A stretch of 54,830 nucleotides of DNA from Candidatus Aminicenantota bacterium (GTDB lineage: Bacteria; Acidobacteriota; Aminicenantia; Aminicenantales; Saccharicenantaceae). The translations under genes and the position numbers were made by a program. This document shows, piece by piece, positions 1 through 54,830 of this stretch; positions within the stretch are counted from its first letter, which is position 1, and every line of letters starts with the position of its first letter. The stretch covers positions 1-54,830 of the forward strand of contig JABLWX010000044.1 in NCBI GenBank assembly GCA_013178315.1. Direction: 5' to 3'. The notes beneath the pieces were generated by a model, which was not told where the DNA came from, made no database searches, and saw only the letters and a program-made list of their open reading frames with translations.

Positions 1-297
1 CCAGGCCGGAAACAACTCCGGCCGGTCCACCGACTTTATCGAGGAAAAAACCTTCAGGAAAATATCCTGTGTCAGGTCCTCGGCCATCTGGTGGTCGCGA
101 GTCAGGTTGAAGGCCAGCCCGTAGACCTTATGCTTGAAAAGGTTATACAGCTCCTCAAAGGCCTCCAGGCTGCCCGACTGGGACCTGCTTATAAGTTCTG
201 CCATTTCAGCAGCTTGCGGAGTTTCCTGCCTCGTTTCCAAGAGCCTTTCTCCTGCCAGGTCGCCGGCCGGTTTGATTCTGCTAATATTATCAACCAT
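1..297 (-). CDS. ECF sigma factor, N-terminal part (3' end outside window)
   Basis: RNA polymerase sigma-70 family factor of the extracytoplasmic (ECF) type; it would direct core polymerase to a small regulon. Translation of the minus strand from the ATG at 297 gives 99 codons that run off the window. About 33 residues of leader are followed by sigma region 2: 'FEELYNLFKHKVYGLA' (helix 2.1-2.2) and 'MAEDLTQDIFLKVF', the usual A-[ED]-D-[LA]-x-Q-[ED]-x-F core-binding signature. An AAGGA sits about 6 nt ahead of the ATG. Region 4 and any anti-sigma gene lie outside the window. It is separated from the upstream glycosyltransferase by a terminator-like hairpin. Seen: region 2; inferred: ECF class. 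Confidence 0.85.
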   Translation of the reverse strand, partial: MVDNISRIKPAGDLAGERLLETRQETPQAAEMAELISRSQSGSLEAFEELYNLFKHKVYGLAFNLTRDHQMAEDLTQDIFLKVFSSIKSVDRPELFPAW

Positions 298-384
298 CGC
301 CATCCTTAAAACCAGCGAATTGTTATGGGCAAACATCCATCAAACCTCGTTAATAAAGACAAATAAGGGGAAAAAAGGGTTGCC

Positions 385-420
385 CGAAAAAATGGGGGCA
401 CGAGACTGTGTCCCCCATTT
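385..420 (-). terminator. REP-like palindrome 1 acting as terminator after gpgS
   Basis: Perfect 9-bp arms AAATGGGGG (390-398) and CCCCCATTT (412-420) enclose 13 nt. On the minus strand the hairpin begins 3 nt after the gpgS stop and is followed by a run of T, as in a Rho-independent terminator. The core (GGGGACA...CTCGTG.CCCC read on minus) is related to two other palindromes at 16885 and 17648. Confidence 0.7.
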
Positions 421-423
421 CAA

Positions 424-1635
424 TCAGCTGTTCAGGGATTCGACCAGCTCCCTTAGCCGGTCCAGGAAATCGGGAATGGCCGCCACCACCCGGTTCCAGT
501 TCGGAATGTGCGGAGAATAGAGCGGATCCTCCAGGAATTTCTGCCCGGCAATCTGCAGGGCCCGGGTAAAAGCCTCGGTCATCTGGCTCTCCTTGTGGTA
601 ATCAAAAACCAGTCCGTTTATCTCTGACTCATCCTGGTACCTCTTGACGTAATCCTTGGCCGTCCTCTGGTAATTAACGGTAAGTGTGCGGAGAGTGCTC
701 TCGGCCAGGACGATGCCTTCTATGGCCAGGTTCCTGAAAATTGCCCTGGCAATGTCTATGGACATTTTCATCAACCCTGTGGTCGGGTCCTCGGCCGATA
801 GGGGTTGGTGCTTGTGCTCGTAAGTTTCCACAATCTCGGCCTGGCAGATACGCCTCAGGGAATAATTCCTGTAAACCTCGGCCAGGGTTTCCACCTCCAG
901 TCCCCAGTCTGAAGGAATCCGGTTTATCCGGGCCAGGTCTGAAATCATCGAAAATTCCCCGGCCAGCGGATAGCGGAAGCTGTCCAGGTAGACCAGGAAG
1001 GGCAGATATCCATAAATCCGGATCAGGCTTCTGACCAGCGGGGAAACAAACAGCCTGGTAACCCGGCCGTGCAACCTGTCGGTGACCCGGGCGTAATAGC
1101 CCTTGCAGAAAGCATAATCTATGTGGAGCGAAGCCACCGGGTAGCAGAGACGGGCCAGGAGCTCCGGGGAGTAGTTGACTATGTCACAATCGTGCAGGGC
1201 TATGACCCGGCTCTCTTCCCTCGACAGAATGTAGCCATAAGCCACCCAGGCCGAGCGCCCCTTGCCATCACCCCCTGGCGACAGGTCCGCTTCTTCCAGT
1301 ATCTTATACAGCTCTCCCAGCTGTGGCCCGGAAGCCCAGATAACCCGGTGTCGCTGGGGCAATATGGAAAACATTTTTTTAGTCCTGAGGAAATCTTCTT
1401 CTTTTTCGGTGCGTCCCAGGACCACCACGATCTCGTTCAAGTAATCAACGTCTTTTAAGTGATGCAGAATCCCCTTGAGCGCGACCGAATCCAGTTCGGC
1501 CGGAGTGACCGGCAAGACCAGGGCTATCGGCCGGTGGCGGTTAAATTCTTTCAATTCCCGTTCGATCCGTTCCAGCCTGAACTCACCCAACCGATGGAAA
1601 GTCGGGACTACCCCGCTCTGATGGAAATCAGCCAT
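424..1635 (-). CDS. gpgS: Glucosyl/mannosyl-3-phosphoglycerate synthase-like glycosyltransferase
   Basis: Retaining GT-A glycosyltransferase predicted to join an NDP-sugar (GDP- or UDP-hexose) to 3-phosphoglycerate, the first step to the compatible solutes glucosylglycerate or mannosylglycerate. The 403-aa cytosolic protein opens with 'FHQSGVVPTFHRL', a start typical of the Persephonella/Methanococcoides GpgS type. It has 'GDGKG' (residues 122-126) and the metal-binding 'HDCDI' (148-152), then a long helical C-terminal part. I chose the ATG at 1635 because AGGAGGTAACC lies directly upstream; a longer frame to 1695 is open but lacks a site. The start overlaps the last 8 nt of the phosphatase gene, so translation is probably coupled. 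Sugar specificity (Glc or Man) cannot be read from sequence. Confidence 0.8.
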   Translation of the reverse strand: MADFHQSGVVPTFHRLGEFRLERIERELKEFNRHRPIALVLPVTPAELDSVALKGILHHLKDVDYLNEIVVVLGRTEKEEDFLRTKKMFSILPQRHRVIWASGPQLGELYKILEEADLSPGGDGKGRSAWVAYGYILSREESRVIALHDCDIVNYSPELLARLCYPVASLHIDYAFCKGYYARVTDRLHGRVTRLFVSPLVRSLIRIYGYLPFLVYLDSFRYPLAGEFSMISDLARINRIPSDWGLEVETLAEVYRNYSLRRICQAEIVETYEHKHQPLSAEDPTTGLMKMSIDIARAIFRNLAIEGIVLAESTLRTLTVNYQRTAKDYVKRYQDESEINGLVFDYHKESQMTEAFTRALQIAGQKFLEDPLYSPHIPNWNRVVAAIPDFLDRLRELVESLNS

Positions 1636-2668
1636 GGTTACCTCCTTTTGTTTTTCTGGTCGGCCGGTTGCGAGTTTCTCTGTTAGCAGATTCATGCAGT
1701 ATCAGAAGAAAATCTACTGCCTCGGCCCAGCCCTCCGGCCCGGAGCGGGAGGTCCTGAGCAACTTCGCTCCCGCTTCCGGAAGTGTCAGGTTAAAGCCGT
1801 CAGGCCTGGCCACCAGCACCGGCAGGTCAACCGCCCTGAGCATCGGCCAGTCATTTTCTGAATCGCCCAGGCCGATGGTAATGATTTTCCCCAGGTTGAG
1901 GCGGTAGAGTTTTTTCAGGACCCTGACCGCCCGGCCCTTGTCGTTGTTGCCGGTGAGATGAAAAAACCGGCCACCCGCGGTAATCCTCAGGCCCTGAGAC
2001 CGGGCTACCTTTTGCATATTTCGAAACAACTTACCCCGCTCTCCGGAGCCTTCAATCCCCAGTCTCTGGCCATGAGTTATTTCCCTCCCTTGAGCTTTAT
2101 GAATAACCTCTATTTCCTTTATTTCCTTATCTTTCCTTTTACTTTGCTGTCCTGGCCCCTGCACCAGCACGAACTCGGGGCTGTTTTCCAGAAAAAATGG
2201 TTCGTCGTATTCCCTTCTGCTAGCCAGCTCCGCTTCCTTCCTCCCCAGACCCGTCACCGCGGCTATCTCCCGGGCTCCCAGGTCTCCAAAGCCTATCAAC
2301 TTTCTGGCTATCTTCCTTGCCATCATTTTCAAGGCCAACCTGAGGCGCCGGTAAGGAGTACCAAACTGTATAACCCGATAATTGTCTTTTTTGAAAGTTC
2401 TCAGCCCCGCCGACCTGTAAATAGATTCAGGGAAATAATCTTCCGGGATAAAAATGGCCCCTCCGTTTTCAACTATAAAGGGATGTTGCAAGCCGAGCCT
2501 CCCGGCCACGGCTTCGGTCTCGGCCCGGGTCTTGCTGGTGCAGAGGACAACCGGTATTCCCCTCTTCTTAACCTTCTTAAGTGCCGGCAGGGCAGCCCGG
2601 TAGCTGTAGGTCCTGTGGTCCAGCAGGGTGGCATCCAGGGCGGAAAAAATGACAAGACGAATAGACAT
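1628..2668 (-). CDS. Mannosyl/glucosyl-3-phosphoglycerate phosphatase-like HAD protein with altered motif I
   Basis: HAD-superfamily phosphatase of the MpgP/GpgP type, expected to remove phosphate from the product of the adjacent synthase. 346 aa. Motif II (T/S in 'LCTSKTRAE'), 'FIVENGGAIF', motif III region ('NDKGRAVRVLKKLY') and motif IV ('GLGDSENDWPML') are all present. Motif I, normally DxDGT, reads 'FSALDAT' at residues 8-14: the nucleophilic Asp is Ala10 and the Gly is Ala13, while the second Asp (D12) is kept. The codons GCC CTG GAT GCC are clear in the sequence. There is also a long Lys/Glu-rich insert around residues 155-200. The family call rests on the remaining motifs and coupling to gpgS. 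Whether it is still a phosphatase is open. Confidence 0.75.
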   Translation of the reverse strand: MSIRLVIFSALDATLLDHRTYSYRAALPALKKVKKRGIPVVLCTSKTRAETEAVAGRLGLQHPFIVENGGAIFIPEDYFPESIYRSAGLRTFKKDNYRVIQFGTPYRRLRLALKMMARKIARKLIGFGDLGAREIAAVTGLGRKEAELASRREYDEPFFLENSPEFVLVQGPGQQSKRKDKEIKEIEVIHKAQGREITHGQRLGIEGSGERGKLFRNMQKVARSQGLRITAGGRFFHLTGNNDKGRAVRVLKKLYRLNLGKIITIGLGDSENDWPMLRAVDLPVLVARPDGFNLTLPEAGAKLLRTSRSGPEGWAEAVDFLLILHESANRETRNRPTRKTKGGNHG

Positions 2669-2728
2669 CAGACTCCTGCCTCTTAGGTTTTATTGACAAG
2701 GACTTTACAGACGATATGCGGTGTTTTC

Positions 2729-2758
2729 AGGATAACAGCAAGGTGCTGATGGTGTCAA
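2729..2758 (-). promoter_or_regulatory. Candidate sigma70 promoter for the phosphatase-gpgS pair
   Basis: On the minus strand a consensus -35 TTGACA (2758-2753) is followed after 18 nt by TATCCT (2734-2729). It lies about 60 nt ahead of the phosphatase ATG in the 236-bp divergent intergenic region. The -10 matches only 4 of 6 bases. A TTGACA on the plus strand near 2689 could serve the divergent gene, but I see no good -10 for it. Confidence 0.4.
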
Positions 2759-2904
2759 CCAGAAATTAGGGCTGCATAAACCTGGCTTGTTTTAATTGAT
2801 GAACCTGGAGCGTCTACCACATTTATTCCTCTCCCGGCTGCACACTTTCAGCTGAACGCCAGCTTCAGTTTGACTAATCCGTAAATAGTCGGGATAATGG
2901 TTTT

Positions 2905-4185
2905 ATGGCCTACACCACATCGCTTCGGGGTTACACCTTAAAGAGGCTGGAAGAAATCGGACAGGCCGATATCATCGTCGGCATTCCCTGCTTCAACAAC
3001 GAAAAAACAATCGCCCATGTCATCCAGATGGTCACCCACGGGCTGGACAAGTATTACCGGAATTCGCGCAACTTGATATTTATAGCCGACGGCGGTTCCA
3101 CCGACGACACCCGCGAAGAAGCCAAGGAATTCCAGATCAAGCCCTGGCAGGAAAAGCTGGTTTCCATCTACCGGGGAATTGGTGGCAAGGGGTCGGCCCT
3201 GCGCTCGGTCTTCGAAGCCGCCTGTAAACTCAAGGTTAAAGCCTGCGCCGTGGTGGATGCCGACCTGCGGAGCATCACCTCGGACTGGGTCTTCAACCTG
3301 CTCGACCCGGTCCTGGAAAAGGGCTATGACTTCGTGGCTCCCATCTACCAGAGACACAAGTACGACGGCACCATCACCAATAACATCGTCTACAACCTGA
3401 CCCGGGCCCTGTACGGAAAGAGAATCCGCCAGCCCATCGGCGGCGACTTTGCCTTTAACCGCCAGGTGGCCAACTTCTACATCGAACAGGACGTCTGGGA
3501 GACAGACGTGGCCCGGTTCGGGATTGATATCTGGATGACCACCAACGCCATCATCCAGGGTTTCAAGATCTGCCAGGCCAACCTCGGGGTCAAGATTCAC
3601 GACGTCAAGGATCCATCCAAACACCTGGGCCCGATGTTCAGGCAGGTACTGTGGATACTGTTCACCCTGATGGAGCAGTACGAGCAGTACTGGAAGCTCG
3701 TAAAGGGCAGCCAGCCGGTTGAAATCCTGGGAGAGATCGAACCCCGGGAGCCGGAACCGGTGGAGGTCACCCTGCCCGACCTGGTCTACAGGTTCAAGGT
3801 TGGCTTCAAGCAATTTTCACCGCTTTGGAAAGAGATGTTTTCCGAGGAAGCCTTTGCTGCCGTGGAAGCTGCTTCCAGGCTATCGGTCCAGGACTTTCGC
3901 CTGCCGATCGACTCCTGGGTAAAAATCCTCTACGAGCTGGCCGCCACCTTCCACGCCTGGCCCAGGAACCGGTTCAAAATCATCGAGCTGGTGACCCCGC
4001 TCTATTACGCCAGGATAGCAGACTTTGTTCACAGCACCTGGGACCTGACTTCAGGGCAGGCCGAGCAGGTGGTGGAGCAGCAAGCCCAGGTTTTTGAAGA
4101 TAACAAGGATTACCTCCTCAAGGTCTGGGAGGAAAAATCGAAGATCCCGGAAAACCAGTCCGGGGAGTGGCAACTCTACGATTAG
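2905..4185 (+). CDS. GT-A glycosyltransferase resembling mannosylglycerate synthase (GT78-like)
   Basis: Cytosolic 426-aa nucleotide-sugar transferase. The N-terminal GT-A fold shows 'ADIIVGIPCFNNEKTI' (21-36), 'ADGGSTDDT' (61-69), 'GIGGKGSAL' (91-99) and the metal-binding 'DADL' (118-121). The acceptor half contains 'QPIGGDFAFNR', comparable to the QPLGGE region of Rhodothermus mannosylglycerate synthase, followed by a helical C-terminal domain. Length fits that family (about 400 aa). It is divergent from the gpgS/phosphatase pair, so a role in the same solute pathway or in glycosylating its product is a reasonable inference. No strong ribosome-binding site precedes the ATG. Its stop and the stop of the convergent response regulator share bases (TTAG at 4182-4185). 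Database names are usually just 'glycosyltransferase family 2'. Confidence 0.65.
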   Translation: MAYTTSLRGYTLKRLEEIGQADIIVGIPCFNNEKTIAHVIQMVTHGLDKYYRNSRNLIFIADGGSTDDTREEAKEFQIKPWQEKLVSIYRGIGGKGSALRSVFEAACKLKVKACAVVDADLRSITSDWVFNLLDPVLEKGYDFVAPIYQRHKYDGTITNNIVYNLTRALYGKRIRQPIGGDFAFNRQVANFYIEQDVWETDVARFGIDIWMTTNAIIQGFKICQANLGVKIHDVKDPSKHLGPMFRQVLWILFTLMEQYEQYWKLVKGSQPVEILGEIEPREPEPVEVTLPDLVYRFKVGFKQFSPLWKEMFSEEAFAAVEAASRLSVQDFRLPIDSWVKILYELAATFHAWPRNRFKIIELVTPLYYARIADFVHSTWDLTSGQAEQVVEQQAQVFEDNKDYLLKVWEEKSKIPENQSGEWQLYD

Positions 4186-5552
4186 AGGTTGTATATCTTC
4201 ATTTTGTAAGAGAGCATGCGCTCGGTTATCCCCAGCATCCGGGCTGCCCGGCTCTTGACCCCGCCGCTCTTCTCCAGGGCCCGCCTGATTTCCCGGATTT
4301 CCAGGTCCCGCACCCTGTCCGGCAGCGGTTTCGAGGATTCTGTCCCGGCCCCGGCCAGTTCTGATTCCGATTTTATCTCCAGGAAAACTGGCAGGTCGGC
4401 CCGGGTTATGACCTCTCCCTCGGCAAAAATGACAGCCCTCTCGATGGCGTTTTCCAGTTCCCTGACGTTACCCTTGAAATCGTGGTTCATCAGCACGTTC
4501 AGGGCCTCGGCCGATATTCCCCGGACATTCTTTTTCTCGCGCCGGCTGTATTCCCGGATGAAATGGTCGACCAGCAGTGGAATGTCCTCTTTTCTCTCAC
4601 GAAGCGGGGGAATATCTATCCGGATGACGTTCAGCCGGTAATAAAGGTCCGACCTGAATTTTTCCTCGCTGACCAGTTTTTCCAGGTTACGGTTGGTGGC
4701 GGCAATGATCCTGACGTCAGCCCGGAGGGGCCGGGTTGACCCCAGCCGGTAAAATTCCCGGTCCTGCAGGAACCTCAGCAACTTGACCTGCACCGCCGGC
4801 TGCAGGTCCCCGATTTCATCCAGGAAAAGCGTTCCGCCGTCGGCGGCTTCAAACTTTCCAATCTTCCTTTCCCGGGCGTCGGTGTAAGCTCCCTTCTCGG
4901 CCCCGAACAGTTCGCTCTCCACCAGGGTTTCCGGAATGGAAGGCAGGTTGACCGCCAGGAAGGGGTCGGAATTCCGGGAAGAAGAAAAATGGATGAGGCG
5001 GGCAATCAGGTCTTTCCCGGTACCGGTCTCGCCGGTCAGAAGCACCGTGGCTTCGCTCCGGGCCGCCCTGGACATCAGGGCCACCACCTGTTCCATGGCC
5101 CTGGAGGTGAAAACAAAGTTCTTGAAGCTGAATTTCTCCTCCAGGCGATTCCGCAACTCGGCGACTTCGCGCTGCAGCCTGAACCTTTCCCGGGCCCGTT
5201 CCAGGGTCAGCAAGAATTTCTGAAAATCGACCGGCTTGACCACGTAATCGTAGGCGCCCTGTTTTATGGCCTCAACCGCGGTTTCAACGCTGGCAAAGGC
5301 CGTGACCATGATTGGAGTGATCAGCGGGTTGCGGCGCCTGAGCTCTTTTATCAACTCCAGTCCCGATTCCTCCCCCAGCTTATAATCGACCACGGCAATC
5401 TCCACCGGGTTCTGGCTGACCCGGTCCAGGGCTTCCCGGCTGTCCCGGGCCTCGAGAACCTGGTAGCCTTCCTGCTTCAGGTTTTCTGAAATCAGCTCCC
5501 GCTGCAGGTCATCATCTTCCACCACCAGGATTGTTCCTCTGGGCTCAGCCAT
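4182..5552 (-). CDS. NtrC-family sigma54-dependent response regulator
   Basis: 456-aa bacterial enhancer-binding protein. Receiver domain (about 7-120) has the acidic pocket 'VEDDD' and phospho-acceptor Asp56 ('VVDYKL'). The AAA+ domain (about 145-375) has Walker A 'GETGTGKD', the sigma54-contact loop as 'GAYTDA' in place of GAFTGA, Walker B 'GGTLFLDEIGD' and arginine-finger region 'FRSDLYYRLNV'. A Fis-type helix-turn-helix ends the protein ('GGVKSRAARMLGI'). It needs sigma54 and ATP and probably activates the envelope genes upstream or others at a distance. Its start overlaps the kinase gene end by 8 nt, which marks it as the partner of that kinase. I did not find a convincing -24/-12 promoter in the cluster. 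Confidence 0.92.
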   Translation of the reverse strand: MAEPRGTILVVEDDDLQRELISENLKQEGYQVLEARDSREALDRVSQNPVEIAVVDYKLGEESGLELIKELRRRNPLITPIMVTAFASVETAVEAIKQGAYDYVVKPVDFQKFLLTLERARERFRLQREVAELRNRLEEKFSFKNFVFTSRAMEQVVALMSRAARSEATVLLTGETGTGKDLIARLIHFSSSRNSDPFLAVNLPSIPETLVESELFGAEKGAYTDARERKIGKFEAADGGTLFLDEIGDLQPAVQVKLLRFLQDREFYRLGSTRPLRADVRIIAATNRNLEKLVSEEKFRSDLYYRLNVIRIDIPPLRERKEDIPLLVDHFIREYSRREKKNVRGISAEALNVLMNHDFKGNVRELENAIERAVIFAEGEVITRADLPVFLEIKSESELAGAGTESSKPLPDRVRDLEIREIRRALEKSGGVKSRAARMLGITERMLSYKMKIYNL

Positions 5553-6798
5553 TTTGACCTCCCGGAAGCTCGACCGTGAATTCGGTTCCGGCCCCTGGCC
5601 GGCTCCTCAGGTAAATCTTTCCCCGGTGGGCCTCGACTATCTTCCTGACGAGGTACAGGCCCACGCCCAGGCCGGTTTCCTTGAAGGAAACAAAAGGTTC
5701 AAAGATTTTCTCCGAATCCTCCGGGGCAATCCCCCGGCCTTCATCTTTAACAGAAAAGATAACCGCCTGTCGGCGAAAACCGGCCTCAACCGTAACTTTC
5801 TGACCGGAGTCGGAGGCCTCGAGGGCGTTTTTAATCAAATTGCTTACGACCCGGGCCAGGAGCAGTCGGTCACCCTCAACCTCAAGCCGGGGCGGAATCT
5901 TCAATTCCATGGCCACCCCGCGTCCCCGGGCCAGGGCCTGCAGGCTTTCTGCCTCTCCCCGGATGACCTCGGACAGGCAAAATTTTTCCTTCTGGAGGGA
6001 TAGAGGTTTTATCAGCTCAGAAAACCTGTCCACCACCGCCCCGATTTTCTGGATTTCTCCTTTGCCCCGGCTAATCTGCGGCCCCAGTTCCGGGGGCGAT
6101 TTTTTCTCCAGGAGTTCAAAAAGCAAAACCAGACTGTTCAGGGGATTCTTGATTTCATGAGCCACCCCGGCCGTAAACCCGGAAATTTCCCGGAACCTCT
6201 CCTTTTCTTCGGCCTGCCTGATGGCTTCCGCCGACGCCCTCTCGAAACTGGCATGGAGCCGGTAAATCCCGGCAAAAATCACCAGGCCGGCCACGGCCAG
6301 AACGCCCAGAACCAGCCAGAAATTCCTACGCGACCGGGCCAGGAGAAGGTCCAGGTTCTGGAGGGAATAGCCGAGATAGAGGTGATAGAGACGCCCGTCG
6401 CCGGTGGAAAAAGATGAATAGTGGTTGAAGACCGAACCCAGGGGGGAATCCACCACCCAGAACTCGGCCGCCGGGCGGTCACGTCGGGAAAAGGGCAGGT
6501 ACCCCTCAAACTTGGAATGCCAGTCCAGGATTCTTTCCTTCTCGTCCAGCAGGGCGATGAAATAAACGTCCTCCAGCCCGGAGAATCTTCCCAGGATCCG
6601 GGCCGGTGTTTCGTTGCGGTCCAGGAGTTCCCTGATGTTTGCCTTGAGGATGCTGGCCGTGGCCTGGAGCTGCTCCTTGGCCAGGGTCTCCACGCCGCTC
6701 TGGATGGCCTGGCGGTTCAGATAGGAAACCAGGGTGAAAAGGCCAAGCACCAGGACGTAAGGCAGAAGGAAAAAGGCCCAGATTTCACTCTTGCGCAT
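5545..6798 (-). CDS. Membrane sensor histidine kinase
   Basis: 417-aa inner-membrane kinase. TM1 at about 8-26, an extracytoplasmic sensor of about 130 residues, and TM2 at about 160-178. There is no obvious HAMP; a short helix leads to HisKA with 'AHEIKNP' (phospho-acceptor His214). HATPase_c has an N box ('NLIKNALEAS'), G1 'DEGRGI' and G2 'GLGVGLYLV'. It overlaps the NtrC-type regulator downstream by 8 nt, so the two form a pair. It follows the outer-membrane barrel gene by about 50 bp, which suggests it senses envelope state or the substrate of the exporter. This last point is inference. No clear ribosome-binding site. Confidence 0.92.
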   Translation of the reverse strand: MRKSEIWAFFLLPYVLVLGLFTLVSYLNRQAIQSGVETLAKEQLQATASILKANIRELLDRNETPARILGRFSGLEDVYFIALLDEKERILDWHSKFEGYLPFSRRDRPAAEFWVVDSPLGSVFNHYSSFSTGDGRLYHLYLGYSLQNLDLLLARSRRNFWLVLGVLAVAGLVIFAGIYRLHASFERASAEAIRQAEEKERFREISGFTAGVAHEIKNPLNSLVLLFELLEKKSPPELGPQISRGKGEIQKIGAVVDRFSELIKPLSLQKEKFCLSEVIRGEAESLQALARGRGVAMELKIPPRLEVEGDRLLLARVVSNLIKNALEASDSGQKVTVEAGFRRQAVIFSVKDEGRGIAPEDSEKIFEPFVSFKETGLGVGLYLVRKIVEAHRGKIYLRSRPGAGTEFTVELPGGQNG

Positions 6799-6850
6799 TT
6801 TTAATAAGTTTATATTTTTCCGGCGCGGGCTTCAACCGGGAAAGCCGGGA

Positions 6851-8392
6851 CTAAAAGGAGAGCTTGGTCAGCAGGTAGACGATGCGGTCGCGGCTGAAGT
6901 TGCCAAACTTGGACCGGCTCTCGTCACCGGTGGCCAGGCTGGCTCCGGCCTGAACCGAGACGGCATCTTGGACCCTGTATTCCAGCGTCGGGTAGAAGAT
7001 GGCCGAAGACCGGCTGAATTCCCCGGAGGATGGAGAAAAGATGGTATTCAGGCCCGCCTTCAGGTCGCCCTTGAGCATCCTCAGCTCGGCCCGTCCGGCC
7101 AGGTAATCCTGGACCTGCCCGAACCACATTCCCTTCCTCAAGCCGAAATAACTTTCGGCCAGCCCGCTGAAGGAAGCCTCGTCAAAAAGCCCGTGCAGGT
7201 ACTGGAAATTGACATACAGGCCGTCGGCCACGGAAAAAGTGTAATCGACGCCAACCACCCACTGCCAGTAATAACTGTCCATCAGCGGGAAAACGGCGTT
7301 GAGCGGAAAAAGTTCCCCGCCTATCAGCAGGTAAGTATCCAGCCAGCCGAGAATTTTCTGGGGTTGCACCCGGGCCAGCTCGGCCCAGAAGCCAACCGAT
7401 TTTATCTCCCCGGCCAGGTCCATTCCCAGGACCTGCTTCTTCGGGTACCGGAAATAAACCTGGGTCGGGGCCGGTTGAAGCGGGGAACTGATCTCCACCC
7501 CCTGGATGTAGGGCAGGGTGTAGTTCCCGTTATAGTAGCTCAGTCCCAGGTCGACATTAAACAGGGTGGTGGAAAACCTGGCCCCGAAATTGGTATGCCT
7601 GAGACTGGAAGTCTCGGTGGCCAGGTTGATCTCCGGAGACGGCAGAGCGGTCAGGTTGGCCCGCAGCATATCCTCAAAGCCCGCCGGTAGAGGCGAGTAC
7701 TGGCGACCGAGCAGCCAGACCAGCTGCAGCTTGCTGTTTTTACCCGGATAAAATTCCAGGTTGAAGGCAGTCTGCGGCCGCCTTTCCAGGTAATAGTCCG
7801 GGTCGAAGGTCAGGAAATTGGCAAAGTCAACCGGGTTCAGGTTATCGATTATGTTTAACTTGTCCGCCGTCCCCCATTGAATTCTCTGCTTGCCTACGGT
7901 CAGGTCCAGGTTCTTCAGCAGGAAGTGATTGACCCGGATGTAGGCCTCGTAGAGAGAAAGCTCAAACGGCTCGGTCTTTCCGGGGGCAGCCAGAATTCCA
8001 GCCTCGGGGAAGCTCTGGCCTGAAAAGACGGCGTCCGGACTGGAGAAGGCATCTACCCGGACGTGGGCAGAAACATTTTCCGAAATCCTGGCCTGCAACT
8101 TGAACCTGCCTTCCAGGCGCTTGAAGGCAAAATCCCCGCTGTCGTGGAAGAAATAAGGCCCGGCCTGGTTGCTGGAGGCATAGACGGACAGGAACAGCTT
8201 GACCATTCCGGAGAAATCGAAGGTAGTCTGGGCCCGGGCGGCGCTGGCTGGCAATAAAAGCAGACAGAAGGCCAACACAGCGGATAGGACGCGGCGGTCA
8301 AGCTGTTCTGAAATTTTTAATACTGCCCTGATTATTCTTCTTATCATTTCCGGTTCAGTTTTTTTGATTTCAAAATTTTTTGAGGTCTTCAT
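6851..8392 (-). CDS. Outer-membrane beta-barrel protein (DUF1302-like) of the exporter cluster
   Basis: 513-aa exported protein. A long N-region leads to a hydrophobic signal segment around residues 37-52 ending 'SAARA-QTTFDFSG'. The rest alternates short amphipathic strands and ends in Phe ('LTKLSF'), the usual C-terminal signature for Bam-inserted barrels. The 'GKQRIQWGTADKLNIIDNLNP' region near residues 162-182 is close to the GRQ.xxWG.aD..N..D..NP signature of DUF1302-type porins that sit beside MMPL exporters and LolA-like genes. GGGGAGGTG precedes the ATG. It is the third structural gene after the RND exporter and the LolA-like protein. Probably an outer-membrane partner for the exported molecule; the substrate is unknown. 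Confidence 0.75.
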   Translation of the reverse strand: MKTSKNFEIKKTEPEMIRRIIRAVLKISEQLDRRVLSAVLAFCLLLLPASAARAQTTFDFSGMVKLFLSVYASSNQAGPYFFHDSGDFAFKRLEGRFKLQARISENVSAHVRVDAFSSPDAVFSGQSFPEAGILAAPGKTEPFELSLYEAYIRVNHFLLKNLDLTVGKQRIQWGTADKLNIIDNLNPVDFANFLTFDPDYYLERRPQTAFNLEFYPGKNSKLQLVWLLGRQYSPLPAGFEDMLRANLTALPSPEINLATETSSLRHTNFGARFSTTLFNVDLGLSYYNGNYTLPYIQGVEISSPLQPAPTQVYFRYPKKQVLGMDLAGEIKSVGFWAELARVQPQKILGWLDTYLLIGGELFPLNAVFPLMDSYYWQWVVGVDYTFSVADGLYVNFQYLHGLFDEASFSGLAESYFGLRKGMWFGQVQDYLAGRAELRMLKGDLKAGLNTIFSPSSGEFSRSSAIFYPTLEYRVQDAVSVQAGASLATGDESRSKFGNFSRDRIVYLLTKLSF

Positions 8393-8501
8393 GCTGCACC
8401 TCCCCGAAACTCTTTTCTAAGGAATCATGCCCGATCTCAAATATTTTTATCAAAAAAACTAATCTGAGACCCAAGACTTTCCCACCACCGAAAGCCAGGC
8501 C

Positions 8502-8557
8502 TATGATATAACGTTTTTTCCGGCGCAGTCTCCATATTCGGGCCCGGCCATATCATA
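8502..8557. repeat. Inverted repeat, 8-bp arms, 40-nt spacer
   Basis: TATGATAT (8502-8509) and ATATCATA (8550-8557) are exact reverse complements, and weaker AGGCC/GGCCT arms lie outside them. They lie in the 311-bp gap (8393-8703) between the LolA-like gene and the barrel gene. The gap holds no gene I can support. It could be a looped mRNA segment or a paired operator; nothing decides between these. Confidence 0.4.
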
Positions 8558-8703
8558 TAATAGATTCCGGCCTGACAAAGACCTGGTAATCCTATCACTT
8601 GCCTCTTTTTCCTTTTCACCACGGTCGTTTCGCTTCTTTTATCTACTGCCCGCATTAAATATTACCACCAGCCGGCCTGGTATTCAGCGGACCATCTGAT
8701 TCC

Positions 8704-9519
8704 TCAGCGGCTGACGCTCCGTTTCAGGTTTCTCTCGGTAAATATTTCGGAGCTCAGGTTCTGGTCGACCCTGACGTTCCTGAGTTCAAGAACGGTGCTG
8801 GTCCGGGCCCTGACGTTTTCCATGACAAATTTGGTCGGTACCCAGTATTCCCCCACCCGGCTGTTCTCCTGGGTTTCGACCTTGAACAGCTGGCCGCTGT
8901 CATCATAGAGCTCGGCCCGGACCGGCAGCTCGGTGGCCTTGTCCACGGTCAGGATAATCTTTGAATACTGCTTTCTGGCCCCCGGCTTTCGTTCCAGCTC
9001 AAGGATCCAGGCCCGGTCATTTTCTTCCTTGAACTTCGGAGTAAAAAAAGCCGAAAACCCGGCCGTGCCCAGGTCGTCGTAGGAAAAATCCGAGCCGACA
9101 AAGCTCTCCTTCTTATTATGGGAAGCAATCCTTCGAACCCGCTGAAACTCCGGCAGGTAGAGGTACATCTGGTCGTCGGCCAGCACCAGGAAGCCCAGGT
9201 CCTTGATATCGGGCGGGGCCAGGAACTTCATCAGCCGCCAGTCATCGCCGGCCGGGTTGTTCTTGGTCCAGACCATGAGTTCCCGCCTCTTTTCATCTCC
9301 CCTGGCCGTCCTGATAACCATGACCATCTCCGCCTGGATATCGGCCGGGGCTCTCTCGCCAATGGTCTGGACTTCAACCTTCTTGAGAATCTCCTCGCCC
9401 CGGTCCTGGGCCTTCAGGCAGATATTAAGGCCTAAAGTTAACAATAAAAGTCCAGAAATCAGGCCAAGAATCGAAACGGTCTTGTTCCTTCTGAGATTGA
9501 CCTTTAACCTGCTCATCAT
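8704..9519 (-). CDS. LolA-like outer-membrane lipoprotein-sorting protein
   Basis: Periplasmic protein of the LolA_like family, which shuttles lipid or lipoprotein-type hydrophobic cargo. 271 aa from the chosen ATG at 9519, which has AGGAGGTATCA in front; an upstream in-frame ATG at 9564 lacks a site. A signal peptide spans about 1-37 ('SILGLISGLLLLTLGLNICLKA'-like core). The mature part has 'FLAPPDIKDLGFLVL', 'YLYLPEFQRVRRI' and 'GSDFSYDDL', typical of this family. Between the RND exporter (about 200 bp upstream) and the outer-membrane barrel, it fits a trans-periplasmic carrier. Unlike true LolA it has no nearby LolB or LolCDE, so the cargo need not be lipoprotein. Confidence 0.85.
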   Translation of the reverse strand: MMSRLKVNLRRNKTVSILGLISGLLLLTLGLNICLKAQDRGEEILKKVEVQTIGERAPADIQAEMVMVIRTARGDEKRRELMVWTKNNPAGDDWRLMKFLAPPDIKDLGFLVLADDQMYLYLPEFQRVRRIASHNKKESFVGSDFSYDDLGTAGFSAFFTPKFKEENDRAWILELERKPGARKQYSKIILTVDKATELPVRAELYDDSGQLFKVETQENSRVGEYWVPTKFVMENVRARTSTVLELRNVRVDQNLSSEIFTERNLKRSVSR

Positions 9520-9723
9520 TGATACCTCCTGCTTACTCAATGCTGTCAATCGATATTTATCCATTGACCATAGTTGAAATCACCAGTAACCTTTTGACTT
9601 CTTCTATCAAGCGAACCATATATTCTCCCTATTTCCTTTATTGCCACTTTTTCACATAAAGTTTCCCGCTTTATTTTCTGGCAACAAAAGCTAAACTGAT
9701 TAGCCATCCAGCGCTCTCCTGTC

Positions 9724-12591
9724 CTATTTTATTTTTGCTCTCAGTAGAAGGGCCGGAAGGATGGTCAGGGCCGAGAAGGCCGCCAGGAACATCGAGCCGA
9801 CCATTATGCCGCCGAAGGTCCGCAGCGGGCTCATGGAAGCCAGGAGTAGCACGGCAAAGCCCAGCATGACGGCCAGGGAATTGGCGACGATGGCCCCTCC
9901 CTTTTCCCGGAAAGCCAGGGTCACGGCCTCGGGACCGGTCAGCCCCTGCTTCAGGCCCACCAGCATCCCGTGAACGAAATGAATGGAATAATCTATGCCG
10001 ACCCCAATGGAGACCGAGGCCACCATCATGGTCACATAATCCAGCTTCACCCCGGCCAGCCCGAAGAAACCATAGACCACACCCAGGGTAAATACGATAG
10101 GTGTCACGGAAATGAGTCCCAGCCGGAGCGACTTCCGGATTAGAAGCATGATGAAAAAGGTAATAACCAGGGCCAGGGCAAACGATTGAAGCTGCGACTG
10201 GAAAAGGTAGTGGTCAAGCTGGGTCAGGGCCGGCGGCAAGCCACTCTGGTCAATGAGTTCAAACCCTATAATCCTGAACCTGTCCTCCGGGGCGGCCATT
10301 TCTCCGAGACGGTTATCCGGCAGGACCACCAGCTCGTCGGCCAGCTCGTACAGCAGACCCCGCAGGCGTTTCTCGAAGTGATCATTGTTCCTGGCCACCG
10401 CCGGCAGGAATAGCTCGAGCTTCTTCAAGGCTCTATCCGTGGCCACTTTTTCCCTGGTCTCTTTTAACCTCAGGTTCAGGGTGCTGGCTACCCGCCGGGC
10501 AGTTTCTTCATCATAAAGCCTGGAAGGAACCGACTGCCTCAATACCTCCAGATAGCCGGCTTCACCTCCCCGACCCGCTTCTGTAACTTTAATCAAATTC
10601 TCCAGGAGCTGGCGCCGGGCTACCTCCGGCAGGTCAAAATCGAACGATTCGGCCCGGATATAATTTTCTGCTTCTCCCCGCCACAGTGATACAACCTCGG
10701 GAGCAAACAGGGACGGCCAGTTCATTATGACCTCGTTCAGGGATTCTTCTGCCGCCCGGCGGTCCAGGGTCGATCCGGGGGCGTATCTCTGGAGCAGCCA
10801 GCCCACCTCGTCCAGAAGGTAAGCAGCTTCTTTCTTTCTGAGCTCGGCCCTCGTTTCTTCAGGCAGCCCGGAAAGATTGATTTCCCTGAATTTTCCCGGC
10901 ATCTCGCTGGCCAGGAATTCCCCGATGGCCTTCCTGAGCTTCCAGTGAAACTCGGTGCGGGCCGAAGAAGTCCTGGTAAAGACCAGTCCCTCTGTAAAAT
11001 CATCCGAAATGAGCTGGCGGAGTTCGTTTCTTCCTTCCAGGAAAAACCAGAGGTTGGCCACCTGGCCGTCGGTCTCGGGCAAAGAAAATCGGCCGTTCAT
11101 CTTCTCGTTGAGTTCTTCTACCAGCTCGGCCACCGACAGGGGCAGCCCGCACTGCGGCAGCGAGGCCATGAAATTTTCCGCCCGCCGCAGCACGCGGAGG
11201 GCCCCGGCCGACCTCAGGTTTTCCGTCCTGAAATAGATATTAAGTGGAGCCGCTCCGTCAAAATTGGCCCGGACGACACGGTCGGCCAGGCGCGGTTCGC
11301 TGGCTGGTGGGAAGTAATTGGTAAAATTGACCTCCCGCTTAATCCCGGGAATCCAGATGATAAAGAAGGCAAATACTACCAGGCCGAAGATGATTATGGC
11401 CCCGGCCCGGTGGATGACCCGGTCGGCCAGCCAGTTGAAAATGGCCGGGTTAACCAGGGAAATTTCTTGTTTCTGCACTTTTCTGGGAGGGTCGGGCAAA
11501 AGGTAAAAGGCCGAAGGAATAAGGGCATAGGTAATGAGCATGGCCAGCATGACCCCTATCCCGGCAAAAATTCCAAAATTGCTGATGAGTCCGAGCCTGG
11601 CCGTAAGAAAGGAAACAAATCCCACCATGGTGGTGGCCGCGGCCATGAACACAGGAAGGGCCACCCGCCCGGCACTCCTGGCAATCACGTCCACGCGGCT
11701 CTGGCCATCCGTCCGGTTCTGCTCGATGGAATTGACCAGGTGAATGCCATAGGCAGAGCCCAGGCCGATTAGCAGCACAGGCAGGGCCGGGGTCACCAGG
11801 TTCATCGGCACCCGGAACAGGGCCATCAGCCCGAAGACCCAGGCCGTGGACAGCCAGACCACCAGAGAAGGCAGGAAAACCGCCCGCAGCCGGCGGAAGC
11901 TCAGGTACAGAACGAGGAGAACGGTCAGGACGATGACCGGGACCAGGAGCCTGAGGTCTTTTTTAAGGTACCAGTCCGCATAGTAGGTAAAACAGGGCTC
12001 GCCGGCATAATGGATTTCCGCCCGGTCGGCCAGGTGCTTTTCTATTATGGTCCTGACCACCCGGGCAAAGGCCTGGCTGCCGTCCACTCCGCTGCGGAGA
12101 TAGACCGCCACCCCGAGCCAGCGTCCGTCGGGCGAGAGGTAAGTATTGACATAATTTTCTTTGCCCAGGGCTTCTTCCAGCCTGGCTTTCAGCCCGGCCG
12201 CGGTTTCGGGAATTTCTTCCAGGAAATCCGAGACGACCACCTCCCCGTCCCGCGATTGAATATTCGGGGCCGAGATGATGGAAGTGACGTAAAAAATTTC
12301 CGGCTGCCGGGCCAGTTCTTCCGTGGCCAGCTTGAGGCTTTTAAGAAGGTCGGGTCGGAAAGTTTCTCCTTCCTTAGCCCTCAGGGTAACCAGCACCAGC
12401 TCGGTCGAGCCGAACTTTTCTCCGGTATCGAGGAGCAGCTTGACCACGGGGTCGTCCTGGGGCAACCAGGAAGTGAATTTGTTCTGGTAGTGAAGATGCC
12501 TGAACTGCAGGGCAAAAAAGACCGTGATAACAACCAGGAGCAGGATTATCAACCAGCTGAATGGAAGAAGCTTTTTCCAGACCTTTTCCAT
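9724..12591 (-). CDS. MMPL/RND-superfamily exporter
   Basis: 955-aa inner-membrane, proton-driven exporter of the MMPL (HAE3/HpnN-like) class. It has the duplicated RND layout. TM1 at about 13-29 is followed by a periplasmic domain, then five TMs including 'GLGSAYGIHLVNSI'. Then come TM7 (about 400), a second large periplasmic domain of about 380 residues and a final TM bundle with 'GVGIDYSIHFVHG'. These sterol-sensing-like motifs are characteristic. AGGAGG precedes the ATG. It lies downstream of the TetR gene and upstream of the LolA-like and barrel genes. Related clusters move lipids or polyketide-like molecules to the outer membrane. No membrane-fusion protein is encoded nearby, consistent with a LolA-type carrier instead. 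Confidence 0.9.
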   Translation of the reverse strand: MEKVWKKLLPFSWLIILLLVVITVFFALQFRHLHYQNKFTSWLPQDDPVVKLLLDTGEKFGSTELVLVTLRAKEGETFRPDLLKSLKLATEELARQPEIFYVTSIISAPNIQSRDGEVVVSDFLEEIPETAAGLKARLEEALGKENYVNTYLSPDGRWLGVAVYLRSGVDGSQAFARVVRTIIEKHLADRAEIHYAGEPCFTYYADWYLKKDLRLLVPVIVLTVLLVLYLSFRRLRAVFLPSLVVWLSTAWVFGLMALFRVPMNLVTPALPVLLIGLGSAYGIHLVNSIEQNRTDGQSRVDVIARSAGRVALPVFMAAATTMVGFVSFLTARLGLISNFGIFAGIGVMLAMLITYALIPSAFYLLPDPPRKVQKQEISLVNPAIFNWLADRVIHRAGAIIIFGLVVFAFFIIWIPGIKREVNFTNYFPPASEPRLADRVVRANFDGAAPLNIYFRTENLRSAGALRVLRRAENFMASLPQCGLPLSVAELVEELNEKMNGRFSLPETDGQVANLWFFLEGRNELRQLISDDFTEGLVFTRTSSARTEFHWKLRKAIGEFLASEMPGKFREINLSGLPEETRAELRKKEAAYLLDEVGWLLQRYAPGSTLDRRAAEESLNEVIMNWPSLFAPEVVSLWRGEAENYIRAESFDFDLPEVARRQLLENLIKVTEAGRGGEAGYLEVLRQSVPSRLYDEETARRVASTLNLRLKETREKVATDRALKKLELFLPAVARNNDHFEKRLRGLLYELADELVVLPDNRLGEMAAPEDRFRIIGFELIDQSGLPPALTQLDHYLFQSQLQSFALALVITFFIMLLIRKSLRLGLISVTPIVFTLGVVYGFFGLAGVKLDYVTMMVASVSIGVGIDYSIHFVHGMLVGLKQGLTGPEAVTLAFREKGGAIVANSLAVMLGFAVLLLASMSPLRTFGGIMVGSMFLAAFSALTILPALLLRAKIK

Positions 12592-12738
12592 GTCTTCTAC
12601 CTCCTGTCACTCGAGGGCCGGAGAGAATCGGCCAGCAGGCTGGTGAATATTATTTTAGGTAGCCATCCTTTTTCTCTGGCCTCGTTCATAACGCGCGCTC
12701 CGCTTAAAGCCTGGCCTTATCGCGATTTCCCCGGAGGT

Positions 12739-13341
12739 TCAGGCCTTGACCCCCTCCAGGTACTGGTCCAGGAGTTCGCTGCTGATCTTCTTCAGCGGCA
12801 CCCTGCGCTTTTTAATCGTCCAGTAGGAAAAAGCGGTGTAAATCAGGCCCAAGAAATGCATGGCCGCCACCGTCACATCCAGGTCAGCTTTCAACTTCTT
12901 CTGTTTAATGGCCTTCTGAATTACCTTCTTTAAGAAACCAACTATCTCCGAGATGATCCCGTCAATCTTGTCCTGGAGCTCTTCGTCGCCCAGGTAAATT
13001 TCATCGGAGTAGATGATCTTGAAGATGCCCGGGAATTGTTCGAGAAAGTTCAGGAAGAGGTAGATCACCTGCCTCAAAGCCTCAAGGGAATCTTCCGTTT
13101 TTTCTTCCACCTCGGCCAGGTAGTTCCAGGCGTCCTGCAGGATGTTGTCCAGGATAAACGAAATCAGGTCGCGCTTGGACTTGAAATGGCGGTAGAGAGC
13201 CGATTCCACGAAGCCCACCTCATGGGCCAGCCGGGCCACGGTCAGGCCCTTGACGCCCTTCTGGTCGATTATCTTAAGGGCGGAGGTGATTATATCCCCC
13301 TTGCGGGATTCAGGAGTCTGGAAAAAGGTCGCCTTTTTCAT
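12739..13341 (-). CDS. TetR/AcrR-family regulator of the exporter cluster
   Basis: 200-aa one-component regulator. N-terminal helix-turn-helix at about 10-57: 'RKGDIITSALKIIDQKGVKGLTVARLA' region and 'SALYRHFKSKRDLI', the TetR recognition-helix signature. The C-terminal ligand domain is helical. I place the start at 13341 (ATG after GGAGGCCTG) rather than an open extension to 13368, because the extension would run into the operator. A consensus promoter and palindrome sit immediately upstream, so it very likely represses itself and the genes behind it. It is divergent from the ferritin-like gene (114-bp gap), which may share control. Confidence 0.93.
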   Translation of the reverse strand: MKKATFFQTPESRKGDIITSALKIIDQKGVKGLTVARLAHEVGFVESALYRHFKSKRDLISFILDNILQDAWNYLAEVEEKTEDSLEALRQVIYLFLNFLEQFPGIFKIIYSDEIYLGDEELQDKIDGIISEIVGFLKKVIQKAIKQKKLKADLDVTVAAMHFLGLIYTAFSYWTIKKRRVPLKKISSELLDQYLEGVKA

Positions 13342-13356
13342 CAGGCCTCCATGTAA

Positions 13357-13372
13357 GTGAACATTCATTCAC
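13357..13372. promoter_or_regulatory. Candidate TetR operator
   Basis: The 16-bp imperfect palindrome GTGAACATTCATTCAC has arms GTGAA and TTCAC around a 6-nt centre. It starts right after the -10 box of the tetR promoter, where bound repressor would block initiation. TetR-family sites of the TGAATGAATNTTCAT kind are similar. Confidence 0.6.
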
Positions 13373-13400
13373 ATTATAAGCAAAAAGAAAGACCTGTCAA
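13373..13400 (-). promoter_or_regulatory. Near-consensus sigma70 promoter of tetR and the exporter cluster
   Basis: Minus strand: perfect -35 TTGACA (13400-13395), 16-nt spacer, perfect -10 TATAAT (13378-13373). Initiation would be about 7 nt downstream, inside the palindrome, about 30 nt ahead of the tetR ATG. Confidence 0.8.
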
Positions 13401-13482
13401 TACCCGGATGTTGAATTTTGAAACGATTTAGTCTATTCTCTACTTTTTATTTTTTTGCCAAGGATGATTAAGGAAAAGATTC

Positions 13483-13969
13483 ATGAGCCTATCTGCGATT
13501 ATCATTGATGCCATCGACCTCGAAACCCTGATGGCCGAGATTTACCGGCTGGCGGCCGAGCTGGCCCCGAGCGAGACCATTTCCAGGGAATTGGCCCGCC
13601 TGTCCGGGGAAGAGCGCGAACACGCCAACCTCCTCCGGGCCGGCCGGAACTACCAGGCCAGGGTCCCCGAGGCCTTTGGCCAGGCCGGGGTCTCCAAAGA
13701 AGAACTCCTGGAAGGTATAAAGGCCGGCCAGGATCTTCTGGCCAGGATCTTCTGGCCAGGATCTTCTGGCCAGGATCGAGAACAAAAGGCTTCTCCTGCC
13801 CCAGATTCTTGATGAATTAATAAAGCTGGAAAGTCGCTTTGAAAAAATCCATCTTCACACCCTGGTTGAAATTCAGGACGAAAGCCTGAAAAAGCTTTTC
13901 CAGAGGCTGGCCGGAGAAGACCGGGACCACCTGAATCGCCTGACTCGATTGTTAGAACTTCTAAAGTAA
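13483..13969 (+). pseudogene. Ferritin-like (rubrerythrin-type) protein, frameshifted by a 14-bp repeat
   Basis: Four-helix ferritin-like diiron family, generally peroxide or iron handling. From the ATG at 13483 (weak GGAAAAG site) the frame encodes helices with 'LETLMAEIYRLAAEL' and the metal motif 'EEREH'. It then enters three tandem copies of a 14-bp unit at 13726 and ends early at 13812. If two of the three copies (28 bp) are removed, the frame continues without a stop to TAA at 13967-13969. It then adds a second half with 'LESRFEKIHLHTL' and 'GEDRDHLNRL', which supplies the missing helices and a protein of about 152 residues. The reading frame restored this way is the normal one. The present state is off. 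It is divergent from tetR. Confidence 0.8.
13726..13777 (+). repeat. 14-bp tandem repeat (3 full copies plus 10 bp)
   Basis: Unit ggccaggatcttct at 13726-13739, 13740-13753 and 13754-13767, then a partial ggccaggatc (13768-13777). The ancestral gene probably had one unit plus the 10-bp partial (coding Gly-Gln-Asp-Leu-Leu-Ala-Arg-Ile), whose direct repeat favours strand slippage. As 14 is not a multiple of 3, each added unit changes frame. Confidence 0.95.
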
Positions 13970-14013
13970 AGGTTCCGGGTTTTTAGCTGCCGGAGCCATT
14001 TCGGCCTATAAAA

Positions 14014-16764
14014 TCAGGACACCATTTTAAGCTGCAGTACTATGCCACCTTTCAACTGGACTGGCTGCCTGAATTTCAAACTCAACCTTTTCCCCCTCAG
14101 CCCGACCACCGCTTTTACATCTTTTTCCGCGAGGCGGCAACTTACAGACTTTAAGGCCGGTGAAGCCGTGGCCGGCAATTCTATGTTCAATTCACGGAGG
14201 TTGAAACTCCCCTGCTCCAGCCTGAGCTCGCAGCTGAAAACCCTGTCCTGGCCGAGGCGCTGCTCATAGGTGCCCCAGGTTGAGCCGATAGACCAGAAGG
14301 TCCGGAAATCTTCCTGGTTTATGGCCGGAGAAAAGCCCAGGCGTCCTTCGGGTGAAGAATAGCTGAAACCGGAGAGCGCCAGCAATATTCCCCAGGAAGA
14401 CATGGCCCGGGCGTAGTGATGGCCGCATTCCACCTCGTTCCAGGGGTTGCGACGGCGGCCGTCGTAGCGGTCGCGAACTGCCTTGACAATGGATAGTCCT
14501 TCCCTCAACATCCCTTCATAGATCAGGTGGCTGGCCACATGGTACTCAATTCCGGTCCAGACTTCATCAGAATACGGGAACGGGAGGGGCGGACGACCGC
14601 CGCGGGGCCAGGTGCAGAGCAGCAGGCCCTTCTCGTCGGCCAGGGCGTAGGTTCGCTGTACGTTGGCAAAGTCATAGAAATTATCCCGGAAATTGTAGCG
14701 GTAAATTGATCCCAGGGTCTTTTTTATCCTGGCTTCATCCAGGAACCGGCCGAGGCCGGCCACCATGGACAGCCACTGGCCGAGGAGCTGGTCGGAAAGG
14801 CAGCCCTCTCCGTACTGGTATTTTTTCTGGAGGGCCTGGTCGTATTTCTGGATGAAAAATTCGCCGTTCCAGAGCAGGGTCTCATAATTCTTCTTTCCTT
14901 TTTCTAAAATATTGCGATATTCGGCCGCAGCCTTCTTATCGCCCACGGCCTCAGCCATCCTGGCCCCCGCTTCCAGCGCTCCCAGGTAAAAACCGCTGAG
15001 CATGGAGTTCGGCCCGAAGAATTCGATGTCGTAGGTGTTGTGCTGCTCGTCTTCCAGCAGGCCGTCGCGGTCCTTGTCCCAGCCAGTCCAGGCATATTCG
15101 AGCGCCTTTTTAGCCTGGGACCAGAGCTTTTTAAGGAAGTTCAAATCGCCGCTTATCTGCCAGTCCCGGTAAAGGTTTATGATTCGGCCGAGCTGGCCGT
15201 CAGCCGCCGGCTTGAAGTTCCAGTATTTCTCGCCAAGAGGAAGGCTGGTGCGGAAGACCATGGCCCCGTCGGGCCTGACGTTGACCAGGAAATCGGTCTC
15301 CCGCATGGAACGTTCGAGCTCGGGGAAAAGGAAGGCCAGGCTCTGGGCATAGTTCCAGACGTGGGCGCAGTTGAGCGGACAGCAGCCAGAGCGGTCGCTG
15401 CAGCCTTCGAAGGCAAAGAACCGGCCGTCGTCCAGCCAGAGACAGGTTGGCGTGCGGATGATGGAAGCCTGGCTGGAAACGGCATCGAGGACATAAGGCG
15501 GCAGGCTTGAGGAGAAGAAGACTTCCCTGAAATGTCGCGTTTTTTGCTCGAGCCCGTTCAAGTTCTGGAAAAGGTATTCAGCCACCTGCCAGGCATCCCT
15601 GAATTTTTTGGTGTAATAGGGATGATAAAGGCGGCCACGCTGTTCGCGGACGACATCAAAGTAATCAACCAGGTTGGGAAAATGCCAGCTTATGACGATG
15701 GGCAGAACCACTTCGCCGCCAGCCGGGACGGTGGCCTTAAGACCGAGGCTGCCGACATCGGTGCGGCCGTCGGGTGATGGTTCTTCCGCGTCGAGATCCT
15801 TGAGCTGGCCGTCATCGGAAAAATCATCCCAGAAAATGTGCAGGTCATCCCACCATTCGCCGCGAACCCAGTGGGAAACATAGGTTAGATCGGTCCAGGT
15901 GGTGGCCAGGGCCAGGGTGCCATAAGCCGGTGAATCAGGCTGGACTTTTTTTGAGTAAAGATATAGTCCGGAAACCGATCCCCGCACCACACGGTTTACA
16001 TTCTGGCCGAAGGCGGCGTTGAACAGGGAATTGAATTCCTCCTGGCCTTCAAAGCCAATCGGATTGGCCACGGAGCCGGCCAGCGTTATTTTTATCTCTT
16101 TACCTGTTAGATTCTTCACCCGGTACTTGAGCACGGCCACAGGTAACCCGGAATTCTCAGCATCGCCGGGGATAAAAGGATTAAGGGCTTCAACAGTCAC
16201 GGTTACAGGCAAACCAGGATCGCTGAGTTCGACCTCAGCCATCGGATACTCGCCGCGGAAGAGGGCGGTCCTGAAGCGAGGCAGCCCTGGCACTTCCTCG
16301 CGGCGATAGCCAAAGCCAGCAGAGTAAGGAGGAGTAATCTGTCCTTCCAGCACCCGGCTGAACTTTTTTCCATCGCTTTCCATATATAGGGCAAAGAACG
16401 TAAATGGGAAATTTATTCCTTTGCCGGGGCGGTTGAAGATTTCCCAGTCGCGAAGATTGCCTCGACCGCCCAGGGAAATCGTGCCCGTGCCTATCCCCCC
16501 GAGCGGAAAAGCTATCTCCTTAAGCTGTTCACCGCGATATACCCCTGGCCTTCCAATTCTGAACAGTTCATCATCCGGGTAAGGCAGCTTTATATTTTGT
16601 TGCTCATTACTTTTAATAGATAAACCACCATTCCTCTCTTTCCAGGCTTTCAAGTCCCCGGCCTCGAAAAAGATGAAAAGAATAAACAATAGTTGAAATA
16701 CCAGGATAATCTTTCTGAATCGTCTTCTTGAACTGGAATCTTTGCTTATCATTCTAATTTCCAT
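14014..16764 (-). CDS. Exported GH116 family beta-glucosidase/glucosylceramidase
   Basis: 916-aa retaining glycoside hydrolase related to human GBA2 and Thermoanaerobacterium TxGH116 (beta-gluco/xylosidase). The N-terminus is basic (RRRFRK) with a hydrophobic segment at about 19-35, so it is exported or membrane-tethered. The N-terminal beta-sandwich has 'FPLGGIGTGTISLGGRGNLRDW', trimmed here to its signature FPLGGIGTG. The catalytic (alpha/alpha)6 domain has 'HNTYDIEFFGPN' and 'YSDEVWTGIEYHVA'; I take the first Glu to be near the nucleophile and the second region to hold the acid/base Asp, from memory of the family. GAGGGG precedes the ATG. It is a single gene flanked by unrelated genes; the substrate is unknown. 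No sugar-uptake genes lie next to it. Confidence 0.88.
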   Translation of the reverse strand: MEIRMISKDSSSRRRFRKIILVFQLLFILFIFFEAGDLKAWKERNGGLSIKSNEQQNIKLPYPDDELFRIGRPGVYRGEQLKEIAFPLGGIGTGTISLGGRGNLRDWEIFNRPGKGINFPFTFFALYMESDGKKFSRVLEGQITPPYSAGFGYRREEVPGLPRFRTALFRGEYPMAEVELSDPGLPVTVTVEALNPFIPGDAENSGLPVAVLKYRVKNLTGKEIKITLAGSVANPIGFEGQEEFNSLFNAAFGQNVNRVVRGSVSGLYLYSKKVQPDSPAYGTLALATTWTDLTYVSHWVRGEWWDDLHIFWDDFSDDGQLKDLDAEEPSPDGRTDVGSLGLKATVPAGGEVVLPIVISWHFPNLVDYFDVVREQRGRLYHPYYTKKFRDAWQVAEYLFQNLNGLEQKTRHFREVFFSSSLPPYVLDAVSSQASIIRTPTCLWLDDGRFFAFEGCSDRSGCCPLNCAHVWNYAQSLAFLFPELERSMRETDFLVNVRPDGAMVFRTSLPLGEKYWNFKPAADGQLGRIINLYRDWQISGDLNFLKKLWSQAKKALEYAWTGWDKDRDGLLEDEQHNTYDIEFFGPNSMLSGFYLGALEAGARMAEAVGDKKAAAEYRNILEKGKKNYETLLWNGEFFIQKYDQALQKKYQYGEGCLSDQLLGQWLSMVAGLGRFLDEARIKKTLGSIYRYNFRDNFYDFANVQRTYALADEKGLLLCTWPRGGRPPLPFPYSDEVWTGIEYHVASHLIYEGMLREGLSIVKAVRDRYDGRRRNPWNEVECGHHYARAMSSWGILLALSGFSYSSPEGRLGFSPAINQEDFRTFWSIGSTWGTYEQRLGQDRVFSCELRLEQGSFNLRELNIELPATASPALKSVSCRLAEKDVKAVVGLRGKRLSLKFRQPVQLKGGIVLQLKMVS

Positions 16765-16884
16765 GTGCCCCTCCCCGGTTGGTCTCAGAGCTTCTCAAAA
16801 ATAACCCAGAGTGCCCCGTCCAGTCAAACCGGCCATAATTTCCAGGTCTTTACTTTGCGCGGGGAGAAGAGTTTCAAAAAATCA

Positions 16885-16904
16885 GGGAACGAGTATTCTG
16901 TCCC
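16885..16904 (-). repeat. REP-like palindrome 2 after the Mut7-C gene
   Basis: GGGA...TCCC palindrome whose centre reads ACGAGTATTCTG on plus. It begins 2 nt after the stop of the Mut7-C gene. On the minus strand TGATTTTTTG follows, so it may also terminate transcription. Related to the elements at 390 and 17648. Confidence 0.6.
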
Positions 16905-16905
16905 A

Positions 16906-17370
16906 CTATTTGAAGCGGGCTAATTTCTTTTCCATGTCCTTGAAGTGGGTGCCCTTCCAGAAAACCCGGCCACAGGAAGGACAAAGGGCAAAGGAATCGG
17001 CCTTTTCGAAGACAAAGGGCGGAACCAGGTTCCTGGCCCTGGATTTGGGCAGAGGCTTCAACTTTTCATTGCATTCCAGGCAGCGGGAGTTTGGGTCAAT
17101 CTTCTTGCGGAGCTTGAAATGATCAAGCACCTGGTCGACCTGCTCTTCCCAGCGCTCGCTCTCAATGAGCAACGTCCTTTGCTTGAGCGATTTCTTCTTT
17201 CTGGCCTTATTTATGAGCTCGTGGTCTCGGGTCAGGATGATGCGCCTTTCCCGGGCGGCCAGCCGAATTAAATCCTCGTCCTCAATCTTTTTATAATAGC
17301 TTACATCAAACCCGAGAATACGCAGCCAGCGGGCTAACTTCCCCACCATACAATCGGCAATGAATTTCAT
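16906..17370 (-). CDS. Mut7-C RNase domain protein (PIN-like) with zinc ribbon
   Basis: 154-aa predicted cytosolic ribonuclease. The N-terminal Mut7-C/PIN-like domain has 'KFIADCMVGKLARWLRILGFDV' (first Asp at residue 5), 'DEDLIRLA' and 'IILTRDHELI', which provide the acidic residues expected for metal-dependent nucleases. The C-terminal part has two CxxC pairs ('RCLECNEK' and 'LCPSCGRVFW'), a zinc ribbon usual in this family. I place the start at ATG 17370, matching the family N-terminus; a TTG at 17394 is open but has no better ribosome-binding site. Targets are unknown. The 280 bp upstream (17371-17647) hold no gene I can support. Confidence 0.85.
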   Translation of the reverse strand: MKFIADCMVGKLARWLRILGFDVSYYKKIEDEDLIRLAARERRIILTRDHELINKARKKKSLKQRTLLIESERWEEQVDQVLDHFKLRKKIDPNSRCLECNEKLKPLPKSRARNLVPPFVFEKADSFALCPSCGRVFWKGTHFKDMEKKLARFK

Positions 17371-17647
17371 AGCTTTATCTAAGGTGGCTTTCAACCAATC
17401 TTGCGGCGATCATAAGGTCATTCATTCGGGAGCGTTAGATCCTGTCTGTTAATTTATTATACAACCACGCCTACTTCAGGAAAATAAAAAGCTAACAGGC
17501 CTGGTGGGGAGCTTCTTCAGCTATCCAGCAAATCCAATTCAGATTTCAATCAGCAGGCCCGAACATTGATGAGAAAGATCTTCCCCCTTCCTTCAGGTCA
17601 ACCCATTTTTTATCCTGATGGCAGCTAACAGAATCCACAGAAGAACT

Positions 17648-17669
17648 GGGGAATGAGTATCGTGTCCCC
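17648..17669 (-). repeat. REP-like palindrome 3 after the metal-transporter-like gene
   Basis: GGGGA (17648-17652) and TCCCC (17665-17669) flank ATGAGTATCGTG. It lies 4 nt downstream of the stop codon at 17674 on the minus strand. No T-run follows, so it is not a simple terminator. Same family as palindromes at 390 and 16885. Confidence 0.6.
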
Positions 17670-17673
17670 CGTC

Positions 17674-18396
17674 TTAAAGGCCGAGGAACTGGACGGCCAG
17701 GCCGGAGATGAGAATCAGGCCACCGGCCAGGGCGTGGGAGTAGCGCTCCAGGACACCGAGACGCACAAAGCTCAGGCCCCAAGCAGACAGGGCAATTATG
17801 ATCAGCATGGTCAGGATGGTGGTCAGCCCGAAGGCCGCGGTCACCAGGATAACCCCGCTGGTTGAATGCTGGGCCGCCGGATACATGACCAGGGGAATCA
17901 GCGGCTCGCAGGGGCCGAAGACAAAGATCAGGAAAAGCACCCAGGGAGTGATGTTCTTCTTGCTGCCGGCCGGCTCGCCCTCTTCGTGGAGGTGAAGGTG
18001 GCCGTCTTCATGGGTGTGGGTATGGACGTGGACTTCTCCGTCCGGGTGGTAATGGACATGCTCGTGCGGCCGGGAGCGATAAGCCTTCCTCAGGCCCCAG
18101 ACCATGTAGGCCAGCCCGAAACCGATCAGCAGCCAGGAGGCGATATTGCCCCGGGCAGATTCAACCTTCTCCAGATGCCCAACGGCCATTCCCAGGGCTA
18201 TCCCCAGAAAGCCCAGCAAAACCGAGCTCAGAACATGTCCCAGCCCGCACAGGAATGAAACCCACAGCGTTTTGCCGAGCTTCCACTGCCTGGCCCGGCT
18301 GATGACAATAAAGGGCAGGTAATGGTCCGGACCAATCAGGGTATGCACAAAGCCCAGGGTGGCCGCCGTCCCGGCCAGGAGCCAGATGTTCTGCAT
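17674..18396 (-). CDS. UreH/RcnA-like metal transporter with His-rich loop
   Basis: 240-aa integral membrane protein of the UreH/HupE-TauE (DsbD_2-like) group, which includes nickel/cobalt carriers. About six TM segments; 'FVHTLIGPDHYLPFIV' near the N-terminus has the HxxxxGPDH-type motif of Ni2+/Co2+ transporters. A central cytosolic or periplasmic loop (about 109-142) is packed with His, for example 'HEHVHYHPDGEVHVHTHTH', and should bind divalent metal. 'VFGPCEPLIPLVMYPA' follows. Start ATG 18396 has GAGAGGAAATTG upstream. Direction (uptake or efflux) and metal are not determined by the sequence. Its neighbours are a tRNA gene and Mut7-C, which give no hint. Confidence 0.75.
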   Translation of the reverse strand: MQNIWLLAGTAATLGFVHTLIGPDHYLPFIVISRARQWKLGKTLWVSFLCGLGHVLSSVLLGFLGIALGMAVGHLEKVESARGNIASWLLIGFGLAYMVWGLRKAYRSRPHEHVHYHPDGEVHVHTHTHEDGHLHLHEEGEPAGSKKNITPWVLFLIFVFGPCEPLIPLVMYPAAQHSTSGVILVTAAFGLTTILTMLIIIALSAWGLSFVRLGVLERYSHALAGGLILISGLAVQFLGL

Positions 18397-18430
18397 CAAT
18401 TTCCTCTCTCAAGAACAGGCTAAAAATAAA

Positions 18431-18506
18431 TGGTGGACGGTAGGGGACTCGAACCCCCGACCTCAGCGTTGCGAACGCCGCGCTCTCCCAGCTGAGCTAA
18501 CCGCCC
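18431..18506 (-). tRNA. tRNA-Ala(CGC), CCA encoded
   Basis: 76-nt cloverleaf on the minus strand. Acceptor GGGCGGT pairs with ACCGTCC (one G-T), D arm GCTCAGCTGGGAGAGC, anticodon stem CGGCG/CGCTG with loop TTCGCAA (anticodon CGC, codon GCG), T arm GGGGGTTCGAGTCCCC, discriminator A, and CCA at 18433-18431. Confidence 0.97.
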
Positions 18507-19063
18507 ACAGACCCGCTAAAATCACCTAAAATTTACCATTAAACGGGCTATTTTTCCACTGCCCCGGACCTAAGCCCATCTGGTTTTTTGGAGTCGTAAG
18601 AACTTTTATCAATCATCTTGACTAACCGCATTATGATTCTGGGGCAAACCTATTTTTATAATTTGATCATTGGCTGTTCCTGAACAATTACTAGCCAGCT
18701 GGAAATAAAGAAAATAGTGAGTTGGGTTATAAGCAAGCTTCATCGAGATTCGTGCGCCCCAAAAACACATGTGGTGATCAAGGCAAGGGCCAGTTAAAAA
18801 ACATTTGAGCTTGCTTTAGAATTTTTCTAAAATTACAGGCTGCCTGGAAGACAGGCGGAGCATGAGAATGTTTACCGTCTGCTCTAATCTGAACAATATT
18901 ATTTGGGGCAATTCTAACTTCAGAGAGTACAGGATCGACCAAAACCAGTCAACCCTGAACACACCTTTAGTAGAAAAAGTGAGCAAGCTATTCCCGGGCA
19001 GCGCGAAAATCATTTCCTGGTCCGAAATAAGAATTGATAAAATTGCTTTTAAGAGGAGTTAAA
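18507..19063. other. Intergenic, 557 bp, no gene recognised
   Basis: AT-richer than the neighbouring genes. A short plus-strand frame at 18862-19062 has no ribosome-binding site and no protein-like composition. The left end must hold the tRNA promoter. The right end carries AAGAGGAG for the next gene. I see no palindrome or repeat of note. Confidence 0.5.
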
Positions 19064-19573
19064 ATGAAAATCAAAAAACAAAAAATCGTGTTTCTGCTGG
19101 TTATATTTTCCCTGTTAACGTCCCTGGCCATGGCCCAGGAAAAAACGAAAGCCAAGACCGGCGAAGAAATGGAAATTGTTGGTCTGGGGTTCGAGAAGAA
19201 ACCGCTTTCCGGGGCAGAAATAATTAAAGCCACTGTAATCCCGGTGAACCCAAACAGCGGATTGGCTTCGCCTAATGAAAAAACCCAGTTCGAGGTCAAG
19301 CTGAAATCCAGAATTTTTACAAACAGCCAGGGGGAGTTCGTTATCGAAATTCCGGACGATAAATTTAATAGAATTCCCGAGGGGGCCGCTTTTGAGCTCA
19401 GGCTTAAAATAAAACCCCCGGAAGGTCATGCGGGAATTTATGCCCGTGATGAAGCTAAAACAAAGCTGAACAAACAGCAGGGGCCAAAATACAATCTGGT
19501 TCTTTTCTGGATCCAGGAATCCACCAGAACGAACAAGGGCACCTTTGCCGTCAGCTCTAAAGCCCAAACTTGA
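19064..19573 (+). CDS. Secreted protein of unknown function
   Basis: 169-aa exported protein that I do not recognise. The ATG at 19064 has AAGAGGAG 7 nt upstream and begins a classic signal peptide (KIKKQK, hydrophobic core, cleavage likely after 'AMA'). An open extension to 19034 is unlikely. The mature part looks like a carboxypeptidase-regulatory-like or transthyretin-like beta domain ('SGAEIIKATVIPVNPNSG', 'GEFVIEIPDDKF', 'FELRLKIKPPEGH'), i.e. an extracellular Ig-like fold. That fold assignment is inference. It stands alone between the tRNA and purM. Confidence 0.7.
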   Translation: MKIKKQKIVFLLVIFSLLTSLAMAQEKTKAKTGEEMEIVGLGFEKKPLSGAEIIKATVIPVNPNSGLASPNEKTQFEVKLKSRIFTNSQGEFVIEIPDDKFNRIPEGAAFELRLKIKPPEGHAGIYARDEAKTKLNKQQGPKYNLVLFWIQESTRTNKGTFAVSSKAQT

Positions 19574-19707
19574 TGGCCGCAGGCCGCAGGAAAAGATGGC
19601 TTTAATCAACGGCACCTAGAAAATTTAACCAATAAGGCTTATCTTGACCTTCTGGAAAATCAGATTTAATTAATAATGTAAAACTATTTCACCACAAACC
19701 ATCATTC

Positions 19708-20709
19708 CTACTCAATTACGACCTCATGGGGACCTTTGACCAGTTCGCCGATGAGGTAGGCTTTCTGGCCGAGCTTCTGGAAGAGCTTGAGGGCAGGCTC
19801 AACATCCTTCGGGCTGACCACCAGGGTCATCCCGATTCCCATGTTAAAGGTGCGGAACATCTCGCGCTCGGCCACCTGGCCCCGGCGTTGTATTTCGTTG
19901 AAGATGGGAAGAACCGGCCAGGTGCCCTTTCTGATGACCACCTGGAGGCCGTCCGGAATGACCCGCGGGATATTGTCATAAAAGCCGCCGCCGGTGATGT
20001 GGGCCATGGCCTTGATTTTTATTTTCTTCAGGGCTTCCAGGATAACCGCGGTGTATATTTTCGTGGGCTTGAGCAGTTCTTTGCCCCACTTGCTCTTAAT
20101 CTCCTCTTCAGAGAAGACCCGGCGGGCCAGCGAGTAGCCGTTGCTGTGCAGGCCGGAAGAAGCCAGCCCGATTACTTTGTCGCCAGCTCTGCAATGCCGG
20201 CCATCGACGATTCTATCGGCATCAACGATGCCCACGCAGAAGCCAGCCAGGTCCCACTTGCCGGGTTCATACAGGCCCGGAAGCTCGGCCGTTTCGCCGC
20301 CGATAAGGGCGCAGTTCGCTTCACGGCAGCCGCGCACAATACCACGGACCACTTCCAACATCTGTTCCTTATCCAGCCGGCCGGTGGCGATGTAATCAAG
20401 GAAAAAGAGCGGTTCGGCTCCCAGTACCACCACGTCGTCCACGTTCATGGCCACCAGGTCTATGCCGATTGTGTCATACTTTTTGAGCAGGTCGGCGACG
20501 ATGAGCTTGGTGCCGACTCCATCGGTGGATGAGACCAGGACCGGTCTTTTCATTCCTTTAAGCCGCGGGGCAAAAAGCCCGCCAAACCCGCCGATCGAAC
20601 CCAAAACTTCCGCCCGCTCGGTCAACTTGATGAGTGGTTTTATCTTTTGAATAAAAGAATCCGCTTCGTCAATATTAACTCCTGCTTTCTTATAGGTAAG
20701 CCCACCCAT
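19708..20709 (-). CDS. purM: Phosphoribosylformylglycinamidine cyclo-ligase (AIR synthetase)
   Basis: Purine biosynthesis step 5: ATP-dependent closure of FGAM to aminoimidazole ribotide; cytosolic dimer. 333 aa. N-terminal 'YKKAGVNIDEAD', ATP/FGAM-binding 'SSTDGVGTKL', 'MNVDDVVVLGAEPLFFLDY', 'GGETAELPG', and C-terminal 'HITGGGFYDNIPRV', all diagnostic. I set the start at ATG 20709 (AAGGAG upstream; matches family length); the frame is open to 20802 but that extension has no site. It stands apart from other purine genes in this window. Confidence 0.97.
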   Translation of the reverse strand: MGGLTYKKAGVNIDEADSFIQKIKPLIKLTERAEVLGSIGGFGGLFAPRLKGMKRPVLVSSTDGVGTKLIVADLLKKYDTIGIDLVAMNVDDVVVLGAEPLFFLDYIATGRLDKEQMLEVVRGIVRGCREANCALIGGETAELPGLYEPGKWDLAGFCVGIVDADRIVDGRHCRAGDKVIGLASSGLHSNGYSLARRVFSEEEIKSKWGKELLKPTKIYTAVILEALKKIKIKAMAHITGGGFYDNIPRVIPDGLQVVIRKGTWPVLPIFNEIQRRGQVAEREMFRTFNMGIGMTLVVSPKDVEPALKLFQKLGQKAYLIGELVKGPHEVVIE

Positions 20710-21064
20710 GTTGCTCTCCTTTCTTATAGTTAGCCTTACTACCTGCTTAAAATTACCATCCCCGCCAGGCCAAGTCAAACCCGAATACCATGTATTAACC
20801 AAGGGCCGGATACCAGTTTATCACCTGAGAACTGATTCCCACTAAACAGCGAAAATATCTGATATAAGATTCTTGATACCTGAAACCTGATAAAGAATAT
20901 ATAACCAATCAAAATTGTTACCCCAAAAAGCGTTCCGACGCTATTCTCTCACTCTTATCATGAACGGGTCGGATTAATACTTACACTCCAGCTAAGCCAA
21001 GCTGCAGGAAGGTCAGCACTCGGGAATAATCCACGGGCGACTCGATAAATTATTAACCGCCCTC
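20710..21064. other. Intergenic, 355 bp, carries 82 bp shared with the second copy
   Basis: Contains no gene. Bases 20857-20938 match 26724-26805 closely and are the outer end of repeat A. The piece at 20939-21290 is what copy B lacks. Confidence 0.8.
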
Positions 21065-22953
21065 TCACTTCAATTCATACCACTCTTGTAGTTTTTCGCC
21101 CAGGTGAATGAGATGCATATGTTCTTCAATAGTCAGTTTTTGAAACGGACCGGCTGACACAAGGTAAATGATTTTCATTTTAGAGTCGCAGACCTCACCG
21201 CCGGCCATTATGGCGAATTCATATTGCTGGGCATATTCATATACCTGGCCCCAGGAGTCGGCGTAGAGAAGGGAGACCTGATAATACCTGTATTTGAAAT
21301 CCTTCAATGGTTCAATATCGACACCCTGCGATTTCCAGTTAGCAATGCACAGGTCTCGTCCCTGCGCTGTGTATTCCTCGAGGAACCAGACGGTTATGAT
21401 TTTCTTGTCCACATCATGCTTTACGTAATGCGAATTGAAATAAAAACGGACGATATCCCCGCTGTCATTCCAGATTCTATCCACCTCGACGAAATTTCCG
21501 ATCCCTTCGTTCATGTGCTGCTCAAGCATTCCGACTGTCGGGAAACCAGGGGGTGTGGCCCGGGGAATCTCCTGTTGAGCACCCACCCCGCCTGAAAGGC
21601 CGGTTAATAATAGAACCGCACCAAGCACCAGGACCAGGAATTCTTTTTTCATTTCTATGCCTCCATCGCCCGCGTCATGGCCGGCTGCCCTGCCGACAAT
21701 TACTTTACCTTAGCCTCAAGCCGGACCCGGGCCATCCTCTCTATTTGAGGATTTCGGGATTAAGTCTTCGTGGCAGACTCTAACACAGCCCCTCAATAAT
21801 TCATAGCAATTTGTCGGGAGTTTGGGTATTCCAGGCCGGTTCCAGAAAAAATTAGCCTTATCCTGAGGGATCGTGAGCCTGTTATCCGCGCTTCACTTCC
21901 ATTCCATGGTGTAGCGTTTGACATGAAGGAGGCCTTCAGCGTCTTCTTCGATTGTATACAGCTTGCCGGCCTTTATCCGCCGGGCCACGGCTGGAAGAAA
22001 AACCCTGGCCACATAGCGGCCCTCGGTGTCAAAAACGTCGTAGAGAACATCTTTCCCCTTTTGCTCTTTCACAAACGGCCTGACAAAAAGCCAGCCCCGG
22101 TCATCCAGGATAAAATCCTGCACCGGCGGGAAATGCTGGGGCCACTCCACCTTCATATCCGCTGAAGGCCCCTGGTCGCCCCACAGTTCTTTCGCTCTTT
22201 TATCCCGGTCTTGCTGGGTGAGAATTTCCGGGTCATTCTTCTTAATGATCCTTCGGACAGTCTTTCCTTCCCGATTAACCACCTTAAATTCATACTCAGT
22301 GGTGATTCCCCAGACGACATCTCCTTCCGGAGTCAGGTCAAAATTAAGGCGGGGAAAATAGGGGTTAAAAACCTCGTTTCGGGCAATAGGAATACCGGCA
22401 ATAGTATGAAGTGGTTCCAGCTCAGCATTAAAGCGGACCAGCTCGGTCCTGGGTTCCTGGTCCATCACTGTGTGGCTACCAACAATATTCCCGCCGGTGT
22501 CCATCTTGGCCTGCATAAGCATCCACATCTTACCGGCGGACAGGTTCCTGACAAACTGCCCATCAAGTCCGAGAAGGCTCACCCGCCGCAGAGCAGGGTC
22601 AGTAACCATGATATTTTGCTGCGGGGTAATCTGGAAGTAAACCGGGCTCTGGAACTCCCCCGGTCCCTGACCGTGTCGGCCGAGAGACCTGATAAACTGC
22701 CCCTGCGGGTCAAAGACCTTGATCTGCGCTGCCTTCCGGTCAAGGACATAAATGTTGCCGGAATCGTCAGCATCAACAGCAACAGGCATGGCCAGCATGG
22801 CCTCTTCGCTCGACCCTTTGACCCCAAGCACCAGGTCCTCTGTTGTGGATAAGGTGGTCTTCAGTCCGCTGGGCGGCGCCGGATTCCTGGGATTGTAAAC
22901 CACAGAAATGCCTTCTCTTGTTCTAATCTCTATATTATCGGCTTTCTTACAGG
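20857..22953 (-). repeat. Direct duplication, copy A
   Basis: Holds a secreted-protein gene and a beta-propeller gene that are repeated at 26724-28516 in the same orientation. Identity is high in the genes and the outer flank, lower in the 240 bp between the genes. Homology stops at 22953, where AT-rich island DNA begins. Confidence 0.9.
21065..21652 (-). CDS. Secreted protein of unknown function, copy A (full length)
   Basis: 195-aa exported protein, family not recognised. Signal peptide at about 1-25 ('VLVLGAVLLLTGLSGGVGA') followed by mature start 'QQEIPRATPPGFPTVGMLEQHMNEG'-like; aromatic, Asp-rich sequence after it ('DRIWNDSG', 'VWFLEEYTAQG') suggests a soluble periplasmic or surface domain. 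A single Cys pair (about residues 101 and 154) could be bridged. GGAGG precedes the ATG. It lies 240 bp downstream of a beta-propeller gene, and the same pair recurs at 26.8-28.6 kb, so the two probably work together. Copy B keeps only the first half, which makes this the functional copy. Confidence 0.75.
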   Translation of the reverse strand: MKKEFLVLVLGAVLLLTGLSGGVGAQQEIPRATPPGFPTVGMLEQHMNEGIGNFVEVDRIWNDSGDIVRFYFNSHYVKHDVDKKIITVWFLEEYTAQGRDLCIANWKSQGVDIEPLKDFKYRYYQVSLLYADSWGQVYEYAQQYEFAIMAGGEVCDSKMKIIYLVSAGPFQKLTIEEHMHLIHLGEKLQEWYELK

Positions 22954-22960
22954 CAGGAGA
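21893..22960 (-). pseudogene. 6-bladed beta-propeller lipoprotein, copy A, lacking its signal peptide
   Basis: NHL/6-bladed beta-propeller family, nearly the same as the intact gene at 27456-28586. The homologous frame is open from 22960 ('SPACKKADNIEIRT', including the Cys of the lipobox region) but a TAA stands at 22963-22961. No ATG with a ribosome-binding site lies upstream of the propeller; the first usable start is a GTG at 22903. The signal peptide seen in copy B has been replaced by AT-rich island sequence. Blades carry 'GNIYVLDRKAAQIKVFDPQGQFI' type strands (trimmed: GNIYVLDRK). Probably not exported, therefore likely non-functional. Confidence 0.8.
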
Positions 22961-23128
22961 TTAAAAAAAAAATATAAAATGATCAATTTTATTAAGCATA
23001 TTTTGCCGAAAAGATAAATATCCAATTTCGACTCTTTTCGTATAGCGGTTATTGCCGAAAAAAATTATTTTTATTTATTATATACTTTTTTTATTTCAAT
23101 TGAAATTAATGGCTTATACGCTCTATTG

Positions 23129-23147
23129 ATATCCCGTTTTGGGATAT
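23129..23147 (+). promoter_or_regulatory. Palindrome ahead of the HTH gene, candidate controller operator
   Basis: Perfect 7-bp arms ATATCCC and GGGATAT around GTTTT, 28 bp upstream of the HTH ATG. Position suits autoregulation by a C-protein-like controller. Two copies of TGCCGAAAA also occur upstream (about 23003 and 23053). A weak hairpin terminator is an alternative, since T's follow. Confidence 0.45.
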
Positions 23148-23175
23148 TTTTCTTGAAAATATATAATCATTAAAA

Positions 23176-23397
23176 ATGAAAAAATCCATTTATACTAAAA
23201 AATATAGACTTATCCTCCAAAAACTAACCAGAGCAAGAAAAGAATTAGGATATACTCAAGAAGATGTTGCTAAGTTATTGGATAAACACCAATCCTATAT
23301 ATCAAAGATCGAAAAAGGTGAAAGAAGGCTTGATATTATTGAATTAATGGAATTTGCAAACATCTATAAGAAATCAATCAACTATTTTATTGACTAA
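23176..23397 (+). CDS. XRE-family HTH protein, likely controller (C) protein
   Basis: 73-aa DNA-binding protein consisting of one lambda-repressor-like HTH: 'RKELGYTQEDVAKLLDKHQSYISKIEKGERRLDI' (trimmed core: GYTQEDVAKLLD and SYISKIEKGERR). Size and position, 15 bp ahead of the nuclease gene on the same strand, match C proteins that delay nuclease expression until the methyltransferase has modified the host. The palindrome at 23129 could be its site. No Shine-Dalgarno is evident, as in leaderless C-protein mRNAs. Confidence 0.8.
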   Translation: MKKSIYTKKYRLILQKLTRARKELGYTQEDVAKLLDKHQSYISKIEKGERRLDIIELMEFANIYKKSINYFID

Positions 23398-23412
23398 AAC
23401 ACTTTTAATACA

Positions 23413-24399
23413 ATGGGCAAGCATGAAAGAAAATTAATACAGGAAGCTGAATTAATATTAATAAAATTCTTAAATAATGATTATATAAATGATCAAGAGC
23501 GCCAAAATCCCTGGTTTCACCATTCGCGTCTTATTAGTAAATGTATAAAAAAAGATTTTCGCAATTTGAAAAACATAGGCCATCTTGGAAATAAATATGA
23601 TAAAGTAGGTGACATATTTATTAGTGATGGAGTAGACAAATATTATATTGAACTTAAGATGAGTAAAAATCCCAGTGGTTTTGGCACAAAAGCTAACATT
23701 TCTCAAGATGCCCTTACAGACCTGGGTCTATTCGAAAAGAATACAAAAAGCTGGAGCATGTTTAGATCAGAATATAATCATGATGAAAAGATAATAAATA
23801 TCTTAGATCAATATCGTAACTATCCATGTAGAATAAAAGAGAATCAAGCCTTAAAAAATAGAAACAAAATAAAAGAATGTAAAGCCAGATATTTAAGAGA
23901 TAAGGCAAATAATGGCGATAAAAATGCTCATATGATATTAAATGAAGTACATGATTTTGACAAAAGCATAAAAATTAAATACTTGAATTACTTAAGTTGC
24001 CAACAGCAAAATTATGAATTAATCAAAAAGTTTTATATCCTTATCATGCTGGGTATTCATAAGATTAAAATAATGAAAGCTTTAATGGAAAAAAATGATT
24101 TATTAAACAACATAGGAAACTTAATTATCTATTACGCTTGTGGCGAATACCCGAACATAGAAGTATTGAAAGAAAATGTGATAGAAAAGGTTCGAATCAA
24201 TTTGGGGAATTTTGCTACATTTAGGATAAATTTTATTCCCAATGTCACATATTGCCAATTGGTAGGTACCTTAAATAATAAGATCACTCCATTATTAAAT
24301 ATTGTTTTACATTGGAAGAATGTATCACAAGGTATAAAAACCCCTTGTTTAAATATTTTTGATTTAACTCATAATTATCTATATTCTGACAGGCAGTAA
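23413..24399 (+). CDS. Putative type II restriction endonuclease
   Basis: 328 aa, Lys/Asn/Ile-rich. No family I can name, but residues 64-84 show a PD-(D/E)xK-like centre: 'VGDIFI' with Asp67, then 'YYIELKMSK' with Glu80 and Lys82. This spacing is typical for restriction nucleases. An upstream HTH controller and the overlapping convergent methyltransferase support the call. The last 21 bp overlap the 3' end of the methyltransferase gene. Recognition sequence is unknown. The gene has no clear ribosome-binding site, which may keep expression low. Confidence 0.7.
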   Translation: MGKHERKLIQEAELILIKFLNNDYINDQERQNPWFHHSRLISKCIKKDFRNLKNIGHLGNKYDKVGDIFISDGVDKYYIELKMSKNPSGFGTKANISQDALTDLGLFEKNTKSWSMFRSEYNHDEKIINILDQYRNYPCRIKENQALKNRNKIKECKARYLRDKANNGDKNAHMILNEVHDFDKSIKIKYLNYLSCQQQNYELIKKFYILIMLGIHKIKIMKALMEKNDLLNNIGNLIIYYACGEYPNIEVLKENVIEKVRINLGNFATFRINFIPNVTYCQLVGTLNNKITPLLNIVLHWKNVSQGIKTPCLNIFDLTHNYLYSDRQ

Positions 24400-25635
24400 T
24401 TTTTCTAGTTCGTTCTTAGAAACTTGAGTATTGCCTGTAATGCATCTAATAATATTCATGCTTTCTTCCGAAATTATTTGTTGAATTATATTTTTTAATA
24501 AATTAACAGAATCTTTATAATAAGAGCTGCTATTAAATAAGAAAGAATCTCTGTTCTTCGGGGGGAAGATGACATTAACATGATTTTCTGCAACGAACTT
24601 CATCCCTGGGGGAATTAATGCTGCCTTCAACTTCGATGCTTTTACTGAACCTGTTATTCTATTTACAACAATGGCAGGTCCTTTATCATAATTATTGATT
24701 TTAACATACTGAGGTTTTGAATCTTTGTTAAGAACCGGAAATATAAGTTCACCATTGCCTATATTATGTGCCCAGATTAATGGGATTCCTTCGCTGGGGT
24801 TATTAGTCAATAGATGCTTATTTTGGTTCCATACCAATCTTCCTGTCTTGACGATAAATCCTAAATCAGATAAGGTTTCCTTATCATCAAATGATTTCTT
24901 TATATAATCTGCATCTTCGCTGAATATTAAAATTCCATTCTTTTTAAAAATATAATTTCCTTGATTTCTTCCTTTTTTTAAAATCAATAGCATGGTTGAT
25001 TGAAGTGCACCATGGAAGACCATGGCATCTTCTATAATATGAAGATATTCGATGTTTGACTGATCTGATATATATTTTCTCAAATTAAGGAAATATGCTC
25101 CGTTATTCATTGAAGATGGTACAACAAATGCTAAATAACCACCTGGCTTCAGCCATTTTATACCCTGATATATAAATAGACTAAATATATTAGTTCTCCC
25201 GTTAATGACAAGACCAAATTTATTTCTCAATTCCTTAGATGGCTTAAATTCGTAATAAGGAGGATTACCAATAACAAAATCAAATTGATTATATGTTTCA
25301 TCCAGCAAAGAATCTCTTTGAACTATTTTTGCCTCAGGTACTATCTTGACTGCAATGTCTACCAATTTCTTATCAATTTCCCAGCCAAAAAGATCGGGGT
25401 TACTAAAGTATTCTTTAGCAGTAAAAAGAAATTCTCCTGTGCCACAAGCCGGATCTAGTATTCTTGGGTTTTCAATATCATTAGGTAACCTCTTTATCAA
25501 AGCTTCTCTTATGGACTTTGGAGTAAAATATTGCCCTAATGATTTCCTATAATCTAACCCTGTTTTTTGTATATATTTTACGGTCTCTTCATGATATTGA
25601 GTTAAGTCAACTGACAATTTTTTGTTCGTCCGCAT
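24379..25635 (-). CDS. N6-adenine DNA methyltransferase (gamma class, TaqI/Eco57I-like)
   Basis: 418-aa DNA methyltransferase that would protect host sites. Motif X/upstream 'GQYFTP' (34-39), SAM-binding motif I 'DPACGTG' (61-67), acidic motif II around 'FGWEID', and catalytic motif IV 'GNPPYYE' (123-129). This order is that of gamma-class N6A enzymes. The C-terminal half is a target-recognition domain. It converges on the nuclease gene with a 21-bp overlap. Convergent rather than co-directional order means the two are under separate promoters. AT-rich codon use differs from the chromosome. Confidence 0.92.
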   Translation of the reverse strand: MRTNKKLSVDLTQYHEETVKYIQKTGLDYRKSLGQYFTPKSIREALIKRLPNDIENPRILDPACGTGEFLFTAKEYFSNPDLFGWEIDKKLVDIAVKIVPEAKIVQRDSLLDETYNQFDFVIGNPPYYEFKPSKELRNKFGLVINGRTNIFSLFIYQGIKWLKPGGYLAFVVPSSMNNGAYFLNLRKYISDQSNIEYLHIIEDAMVFHGALQSTMLLILKKGRNQGNYIFKKNGILIFSEDADYIKKSFDDKETLSDLGFIVKTGRLVWNQNKHLLTNNPSEGIPLIWAHNIGNGELIFPVLNKDSKPQYVKINNYDKGPAIVVNRITGSVKASKLKAALIPPGMKFVAENHVNVIFPPKNRDSFLFNSSSYYKDSVNLLKNIIQQIISEESMNIIRCITGNTQVSKNELEKLLPVRI

Positions 25636-26019
25636 ATTTTTAAATCTTTATTTTATAATTATAACAAAAATTATGCCTGATGTCCTACGCTCAGATGAAT
25701 AAAAGACGATTTCAAAACCTTTTATTTCTCATAATTGATATATTTATCTTATCTTTTTTTATTTTGATAAAATTTATCACTGGACAGAGCTGGTGTAGGA
25801 AATTGTTCGCATGTATGAAAGCGCCTAGTCAATTTGATTGAGGAGAGCGAGCCGTCGTAATATCTACTTTAAGAAACAACAAGCTTAAGAGAGGAGGTTT
25901 TTACTTACGATGGCTCAGGCTGCCAACTGAGGCTTAAAATGGAGAGAGCACAATGGACAAATCGCGAACAAAACTTGACATGGCCGTGTACAGAAAAAAA
26001 GATAGCTTAAGCTTTTTAG
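25636..26019. other. 384-bp junction between island and IS91 remnant; no gene recognised
   Basis: AT-rich to about 25790, then more balanced. Contains a strong-looking GAGAGGAGG near 25890-25900 followed by ATG at 25910 that meets a stop at once, so no protein. A minus-strand frame at 25915-26475 is the shadow of the transposase. Possibly the left part of the decayed element. Confidence 0.5.
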
Positions 26020-26517
26020 ATCCGGCCGCTCCTTTCCCTGGAACGCCTCTCCTTCAATGAACAGACAGGCCAGGTCTGCTGCCAGTATGGGAAAAAGAAC
26101 CATGAGGTGGAGCGGATGAACTACCTGGAGTTCATCGCCCGGGTCACTTCCCATATCCCTGATAAAGGCCAGGTCACAGTCAGATATTACGGCCTCTACG
26201 CTAACGCCCACAGGGGGAAAGTCAAGAAGGCAAGCTGCGAAGTTTCCCATCTCCGCATGGTGGAGGCGCAGCTCCGACCCATTCCCCCTAAAGGCTGGGC
26301 CGAGATGATCCGTAAGGTGTATGAAATCGACCCCATGATCTGCCCCCAATGCGGCGGAAAAATGCGGGTCATTGCTTTCCTCACAGATTAGGCCGTGGTG
26401 GATCGAATCATCAATCACCTCAAGCTGACCTTTGTTGCCGATAGACCCCCACCCGCTCACATCGCCTATCAACAATCCTTGATGGCAGCTGAACCCAGCG
26501 GCGACGATTTTTCCTGA
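26020..26517 (+). pseudogene. IS91-family transposase remnant (C-terminal part, nonsense mutation)
   Basis: The translated frame from 26020 ('IRPLLSLERLSFNEQTGQV') through 'MNYLEFIARVTSHIPDKGQ' and 'YYGLYANAHRGK' to 'DPMICPQCGGKMRVIAF' is the C-terminal part of IS91/ISCR-type Y2 transposases, with their Cys motif. The N-terminal part including the catalytic tyrosines is missing. An in-frame TAG at 26389-26391 interrupts it; the frame after it ('AVVDRIINHLKLTFVAD') continues the family sequence to TGA at 26515-26517. Inactive. Its presence beside the island hints at how that DNA arrived. An ISCR-like rolling-circle element can carry adjacent DNA. Confidence 0.85.
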
Positions 26518-26789
26518 TTTTCCTCTTCCCGGGACGAGAAGTCCGGCTGATTTCCCGCGCTATGGGCCTTTTCCCCGGCTTCTCGGCCAATTCCTTTCCC
26601 TCGCAGGCTCGATTTGATACGCCCAAGCTTAAGACTTATTGTTTTTCACGATGGGTCGGGGCGATTTCGGTGGCTGAACACTCACTTAGCCGGCGCGCCA
26701 GAAAAATGAAATTCCTATGATTTATCTGATTTTAGATTCTTGATACCTGAAACCTGATAAAGAATATATAACACATCAAAATTGTTACC
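26518..26789. other. Right part of IS91 remnant and outer flank of copy B
   Basis: 26518-26723 is GC-rich non-coding sequence, probably the 3' end of the IS91-type element. From 26724 the sequence matches the flank of copy A (20857-20938). No independent gene. Confidence 0.5.
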
Positions 26790-28516
26790 TCAAAAAGCGT
26801 TCCGATATTTGAAATCCTTCAATGGTTCAACATCGATACCCTGCGATTTCCAGTTAGCAATAGATATATCTCGCCCCTGCGGGGTGTATTCCTCGAGGAA
26901 CCAGACGGTTATGATTTTCTTATCCACGTCATGCTTAACGTGACGCGAATTAAAATAAAAACGGACCAGGTCCCCGCTGTCATTCCAGATTCTGTCCACC
27001 TCGACAAAATTTCCTATGCCTTCGCTCATGTGCTGTTCAAGCATTCCGACTGTAGGGAAACCAGGGGGTGTGGCCTTGGGAATCTCCTGTTGGGCGCCCG
27101 CTATAACCGCGAAACCGGTCAGCAATAAAACCACACTGACCACCAGAAGCAGAAAATATTTTTTCATTTTATTGACTCCAGTATTGCCTTCATAGCAGAT
27201 GTTATCATAAGTTGCCTGGTAACCACTCTTGACCTGGAACGCGATTAAGAAATCGACCCATTGCTCTTGAACCTCGAAATGAGATTTTCCGAATTGAATC
27301 CACGAGGCAAACTCTAACACATTGCTCAAACAATTTAAATCAATTTACACAGGACCAGCGAATAACGGGCAAATTGCCGGAAGGTGACCCCGGTGGAGTG
27401 TATCTCAGGTCGGGGTCCGCGGTCTTGAGAAGATTTAGAACCTTTCATATCAGGTTCACTTCCATTCCATCGTGTAGCGCTTGACGTGAAGCAGGCCTTC
27501 GGCGTCTTCTTCGATGGGGTAGAGCTTACCGGCCTTTATCCTTCGAGCCACGGCCGGCAGAAACACCCTGGCCACATAGCGACCCTCGGCGTCAAAAACA
27601 TCGTATAGGACACTTTTGGCCTGTCGCTCTTTCACGAACGGCCTGACGAACAGCCAGCCGCGGTCATCCAGGATGAAATCCTGGACCGGGGGAAAATGCT
27701 GGGGCCACTCTACCTTCATATCCGCAGACGGCCCCTCTTCACCCCAAAGTTCTTTCGCTCTCTTGTCCCTATCGGCCTTGGTAAGAATTTCAGGCTCGTA
27801 CTTCTTCACAATCCTCTTAACAGTCTTCCCTTCTCGATTAACCACCCTGAACTCATACTCGGTGGTAATTCCCCAGACGACATTCCCTTCCGGGGTCAGG
27901 TCAAAAATAATCCGGGGAAAATATGGGTTAAAAACCTGGTTTCGGGCAATCGGCACACTGGCAATAGTGTGAAGTGGTTCCAGCTCAGCATTAAAGCGGA
28001 CCAGCTCGGTCCTGGGTTCCTGGTCCATCACTGTGTGGCTTCCAACAATGTTCCCGCTATCGTCCATTTTCGCCTGCGTAAGCATCCAAATCTTACCTGC
28101 GGACAGGTTCCTGAAAAGCTGCCCATCAAGGCCGAGTAGACTCACCCGCCGCAAAGCAACATCGGTAACCACGATGTTGTTCCCCGACGCAATCTGGAAA
28201 TATAAAGGGCCCTGGAACTCGCCGGGCCCCTGGCCCTGTCGGCCGATGGCCCTGATGAACTTCCCCTGGGGGTCAAAGACCTTTATTTGCGCAGCCTTAC
28301 GGTCAAGGACATAGATATTTCCAGAAGCGTCGGCATCGACAGCAACCGGCATGGCCAGCATCGACTCTTCGCTCTCCCCCCTGGCCCCAAGTACCAGGTC
28401 CTCTTTTATGGATAAAGCGGTAGGAAGGCCTCGGGGCGGCACCGGCTCCTTGGGATTGATAACAACTATGACGCCTTCTTCTGTTCTTATTTCTATCTTT
28501 TCGCCTTTCTTACAGG
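26724..28516 (-). repeat. Direct duplication, copy B
   Basis: Counterpart of 20857-22953 in the same orientation. It lacks the 352 bp corresponding to 20939-21290 in copy A: sequence jumps from GCGTTCCGA (ending 26805) straight to TATTTGAAATCC. Homology ends at 28516, after which copy B continues into its own signal-peptide code and promoter region. Confidence 0.9.
26790..27167 (-). pseudogene. Secreted protein, copy B, C-terminally truncated
   Basis: Homologue of the 195-aa protein at 21065-21652. The start at ATG 27167 opens an intact signal peptide ('KKYFLLLVVSVVLLLTGFAV' region) and about 110 residues that match copy A through 'PLKDFKYR'. There the 352-bp deletion fuses the frame to the non-coding flank, adding Asn-Ala-Phe and a stop. 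The lost part is about 80 residues. An exported but shortened product is possible; a full function is unlikely. Confidence 0.8.
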
Positions 28517-28586
28517 TCACAAAAAAGAGAAAAGGAAGTATCAAGAGGATAAAAAGGAAGCTTTTCCTGGAAAAGAAAGTTTTCAC
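27456..28586 (-). CDS. 6-bladed beta-propeller lipoprotein, copy B (intact)
   Basis: 376-aa envelope protein of the 6-bladed beta-propeller/NHL group, usually a binding or scaffold protein outside the cell. It begins with a lipoprotein-like signal ('FLFILLILPFLFFVTC', Cys at 25 in a loose lipobox). Repeats such as 'GNIYVLDRKAAQIKVFDP', 'GRQGQGPGEFQGPLYF' and 'VTDVALRRVSLLG' form the blades. C-terminal 'DDRGWLFVRPF' and 'GLLHVKRYTMEWK' close it. It is followed 288 bp later by the truncated secreted-protein gene. Ligand unknown. This is the only complete propeller copy in the window. Confidence 0.8.
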   Translation of the reverse strand: MKTFFSRKSFLFILLILPFLFFVTCKKGEKIEIRTEEGVIVVINPKEPVPPRGLPTALSIKEDLVLGARGESEESMLAMPVAVDADASGNIYVLDRKAAQIKVFDPQGKFIRAIGRQGQGPGEFQGPLYFQIASGNNIVVTDVALRRVSLLGLDGQLFRNLSAGKIWMLTQAKMDDSGNIVGSHTVMDQEPRTELVRFNAELEPLHTIASVPIARNQVFNPYFPRIIFDLTPEGNVVWGITTEYEFRVVNREGKTVKRIVKKYEPEILTKADRDKRAKELWGEEGPSADMKVEWPQHFPPVQDFILDDRGWLFVRPFVKERQAKSVLYDVFDAEGRYVARVFLPAVARRIKAGKLYPIEEDAEGLLHVKRYTMEWK

Positions 28587-28769
28587 TTTTAACCCTCCAA
28601 TAACTTATTGATCCTGGATTTGTTACCAGGATGAAGATAACATCTTTCAAATTTTCCGGTCAAGTCCATCATAAAAAGAACACTCCACATTGACACCAAG
28701 CCGACATCGAATTCGAGCGAACGCGGCCTGATTGCTACCTGAAGGTCTTTATCTTAAAATGCCCTTATC

Positions 28770-29648
28770 ATGGATAATACTTTCGGGGCGCAGAGCATGG
28801 TCGGCCGGCTGACCAGGGTGGTGGTCAAGCGGCCGGCTGAGGCTTTTGTTTGCGAGGAGAAAATCGAGCGGGAGTGGCGGGGGCTTACGGCGGCCCCTGA
28901 CCCGGAGCGCGCCAGCCAGGAATTCAGCCGGCTGGAAGAAATCCTGCGGCAGGAAGGCGTGGAAATACTCTACCTCCCGGCTGACGAGCGAACCACCCTA
29001 GATTCCATCTACACTCATGATCCGGTGATCATAACTGAGGCAGGAGCCATTATCCTGCAGATGGGTAAAAGGGATAGAGCGGGTGAACCGGCGGCTTTTG
29101 AAGATGCTTTGAAAAGCTGGGGCGTGCCGATTTTCGGAAGGCTCAGCAGAAAGGCCACTGCCGAAGGTGGCGACCTGCTCTGGCTGGATGAAAAGACCCT
29201 TATTGCCGGACGCGGCTTCCGGACCAACCAGGAAGGCATTGATCAGCTGCAGGAGATTCTCCGGCCGCTCGGAGCTCAGGTAATTCCCTACGACCTTCCT
29301 TACTGGAACGGGCCTGGTGAAGTCCTGCACCTTATGAGCTTCATAAGCCTGCTGGATACGGACCTGGCCGTGGTCTATAAAAGGCTTCTGCCGGTGGCTT
29401 TTTACCGGCTTCTGCAGGAACGTTGCTTTCAGCTTGTGGAAATTCCTGAAGAAGAATTCCCCACTCAGGCCTGCAACGTCTTGGCCCTGAGCCCGCGCCG
29501 GGTGGTCATCCTCGAAGGTAATCCCATCACTGCCGGGCGCCTGCGCCGGGCCGGCTGCTTTGTCTATGAACTACCCGGCTCCGAAATTGCCTTCAAGGGC
29601 AGTGGTGGTCCCACCTGCCTCACCCGCCCCCTGCATCGAGTTATATAA
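28770..29648 (+). CDS. DDAH-like amidinohydrolase (arginine deiminase superfamily)
   Basis: 292-aa cytosolic enzyme of the guanidino-group-modifying (DDAH/citrullinase/amidinotransferase) superfamily, acting on arginine-like substrates by a Cys nucleophile. Visible: 'YTHDPVII' (substrate Asp), 'AEGGDLLWLD', 'RGFRTNQEG', 'EVLHLMSFI' with catalytic His near 189, and 'GGPTCLTRP' with nucleophile Cys283. The pattern is closer to DDAH than to arginine deiminase (which is about 400 aa). It has no clear ribosome-binding site. It is alone, upstream of the P-type ATPase by 147 bp. Exact substrate (dimethylarginine, citrulline, agmatine-like) is not given by sequence. Confidence 0.8.
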   Translation: MDNTFGAQSMVGRLTRVVVKRPAEAFVCEEKIEREWRGLTAAPDPERASQEFSRLEEILRQEGVEILYLPADERTTLDSIYTHDPVIITEAGAIILQMGKRDRAGEPAAFEDALKSWGVPIFGRLSRKATAEGGDLLWLDEKTLIAGRGFRTNQEGIDQLQEILRPLGAQVIPYDLPYWNGPGEVLHLMSFISLLDTDLAVVYKRLLPVAFYRLLQERCFQLVEIPEEEFPTQACNVLALSPRRVVILEGNPITAGRLRRAGCFVYELPGSEIAFKGSGGPTCLTRPLHRVI

Positions 29649-29795
29649 GCAGAGAACCATATAACGATCAACGATTTTTAAGGAGAACTCTTACCGGGTT
29701 TTTCTGTTACTGCCGAGCGTTAATAATTTTTTGCCTTTTATTTTTCCCAATCCTGACTTAGGATGTATAATTAACCCGAAGAAAACAGGGGGAAA

Positions 29796-32141
29796 ATGGA
29801 TTCAATTATTACCGGACTCAATCAATCAGAGGTCCAGAAACGCCGCACCCAATTCGGGCCAAATGAAATCCCTGCCGAAAGACCGAGCTTGGTTTTGGAT
29901 TTTTTAAAGCGCTTGACCGGTCTCTCCTCCTTGGTCATCGAAGCCTCGCTGATCATCATGATTTTTATCAGGCATTACCTTGAAGCTGCGGTAATGGCTT
30001 TCCTGCTTCTTTTCAATGCCGTCCTCGGATTCGTCCAGGAATTCCGGGCCTCCCGGGCCCTGGAACTTCTGATGAAGAGAATCACCGTCACCGTTAAAGT
30101 GTTAAGAGACGGCACCTGGCAGCAGTCGTCGTCATCAGAGCTCGTGCCCGATGACATAATTAAAGTGGCCGCGGGAGATGTGGTGCCGGCCGACGCCCTT
30201 ATCATCGATGGCAACATTTCTGCGGACGAGTCCCCGCTGACAGGTGAATCTCTACCTGCAGAGAGAAAGGAAAACGAAAAGATATTCTCCGGCAGCCTGG
30301 TGACCCGCGGGCAGGCCATCGCCAGGGTTACCGCCACCGGGCGGCATACCTTTTATGGTAAAACCGCGGAATTGATTGAGAAAACCCGCCCGCGCCTGAT
30401 CATCGAAAATATGACCATGAGCGTCACCAGGGGACTGCTCCTGGTCGATGCCTTTTTCATAATTGCTGTTTTGATCAAATTTGATCTGAATCACCTGCCG
30501 CTTCTTTCGGCTCTTCCGGTTGTCCTGACCCTGCTTATCGCCTCTATTCCCGTGGCTCTTCCGGCCATGACCATACTGTCCCTGTCCCTGGGGAGCCTGG
30601 AGCTGGCCAGAAAGGGAGTTCTGGTCAGAAAGCTGGATGGCATTGAAAACAGTGCCATGATGGACATCCTCTGCCTGGACAAGACCGGGACGATTACCGA
30701 AAACCGGATAAAAATAAGCGAGGTAATCTGTCTTTCTGATGCATTCAATCAGAAGCAGGTTCTGGCCCTGGCCCAGGCCGCTTCTGACCAGGTGAGCCTT
30801 GACCCCATAGATTCAGCCATCGTGGAATACGGGAATGAGCTCGGTGCCGAATCCGTCGACAGGCTCAATTTCAGGCCATTTGACCCGGAGACCAAACTGG
30901 CTTCAGCCGAGGTCGAGCATCAGGGCCGAAAAACGGAGGTTATTAAAGGCGCACCCCAGGTGCTCCTGGCTCAACTGCCAGACTCGGCCGTGAAAAAGGA
31001 AATAGAAAACCACCTGGCCCGACTGGCTACATCAGGCCAGAGGACTTTACTTGTAGCCATCAGGACAGAAGAGGCCGGCCTTAAACCGATCGGGCTGCTC
31101 AGTTTTTTTGATTATCCCCGCAAGGATTCCAGGGATTTCATAGCCAGAATTAAGAACCTGGGCATTTCAGTCAGGATGATCACCGGAGATAACCAGTTGA
31201 TCGCCAGCCAGGTTGCCCGGACCGTGGGGCTTGAAGAAAAGGTGGCCACCTGGAAAAGCGGCGGCCAGGCCAACCCCTCATCGCTGCCCGAGGCAGAAGT
31301 TTTCGCCGAGGTTCTACCGGAAGATAAGTTTGCCCTGGTAAATTTTTATCAATCAAGAGGCCACACAGTGGGGATGACCGGAGATGGAGTCAATGACGCT
31401 CCGGCCCTGAGAAAGGCCGACCTGGGAATAGCCGTCAGCAATTCCCTCGACATCGCCAAAGAAGCAGCCAAGGTAATCCTGACCAGCCCCGGGCTGTCCA
31501 ACATCGTTGACCTGATTCTGACCGGCCGGAAAATCTACCGGAGGATAATTCTCTGGATTATAAACAAGGTGGTAAAAACCTTCCAGATCGTCTTTTTTGT
31601 TTCCGCGGCCACTCTTATCCTGGGAAAACCGGTTATCACACCGGTGGCCATGATCCTGATGCTGTTTCTTTTTGATTTTGTCACCATCTCCATAGCCACA
31701 GATAACCTCGAAGGGGCCGAACGACCAGAAAAATGGAGCCTGGAAAAATTGCTGGCCATGTCTTTGATTTTTGGCTGCCTTAAAATTCTGGAGCTCTTCC
31801 TGGCCATGTACCTGATTTTAAAATTCTGGCCCCTGTCATTCGAACAGGTTCAATCTCTCATGTTTTATTTGCTGCTGGTTTCAGGAATATTGAACATCCT
31901 GAATTTTCGGGAAAGAAAAATGTTTTTCCATTCCCGGCCGAGCTGGCCATTGATGATTTTTATCATCCTGGATTTAATCGTGGCCTCCGTGGTTGTGGCC
32001 GGAGGAATATTTATGGCCAGAGTGCCCCTGTACTATGTCCTGCAAGTTCTGGCCTATGCTTTCCTGGTAACCCTGCTTTTTACCGACCTTATAAAAATCC
32101 TTCTGTACAGATGGAAAGGTGGGAAAATATTCATTCTGTAA
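29796..32141 (+). CDS. P3A-type plasma-membrane H+-ATPase
   Basis: 781-aa P-type ATPase of the bacterial/archaeal/plant proton-pump type. About ten TMs; no N-terminal metal domains, which argues against copper or zinc pumps. Actuator loop 'LTGESLP' (148-154), M4 'ASIPVALPAM' (249-258), phosphorylation site 'DKTGTITEN' (Asp295), 'KGAPQVLL', and hinge 'GDGVNDAPALRKADLGIAV'. The PVALP plus short length are typical of P3A pumps. A TATAAT at 29766-29771 and GGGGGAAA before the ATG give plausible expression signals. Alternative: a Mg2+ or Ca2+ pump, less likely. Confidence 0.9.
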   Translation: MDSIITGLNQSEVQKRRTQFGPNEIPAERPSLVLDFLKRLTGLSSLVIEASLIIMIFIRHYLEAAVMAFLLLFNAVLGFVQEFRASRALELLMKRITVTVKVLRDGTWQQSSSSELVPDDIIKVAAGDVVPADALIIDGNISADESPLTGESLPAERKENEKIFSGSLVTRGQAIARVTATGRHTFYGKTAELIEKTRPRLIIENMTMSVTRGLLLVDAFFIIAVLIKFDLNHLPLLSALPVVLTLLIASIPVALPAMTILSLSLGSLELARKGVLVRKLDGIENSAMMDILCLDKTGTITENRIKISEVICLSDAFNQKQVLALAQAASDQVSLDPIDSAIVEYGNELGAESVDRLNFRPFDPETKLASAEVEHQGRKTEVIKGAPQVLLAQLPDSAVKKEIENHLARLATSGQRTLLVAIRTEEAGLKPIGLLSFFDYPRKDSRDFIARIKNLGISVRMITGDNQLIASQVARTVGLEEKVATWKSGGQANPSSLPEAEVFAEVLPEDKFALVNFYQSRGHTVGMTGDGVNDAPALRKADLGIAVSNSLDIAKEAAKVILTSPGLSNIVDLILTGRKIYRRIILWIINKVVKTFQIVFFVSAATLILGKPVITPVAMILMLFLFDFVTISIATDNLEGAERPEKWSLEKLLAMSLIFGCLKILELFLAMYLILKFWPLSFEQVQSLMFYLLLVSGILNILNFRERKMFFHSRPSWPLMIFIILDLIVASVVVAGGIFMARVPLYYVLQVLAYAFLVTLLFTDLIKILLYRWKGGKIFIL

Positions 32142-32300
32142 AATCGCTATCTTCTGGCAGATTTTTGACTCAGCCCTTCTGGCTACCTTATCTGGCTCAT
32201 ATATCCATTTCTCCAATTTATCTCTCTCAAGAATGGTTCTTTTTTAACCGCATTTAACCTGTCGAGTCCAGATGATAAGGCGAATACTTTTTTAAATAGT

Positions 32301-32329
32301 TTGACTAAGTTAAGAAATAAATGTAAATT
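32301..32329 (+). promoter_or_regulatory. Candidate sigma70 promoter of the small lipoprotein gene
   Basis: TTGACT (32301-32306), 17-nt spacer, TAAATT (32324-32329), 25 bp upstream of the ATG at 32354. Five of six and four of six consensus bases with the best spacing. Confidence 0.55.
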
Positions 32330-32353
32330 GAAAGCAAGTATATGGAGGGCACA

Positions 32354-32842
32354 ATGAAAAAGAATTTCCTGCTTGTAATTTATGTAATTGGTCTGGTCGG
32401 GTTGATCATTTTGCTAACTGGCTTTTCCAGCGCCTGCAAGTCCAAGAAGGGAGAGACTTCTGAAACCGGCCAGATTCTCAGCCTGGATCAGCTAAAGCCG
32501 ATTCTCGGCGAAGCCAGAGAGGACAACTCCGGTGTGGTTGACATTTCGGGAGACCCCGGTAACTTGATAATTTCCTATCGTTATTTTGACCCTGATCTCA
32601 AAGACTATGATAACGGCCTGGTTAGAGATTTGGCTCCGAAAATCGAGGCTCTTTATAAGCAATTTAAAAACTTAAACCGCGTGGAATTTCAGGTAGCCGT
32701 TAACGACCCCGAAGTTCCTGGCAAGTGGAAAGCCTACGTGGACTTTGCTGTTAACAAGAAACTAATTGAAGAGCTGGAATGGTCCAATATTTTAACCGAT
32801 GACTTTTTTAGAAACGTGATTGACCTCAAACGGTTTGATTAA
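32354..32842 (+). CDS. Small lipoprotein of unknown function
   Basis: 162-aa exported protein, not recognised. ATG 32354 follows GGAGGGCACA. An N-terminal Lys-Lys, a long hydrophobic stretch and 'TGFSSACKSKKG' suggest a lipoprotein with Cys near residue 28, although the lipobox lacks the usual Leu at -3. The mature part has alternating hydrophobic and charged residues ('LIISYRYFDPDLKDYD', 'VEFQVAVNDPEVPGKWKAYVDF'), a small mixed alpha/beta domain. Single gene with its own promoter. Confidence 0.7.
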   Translation: MKKNFLLVIYVIGLVGLIILLTGFSSACKSKKGETSETGQILSLDQLKPILGEAREDNSGVVDISGDPGNLIISYRYFDPDLKDYDNGLVRDLAPKIEALYKQFKNLNRVEFQVAVNDPEVPGKWKAYVDFAVNKKLIEELEWSNILTDDFFRNVIDLKRFD

Positions 32843-33012
32843 TTTTTCTGGTAGACGGATTCTGGTTCGGCTTAACTTCGCCCGTGTTTTATTTATTGCA
32901 CCGGTCATAATTTATATGAAACATAAGCATTTCTTTTAACATATTCGAGCCATAAGCTGAATAATTGATGACTTTGTCATCCGGCAATCTAATTCCTTAA
33001 ATTATATTTTCC

Positions 33013-33543
33013 CTAAAAGTTCTCCAGGAGTTCCAGGATGACGGCCAGGCTCCCGGTGCCGTCCACATAGGCGTAGCGGCCGCCTTCATAATCGCCTTTC
33101 TGAATAAGCGGGATGCCGTGTCCTGCCAGCAGCTTGAGTTTTTCATCCATCCCATTAACCTCAAAGGCGAGGTGATGGACACCTTCGCCATGCTGGTCAA
33201 GGAACTCGCGCCAGGTACTCGGCCCCCCGACCGGCTCGATCAGTTCAATAGTGATGTTCTTGAGCTGGAAGAAGGCCAGCTTGGCCCGGGCTTCCGAGGG
33301 TTTGCCCCTGAATTCGGTGTGAGCTTTATCAACCGTGTCGGTCAGGAACCATTGAGGAACGTCCAGGCCAAAAATTTCAGCGTAAGCCCGGGAAGCCTTC
33401 TCGATATCCTTTACCACGATTCCAACCTGGACAACCTGGTCGGTACCCAGGGGCCCGGCGGCTGCTCCCTTCGAAATCCTTCCCCAGACCACTCCAGCCG
33501 CAAAAACGGCCAGGATTATCATAGTCAGCCGAATTGCTTTCAT
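33013..33543 (-). CDS. Exported VOC/glyoxalase-family protein
   Basis: 176 aa with an N-terminal signal anchor (about 7-22, 'MIILAVFAAGVVWG') and one vicinal-oxygen-chelate domain. 'VVQVGIVVKDIEKASRAYAEIFGL' (trimmed: VGIVVKDIEKASRAYAEIFG) is the first beta-alpha-beta module. 'ELIEPVGGPSTWREFLDQHGEGVHHLAFEV' contains the metal-ligand His of the second module. 'LELLE' at the end gives a metal Glu. Cytosolic relatives isomerise or cleave small acids such as methylmalonyl-CoA; export makes that reaction unlikely here. GGAGG precedes the ATG. Function open. Confidence 0.8.
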   Translation of the reverse strand: MKAIRLTMIILAVFAAGVVWGRISKGAAAGPLGTDQVVQVGIVVKDIEKASRAYAEIFGLDVPQWFLTDTVDKAHTEFRGKPSEARAKLAFFQLKNITIELIEPVGGPSTWREFLDQHGEGVHHLAFEVNGMDEKLKLLAGHGIPLIQKGDYEGGRYAYVDGTGSLAVILELLENF

Positions 33544-33628
33544 GGGAACCTCCTTCAGAGCAGCTTTGCCTCTCCCATTGATACCCCCGGCCGCCGACGC
33601 CTGTCAAGCCAGGTTTTTAGAAAGCAGG

Positions 33629-34774
33629 TCAGCTTAAAATCTTATGAAGGACTTCGAGCAGGCGGTCGATGTGTTCATGGTCAATGGTCAGCGCCGGATC
33701 GAAGCGCAACATATTCCCGGCGGAATAATATCCGACCAGGAAGCCGCGGTCCAGCAGCCTTCTGTAGATATTCTGAACGCTCCTCTGTTCATCGGGCCGG
33801 AGCTCCAGCCCGAGAAGCATACCCCGGCCCCGGGCTTCGCTGGCCAGCTCACATTCTCGCTCCAGTTGTTTCAGCCCGGCCAGAAAATATTCGCCCTTTT
33901 CGCGACCCTTTTCTATCCAGTTTCCTTCCCTCAGGGTAACAATAACTTCCCTGGCCACGGCCGCGCCCAGAGGGTCATTCTGGTGAGATTGGGCATAATA
34001 GAAGCCGCCAGCTTCAAGCTCTTCAGCCAGCTCTTTCTTCATGGCCACTGCGCTAACCGGATAGCCATTGCCCAGGCCTTTGCCCATGGCCACGATATCC
34101 GGCTCAAGGTCATAGTGCTGAAATCCGAACCATTTACCGGTCCGGCCGATTCCGGTAGTAACCTCGTTAACAACCACCAGACCCCCAGCCCGTTTAATCC
34201 TGTCGTAAATGGTCTTAACGATTTGCCGCGGCGGGAACTTTACAAAGCCCGAACCACTACCCCCGGGCTCAAAGACAAAGGCACCAATCTGTTCAAAGGG
34301 AATCTGGTCCAGATATGCTTCCGAATTCTGTTCCAGGCTCTTCTCCCAGTCAACAAGCCAGGCTTCAGAGGTGTTTTTCCTTCCGGCGGAACCGTAGGCG
34401 CCCAGGTAGGACCTGGCAAAGGTCAGCCAAAAAGGCCTGCCGCTCAGGCGCCTGGCAGCCTGCACCCCAAATTCAACGGCCTCACTCCCGGAACTCAGGA
34501 AAACGCACTTGCCACCCTCCAGGCCTGAAATGTTCAGGACTTCTACCGCGGCCTCTTCCGTAATTCTGCTGAGGTATCGAGTCCCGAGGTGAGCCACCTT
34601 TCCGAGCTGGGATTCTATGACTCGATTTATCCGCGGATGATTATGACCGAGAACCGTGCACCAGATGCCGGATTCAAAATCCACATACCTATTACCCTGG
34701 GAATCGTACAGGTAACAATTCTCCGCCCTAGTAAAATCAGTTTTTATAATTTCGTGACATCTCAAGATATGCAT
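33629..34774 (-). CDS. Class III PLP-dependent aminotransferase
   Basis: 381-aa cytosolic fold-type I transaminase of the acetylornithine/GABA/glutamate-semialdehyde group. Visible: 'YVDFESGIWCTVLGHNHP', PLP phosphate region 'SSGSEAVEFGVQAAR' (94-108), 'VVNEVTTGIGRTGKWF' (Asp/Glu contact for the ring; here Glu204 where many have Asp), Schiff-base Lys232 in 'MGKGLGNGYP'. GGAGAAACGCC precedes the ATG. 85 bp upstream of the VOC gene in transcription order. Substrate not deducible; family members near ornithine or omega-amino acid metabolism are common. Confidence 0.88.
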   Translation of the reverse strand: MHILRCHEIIKTDFTRAENCYLYDSQGNRYVDFESGIWCTVLGHNHPRINRVIESQLGKVAHLGTRYLSRITEEAAVEVLNISGLEGGKCVFLSSGSEAVEFGVQAARRLSGRPFWLTFARSYLGAYGSAGRKNTSEAWLVDWEKSLEQNSEAYLDQIPFEQIGAFVFEPGGSGSGFVKFPPRQIVKTIYDRIKRAGGLVVVNEVTTGIGRTGKWFGFQHYDLEPDIVAMGKGLGNGYPVSAVAMKKELAEELEAGGFYYAQSHQNDPLGAAVAREVIVTLREGNWIEKGREKGEYFLAGLKQLERECELASEARGRGMLLGLELRPDEQRSVQNIYRRLLDRGFLVGYYSAGNMLRFDPALTIDHEHIDRLLEVLHKILS

Positions 34775-34923
34775 GGCGTTTCTCCGGAGCTGGCTATTCT
34801 ATCATTTCAGCAATTGCTTTTTAACATGCATAATTGTTGCGGCATGAAACTGACAATTTTCTATCTGATTAAAGCCAAATCCTGTAAAATACTTGTAGCC
34901 AACAATGAAAATGGGGAGGCCTC

Positions 34924-35928
34924 ATGAACAAGATTGAACAGGCCATACTGAATTCTCTCAAAGTCAACATGGGCTATAAAGATGGCGAAAAGGTAGCCAT
35001 CGTGATGCAGGCCTGGAACCCTGCGTTCGAAGAAAAGCATCTCCGCAAGTTTGAACTGGCCGCGGCCCTGTGCCATGCGATGTACGAGGTTTTCAGGCAG
35101 GCCGGCGTGGACGTGGAACTTCTGAGCTATGTGCCGCCGGAAGCCCGGAGCGGCGTTGATGCCACGCCGGAACTTTACGAAAAAATCGGCTTCAGGGAAA
35201 TTATCTTCATGCCCACTGTTTTTTCCCTGACCCACACCAGATTCCGGAAAACACAGACGGAAAAAGGCTCCCGGGTGGCCAGCATGCCCGGGTTTACCCT
35301 GGAAATGTATGAAGAGGGTGGTCCCATGGACGTGGATTATAGCCTGCTCCATCAGCAGACCGAAGCCCAGGCCGAAAAACTGAGAAATTGCCGCTACGTC
35401 CGGGTGCTGGCCGAAGACACCGACATCACCGTGGAAATAGACCCGACGCTCGTCCATGTCTCCAGCGGGGTGCTGACCAAACCCGGGAAATTCGGCAACC
35501 TGCCGGGAGCAGAAGCTTACGTAGTGCCGGTTCACGAGGGCAAATCCAAAGGATATTTCACGGTTCCGGTCGGCTGGGGCGGCACTGGCCCCTTAAAATA
35601 CCGGGCCAAATTCTTCGTTGAAAGAGGAAGGTTTGTGGCGGTTTGTGGCGAAACTCTTGAAGCCCAGGAATACATAGACAAAGAAATCATACCGCTGATA
35701 TTCGACGGAAAAGATTTTGACATCCTGGCCGAGCTGGGAATCGGCACCAACCCCAACATCACCGGAGAGTACGTGCAGAAGAAAGGCTGGAACACCCTGG
35801 TGGCCGAAAAAATTTACGGCTCCATACATTTCGCAAACGGTAATAGCAAGGGCATGGGCGGACAGAACGACGTCCCGGTCCACATCGACTGGGTGGTGCC
35901 CGGCGTAACCGCTGAATTTTTGCCTTGA
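34924..35928 (+). CDS. M29-like aminopeptidase T / NicX-type metalloenzyme
   Basis: 334-aa cytosolic protein with features of the aminopeptidase-T (M29) and 2,5-dihydroxypyridine dioxygenase (NicX) fold: 'TKPGKFGNLPGAEAYVVP', 'DILAELGIGTNPNI', 'KIYGSIHFANGNS' with Glu/His candidates for the metal site. Length is nearer to NicX (about 350) than to true M29 peptidases (about 410). GGGGAGGCCTC precedes the ATG. It is followed by an exported amidohydrolase after 127 bp, which would fit a peptide or heterocycle catabolic role, but that is inference. Confidence 0.7.
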   Translation: MNKIEQAILNSLKVNMGYKDGEKVAIVMQAWNPAFEEKHLRKFELAAALCHAMYEVFRQAGVDVELLSYVPPEARSGVDATPELYEKIGFREIIFMPTVFSLTHTRFRKTQTEKGSRVASMPGFTLEMYEEGGPMDVDYSLLHQQTEAQAEKLRNCRYVRVLAEDTDITVEIDPTLVHVSSGVLTKPGKFGNLPGAEAYVVPVHEGKSKGYFTVPVGWGGTGPLKYRAKFFVERGRFVAVCGETLEAQEYIDKEIIPLIFDGKDFDILAELGIGTNPNITGEYVQKKGWNTLVAEKIYGSIHFANGNSKGMGGQNDVPVHIDWVVPGVTAEFLP

Positions 35929-36055
35929 AAAATCCGCTAACTCAATCCCACCGGAAACCTGAACCCGCTTCGCCCGCTCATTCTGGTTGACTTGATAGAG
36001 GCAAGTGGATGATATTGGTATATCGATCTCGATAAACTTTTTTTAGGAGGCACCA

Positions 36056-37381
36056 ATGCCAGGCAACGGTCCTTTTAAGATTAATGGACCCAGGTTGGTA
36101 TTAAGAAGCTTATTAATCCCAGCTGGCTCCTTTCTTATTAAATCAGTTTTGCTGATGGCCATAGTTTTTTCCTCTATAACTCTGCTGATTGCCCAAGACA
36201 AGACAACCCCGCCTAAAGAAAAACCGGTGGTGGCGGTCATCGGTGGAACACTCATCGACGGCACCGGGAAAGAGCCGGTGGCCAATACCGTTATCATCAT
36301 CGAAGGCGATAAAATCAGGGAAGTCGGGTTGGTCGGTAAGGTTAAGATTCCAAAGGACGCCCAGAAAATTGACGCTTCCGGCCGGTGGATATTGCCCGGC
36401 TTCATAGACTGTCACATCCACCTGTCATCAGAAACGTCAGACCTGGAATACTACCGCGACTCAAACAGCCTGGCCACCCTGAGAGCCCTGCAGCTCATGA
36501 ATACCTACCTGCGGTGTGGCGTGACCGCGGTCCGGGACGTTGGCTCGCACGTGGAAGCCATGCAGGCACTGCTGCGGGCCCAGAGAGCAGGCTACATCGA
36601 CAGCATCCGGCTTTACCCCTGCGGCAACCTCATCACCATAACCGGCGGGCACGGCTACGGCATGCACGGCTCGATGGCCGTTGACGGTCCCTGGGAATGG
36701 CGGAAGGCCGTGCGCCAGATGTATGCCGCCGGCTTCAAGTACATCAAGATCTCGCCGCAGTTCACCCTGGAAGAGGCCAGGGCCGCGGTGGAAGAAGCCA
36801 AAATGCTGGGCCTGCACGTCACCGCCCATGGCGGCGGCTTTTCCGATACCATCCCGACGACCATGACCAGGATAGCCGTCGAGGCCGGGGTGGAATGCAT
36901 CGAGCACTGGAATGAAATGACCGACGATGTGCTGGACCTGATGGCCGAGCGCGGCGTGTTTGACGTCCCCACGCTTTACACCTACTACGCCAGCTACCAG
37001 CGCGACGACATCAGCCGCTTCCTGGTAGAAAAGCGAGGCTGGTCGATGGCCATGCACGAGACGCTATTCAAAAAGGCCTACCAGAGGAAAATCGTCATGG
37101 GCATCGGCACCGATGCCAACGGCGAGTACCGGGAGCTCTACCCTCAGATTTACTTCGAGGAGATGAAATATTTCCAGCGCCTGGGGATGAGCCCGATGGA
37201 GGTCATCGTCTGCGCCACGAAAAACGGGGCCCGCATCCTGGGCCTGGAAGACGAGCTGGGAACGATCGAAGCCGGCAAGGCGGCCGACCTGCAGATATTA
37301 AAGGGCGACCCGCTCAAGTCCTTCGATAACCTGGGCAACCCGGAAACGGTCATCCTTCGCGGCAAAATTTACAGGTTTTAA
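36056..37381 (+). CDS. Exported amidohydrolase (imidazolonepropionase/prolidase-like)
   Basis: 441-aa metal-dependent hydrolase of the amidohydrolase superfamily, with a long N-terminal signal or anchor segment (about 25-46). The TIM-barrel metal motifs are 'GFIDCHIHL' (HxH), 'KYIKISPQF' (bridging Lys candidate), 'VTAHGGGFSD', 'IEHWNEM' and 'GIGTDANG' (catalytic Asp). The C-terminal beta-sandwich closes with 'GTIEAGKAADLQIL'. AGGAGGCACCA precedes the ATG. The group includes dipeptidases and Xaa-Pro/Xaa-Arg peptidases, so peptide hydrolysis outside the cytosol is likely. It is followed after 9 bp by a membrane protein, probably co-transcribed. Confidence 0.88.
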   Translation: MPGNGPFKINGPRLVLRSLLIPAGSFLIKSVLLMAIVFSSITLLIAQDKTTPPKEKPVVAVIGGTLIDGTGKEPVANTVIIIEGDKIREVGLVGKVKIPKDAQKIDASGRWILPGFIDCHIHLSSETSDLEYYRDSNSLATLRALQLMNTYLRCGVTAVRDVGSHVEAMQALLRAQRAGYIDSIRLYPCGNLITITGGHGYGMHGSMAVDGPWEWRKAVRQMYAAGFKYIKISPQFTLEEARAAVEEAKMLGLHVTAHGGGFSDTIPTTMTRIAVEAGVECIEHWNEMTDDVLDLMAERGVFDVPTLYTYYASYQRDDISRFLVEKRGWSMAMHETLFKKAYQRKIVMGIGTDANGEYRELYPQIYFEEMKYFQRLGMSPMEVIVCATKNGARILGLEDELGTIEAGKAADLQILKGDPLKSFDNLGNPETVILRGKIYRF

Positions 37382-37390
37382 GGAGAACAC

Positions 37391-38272
37391 ATGAACAACC
37401 ATTCATATAATGATTTCAAGACCGATTTCGAAAGGATTTTTATCGGGCTGGTGGCCATCCTGGCTGGAGTCATCCTCATCTACCTGGCGGTCATGGGCCC
37501 GCTCATAACAGGGGCTATCAAATACAAGACGGCCGATGACATAAATAACCAGCTCATCGGGCAGGACCTGGTCAACCTGGTGGTCCTGGCCTCCATACTT
37601 ATAGCCGGCGGCGTCCTGCTGCTGAGAAGAAAGAGCACGGCCAAATACCTGCTGCTGGCCACGCCGTTGTTTTTAATTTATTATGCCATAAGTTACACCA
37701 TCGGCTGGGAATGGAGTTCGCCCCGGTACTCGGGGAACAACGAGCGATACTTCTTTTACTTCCTTTTCATCCTGATTGCGGCCCTGCTGATAATGCTCTA
37801 CTGCCTGTCTGTTTTCCCCAAGAACGTGGCCAGTACCTTCAAGAAAAAGTCCCTGCTCATCTATTCAATTCTTTTTGTCCTGTTCCTCCTGGTCTTTGCC
37901 GGGATGTGGGTCAAGGAAGTGCTTGAGGTAATAAAGACCGGCACCACCCGCGGCTACGACCTTGCGCCGACGGCTTTCTGGCTGGTCCGGGTATTTGACC
38001 TGGGCTTTTCCATACCGCTGGGACTGCTGAGCGTTTACCTTCTCTGGACCAGGGCGGCCAGGGCCTATCCCCTGATCTACATGTTCTACGGCTTTTTCTT
38101 CACCCAGATCCTGGCCGTCAACGCCATGGGCTGGATGATGTTCATCCGCCACGACCCGGCCTTTGCCCTGCGTGACCTGGTGGTCTTCTCCGGACTGGCC
38201 CTGATCATAATCTTCGGCTTTGTTTACGTGCACAGGAATTACAAATTGAAGTCCGGTCCAGCTGACATTTAA
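37391..38272 (+). CDS. Multi-pass membrane protein of unknown function
   Basis: 293-aa inner-membrane protein with about eight TM helices, e.g. around 18-38, 60-78, 86-104, 124-142, 155-175, 205-225, 230-255 and 265-280. No motif I recognise. AAGGAGAACAC precedes the ATG. It starts 9 bp behind the amidohydrolase gene, so the two form an operon. It could take up the released products or anchor the enzyme; neither can be shown. Confidence 0.75.
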   Translation: MNNHSYNDFKTDFERIFIGLVAILAGVILIYLAVMGPLITGAIKYKTADDINNQLIGQDLVNLVVLASILIAGGVLLLRRKSTAKYLLLATPLFLIYYAISYTIGWEWSSPRYSGNNERYFFYFLFILIAALLIMLYCLSVFPKNVASTFKKKSLLIYSILFVLFLLVFAGMWVKEVLEVIKTGTTRGYDLAPTAFWLVRVFDLGFSIPLGLLSVYLLWTRAARAYPLIYMFYGFFFTQILAVNAMGWMMFIRHDPAFALRDLVVFSGLALIIIFGFVYVHRNYKLKSGPADI

Positions 38273-38418
38273 AATCTGAAATAAGCCCGGCCCGAGATCA
38301 GGGTAAAGGTCTTTTCTTCCTTCCCAGCCTTAGTTTTTTTAGCCGGTCCGCCCGGCTTACCAGCTGGAACGGCGGGGTTGAGCGCGGGAGAAGGTATTGA
38401 CCGGCGGACAATCAGTCA

Positions 38419-38450
38419 AAATAAAAAAGGGAAGGGCTTTCGCCCTTCCC
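38419..38450 (-). terminator. Rho-independent terminator of the barrel gene
   Basis: Perfect 9-bp stem GGGAAGGGC (38429-38437) / GCCCTTCCC (38442-38450) with a 4-nt loop. On the minus strand TTTTTTATTTTG follows, 31 bp after the stop codon at 38481. Confidence 0.9.
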
Positions 38451-38480
38451 TGTTTGGTGTCAATCCGAACTTGCTTTTTA

Positions 38481-39140
38481 TCAGAAAGAAATACCGGCCA
38501 TGAACAGCCAGGTCCTGGTCTTAATCGATGAAGGCTCGACCACGGTCTCTTCGATGATATTGGAAATCCCCAGGTCATAACGAGCATCGAGGGTGACTTT
38601 TATCACGCCCAGCTTCTGGGTCAGGCCCAGGCCGAAGGTAACTCCAAATTCCGTATTTTTTATGTCGTCCTTGATGTCTTCCTTTATCTCCGGATATCCT
38701 TCTACCTTCGTAACAAATTCTGCCTTGGTATTGAAGCCGAAATAAGGCCCGGCATAAACCGAGGGAATGGTCAACCCGCCGGAAACCAGGTTAAATTTCA
38801 GGAGCAGGGGAATTTCGATGTAATCGATATTAGCGCTGAAGGTTCCAGTGACTTCCCCTTCGGTGACCGTAATCTTGGCCCCCTTCTGAACATACAGGAC
38901 TTCGGGCTGGATGGATATAGGTCCCGGAAGGCCAATCTCCAGGAAAACACCCCCGGCCAGGCCCGTCTTGGTTTCCCAATTGTAACCCTCAAAAGTTTCG
39001 GGCACCGACTTGATGTTGGCCAGGGTGATGCCACCCTTTATTCCGGACTTGATACCGGCCAGGGCCGGGCTGGCGGCCAGGCTGAACATAAAGGCCAAAG
39101 CCAGGGCCAGAATCAGGCTTCTTCCAGTCTTTTTCATCAA
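38481..39140 (-). CDS. Outer-membrane beta-barrel protein (PorT-like)
   Basis: 219-aa exported protein. Signal peptide about 1-28 ('LILALALAFMFSLAASPALA'), then amphipathic strands: 'GIKGGITLANIKS', 'GLAGGVFLEIGLPGPISIQPEVLYVQKG' (trimmed: GPISIQPEVLYVQKGA), 'GLTIPSVYAGPYFGF', 'FGVTFGLGLTQKLG', ending 'WLFMAGISF' with terminal Phe for barrel assembly. This strand pattern is that of small 8-stranded PorT/OmpW-like barrels. AGGAGGTAATTG precedes the ATG and a strong terminator follows, so it is monocistronic. Ligand unknown. Confidence 0.85.
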   Translation of the reverse strand: MMKKTGRSLILALALAFMFSLAASPALAGIKSGIKGGITLANIKSVPETFEGYNWETKTGLAGGVFLEIGLPGPISIQPEVLYVQKGAKITVTEGEVTGTFSANIDYIEIPLLLKFNLVSGGLTIPSVYAGPYFGFNTKAEFVTKVEGYPEIKEDIKDDIKNTEFGVTFGLGLTQKLGVIKVTLDARYDLGISNIIEETVVEPSSIKTRTWLFMAGISF

Positions 39141-39626
39141 TTACCTCCTGTTAATTTAATTTATGCCTCCCCGAGGCGAACCGGCTGCTTTTTAACAAGA
39201 TATAAAAATTAAATTTATTGTTCAACAACTTTTTTCAGCTTTAACAATCTTCGGAAATGATCCCGACCGGGGGAACCGAATCTTCCATTTTATACAAGGT
39301 AATTGCCCGTCCAGGTTCCAGCCCGAAAATCAAGAACCGGAAACGATTTACCGGCGATTGCCAGAAATGAATTTTTTAGGCCGATAGGGCAATTATTTTT
39401 CGATCAGTCGATATCTTAACGAATAACTGCTTCAAATAAAAAAGGCACTGGCCAGGATGGCCTCAACCCAGACACAGGACCTTATGGTTATTCCCGGGGA
39501 CTTAAGGATCCCTGTCGAACGAAGAGGACAGTAACGGACACAGCTTATCAGGGGATAGAGGTACGGTCCGGGCAGGGCGGAAGCGCCGCGGGCCGTGTCC
39601 CGAACGTGGAGCGCCGGTTACGTCTG
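39141..39626. other. Intergenic, 486 bp, with a GC-rich structured segment
   Basis: The part next to the barrel gene (39141-39420) is AT-rich and should hold its promoter (TTGAAC and TATATC/TATCTT are visible on the minus strand near 39200-39225). From about 39500 the sequence turns GC-rich and can fold into nested hairpins (separate entry). No protein-coding gene is supported; the minus-strand frame 39502-39717 is spurious. Confidence 0.6.
39436..39463 (-). terminator. Possible terminator of the SQR-like gene transcript
   Basis: Short stem GGCCA/TGGCC (39450-39462) with TTTTTTATTTG following on the minus strand after 6 nt. Weak; it would give the oxidoreductase mRNA a 3' UTR of about 170 nt that includes the structured segment. 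Confidence 0.3.
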
Positions 39627-39644
39627 CTACCGGACGTCTTTTTT
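39512..39644 (+). ncRNA. Candidate structured RNA
   Basis: Helices: CTGTC (39512-39516)/GACAG (39527-39531); GGACAC (39536-39541)/GTGTCC (39595-39600) closing GGTCCG (39565-39570)/CGGGCC (39589-39594), which closes GGCG/CGCC around GAAG (39576-39587). A 3' hairpin CCGGT (39614-39618)/ACCGG (39629-39633) is followed by TTTTTT at 39639-39644, with a competing ACGTC/GACGT hairpin. The T-run favours a plus-strand RNA, antisense to the last bases of the oxidoreductase gene. No known RNA family recognised. Confidence 0.35.
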
Positions 39645-40862
39645 CCCCTTCATGGACATTCGGGCCGGAACAAAAGGCACGGCTCGCCCTCTGAGCAGCC
39701 AGTGCCAGTAAACCCATTCAAAGGCCAGCTTGGACCAGTGGTTGAGACGGGTTTCTTTCAGCAGCGACATCGGGCCGACCAAAGGCAATGGATACTTGCC
39801 CGGAAGAGGCTCAACCTCGTGGTTATAATCAATCACCACGGCCCGGCCGAACCCGGTTTCTATGAAGCAATTGGCGTGACCATCAAAGGCCACCTCAGTC
39901 TTCCGGCCATCAATCTCACCCAGGATAATTTCCTCAAGCACTTCGGACTCGAAATGGACCACCGACCCGGCCTTGGTCCAGTCGTTTCCGGCGGCATCGC
40001 CGATAACGAAAATATCGGCATACTGTTCCGAACGGAAACCGGATTTATCAACCGGTACATAATTCATCTCGTCACCCAGCCCGGAGCGCTTGATAACTTC
40101 GGAACCCATGTTGGTCGGGATGGTAACCAGCAGGTCGAAGGATACTTCGCGGCCGTCGTAGCAGATCACCTTGCCGGCTGCCGCCTCTATCCTCTCGGTC
40201 AGGAAGAAGGTCTCCACCTCAATTTTCTTTTTGGCCTGCAGGTCGCCCAGGTAGCGGGTGGCCACGGGCTTGGTGAAGGCGCCGGAAATGGGTGTTACGT
40301 AAATCAGCCGGATATTTTCCCTGACCCCCTTCTTTCTGAAATACCAGTCGGCCAGGAAGGCAAACTCCAGAGGGGAAACGTTGCACTTGATGGGTATTTC
40401 GTTAACGTGGACAACCAGGGTCCCTTCCCTGAATTCCTTCAATTTCTCGGCCAGGGCGGTAGCCCCATCTATGGAATAATAATCAAAGATGTTTTTCCGC
40501 CAGCCGTCCAGCATCCCCGGGGTCTCTTCCGGCCGGGGATGGGTACCGGTGGCGATGAGAAGCAGGTCGTAATTTATTTCCCGGCCGTCCGTCAGCACTA
40601 CCTTTTTGCTCTGCGGCTTGACCTCTTCCACCCCCGCGGTCAGGAAATCGACTGACTTCGGAAGCAAGCTCGACCGATGCCTGACCAGGTCTTCCGGATG
40701 GTAGATCCCAAAGGGGACCAGCAGGAAGCCGGGCTGGTAATAATGGTTATCGTCCCGGTCAATGACCGTAATCTTCCAGCCGCGTCGCTTGAGGGGCCCG
40801 GCCAGCTTGTTGGCCATGATGGTGCCGCCGGTACCGGCCCCGAGTATCACCAGGTTTTTCAT
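39627..40862 (-). CDS. Sulfide:quinone oxidoreductase-like flavoprotein
   Basis: 411-aa FAD-dependent disulfide-reductase-fold enzyme of the SQR/NDH-2 group, peripheral on the inner membrane, that would pass electrons from sulfide to quinone. N-terminal FAD site 'VILGAGTGGTIMANKL' (GxGxxG), 'YQPGFLLVPFG', second dinucleotide region 'LLLIATGTHPRP', and C-terminal FAD contact 'DIFVIGDAAG'. Two Cys sit where SQRs carry redox cysteines: Cys160 ('IPIKCNVSPLE') and Cys332 ('GHANCFIETG'). The third Cys of classical SQR is not evident. GAGTGAGGT precedes the ATG. Single gene. SQR is favoured by the 'KC.xxPLEF' motif; flavocytochrome-c-like or NDH-2 functions remain possible. Confidence 0.8.
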   Translation of the reverse strand: MKNLVILGAGTGGTIMANKLAGPLKRRGWKITVIDRDDNHYYQPGFLLVPFGIYHPEDLVRHRSSLLPKSVDFLTAGVEEVKPQSKKVVLTDGREINYDLLLIATGTHPRPEETPGMLDGWRKNIFDYYSIDGATALAEKLKEFREGTLVVHVNEIPIKCNVSPLEFAFLADWYFRKKGVRENIRLIYVTPISGAFTKPVATRYLGDLQAKKKIEVETFFLTERIEAAAGKVICYDGREVSFDLLVTIPTNMGSEVIKRSGLGDEMNYVPVDKSGFRSEQYADIFVIGDAAGNDWTKAGSVVHFESEVLEEIILGEIDGRKTEVAFDGHANCFIETGFGRAVVIDYNHEVEPLPGKYPLPLVGPMSLLKETRLNHWSKLAFEWVYWHWLLRGRAVPFVPARMSMKGKKDVR

Positions 40863-41006
40863 ACCTCACTCCTAAGTCAACTGCCGATTTTTCAATCATT
40901 CAAGGATAATTGCCAGGACGGCTAATTATATCCTAATTCTGCCCACATCGGAAAACAATAACCTCGAAACTTTAGCTTCCTACTAAAAGCCTGTATATGA
41001 TGCTTT

Positions 41007-41672
41007 CTAACTCTTCAACCTGGAGGTGAGCAGGCGAAGTGCTTCCCGGAAATAGAATTTTTCGCCTTCAATCCTGAAGTTAAAACTCTCCAGAATTTTC
41101 TTCCAGTCATGCTCGATAAAATCCAGGGCAGGCCGGCACTCAAAGGTCCTGAAAATCCAGCGGAAAAGCCATGACCTTTCTGATAGCCTGAATTCAGCGT
41201 AATCCAGGATGGCCAGCCGGCCACCCGGTTTAAGATGGCGGCTGATGTTTTCTAAAATCACCTCTCTTGTTTGTTGAGGAAAGCCATGAAGCACGAAACT
41301 TATAAAAGCCACATCGTATTTCTCTCCAAGGTCAAAAGGGATGTCAATTCGTTGCAGGTGGAACGAGGCTCTACGTTCTTCTCTAAACCTCTTTTCAAAT
41401 TGTTCTTTCATCTCCGGCAGCAAATCCAGGCCGGTGATTTTTCCTACTGGTCCCAGGTATTTCATCATCAGGGCTGCATTCCGTCCTGTGCCACAGCCGA
41501 GGTCGAGTATGGAATCTTCAGGTTCGATCTCTAAATCATCTATGGCCTTCTTGATGAATCGAGCATAGCCACCCAGGGTAACCAGGTCCAGCAACCGGTC
41601 ATAATGCCTGGCCACAAAAGGTGAAAGCTCGATTTTGGAAGCCGGATACAGTTTTTCTCTTCTGGCAGCCAT
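41007..41672 (-). CDS. Class I SAM-dependent methyltransferase
   Basis: 221-aa UbiE/COQ5-like methyltransferase. SAM-binding motif I 'DLGCGTGRNAAL', motif II 'TGLDLLPEM', 'YDVAFISFVLHGFP' and 'LKPGGRLAILDYAEF'. It follows the enolase-superfamily gene by 78 bp on the same strand. A link to menaquinone or another lipid quinone is possible given that gene's alternative OSBS annotation, but the methyltransferase is too generic to settle it. GGAGAAAC precedes the ATG. Confidence 0.85.
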   Translation of the reverse strand: MAARREKLYPASKIELSPFVARHYDRLLDLVTLGGYARFIKKAIDDLEIEPEDSILDLGCGTGRNAALMMKYLGPVGKITGLDLLPEMKEQFEKRFREERRASFHLQRIDIPFDLGEKYDVAFISFVLHGFPQQTREVILENISRHLKPGGRLAILDYAEFRLSERSWLFRWIFRTFECRPALDFIEHDWKKILESFNFRIEGEKFYFREALRLLTSRLKS

Positions 41673-41750
41673 TGTTTCTCCATATCCTTTCTTGCTCCGG
41701 TTGAGCAGATGGCAGAAAGGTTTTAACCTGCAAAAATACCTTCCCTCGAT

Positions 41751-42860
41751 TCAGGGTTTTAACACTTCCTTTCTTACGGTGGCTCTCTCAATCCGCTCCT
41801 CGACCGGGTTGACGCCAAGGCCCGGGCCATCCGGCACCCGGATATAACCCGGCCGGCTCAGGCTGATGGGTGGCTCGATCAGGTCTTCCTGGTAATAGCG
41901 GGCGCTGGCCGACAGGTCGTTCGGGTACTTGAAATTGGGCAGGGTGGCTATATGGAGATTGTGAGCCCGGCCGATTCCGCTCTCCAGCATGCCCCCGCAC
42001 CAGACCCCGACTCCGTACCGCTGGCAGTAATCATGTATCCGCCTGGCCTCAATTATCCCCCCGACCCGGCCAACCTTGATGTTGACAATCCGGCAACTGC
42101 CCATTTCCAGGGCCGCCCGGGCCGAGTCAAAAGAGATGATGCTCTCGTCCAGGCAGAGCGGCGTGGTCATTTTCTTCTGGAGCTGGCTGTGGTCCCAGAG
42201 GTCGTAAGGGGGGAAAGGTTGTTCCACCATCAGCAGTTTAAAGGCATCCAGCTTCCTCAGGTGCTCGGCCTGCTCGATGCTGTAAGCCCCGTTGGCATCG
42301 GCCTGGAGCAGGAGGTCCGGATATTTCTCCCTGATGGCCTGGCAGACCTCCACGTCCCAGCCCGGCTTGATTTTAATCTTTATCCGCTCGTAACCCTGGC
42401 CGAGATAGTTCTCTATCCGGGCCAGGAGCTCGGGCACCGAGTCCTCTATGCCGACACTGACCCCGGCCGGGATTTCCTCCCTGACCCCACCCCAGAGCCG
42501 GCTGAGCGGCAAGCCCTGCTTTTTGGCTTTCAGGTCCCAGAGGGCCAGTTCCAGCCCGGCCTTGGCCATCTGGTTGCCGCGAAAAACTCTGGCCGCTTCA
42601 TAGTAATCCTCGGGTTCAACTATCCCCCGGCTGAAAACCAGCGGAACCAGGAAATCCCTGGTTATGTGCCAGGCGGTTTCGGTGGTCTCACCGCTGTAAA
42701 GCGGCTTTTCCTCAGCCACGCATTCGCCGTAACCCACCACCCCGTCTTCGTAAACCCGGATGATGATGAAGGTGCGGTCGTAGGCCCGGCCGAAGCTGGT
42801 CTCAAAAAAATGAACGTAAGGAAGCCTTAACAAATTCAGTTCAATTCTTTCGATAGCCAT
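41751..42860 (-). CDS. menC: o-Succinylbenzoate synthase / N-succinylamino acid racemase (enolase superfamily)
   Basis: 369-aa enolase-superfamily enzyme of the NSAR/OSBS subgroup. Acid-base lysines of the KxK motif at 163/165 ('KIKIKPGWD'), metal ligands Asp188 ('QADANG'), Glu213 ('MVEQPFP') and Asp238 ('CLDESI'), and Lys262 ('NIKVGRVGG'). These positions nearly match those I recall for Amycolatopsis NSAR. No other men genes are in the window, while a COG3375-type GNAT gene lies 200 bp upstream on the same strand, the usual partner of NSAR. I therefore favour racemization of N-succinyl amino acids over menaquinone synthesis, or both. GCAGGTG precedes the ATG. Confidence 0.85.
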   Translation of the reverse strand: MAIERIELNLLRLPYVHFFETSFGRAYDRTFIIIRVYEDGVVGYGECVAEEKPLYSGETTETAWHITRDFLVPLVFSRGIVEPEDYYEAARVFRGNQMAKAGLELALWDLKAKKQGLPLSRLWGGVREEIPAGVSVGIEDSVPELLARIENYLGQGYERIKIKIKPGWDVEVCQAIREKYPDLLLQADANGAYSIEQAEHLRKLDAFKLLMVEQPFPPYDLWDHSQLQKKMTTPLCLDESIISFDSARAALEMGSCRIVNIKVGRVGGIIEARRIHDYCQRYGVGVWCGGMLESGIGRAHNLHIATLPNFKYPNDLSASARYYQEDLIEPPISLSRPGYIRVPDGPGLGVNPVEERIERATVRKEVLKP

Positions 42861-43063
42861 CTGACACCTGCCTTCTCAACCGGCTGTAAAATGAGCCCGG
42901 TTATGATTTTTCTATTTTCTAATTTCTGATAAGCTCTGTTCTTTTCTCAGGAATCAGCCTCCTGCTCGGCTGCCCTTGAACTGAAACAGCTCTTTTGTAT
43001 TGCCGGTCTTGCGTACTCACTTTTTCCAGTGATTCTTTTTTCCCGAACTGAAAGTAGCCCTGC

Positions 43064-43900
43064 CTACTTTTTCATTTTTCCGGCCGGCATTTTCTTTAAC
43101 AGATAATAACATCGCTCGCCAAAAATAAAATCGATTACGGCGTAGCCCCGGCCAAAATAATGGGTCAGCACTTCTCGCAGGGCCGCCTGCCACTTACCGA
43201 TCAGCTCGGGACGGGCCTGAAGCGACTTCACATCTCTTATCGTTTCGGCCAGGAAGACCGGGGCGGCCAGCTTCAGGTTGACCGGGCCGGGATGGTAACT
43301 TCCATCTTCCGCGCCGTAACCCTCCAGGGCCTTGGGAAGAAAACCCAGGTCGATGGTTTTTTCTTCCTTTTCTTCAGCCTTTTTCTGGACCCTGGCTGAC
43401 TTTATGGGCCATTCCACCAGCAGCCGGTCGGTGGGGATTCCCGGGCCAAGTTTGAGCTGCGGCGTTTCCCCGTAAAAATCGGGGAGGTAACGCCGGCAGA
43501 TAACCCCGAGCGTGTGAAAATTAAGGTTGGCGTTCCGGCTCTGCATGGGGTCGTAGGTCCAGGTGACCAGGTCCAGGCCCATCTTCAGCACTTCCCGGCG
43601 CTGGGCCCACTTCAGCTTCTTGCCCAGGCCGTATCCCTGGAACTGCGGCAGCACCGCCAGCAGGTGGGAATGATGACAGAACTTGCCGTTATAGATGGCC
43701 GGAAAAGAATAGACGAAACCGGCCAGCTCCTCATCCACGAAGGCACCCAGCACCAGCCCGCCCATGAAAGTCGAGATGCAGAACTGGTGGACCGGAGTCA
43801 GGTCCAGGTCCGGATGCTTCCAGACCGCCCGCTGGATGTCGATCAATCCCGCAAATTCCCCCCTGTCCGTTAACCTGCGGATTGAAACCTTACCGACCAA
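43064..43900 (-). CDS. GNAT acyltransferase (COG3375 type), putative amino-acid N-succinyltransferase
   Basis: 278 aa. GNAT fold with acyl-CoA loop 'QFQGYGLGKKL' and the subgroup signature 'HHSHLLAVLP', 'WTYDPMQSRNANLNFHTLG' and 'YLPDFYG'. Members of this subgroup are found with NSAR and a deacylase and are thought to succinylate amino acids. The start is TTG at 43900 with AAGGAG 7 nt upstream; it overlaps the preceding glycosyltransferase by 11 nt, so it is translationally coupled. A Lys/Glu-rich linker and an extra C-terminal region of about 90 residues follow the GNAT core. Placement inside a glycan-synthesis operon is unusual. Confidence 0.8.
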   Translation of the reverse strand: MVGKVSIRRLTDRGEFAGLIDIQRAVWKHPDLDLTPVHQFCISTFMGGLVLGAFVDEELAGFVYSFPAIYNGKFCHHSHLLAVLPQFQGYGLGKKLKWAQRREVLKMGLDLVTWTYDPMQSRNANLNFHTLGVICRRYLPDFYGETPQLKLGPGIPTDRLLVEWPIKSARVQKKAEEKEEKTIDLGFLPKALEGYGAEDGSYHPGPVNLKLAAPVFLAETIRDVKSLQARPELIGKWQAALREVLTHYFGRGYAVIDFIFGERCYYLLKKMPAGKMKK

Positions 43901-44984
43901 GCTTGACTCCTTTCTGCAAGGCCAGAAACTCGTAGTGGTTAACCATCTTCTGGGCCATGGCCTCGCCGGAATGCTTGCTGGCGACCAGCTCGTAGGCCCG
44001 GGAGCTCAGGCTCTGGGCCAGGCTGCGGTCTAAATAAAGTTTCAGTATGGCCTGGGCCAGGGCGGCCGGGTCGCCCGGCGGCACCAGGAAGCCGGTCTCG
44101 CGCTGGATGATCAGCCCGGTCATTCCGGCAGCCATCACCCCGATGACCGGCACTTTCCAGACCATGGACTTTAGAATGTATTCCTCGGGCAGAGAATAGG
44201 CCCCGAAGACGAACAGGTCCAGGGCCGAGATGACCTCGGCCAGCTGCTCGTTAAAGCCCAGGTAAAAATACAGGTTTTCAAATTCCATGGCCTGTTCCTG
44301 GCGCAACCTCTCCAGGTTCAGGGCACCCACCCCCAGAATGACCACCTTCAACCTGGGTGCTTCCTGGTCAAGAATCCTGACCGCCTCCAGGTGACTCTTT
44401 AAGGTTTTCAGGTCTTCCAGCGGGCAGAGCAGTCCTACCAGGAAATGGTCAGGCTGGAGATTGAGTTCCTGTCGCAAGAAGTCCTTTTTGGCGTTCTGAA
44501 ACTGCGAAAAATCAAGTCCCGGCGGAATGATTTCCAGTTTCCCCTGCCCCAGGTTATGCTTTAAGAGAAGCCTCTTGCTTTCATCGTTATGGCAGATAAC
44601 CGAGTCAACCTGGCCCAGAAACCCGAGGGCTTCTTTCAGGTTCCAGTCGGGTTTCCAGGAAGCCAGCCGGACCTTGACCGCGGCCTTCTGGGCTGCTTTC
44701 CAGGCAGAACCGGCCGCGGCCCGGTCGAAGAAATGGACGACCTGTATCTCGTTCTTCTTGAAAAGCCGCTGCAGTTTCCAGGAAGATAGCCAGCCAGAAC
44801 TCCCGTCCAGGCGGTGGTTAAGAACCCTGATTCCCTGCAACCTGGCCTGGGCCGAGAGCTTGCTGCCGGGACTGGTCAGGATAAAAAAGGGATAGTTCTT
44901 CTTCTTGAGTTCCTGGGAAATTAAAAATAATTGCTTGAGCTCCAGTTCATCCTGTGGATCACTGGCTATGAGACACAGGCTCAA
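43890..44984 (-). CDS. GT4-type (group 1) glycosyltransferase
   Basis: 364-aa GT-B glycosyltransferase, cytosolic or membrane-associated, likely for LPS core or other cell-surface glycan. The C-terminal Rossmann half shows 'LVGLLCPLEDLKTLKSHLEA', 'YFYLGFNEQLAEVISALDLFVF' (trimmed: LDLFVFGAYSLPEEYILKSM) and 'VIGVMAAGMTGLI', the donor-binding E(x7)E-like region. Start is TTG at 44984, with AGGAGAGAGAA upstream and 26 nt of overlap with the GT2 gene. Sugar unknown. Confidence 0.85.
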   Translation of the reverse strand: MSLCLIASDPQDELELKQLFLISQELKKKNYPFFILTSPGSKLSAQARLQGIRVLNHRLDGSSGWLSSWKLQRLFKKNEIQVVHFFDRAAAGSAWKAAQKAAVKVRLASWKPDWNLKEALGFLGQVDSVICHNDESKRLLLKHNLGQGKLEIIPPGLDFSQFQNAKKDFLRQELNLQPDHFLVGLLCPLEDLKTLKSHLEAVRILDQEAPRLKVVILGVGALNLERLRQEQAMEFENLYFYLGFNEQLAEVISALDLFVFGAYSLPEEYILKSMVWKVPVIGVMAAGMTGLIIQRETGFLVPPGDPAALAQAILKLYLDRSLAQSLSSRAYELVASKHSGEAMAQKMVNHYEFLALQKGVKLGR

Positions 44985-45738
44985 TTCTCTCTCCTTTTTT
45001 CCAGACCTCTTTCAGCTTGGCATACTTCAGAAAAACTGAATATGCGGCCAGGGCAGAAATCACCAGCCCGGGAAAACCGTCAAGCCAGCCCCCCTGGCCG
45101 AGATACGTGGCCAGAAACCTGGCGGCCGGAGACACCCAGAAATGGTAAAAACGAGCCTTTTTTCTTTTCAGATATAATTCCTGGGCCCGCCTCTCGGTAA
45201 CCCGGTTAAGGTAATTCAGGTGCTCGGAAATGGAAGCAAAGGCCAGGTGCTCAACCGGGTTTTTCAACCGGCCCGACTCTCCGCTGAAGTTCAGGGCCAC
45301 CCGGAACCTGCCCCTGACCCACAGGCCTTTTTCCTTCCGGTATAACCTTATCCTGCGGTTGGGATACCAGCCCGAGTGCCGGATCCAGCGGCCGAGGTAG
45401 AAGCTCCGCCGCGGAATCAGGTAACCTTCGGCCTCATCCGGCTTCTGTTTGATCTTGAACAGCTCCAGCTTCAGACCGCGCGATAGCCTCTCGTCCGGCT
45501 CCAGGGAGAGTATCCAGTTAAAGCTAGCCTTCTCCTGGCCAAAGTTTTTAAGCGCGGCGTAATCGGCGGAGCTGTGCCGGTAGACCTTATCGGTAAAATA
45601 GGCGGCAACTTTCCTGGTCAGGTCGGTGCTGTGGCTGTCCACCACCACGATTTCATCGACCACGCCCTGCAGCGATTCCAGGCAGTCAATTATCTTTTTT
45701 TCGTTATTGTAGGTTACAACAACCGCCGTGATTTTCAC
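44959..45738 (-). CDS. GT2 glycosyltransferase, WaaE/KdtX-like
   Basis: 259-aa inverting GT-A enzyme resembling LPS-core beta-1,4-glucosyltransferase WaaE. 'VVVTYNNEKKIIDCLESL' (7-24, trimmed: VVVTYNNEKKI), 'DEIVVVDSHSTDLT', 'FNWILSLEPDERLS' (the DxD-like 'EPDE') and 'RRSFYLGRWIRHSGWYPNRRIRLYRK' (trimmed: YLGRWIRHSGWYP), which is characteristic of the WaaE group. The C-terminal hydrophobic helix suits membrane attachment. Start appears to be GTG at 45738. First gene of the GT2-GT4-GNAT operon. Confidence 0.88.
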   Translation of the reverse strand: MKITAVVVTYNNEKKIIDCLESLQGVVDEIVVVDSHSTDLTRKVAAYFTDKVYRHSSADYAALKNFGQEKASFNWILSLEPDERLSRGLKLELFKIKQKPDEAEGYLIPRRSFYLGRWIRHSGWYPNRRIRLYRKEKGLWVRGRFRVALNFSGESGRLKNPVEHLAFASISEHLNYLNRVTERRAQELYLKRKKARFYHFWVSPAARFLATYLGQGGWLDGFPGLVISALAAYSVFLKYAKLKEVWKKGERIEPVSHSQ

Positions 45739-45780
45739 GGGTCAATATTAACACAACCCCGGCCCGGCGCTCAAACGAAA

Positions 45781-47358
45781 TTACTGCCGGCCGACCTGGC
45801 TCAGACTGACCTTCTTGTTTTCCAGGATGGTCCCCAGGACCTTTTCCAGCCTGGCCTGGGCCAGGTTGTAGTCAACCAGGGCCTTGAGCTCGGCCGAGCG
45901 GGCGTTCGCCAGCTTGTCCTGGGCCTCCAGCACAAAATAGTTGGTGGTCAGTCCGACGGCCAGCTTCTTGGTCTCGGCTTCCAGGAGCTTTTCGGCGTAC
46001 TCCCTGGCCACCCGGTAGGCTTCAACACTCTTGGCCAGGGTCTCAATGTTATTTACCGCTTCGCTGACCTCCAGCATGGCCTGCTGCTCCCGGGCCTTCT
46101 GCTTGGCCTCGGCCGCGGCCAGTTCCACCCGGGCCAGGGCCAGCTTCGACCGGCTGAGATAATCGGCCAGCGGTATGGTCAGGGTAAAATTGACCGACCA
46201 GTTGTTGTAGAGAAACTTGGAGGCATCGCGAAAAGAATCCCAGAGGCTGCCGGGGATCCTGCCGACGACTTCCCCGCTAAAAGGATCGTTATTGCGGTAA
46301 ATGATCTGGTCACCGGAAATCCCGGGGCTCCAGTAAGAAACATTCAGGTCCAGCTGGGGCAGCATCTGGTTCCGGACGAAATCATAATCCAGTTTCTTGC
46401 TCTCGATGGTCAGGCCGTCAATCTGCAGGTCAGGACGCATCATCAGGGCCGTGCGCAGGGCTTCGTTCAGGTCAACCCTGACCGGCTTGAATTCCGGCCG
46501 TTCCGTGGGAACCAGGGCCACCGAGCCCAGGTCGGGACCGCTGGCCAGGTTCAACATGACCTTGAGCCGGTCCTCGGCCGTCCGGACCGAAGCTTCAGCC
46601 TGGACTATGTCGGCTTCTCTCTGGGAGACGGCCGCCTGGACGTTGAGAATTTCGATGGCCGCCTGCTGCCCGACCTCAATTTCTTTCCTGGTCTTGGTGA
46701 GCTGGTCCCGGGCCAGCTGCAAAGACTGCTGTTTAACCTTCAGGTTTTCCCGGGCCAGCACCAGGTTCCAGTAGGCTTCCTCCACCTGGTAGATGGTCTC
46801 CATTACCTGGCTCTTGAGCTGGGCCTCGGAGATGGCATAGTTCTGGCGGGCGATTATGATCTCCCGCTTGGCCACCCGCGGCCCGAAATTTCGGAGCAAT
46901 GGCTGGCTGAAGTCAAAACGCAACTGGGTGGTGTAATATGGATTGAAAAGCTGGAAGAGCTGGTTGGTGTCGGTCTTGTTATTCGACATGGCTATCGATA
47001 AACTACCCCCGATCGGCAGCCGCTGCAGGAGCGTGGCATTATAATTCTGGCTGGAGTTTATATAAGTCCCCGTCCCCTGGATCCACCAGGTTGACCGCTG
47101 GGCCATACGGGTGCTGCCGTAGCTCATTTCCAGGCTGGGCAGAAAAACTTCCCTGGCCACGGAAATGTTCTCGCTGGCTTTCTCGGTGGAATAGACCTCG
47201 GCTATCAGGTTGAGATTGTGTTTCAGGGCCCGGTAGATGGCCTCGTCCAGGCTCAGGGAAATCTCTTTGGGTTTAGATTCCTGGGCATAAAGTCCGAAAG
47301 CCAGGGCAAACATGAATATAAAGGTTAAAATAACTGTAATATTCAATTTTCTTGCCAT
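45781..47358 (-). CDS. TolC-family outer-membrane efflux protein
   Basis: 525-aa channel-tunnel protein. Signal peptide about 1-26 ('VILTFIFMFALAFGLYA'), then two OEP repeats of long coiled-coil helices ('SQVMETIYQVEEAYWNLVLARENLKVKQQSLQLARDQL' region, trimmed: EEAYWNLVLARENLKV) and 'AALMMRPDLQ' typical of TolC/NodT proteins. I choose ATG 47358 with GAGGTG 8 nt upstream; the open extension to 47469 has no site and would bury the signal peptide. No inner-membrane pump is adjacent, so its partner (ABC, RND or type I secretion) is elsewhere. Confidence 0.92.
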   Translation of the reverse strand: MARKLNITVILTFIFMFALAFGLYAQESKPKEISLSLDEAIYRALKHNLNLIAEVYSTEKASENISVAREVFLPSLEMSYGSTRMAQRSTWWIQGTGTYINSSQNYNATLLQRLPIGGSLSIAMSNNKTDTNQLFQLFNPYYTTQLRFDFSQPLLRNFGPRVAKREIIIARQNYAISEAQLKSQVMETIYQVEEAYWNLVLARENLKVKQQSLQLARDQLTKTRKEIEVGQQAAIEILNVQAAVSQREADIVQAEASVRTAEDRLKVMLNLASGPDLGSVALVPTERPEFKPVRVDLNEALRTALMMRPDLQIDGLTIESKKLDYDFVRNQMLPQLDLNVSYWSPGISGDQIIYRNNDPFSGEVVGRIPGSLWDSFRDASKFLYNNWSVNFTLTIPLADYLSRSKLALARVELAAAEAKQKAREQQAMLEVSEAVNNIETLAKSVEAYRVAREYAEKLLEAETKKLAVGLTTNYFVLEAQDKLANARSAELKALVDYNLAQARLEKVLGTILENKKVSLSQVGRQ

Positions 47359-47723
47359 TTTTATCACCTCAACCTCCTGACATCGTTCCCGTTGCCAGTC
47401 TTGAATTAAGTTTAACAGAAGCACTTCGGATAAAGCAAACTTAATTCTCTCATTAATAATACGATCCAAGAGGGAGAAAGTTACGACCCGGGCTTCTTAA
47501 GAAGAGACGGAAGATGACCACGAATTTTCCCGCCGGGTACCATTCATATCGTATCTCACGGGTCCAACCGCGAAATGAGAAGGCGGGCTGCCCTGAAAGC
47601 AGGGTTAGACCACCAGCCTTAAAATGCCGCCGTCTCAACGGAAGCTGACCGGGCCGAGACCAACATTATTTTTTCCGGGGTTTCCGAAAAGCCGGGCCTG
47701 AAAAACTTCGGCGGCCTTATTCC
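47359..47723. other. Intergenic, 365 bp, no gene recognised
   Basis: A short CCCTG/CAGGG hairpin occurs near 47592-47606. No terminator with a clear T-run for tsaD and no convincing promoter for the TolC gene. A minus-strand frame at 47453-47638 is not gene-like. Confidence 0.5.
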
Positions 47724-48740
47724 TTATCTCGGGTAGGCATCGAGGTCCAGGTCGGTGGTGGTAACGGGTGAAACCTGGAATTTCTTCCAGGCCAGGGCCC
47801 CAACCATGCCGGCATTATCGGTGCAGAGACGTGGTGACGGGACGTAGGACGGCAGCCGGTAGCCCTCGGCCAGCTCGGTAAACCTGGTCCGCAGCCTGGC
47901 GTTGCGAGCCACTCCCCCGCAGAGTATCAGCGACGACGGCCGGTATTCTTCCAGCGCCTTATGGACATTCTCAAGCAGGGCCCTGGCCACCGTTTCCTCA
48001 AAGCTGGCCAGGAAATTTCCGAGCTCCGGATGCCCGGCGTTCAATCCATTTTCACGTATTATTTTCAGGGCAGCAGTCTTGAGCCCGGAGAAGCTGAAAT
48101 CATAGCCGGCCGTTTTCATCCGGGGCAGGGAAAAATGGAAGCGGGAACTGTCGCCGCCCCGGGCCAGGCGTTCGATGACCGGGCCTCCCGGATAACCAAG
48201 CTTCAGAAACTTGGCCACCTTGTCCAGGCACTCGCCGGCGGCATCATCACGGGTCTTGCCCAGCAACCGGTAGTCCAGCGACTTTTCCAGGAAATAAAGA
48301 GAAGTGTGGCCCCCGGAAACCAGCAGGGCCAGCACCGGGAATTCTATCCGGTCGTTTTCCAGGAAGGGAGCTTCAATGTGGGCCTGCAGGTGGTCCACGC
48401 CGATGAGGGGCTTCTTAAAATAGTAAGCCAGCCCCTTGGCAAAGGTCAGCCCAACCAGGAGCGAGCCAATCAGGCCCGGCCCCTGGGTAACCGCGTAAAG
48501 GTCTATCTCGCCGAGGCCCACTCCGGCCTGGGCCAGGCTCTCCCCGACCACGTAATCTATGGACTTTATGTGCTGGCGGGAAGCCAGCTCGGGCACCACC
48601 CCGCCGTAGGGCGAATGGATTTCGTCCTGGGACAGAATGATGTTGCTGAGAATCTGACCGCGCTCCAGGACTGCGGCCGAGGTCTCGTCGCAGGAAGTCT
48701 CCACCGCCAGCAGAAACCTGGGCTTCCTTTTTCCAGCCAT
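47724..48740 (-). CDS. tsaD: tRNA N6-adenosine threonylcarbamoyltransferase
   Basis: 338-aa ASKHA-fold enzyme that transfers threonylcarbamoyl to A37 of ANN-decoding tRNAs, with TsaB and TsaE. 'LAVETSCDETSAAVL' (trimmed: VETSCDETSAAV), metal motif HxxxH in 'GVDHLQAHIEAPFL', 'LLVSGGHTSLY', and 'LCGGVARNARLR' near the C-terminus. Length is standard. GGAGAAGTAA precedes the ATG. It ends the minus-strand run that starts with lepA, about 280 bp behind the oxidoreductase. tsaB/tsaE are not in the window. Confidence 0.97.
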   Translation of the reverse strand: MAGKRKPRFLLAVETSCDETSAAVLERGQILSNIILSQDEIHSPYGGVVPELASRQHIKSIDYVVGESLAQAGVGLGEIDLYAVTQGPGLIGSLLVGLTFAKGLAYYFKKPLIGVDHLQAHIEAPFLENDRIEFPVLALLVSGGHTSLYFLEKSLDYRLLGKTRDDAAGECLDKVAKFLKLGYPGGPVIERLARGGDSSRFHFSLPRMKTAGYDFSFSGLKTAALKIIRENGLNAGHPELGNFLASFEETVARALLENVHKALEEYRPSSLILCGGVARNARLRTRFTELAEGYRLPSYVPSPRLCTDNAGMVGALAWKKFQVSPVTTTDLDLDAYPR

Positions 48741-49018
48741 TTACTTCTCCGTTAAATCTCGGGCAGTGACATTTTATCCCAAGTTCAGGGGCTTGACTAC
48801 CTTCGGCCCGAGGCAGGCTGGTGCTGACTCCAGGATCTTTTCCTGTCCAGGCCATTGCCAAACGACCGGGTACGTGAATCATCCTGGCCGCCGGCGCCTT
48901 TCCAGGACAACCGGCCTGGAGGAGGGAGCCACATTTCCATCTTCGTCCTGCCTTTCCAGAATGCCGGTTTATCGATAAAGAATACAGGTGAGTGAAAAGA
49001 TTTCTCAGGCCTTCTGCA

Positions 49019-50536
49019 CTAATTTACCTGTCTGCTGCCGGGCATTTCTGTAAGAAATGGCCGGCGAGCTTTCTTGCATAATATCTGGACCAGTTGACGC
49101 CCGGAAAGGGCCGCCCCCACGGTCCCGGTAAAAGGCGCAGTCCATTGGCCCACCATATAAAGCTGGCTGAGCCCTGGCAGAGATCTTTTCATTTTCTGTT
49201 CCCTCATGTTGTCGGGGGTTATGTACCAGCCGTCCACCGACCCCTGCCAGTTCCCGGTATACCGCACATAGGTCATCGGTGTGGGCACATCCACAACTTC
49301 GATTTTTGACCTGAAGCCGGGCCACCTGGTCTCGAGGGCTGCAGCCGTTTCCTCGGCAATGCGCTTTTTTTCCGCCTCGTACCTCGGGCGATCCCGGTGA
49401 AGTTCTTCCCAGTACCCGTAATCAGTGGCATACCAGACCTCAAGCGCCGACTTGCCGGGGGGAGAGGTGCTTTTATCAAAGGCATGGTTTACTATGCTCA
49501 GCCATTTGAAGTCCTGGCCGGCGATGGTAATGGGCTTCTCCACTTCATACACCATTTGCTTCGGTTCTCCCGACAGGTCCAGGTTAACCCCGAAGCAGAC
49601 ATGAACCATGGGCTTGACCGGCTGCCACTTCTCATACATGTCGCGTATGGCGGAATCCAGGTATTTCCCGCCCAGGATGTCGTATATCAGGTGATGCCCG
49701 TCGCCAGCCCAGACCACGGTATCCGCCCGATGCTCGCTGCCATCCTCGAGCCGGATCCCGACCGCCCCGTCGTTTTCTATCAAGATGTCCACCACCCGGC
49801 TGTTGAAGTGAATCTGGCCACCCAGGGACCGGTAACGGTCAGCAATTTTCTGGGCCACCCTGAACGAACCACCCAGGGGATACCCGGCTTCTCCCCCGGC
49901 CCGGGCGAAACCGGCCATGGCCACCATCGGGAAATCCGGCATCGGCCAGCCCGGGGTATCCACCACGGACCTCAGGGCCACAGCCAGAAAAGGATCCTGG
50001 CACCGGTCCACAAATTCCTGCAGGGTCATGTTCCCGAATTTTTTGAAGACACCAACCATCGGCAACACTTTCAGTATCATTTTTAACCTGCCAGCTATTC
50101 CCACCAGTTCTGGCGGGTCAAGGGAAGCCAGGTCCATGACTCCGGGCCCGAAAAAAACCTTTAAGAATTCTTTTATCAGGCCAGCGTCTCCTGGAGAGAT
50201 GGCCAGCATCTGTTTTTCCAGCCGATCCCGGTCCAGGCAGAATTCAAGCCTTTTTTCCAGTCCTTCGACCGTGACAACTTTACGGTGATAAAAAAACTCC
50301 TGGTTTCTGGTGACTCCCAGTTCGTCCCACATCTTTCTGAAAGGCCCATCCTTCGAGCCGGCCAGGATATGCATGCTGATGTCGAAGGTGTACCCCTTCC
50401 GGGTCCAGGCCGCACAGAGGCCCCCGGGAACCCTGTTGGATTCGTATATTTCACTCTTGAAGCCATTCATCTGGGCATAGCAACCCGTGGACAGCCCGGC
50501 CATACCCGCTCCCACAATGATCATTGTTTCAGTCAT
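49019..50536 (-). CDS. Phytoene desaturase/carotenoid isomerase-like FAD oxidoreductase
   Basis: 505-aa flavoprotein of the CrtI/CRTISO/NAD(P)-binding amine-oxidase group. N-terminal dinucleotide motif 'IIVGAGMAGLSTGCYAQMNG', 'GGLCAAWTRKGYTFDISMHIL' (trimmed: RVPGGLCAAW), 'YPLGGSFRVAQKIADRYRSLGG', and C-terminal 'GQWTAPFTGTVGAALSGRQ'. Similar proteins act on carotenoids, retinol or other polyprenyl-type lipids. No carotenoid genes (crtB, crtE) are here. It starts 9 bp behind the ICMT-like gene and is probably co-transcribed, which suggests a lipid or prenyl substrate. GGAGGGTGTT precedes the ATG. Confidence 0.8.
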   Translation of the reverse strand: MTETMIIVGAGMAGLSTGCYAQMNGFKSEIYESNRVPGGLCAAWTRKGYTFDISMHILAGSKDGPFRKMWDELGVTRNQEFFYHRKVVTVEGLEKRLEFCLDRDRLEKQMLAISPGDAGLIKEFLKVFFGPGVMDLASLDPPELVGIAGRLKMILKVLPMVGVFKKFGNMTLQEFVDRCQDPFLAVALRSVVDTPGWPMPDFPMVAMAGFARAGGEAGYPLGGSFRVAQKIADRYRSLGGQIHFNSRVVDILIENDGAVGIRLEDGSEHRADTVVWAGDGHHLIYDILGGKYLDSAIRDMYEKWQPVKPMVHVCFGVNLDLSGEPKQMVYEVEKPITIAGQDFKWLSIVNHAFDKSTSPPGKSALEVWYATDYGYWEELHRDRPRYEAEKKRIAEETAAALETRWPGFRSKIEVVDVPTPMTYVRYTGNWQGSVDGWYITPDNMREQKMKRSLPGLSQLYMVGQWTAPFTGTVGAALSGRQLVQILCKKARRPFLTEMPGSRQVN

Positions 50537-50545
50537 AACACCCTC

Positions 50546-51022
50546 CTAACTCACCCTGATTTTTCCCGGCCGCTTAAACGGAATCAGCCGGTGGACCCGG
50601 GCCGAGTATTCTTCATATTCCTGCCCAAAGGCCGTTGCCAGTTGCCTTTCTTCCCGGCCGATAAAAATCATAACCCCGGCATATAGAAAGGCAGAAACCA
50701 AAAGGTAAACCCAGGTCAGAGTAATAAACGCCACGCCGGGCAGAATGAAGAAGGTGGCACTGGAATAAAGCGGGTTGCGGACGAGGCCATAGGCCCCGGT
50801 CGTAACCAGCCGGCCCCGGGAAAAACCTGACAGTAACTGGACCAGGGCGGTCGCCCAGAGTATCAAGCCGAGAAAAAGCAATACATATCCGGCCGGCCTG
50901 ATAAAAGCCAGGCTCTCCGGTAAAGCCACAACCCGTGGAAACTTCCGGTTGAGGTATATGGCTGCCACCAGGGAGGGCAAGGTGAATAGAATGATCTTTC
51001 CGCCCTGCCCGACGAGGTTCAT
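50546..51022 (-). CDS. ICMT/phospholipid-methyltransferase-like membrane protein
   Basis: 158-aa integral membrane protein with four or five TMs and the isoprenylcysteine carboxyl methyltransferase-like signature 'GAYGLVRNPLYSS' plus 'FGQEYEEYSARVHRLIPF' (trimmed: FGQEYEEYSARV), which bind SAM and substrate. Bacterial members methylate lipids or unknown targets. GGAGGGGT precedes the ATG. It lies between mtnA (23 bp) and the FAD oxidoreductase (9 bp). Confidence 0.85.
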   Translation of the reverse strand: MNLVGQGGKIILFTLPSLVAAIYLNRKFPRVVALPESLAFIRPAGYVLLFLGLILWATALVQLLSGFSRGRLVTTGAYGLVRNPLYSSATFFILPGVAFITLTWVYLLVSAFLYAGVMIFIGREERQLATAFGQEYEEYSARVHRLIPFKRPGKIRVS

Positions 51023-51045
51023 ACCCCTCCAGTTTCTTAATATGC

Positions 51046-52083
51046 TCAGTGTCGTTCCTTCCTCATCCTCGCTATCCCCCGGGTAAAGGGCGGGTGGATT
51101 ATTCCTTTCTCGGTGATGATGGCTGAAATCAGCCGACCCGGGGTGACGTCAAAGGCCGGGTTTTTAACCGGGACCTCGGGCAGGGTAATCAACTGGTTGC
51201 CGATTCTGCGGACTTCCTCCGCCTTCCTTTCTTCGATGGGAATATCCTGACCGTTTCTTAAACTGAAATCAAAGGTGCTCAGCGGGGCGGCCACGTAGAA
51301 CGGAACCCGGTGTTCCCTGGCCAGCACCGCCAGCGAATAGGTGCCGATTTTGTTGGCGGTATCGCCATTGCGGGCAATGCGGTCGGCTCCCACAATCACC
51401 AGCCCTACTTCTCCCCGCCGCATCAACCAGCCGGCCATGTTGTCGGTAATCAGGGTGACCGGAATCTTATCCTTCATAAGCTCCCAGACGGTCAGCCTGG
51501 CCCCCTGGAGAAACGGCCTGGTCTCGCAGGCCAGGACCCGAATCTTCTTTCTGCGGGCAAAGGCCGACCTGATGACGCCCAGGGCTGTACCATAACCGGC
51601 CGTGGCCAGGGCTCCGGCGTTGCAGTGGGTCAGGATGGTCGCTCCTTCGGGAACCAGACTGGCTCCATTCTCTCCTATTTTCCTGTTTATTTCCAGGTCT
51701 TCTTTTTCTATGGCCCGGGCTTCAGCCAGAAGAACCTTTTTGAGTTCAGCCAGTTTGCGGTTTCTATTTTCTTCATAGATTCTTTTCATCCGCTCCAGGG
51801 CCCAGAACAGGTTGCGGGCGGTTGGACGGGTCCGCCACAGGCGCCGGTAAAATTTATCGAAAGCTCTTTCCGCGTTATCACCTGGCCCGAGGTTCAGGAT
51901 TCCCAGGGCCAGACCGTAGGCCGCGGCTATGCCGATGGCCGGGGCTCCCCGAATCACCATGTCTTCGATGGCCCGGGCCACCTCTTCCACGGTCTTCAGG
52001 GTAAGATACTCTTCCTTCCACGGCAGCCGACGCTGGTCAACCATGACCAGGGCCCCGTTTTTCCAGGCTATTGCCGGCAGCAT
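51046..52083 (-). CDS. mtnA: S-methyl-5-thioribose-1-phosphate isomerase
   Basis: 345-aa cytosolic isomerase of the methionine salvage pathway (MTR-1-P to MTRu-1-P), eIF2B-like fold. '[17 protein letters not shown]', the catalytic Cys in '[19 protein letters not shown]' and the catalytic Asp in '[19 protein letters not shown]'. I use ATG 52083 (AAGGAGGTAACG upstream); it begins 2 nt after the previous gene ends. No other salvage genes are in the window. Related ribose-1,5-bisphosphate isomerases share the fold, but length and motifs favour MtnA. Confidence 0.93.
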
Positions 52084-52085
52084 CG

Positions 52086-52946
52086 TTACCTCCTTTTCCA
52101 GTCCGGAGTCTCCTCGTCCGGCCATTTCCATTTATTTATCCAGAGCCGGTAGTTGCGGCTGAACTCTGCCCATTCCTCCCCGGCCAGGGATTCCTTGAGT
52201 CGCCGGTAGCAGAAGACAATCTGGTTGTCGTTATCGCGCTGGAGCTCCAGCTTTGGCAATCCCAGCTCCCGGGCCATGACCGCTTCCTCGAAGCTCTCGC
52301 GGTATTTTCCCCCGTGACCGAGCAGCTGGGCCAGAAGGTAATGGTAATAGCCGCAGGCCGGGTCGGAATCCAGGGCTTTCTCTACCATCCCGATAGATTT
52401 AGTGATAATTTTTTCCCGTTCTCTTTCCGGCAGGGCGGGCAACAACTCAAGCTGGCTGTCCACCAGCCGGCCCAGGGCGGCCTGGACCACCGGGGAAAAT
52501 TTTCCTTTCTCGCTCAGAATGGAATAAAGACGCAGGGCCGGGCCGGCCAGCCCCTGTTCCTGGAGAGAAACGGCCAGTCCGAGGAGGCTGACTTCACGGG
52601 CCCAGGCCTCGGCCTTTTCGTCACCCAGGGCTGCAGCCTGGCTGAAACTGCGGCTGGCTTCAGGCCACCTGGCCAGCTTGACCTCGGCCAGGCCCTTGAT
52701 CATGTAAGCCTGGGCCGAGGGTCTCTTCCTGATCTCTCTTTCCGCTTCTGCCAGGGACTTCTTGTATAGGGCAACCGCTTCTTCCGTCCGGAATGACCTC
52801 TCTCGGTCATGGGCCCAGGCCAGGTGCAGCTTGGCTTTCTGCAGGGAAGAAGCGCAGCTCGAAAAAAGCAGGCTCAGGAACAGGACGACCACCACCCCGG
52901 GCAATATCCCCTTGCTAAGCGCTGTGTTTTTACCCTTTGGAGTCAT
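52086..52946 (-). CDS. TPR-type lipoprotein of unknown function
   Basis: 286-aa exported protein. Signal with a probable lipobox 'LLFSSC' (Cys near 31), then a helical array of about six TPR-like pairs, e.g. '[16 protein letters not shown]', '[21 protein letters not shown]', '[23 protein letters not shown]' and '[22 protein letters not shown]'. It probably acts as a periplasmic or outer-membrane scaffold. The start could be ATG 52946 or the preceding GTG 52949. It is separated from mtnA by 2 nt, so part of the same operon. Confidence 0.75.
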
Positions 52947-52971
52947 CACCCATCTCCCGCCGCAATTTCTG

Positions 52972-53541
52972 CTACATTTTTTCCATGGCCTTTTTCAAGA
53001 GCTCCCGGACCTCGTCTTCGGTAAGCAGGGTCCAGCCCAGGTTTAAGAATTCCCCGCAGACCCGGTCCACGGCCTTCCAGAAATTCTCCCGTTTTCCAGC
53101 CGCCCGGATCTCCGATAGAGCGCCCTCCAGCCTGGTTCTGAACTCGGCCACCAGCCGACGGTAATCATGATTTTTCAGCTCCGAAGAGAACAGCTTTTCC
53201 AGGAAGGGGTCCTGCAGCCCGAGCACCGGGTATAAGGCCCGGAAGGCTGGCCTCAGGACCCGGAAATCCCTGTTCCTGATTTCTTCCTCGTAGGCAGCCC
53301 TGAGCTCAGGGTTGTTTTCAAAAAAATCCAGGATAAACTCAGCCGGCTTGTTCTTGAGGGTCTCCGGTTCCAGCCAGACTTTCACTTCGAGGATTTTCTT
53401 TTTAATTTCCCCTCGCCGGTTAACCGCCCAGACCAGGGAAGAGAAGATGACGGGGAGCAGAGCCAGTGACCCGGCCATGAAAAAATCGCCGATGATTTCC
53501 CTGGACTGCTTTAGAAAAGCGACCAGCTTTTTTTCGTCCAT
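52972..53541 (-). CDS. Single-pass membrane protein of unknown function
   Basis: 189 aa, not recognised. One TM near 20-38 ('MAGSLALLPVIFSSLVWAV'), then a mostly helical charged domain ('FILDFFENNPELRAAYEEEIRNRDFRVLRPAFRALY' region, trimmed: FFENNPELRAAYEEEI). Gene order between lepA and the TPR lipoprotein suggests an envelope role; 20-100 bp gaps indicate one transcript. GGGGGTGGC precedes the ATG. Confidence 0.7.
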   Translation of the reverse strand: MDEKKLVAFLKQSREIIGDFFMAGSLALLPVIFSSLVWAVNRRGEIKKKILEVKVWLEPETLKNKPAEFILDFFENNPELRAAYEEEIRNRDFRVLRPAFRALYPVLGLQDPFLEKLFSSELKNHDYRRLVAEFRTRLEGALSEIRAAGKRENFWKAVDRVCGEFLNLGWTLLTEDEVRELLKKAMEKM

Positions 53542-53637
53542 GCCACCCCCTCCAGTTCTTGCTGCGGGTCATGAAAAAATTCCAGTCGGGCAAGACCCGG
53601 TTACATCTCGACACTCCGGCTATTATAGACGAAAATT

Positions 53638-54830
53638 CTACTTGACTTCCAGAATGGCCAGAAAGGCTTCCTGGGGAATGTCCACCCGGCCGACCCTTTT
53701 CATCCTCTTCTTGCCTTCCTTCTGCTTTTCCAGGACTTTCATCTTCCGGGTGTAATCGCCGCCGTAGAGCTTGGCCAGGACATCCTTCCGGAAAGGCTTG
53801 ACAGTCTCCCGGGCGATGACCCTCTTGCCGATGGCCGCCTGAAGCACCACCTCGAACTGCTGCCGCGGAATGGCCTGGCGGAGCCTCTCCACCAGCGACC
53901 GGCCGACGCGGTAGGCCTTGTCCTTGTGGACTATAACCGACAGGGCGTCGACCTCTTCATAGTTGACCAGGATGTCCAGCTTGACCAGCGGGGCCTCCTT
54001 ATATCCGGCCAGCTCGTAATCCATGGAAGCATAGCCCTGGGAGAGGGACTTGAGCTGGTTGTAAAAATCAAAGACGACTTCGTTCAGCGGGACCAGGTAA
54101 TCCAGCAACACCCGGCTGGTGGAGATGTACTCCATCTTTTTCTGCACGCCGCGCCGTTCATCCAGGAGCTGCAGCAGGTTGCCCAGGTAGCGGTCGGGAG
54201 TCAGGATCAGGGCCTCGATGATCGGTTCTTCAATCCGGTCCAGGTACTGGGGCTCGGGCAGTTCCGAGGGGTTGTGGACTTCCAGCACCTCGCCCCTGGT
54301 GGTTACTACCCGGTAACTGACGCTGGGAGCGGTGGTGATCAGGCTCAGGTTGAACTCCCGCTCCAGCCTCTCCTGTATAATTTCGCGGTGGAGCAGGCCG
54401 AGGAAGCCGGCCCGGAAACCGAAGCCCAGGGCCGGGGAATTTTCCGGTTCAAAGTGGAAGGAAGCATCGTTGAGCCTGAGCTTTTCCAGGGCATCGCGCA
54501 GGTCCTCGATGCTGCTTTCCCCGGCCGGGTAGAGCCCGCAGAAAACCATGGGCTTGGCTTCCTTGAAACCGGGTAGCGGCTGCTCGGCCGGCCGCAGCTT
54601 GTGGGTTATGGTCTCGCCGATGCGGGCGTGGGCCAGGTTTTTTATCCCGGCAATCAGGTATCCGACCTCGCCGGTAGAAAGCGACTCCACCCGGACCGGC
54701 TTTGGGGTCAGGTAACCGATTTCTTCCACCTGGTACTCGGCGCCGGTGGCCATCAATACAATCCGGTCCCCGGTCTTAATGGTTCCATCAACCACCCTGA
54801 CCAGGACCACCACCCCGCGGTAGGGGTCAA
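53638..54830 (-). CDS. lepA: Elongation factor 4 (LepA), 5' end outside window
   Basis: Ribosomal translocation/back-translocation GTPase. The visible 397 codons cover domain II onwards: '[22 protein letters not shown]', '[21 protein letters not shown]' (trimmed: [18 protein letters not shown]), '[11 protein letters not shown]', '[24 protein letters not shown]' (trimmed: [18 protein letters not shown]), and the LepA-specific C-terminus '[22 protein letters not shown]' plus '[21 protein letters not shown]' (trimmed: [12 protein letters not shown]). The G domain is beyond 54830. It heads the minus-strand operon. Confidence 0.97.

Follow-up and report, generated by a model that had tools for sequence, protein, structure and literature searches.

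A gene for a ferritin-like protein in this Candidatus Aminicenantota bacterium is broken by a short tandem array that probably arose in a recent, lineage-specific slippage expansion, a knock-out of a dispensable gene that would be revertible in principle. There is no sign that switching between the intact and the broken state was selected.

The tandem array and the broken reading frame

Inside the ferritin-like open reading frame (ORF) on the plus strand of the window, i.e., the whole stretch of 54,830 nucleotides that was analysed, three identical 14-bp units are followed by a 10-bp partial copy (3 x GGCCAGGATCTTCT + GGCCAGGATC; 13726-13777), which makes the site 28 bp longer than the one-unit state of the relatives. 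Tandem Repeats Finder returns a period of 14, 3.7 copies, a 100% match and a score of 104, in exact agreement with the structure first noted. Since the second-highest score in the whole window is 54 and the self-match run reaches 38 bases at an offset of 14 compared to at most 12 at the other offsets from 4 to 100 (excluding 28 and 42), the array lies far beyond chance for the window. No other perfect tandem repeat with 2.5 or more copies and a period of 4-100 was detected in a 271-kb sample of the 2.94-Mb genome, and the array itself is absent from all six intact orthologues and, with up to two mismatches allowed, from each of 59 related genomes.

The length of the unit alters the reading frame, and no stop codon lies within the array. 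Translated from 13483, the ORF spans 95 aa without any unit, 107 aa with two and 109 aa with the three units found, while lengths of 152, 166 and 180 aa for one, four and seven units bear out the claim that the gene is in frame only with 1, 4, 7 and so forth copies. In the three-unit state (13483-13812, plus strand), translation leaves the native frame at codon 90, and the 109-aa product is composed of 89 native residues followed by missense. The downstream half of the gene continues in another frame (13751-13969, plus strand) with a 99% match to residues 81-152 of the one-unit protein and runs unbroken as far as the normal stop (13967-13969), which the one-unit frame of 152 aa also reaches, just as had been anticipated for a ferritin-like 3' half. 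No ORF of at least 40 aa with a start codon ends at the stop of this downstream frame (13969).

Based on its sequence, the one-unit ORF would encode a ferritin-like protein of the rubrerythrin superfamily. It passes the cut-off of 22.8 bits for Pfam PF02915 (Rubrerythrin) with 23.4 bits, as does the orthologue of the congener G014 with 23.6 bits, and neither half of the split gene reaches this cut-off when scored alone. A structure model of the G014 orthologue (pLDDT 90.8) is nearly all helix, and a helix formed by residues 72-90 ends with the site of the array (codons 82-89); its best structure matches include 2fzf, Dps, bacterioferritin and nigerythrin, none of them at E <= 0.001. The residues E14, E44xxH47, E107, E111xxH114 and D137xxH140 are invariant in the three closest intact orthologues, and the same paired E / ExxH-type residues are mostly retained in more distant ones; we infer that E14, E44/H47, E107, E111/H114 and D137/H140 bind metal. 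Judged from its translation and the orthologue model, the 109-aa product lacks the second helix pair and retains only the first three of these residues. Three further intact rubrerythrin-family genes are present in the genome.

Relatives, gene neighbourhood and the adjacent regulator

Intact orthologues of 151-152 aa are found in 6 of 18 congeners (Ca. Saccharicenans), and the gene was not found in the other 12, some of whose genomes are incomplete. Across the order, 17 of 94 genomes searched have a match, this genome counted, and all matches apart from the one described here are in a single piece with no internal stop; a frameshift at the array site was looked for in the relatives and seen in none. 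The ferritin-like gene is flanked by a convergent gene for a GH116-family glycoside hydrolase (14014-16764, minus strand) and by the gene of a TetR-family regulator (12739-13341, minus strand), downstream of which an MMPL/RND-family transporter is encoded (9724-12591, minus strand). Five of the six congeners with an orthologue share this order of GH116, ferritin-like, TetR and MMPL genes, and in the sixth, G012, the ferritin-like gene and TetR lie on separate small contigs. In G005, the ferritin-like gene is lacking and ca. 170 bp separate the GH116 and TetR genes; the ferritin-like gene is likewise missing from its place in G015, and this patchy presence makes it an accessory gene in the genus. 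In G015, the place is taken by ca. 2.8 kb of other DNA with a 655-aa open frame (L053:518-3310) that reads like a membrane transporter. Separately, a comparison in 300-bp steps shows that a segment of the MMPL gene (ca. 9821-12220) matches congener G011 at 97-100% identity (mostly 99.7-100%), while the flanks of this segment reach 72-87% identity to G011 and are nearer to G014. This pattern suggests either that DNA was recently exchanged between species or that the contig is chimeric.

The ferritin-like gene had also been placed next to a TetR-controlled promoter. An operator-like site does exist at 13356-13369, reading AGTGAACATTCATT here and forming the perfect palindrome AGTGAATATTCACT in six congeners, one of which is G005. 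It is located just downstream of the -10 box of the tetR promoter on the minus strand (13373-13400), composed of TTGACA (13400-13395), a 16-bp spacer and TATAAT (13378-13373). Given this position and the perfect copy in G005, which has no ferritin-like gene, the palindrome most likely serves the autoregulation of tetR-MMPL, so the site stands while the promoter that it would control is most likely tetR's own and not that of the ferritin-like gene. The latter probably uses a TTGAAT element followed by a TCTATT-like box (13411-13440, plus strand), of which congeners have kept the TTGA portion; the two promoters do not overlap. The palindrome carries two substitutions in this genome, one of which creates an ATG at 13368 that opens a 209-aa TetR ORF covering the operator. 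The real TetR start is probably 13341 (MKKATFFQ...), as in the congeners, and not 13368.

Origin and age of the array

The orthologues point to a simple route toward the present array. At the corresponding site, G014 reads GCCCAGGATCTTCTGGCCAGGATC, a single unit with CCAGGATC repeated at 14-bp spacing, and G011 likewise has this 8-bp direct repeat; these two nearest relatives are thus both in the one-unit state, and G004 and the remaining orthologues have no such repeat. In the genome studied here, a C to G change at 13727 on the plus strand (codon 82, GCC to GGC), unique among the orthologues compared, extends the 8-bp direct repeat to 10 bp. The ancestor would accordingly have carried the 8-bp repeat at 14-bp spacing that is seen in the two nearest relatives, and the substitution, itself directly visible, would have lengthened it before slippage on the 10-bp seed added two 14-bp units; such a seed would explain the gain of whole units. 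It is also possible that the substitution did not come before the expansion and that the first unit was instead homogenised afterward. The two extra units break the frame at codon 90 at the cost of the second helix pair and most metal-ligand residues, a loss that was probably tolerated given that the gene is accessory. The frame would open again if two units were lost or one more were gained, so that reversion may occur.

The expansion appears to be young because its units are 100% identical. The 3' part of the gene has a dN/dS of 0.14 relative to G014, compared to 0.09-0.13 for pairs of intact genes, and this continuing constraint implies that the break is recent or that the off state is not permanent. 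A comparison of branches (10 nonsynonymous and 7 synonymous changes for this genome versus 3 and 6 for G014; Fisher p = 0.41) gives no evidence of faster decay on the branch of this genome.

Slippage expansion, contingency locus or artefact

The original prediction saw in the array a contingency locus, i.e., a tract that changes length often, switches the protein on (1, 4 or 7 units) or off and is maintained by selection for the switch. A stop-free array inside an ORF that is open with 1, 4 or 7 units of a length not divisible by three would suit such a locus, as would two gene halves that are both still intact and constrained, but the array is missing from all relatives and, at 3.7 copies, is a short tract of the kind that is slow to change in Escherichia coli O157, where VNTR alleles of up to 13 units had low mutation rates (PMC3777172). 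No second array of this kind was found in the 271-kb sample of the 2.94-Mb genome. Members of the genus can do without the gene, whose product would be a small helical-bundle protein and not the usual surface structure. Moreover, a four-unit allele would extend a helix by 14 inserted residues that include W-P-G-S-S. Taken together, these points make a contingency locus improbable. Phase-variable loci of this type are mostly known from pathogens, and a literature search on Acidobacteria-like or environmental bacteria found nothing relevant to phase variation; we likewise give little credence to the idea that a newly arisen phase-variable switch flips a ferritin-like protein in an uncultured environmental bacterium. 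The simple-sequence contingency loci of Haemophilus and Neisseria (PMC2651432, PMC5084427) share with our array a repeat within the reading frame whose unit is not a multiple of three but differ from it in that ours is unconserved, has few copies, is solitary in the sample and lies in a non-surface gene.

Alternatively, the gene might be intact in living cells, with a single unit, and the array an artefact of library or assembly, considering that the assembly is fragmented (155 contigs) and, as with its named relatives, probably a MAG, and that assemblies are error-prone at tandem repeats. However, a de Bruijn graph built from the one-unit allele is linear for all tested values of k (15 to 77), and a de Bruijn-type assembler can therefore not invent extra units; a loop in the graph requires at least two units in the library molecules, and two units are likewise out of frame. 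With large neighbouring ORFs unbroken as well, we find an artefact unlikely, though slippage during PCR or other amplification, or a miscount between two and three units, may have occurred. It is hardly conceivable that a programmed frameshift or translational restart lets the split gene yield a working protein or a pair of subunits: the two frames do overlap and stay open throughout the array, but no relative has a frameshift at this site, no start codon leaves at least 40 aa of the downstream frame, and the array does not resemble known slippery sites.

A recent slippage expansion thus remains the probable explanation, and of the earlier alternative of a one-off mutation or assembly error it is the mutation that fits best, with assembly error less likely. 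In its favour, we count the intact, array-free orthologues in six congeners, the young and identical units, the constrained 3' half, the solitary array in 271 kb, the absence of the gene from 12 of 18 congeners and the three other rubrerythrin-family genes; against it, an undecayed 3' half would also be expected from a standing equilibrium of on and off states. In Mycobacterium tuberculosis, reversible frameshift indels are known to silence genes (PMC8339072), and our case resembles these "wounds" and scars in that an indel breaks a nonessential gene and a second one could undo the damage, but it differs as a 28-bp gain of 14-bp units in one genome with no reversion seen. Like bacterial variable-number tandem repeats, for which changes of copy number by whole units are attributed to slippage, the array would have grown in steps of its unit, though with very few copies and known from a single genome (PMC3777172). 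The case is a caution that one genome with a frame-shifting repeat does not by itself amount to evidence of phase variation, and it offers a clean example of a short direct repeat seeding a frame-breaking tandem expansion in a gene that can be dispensed with, the ancestral state being kept in sister species.
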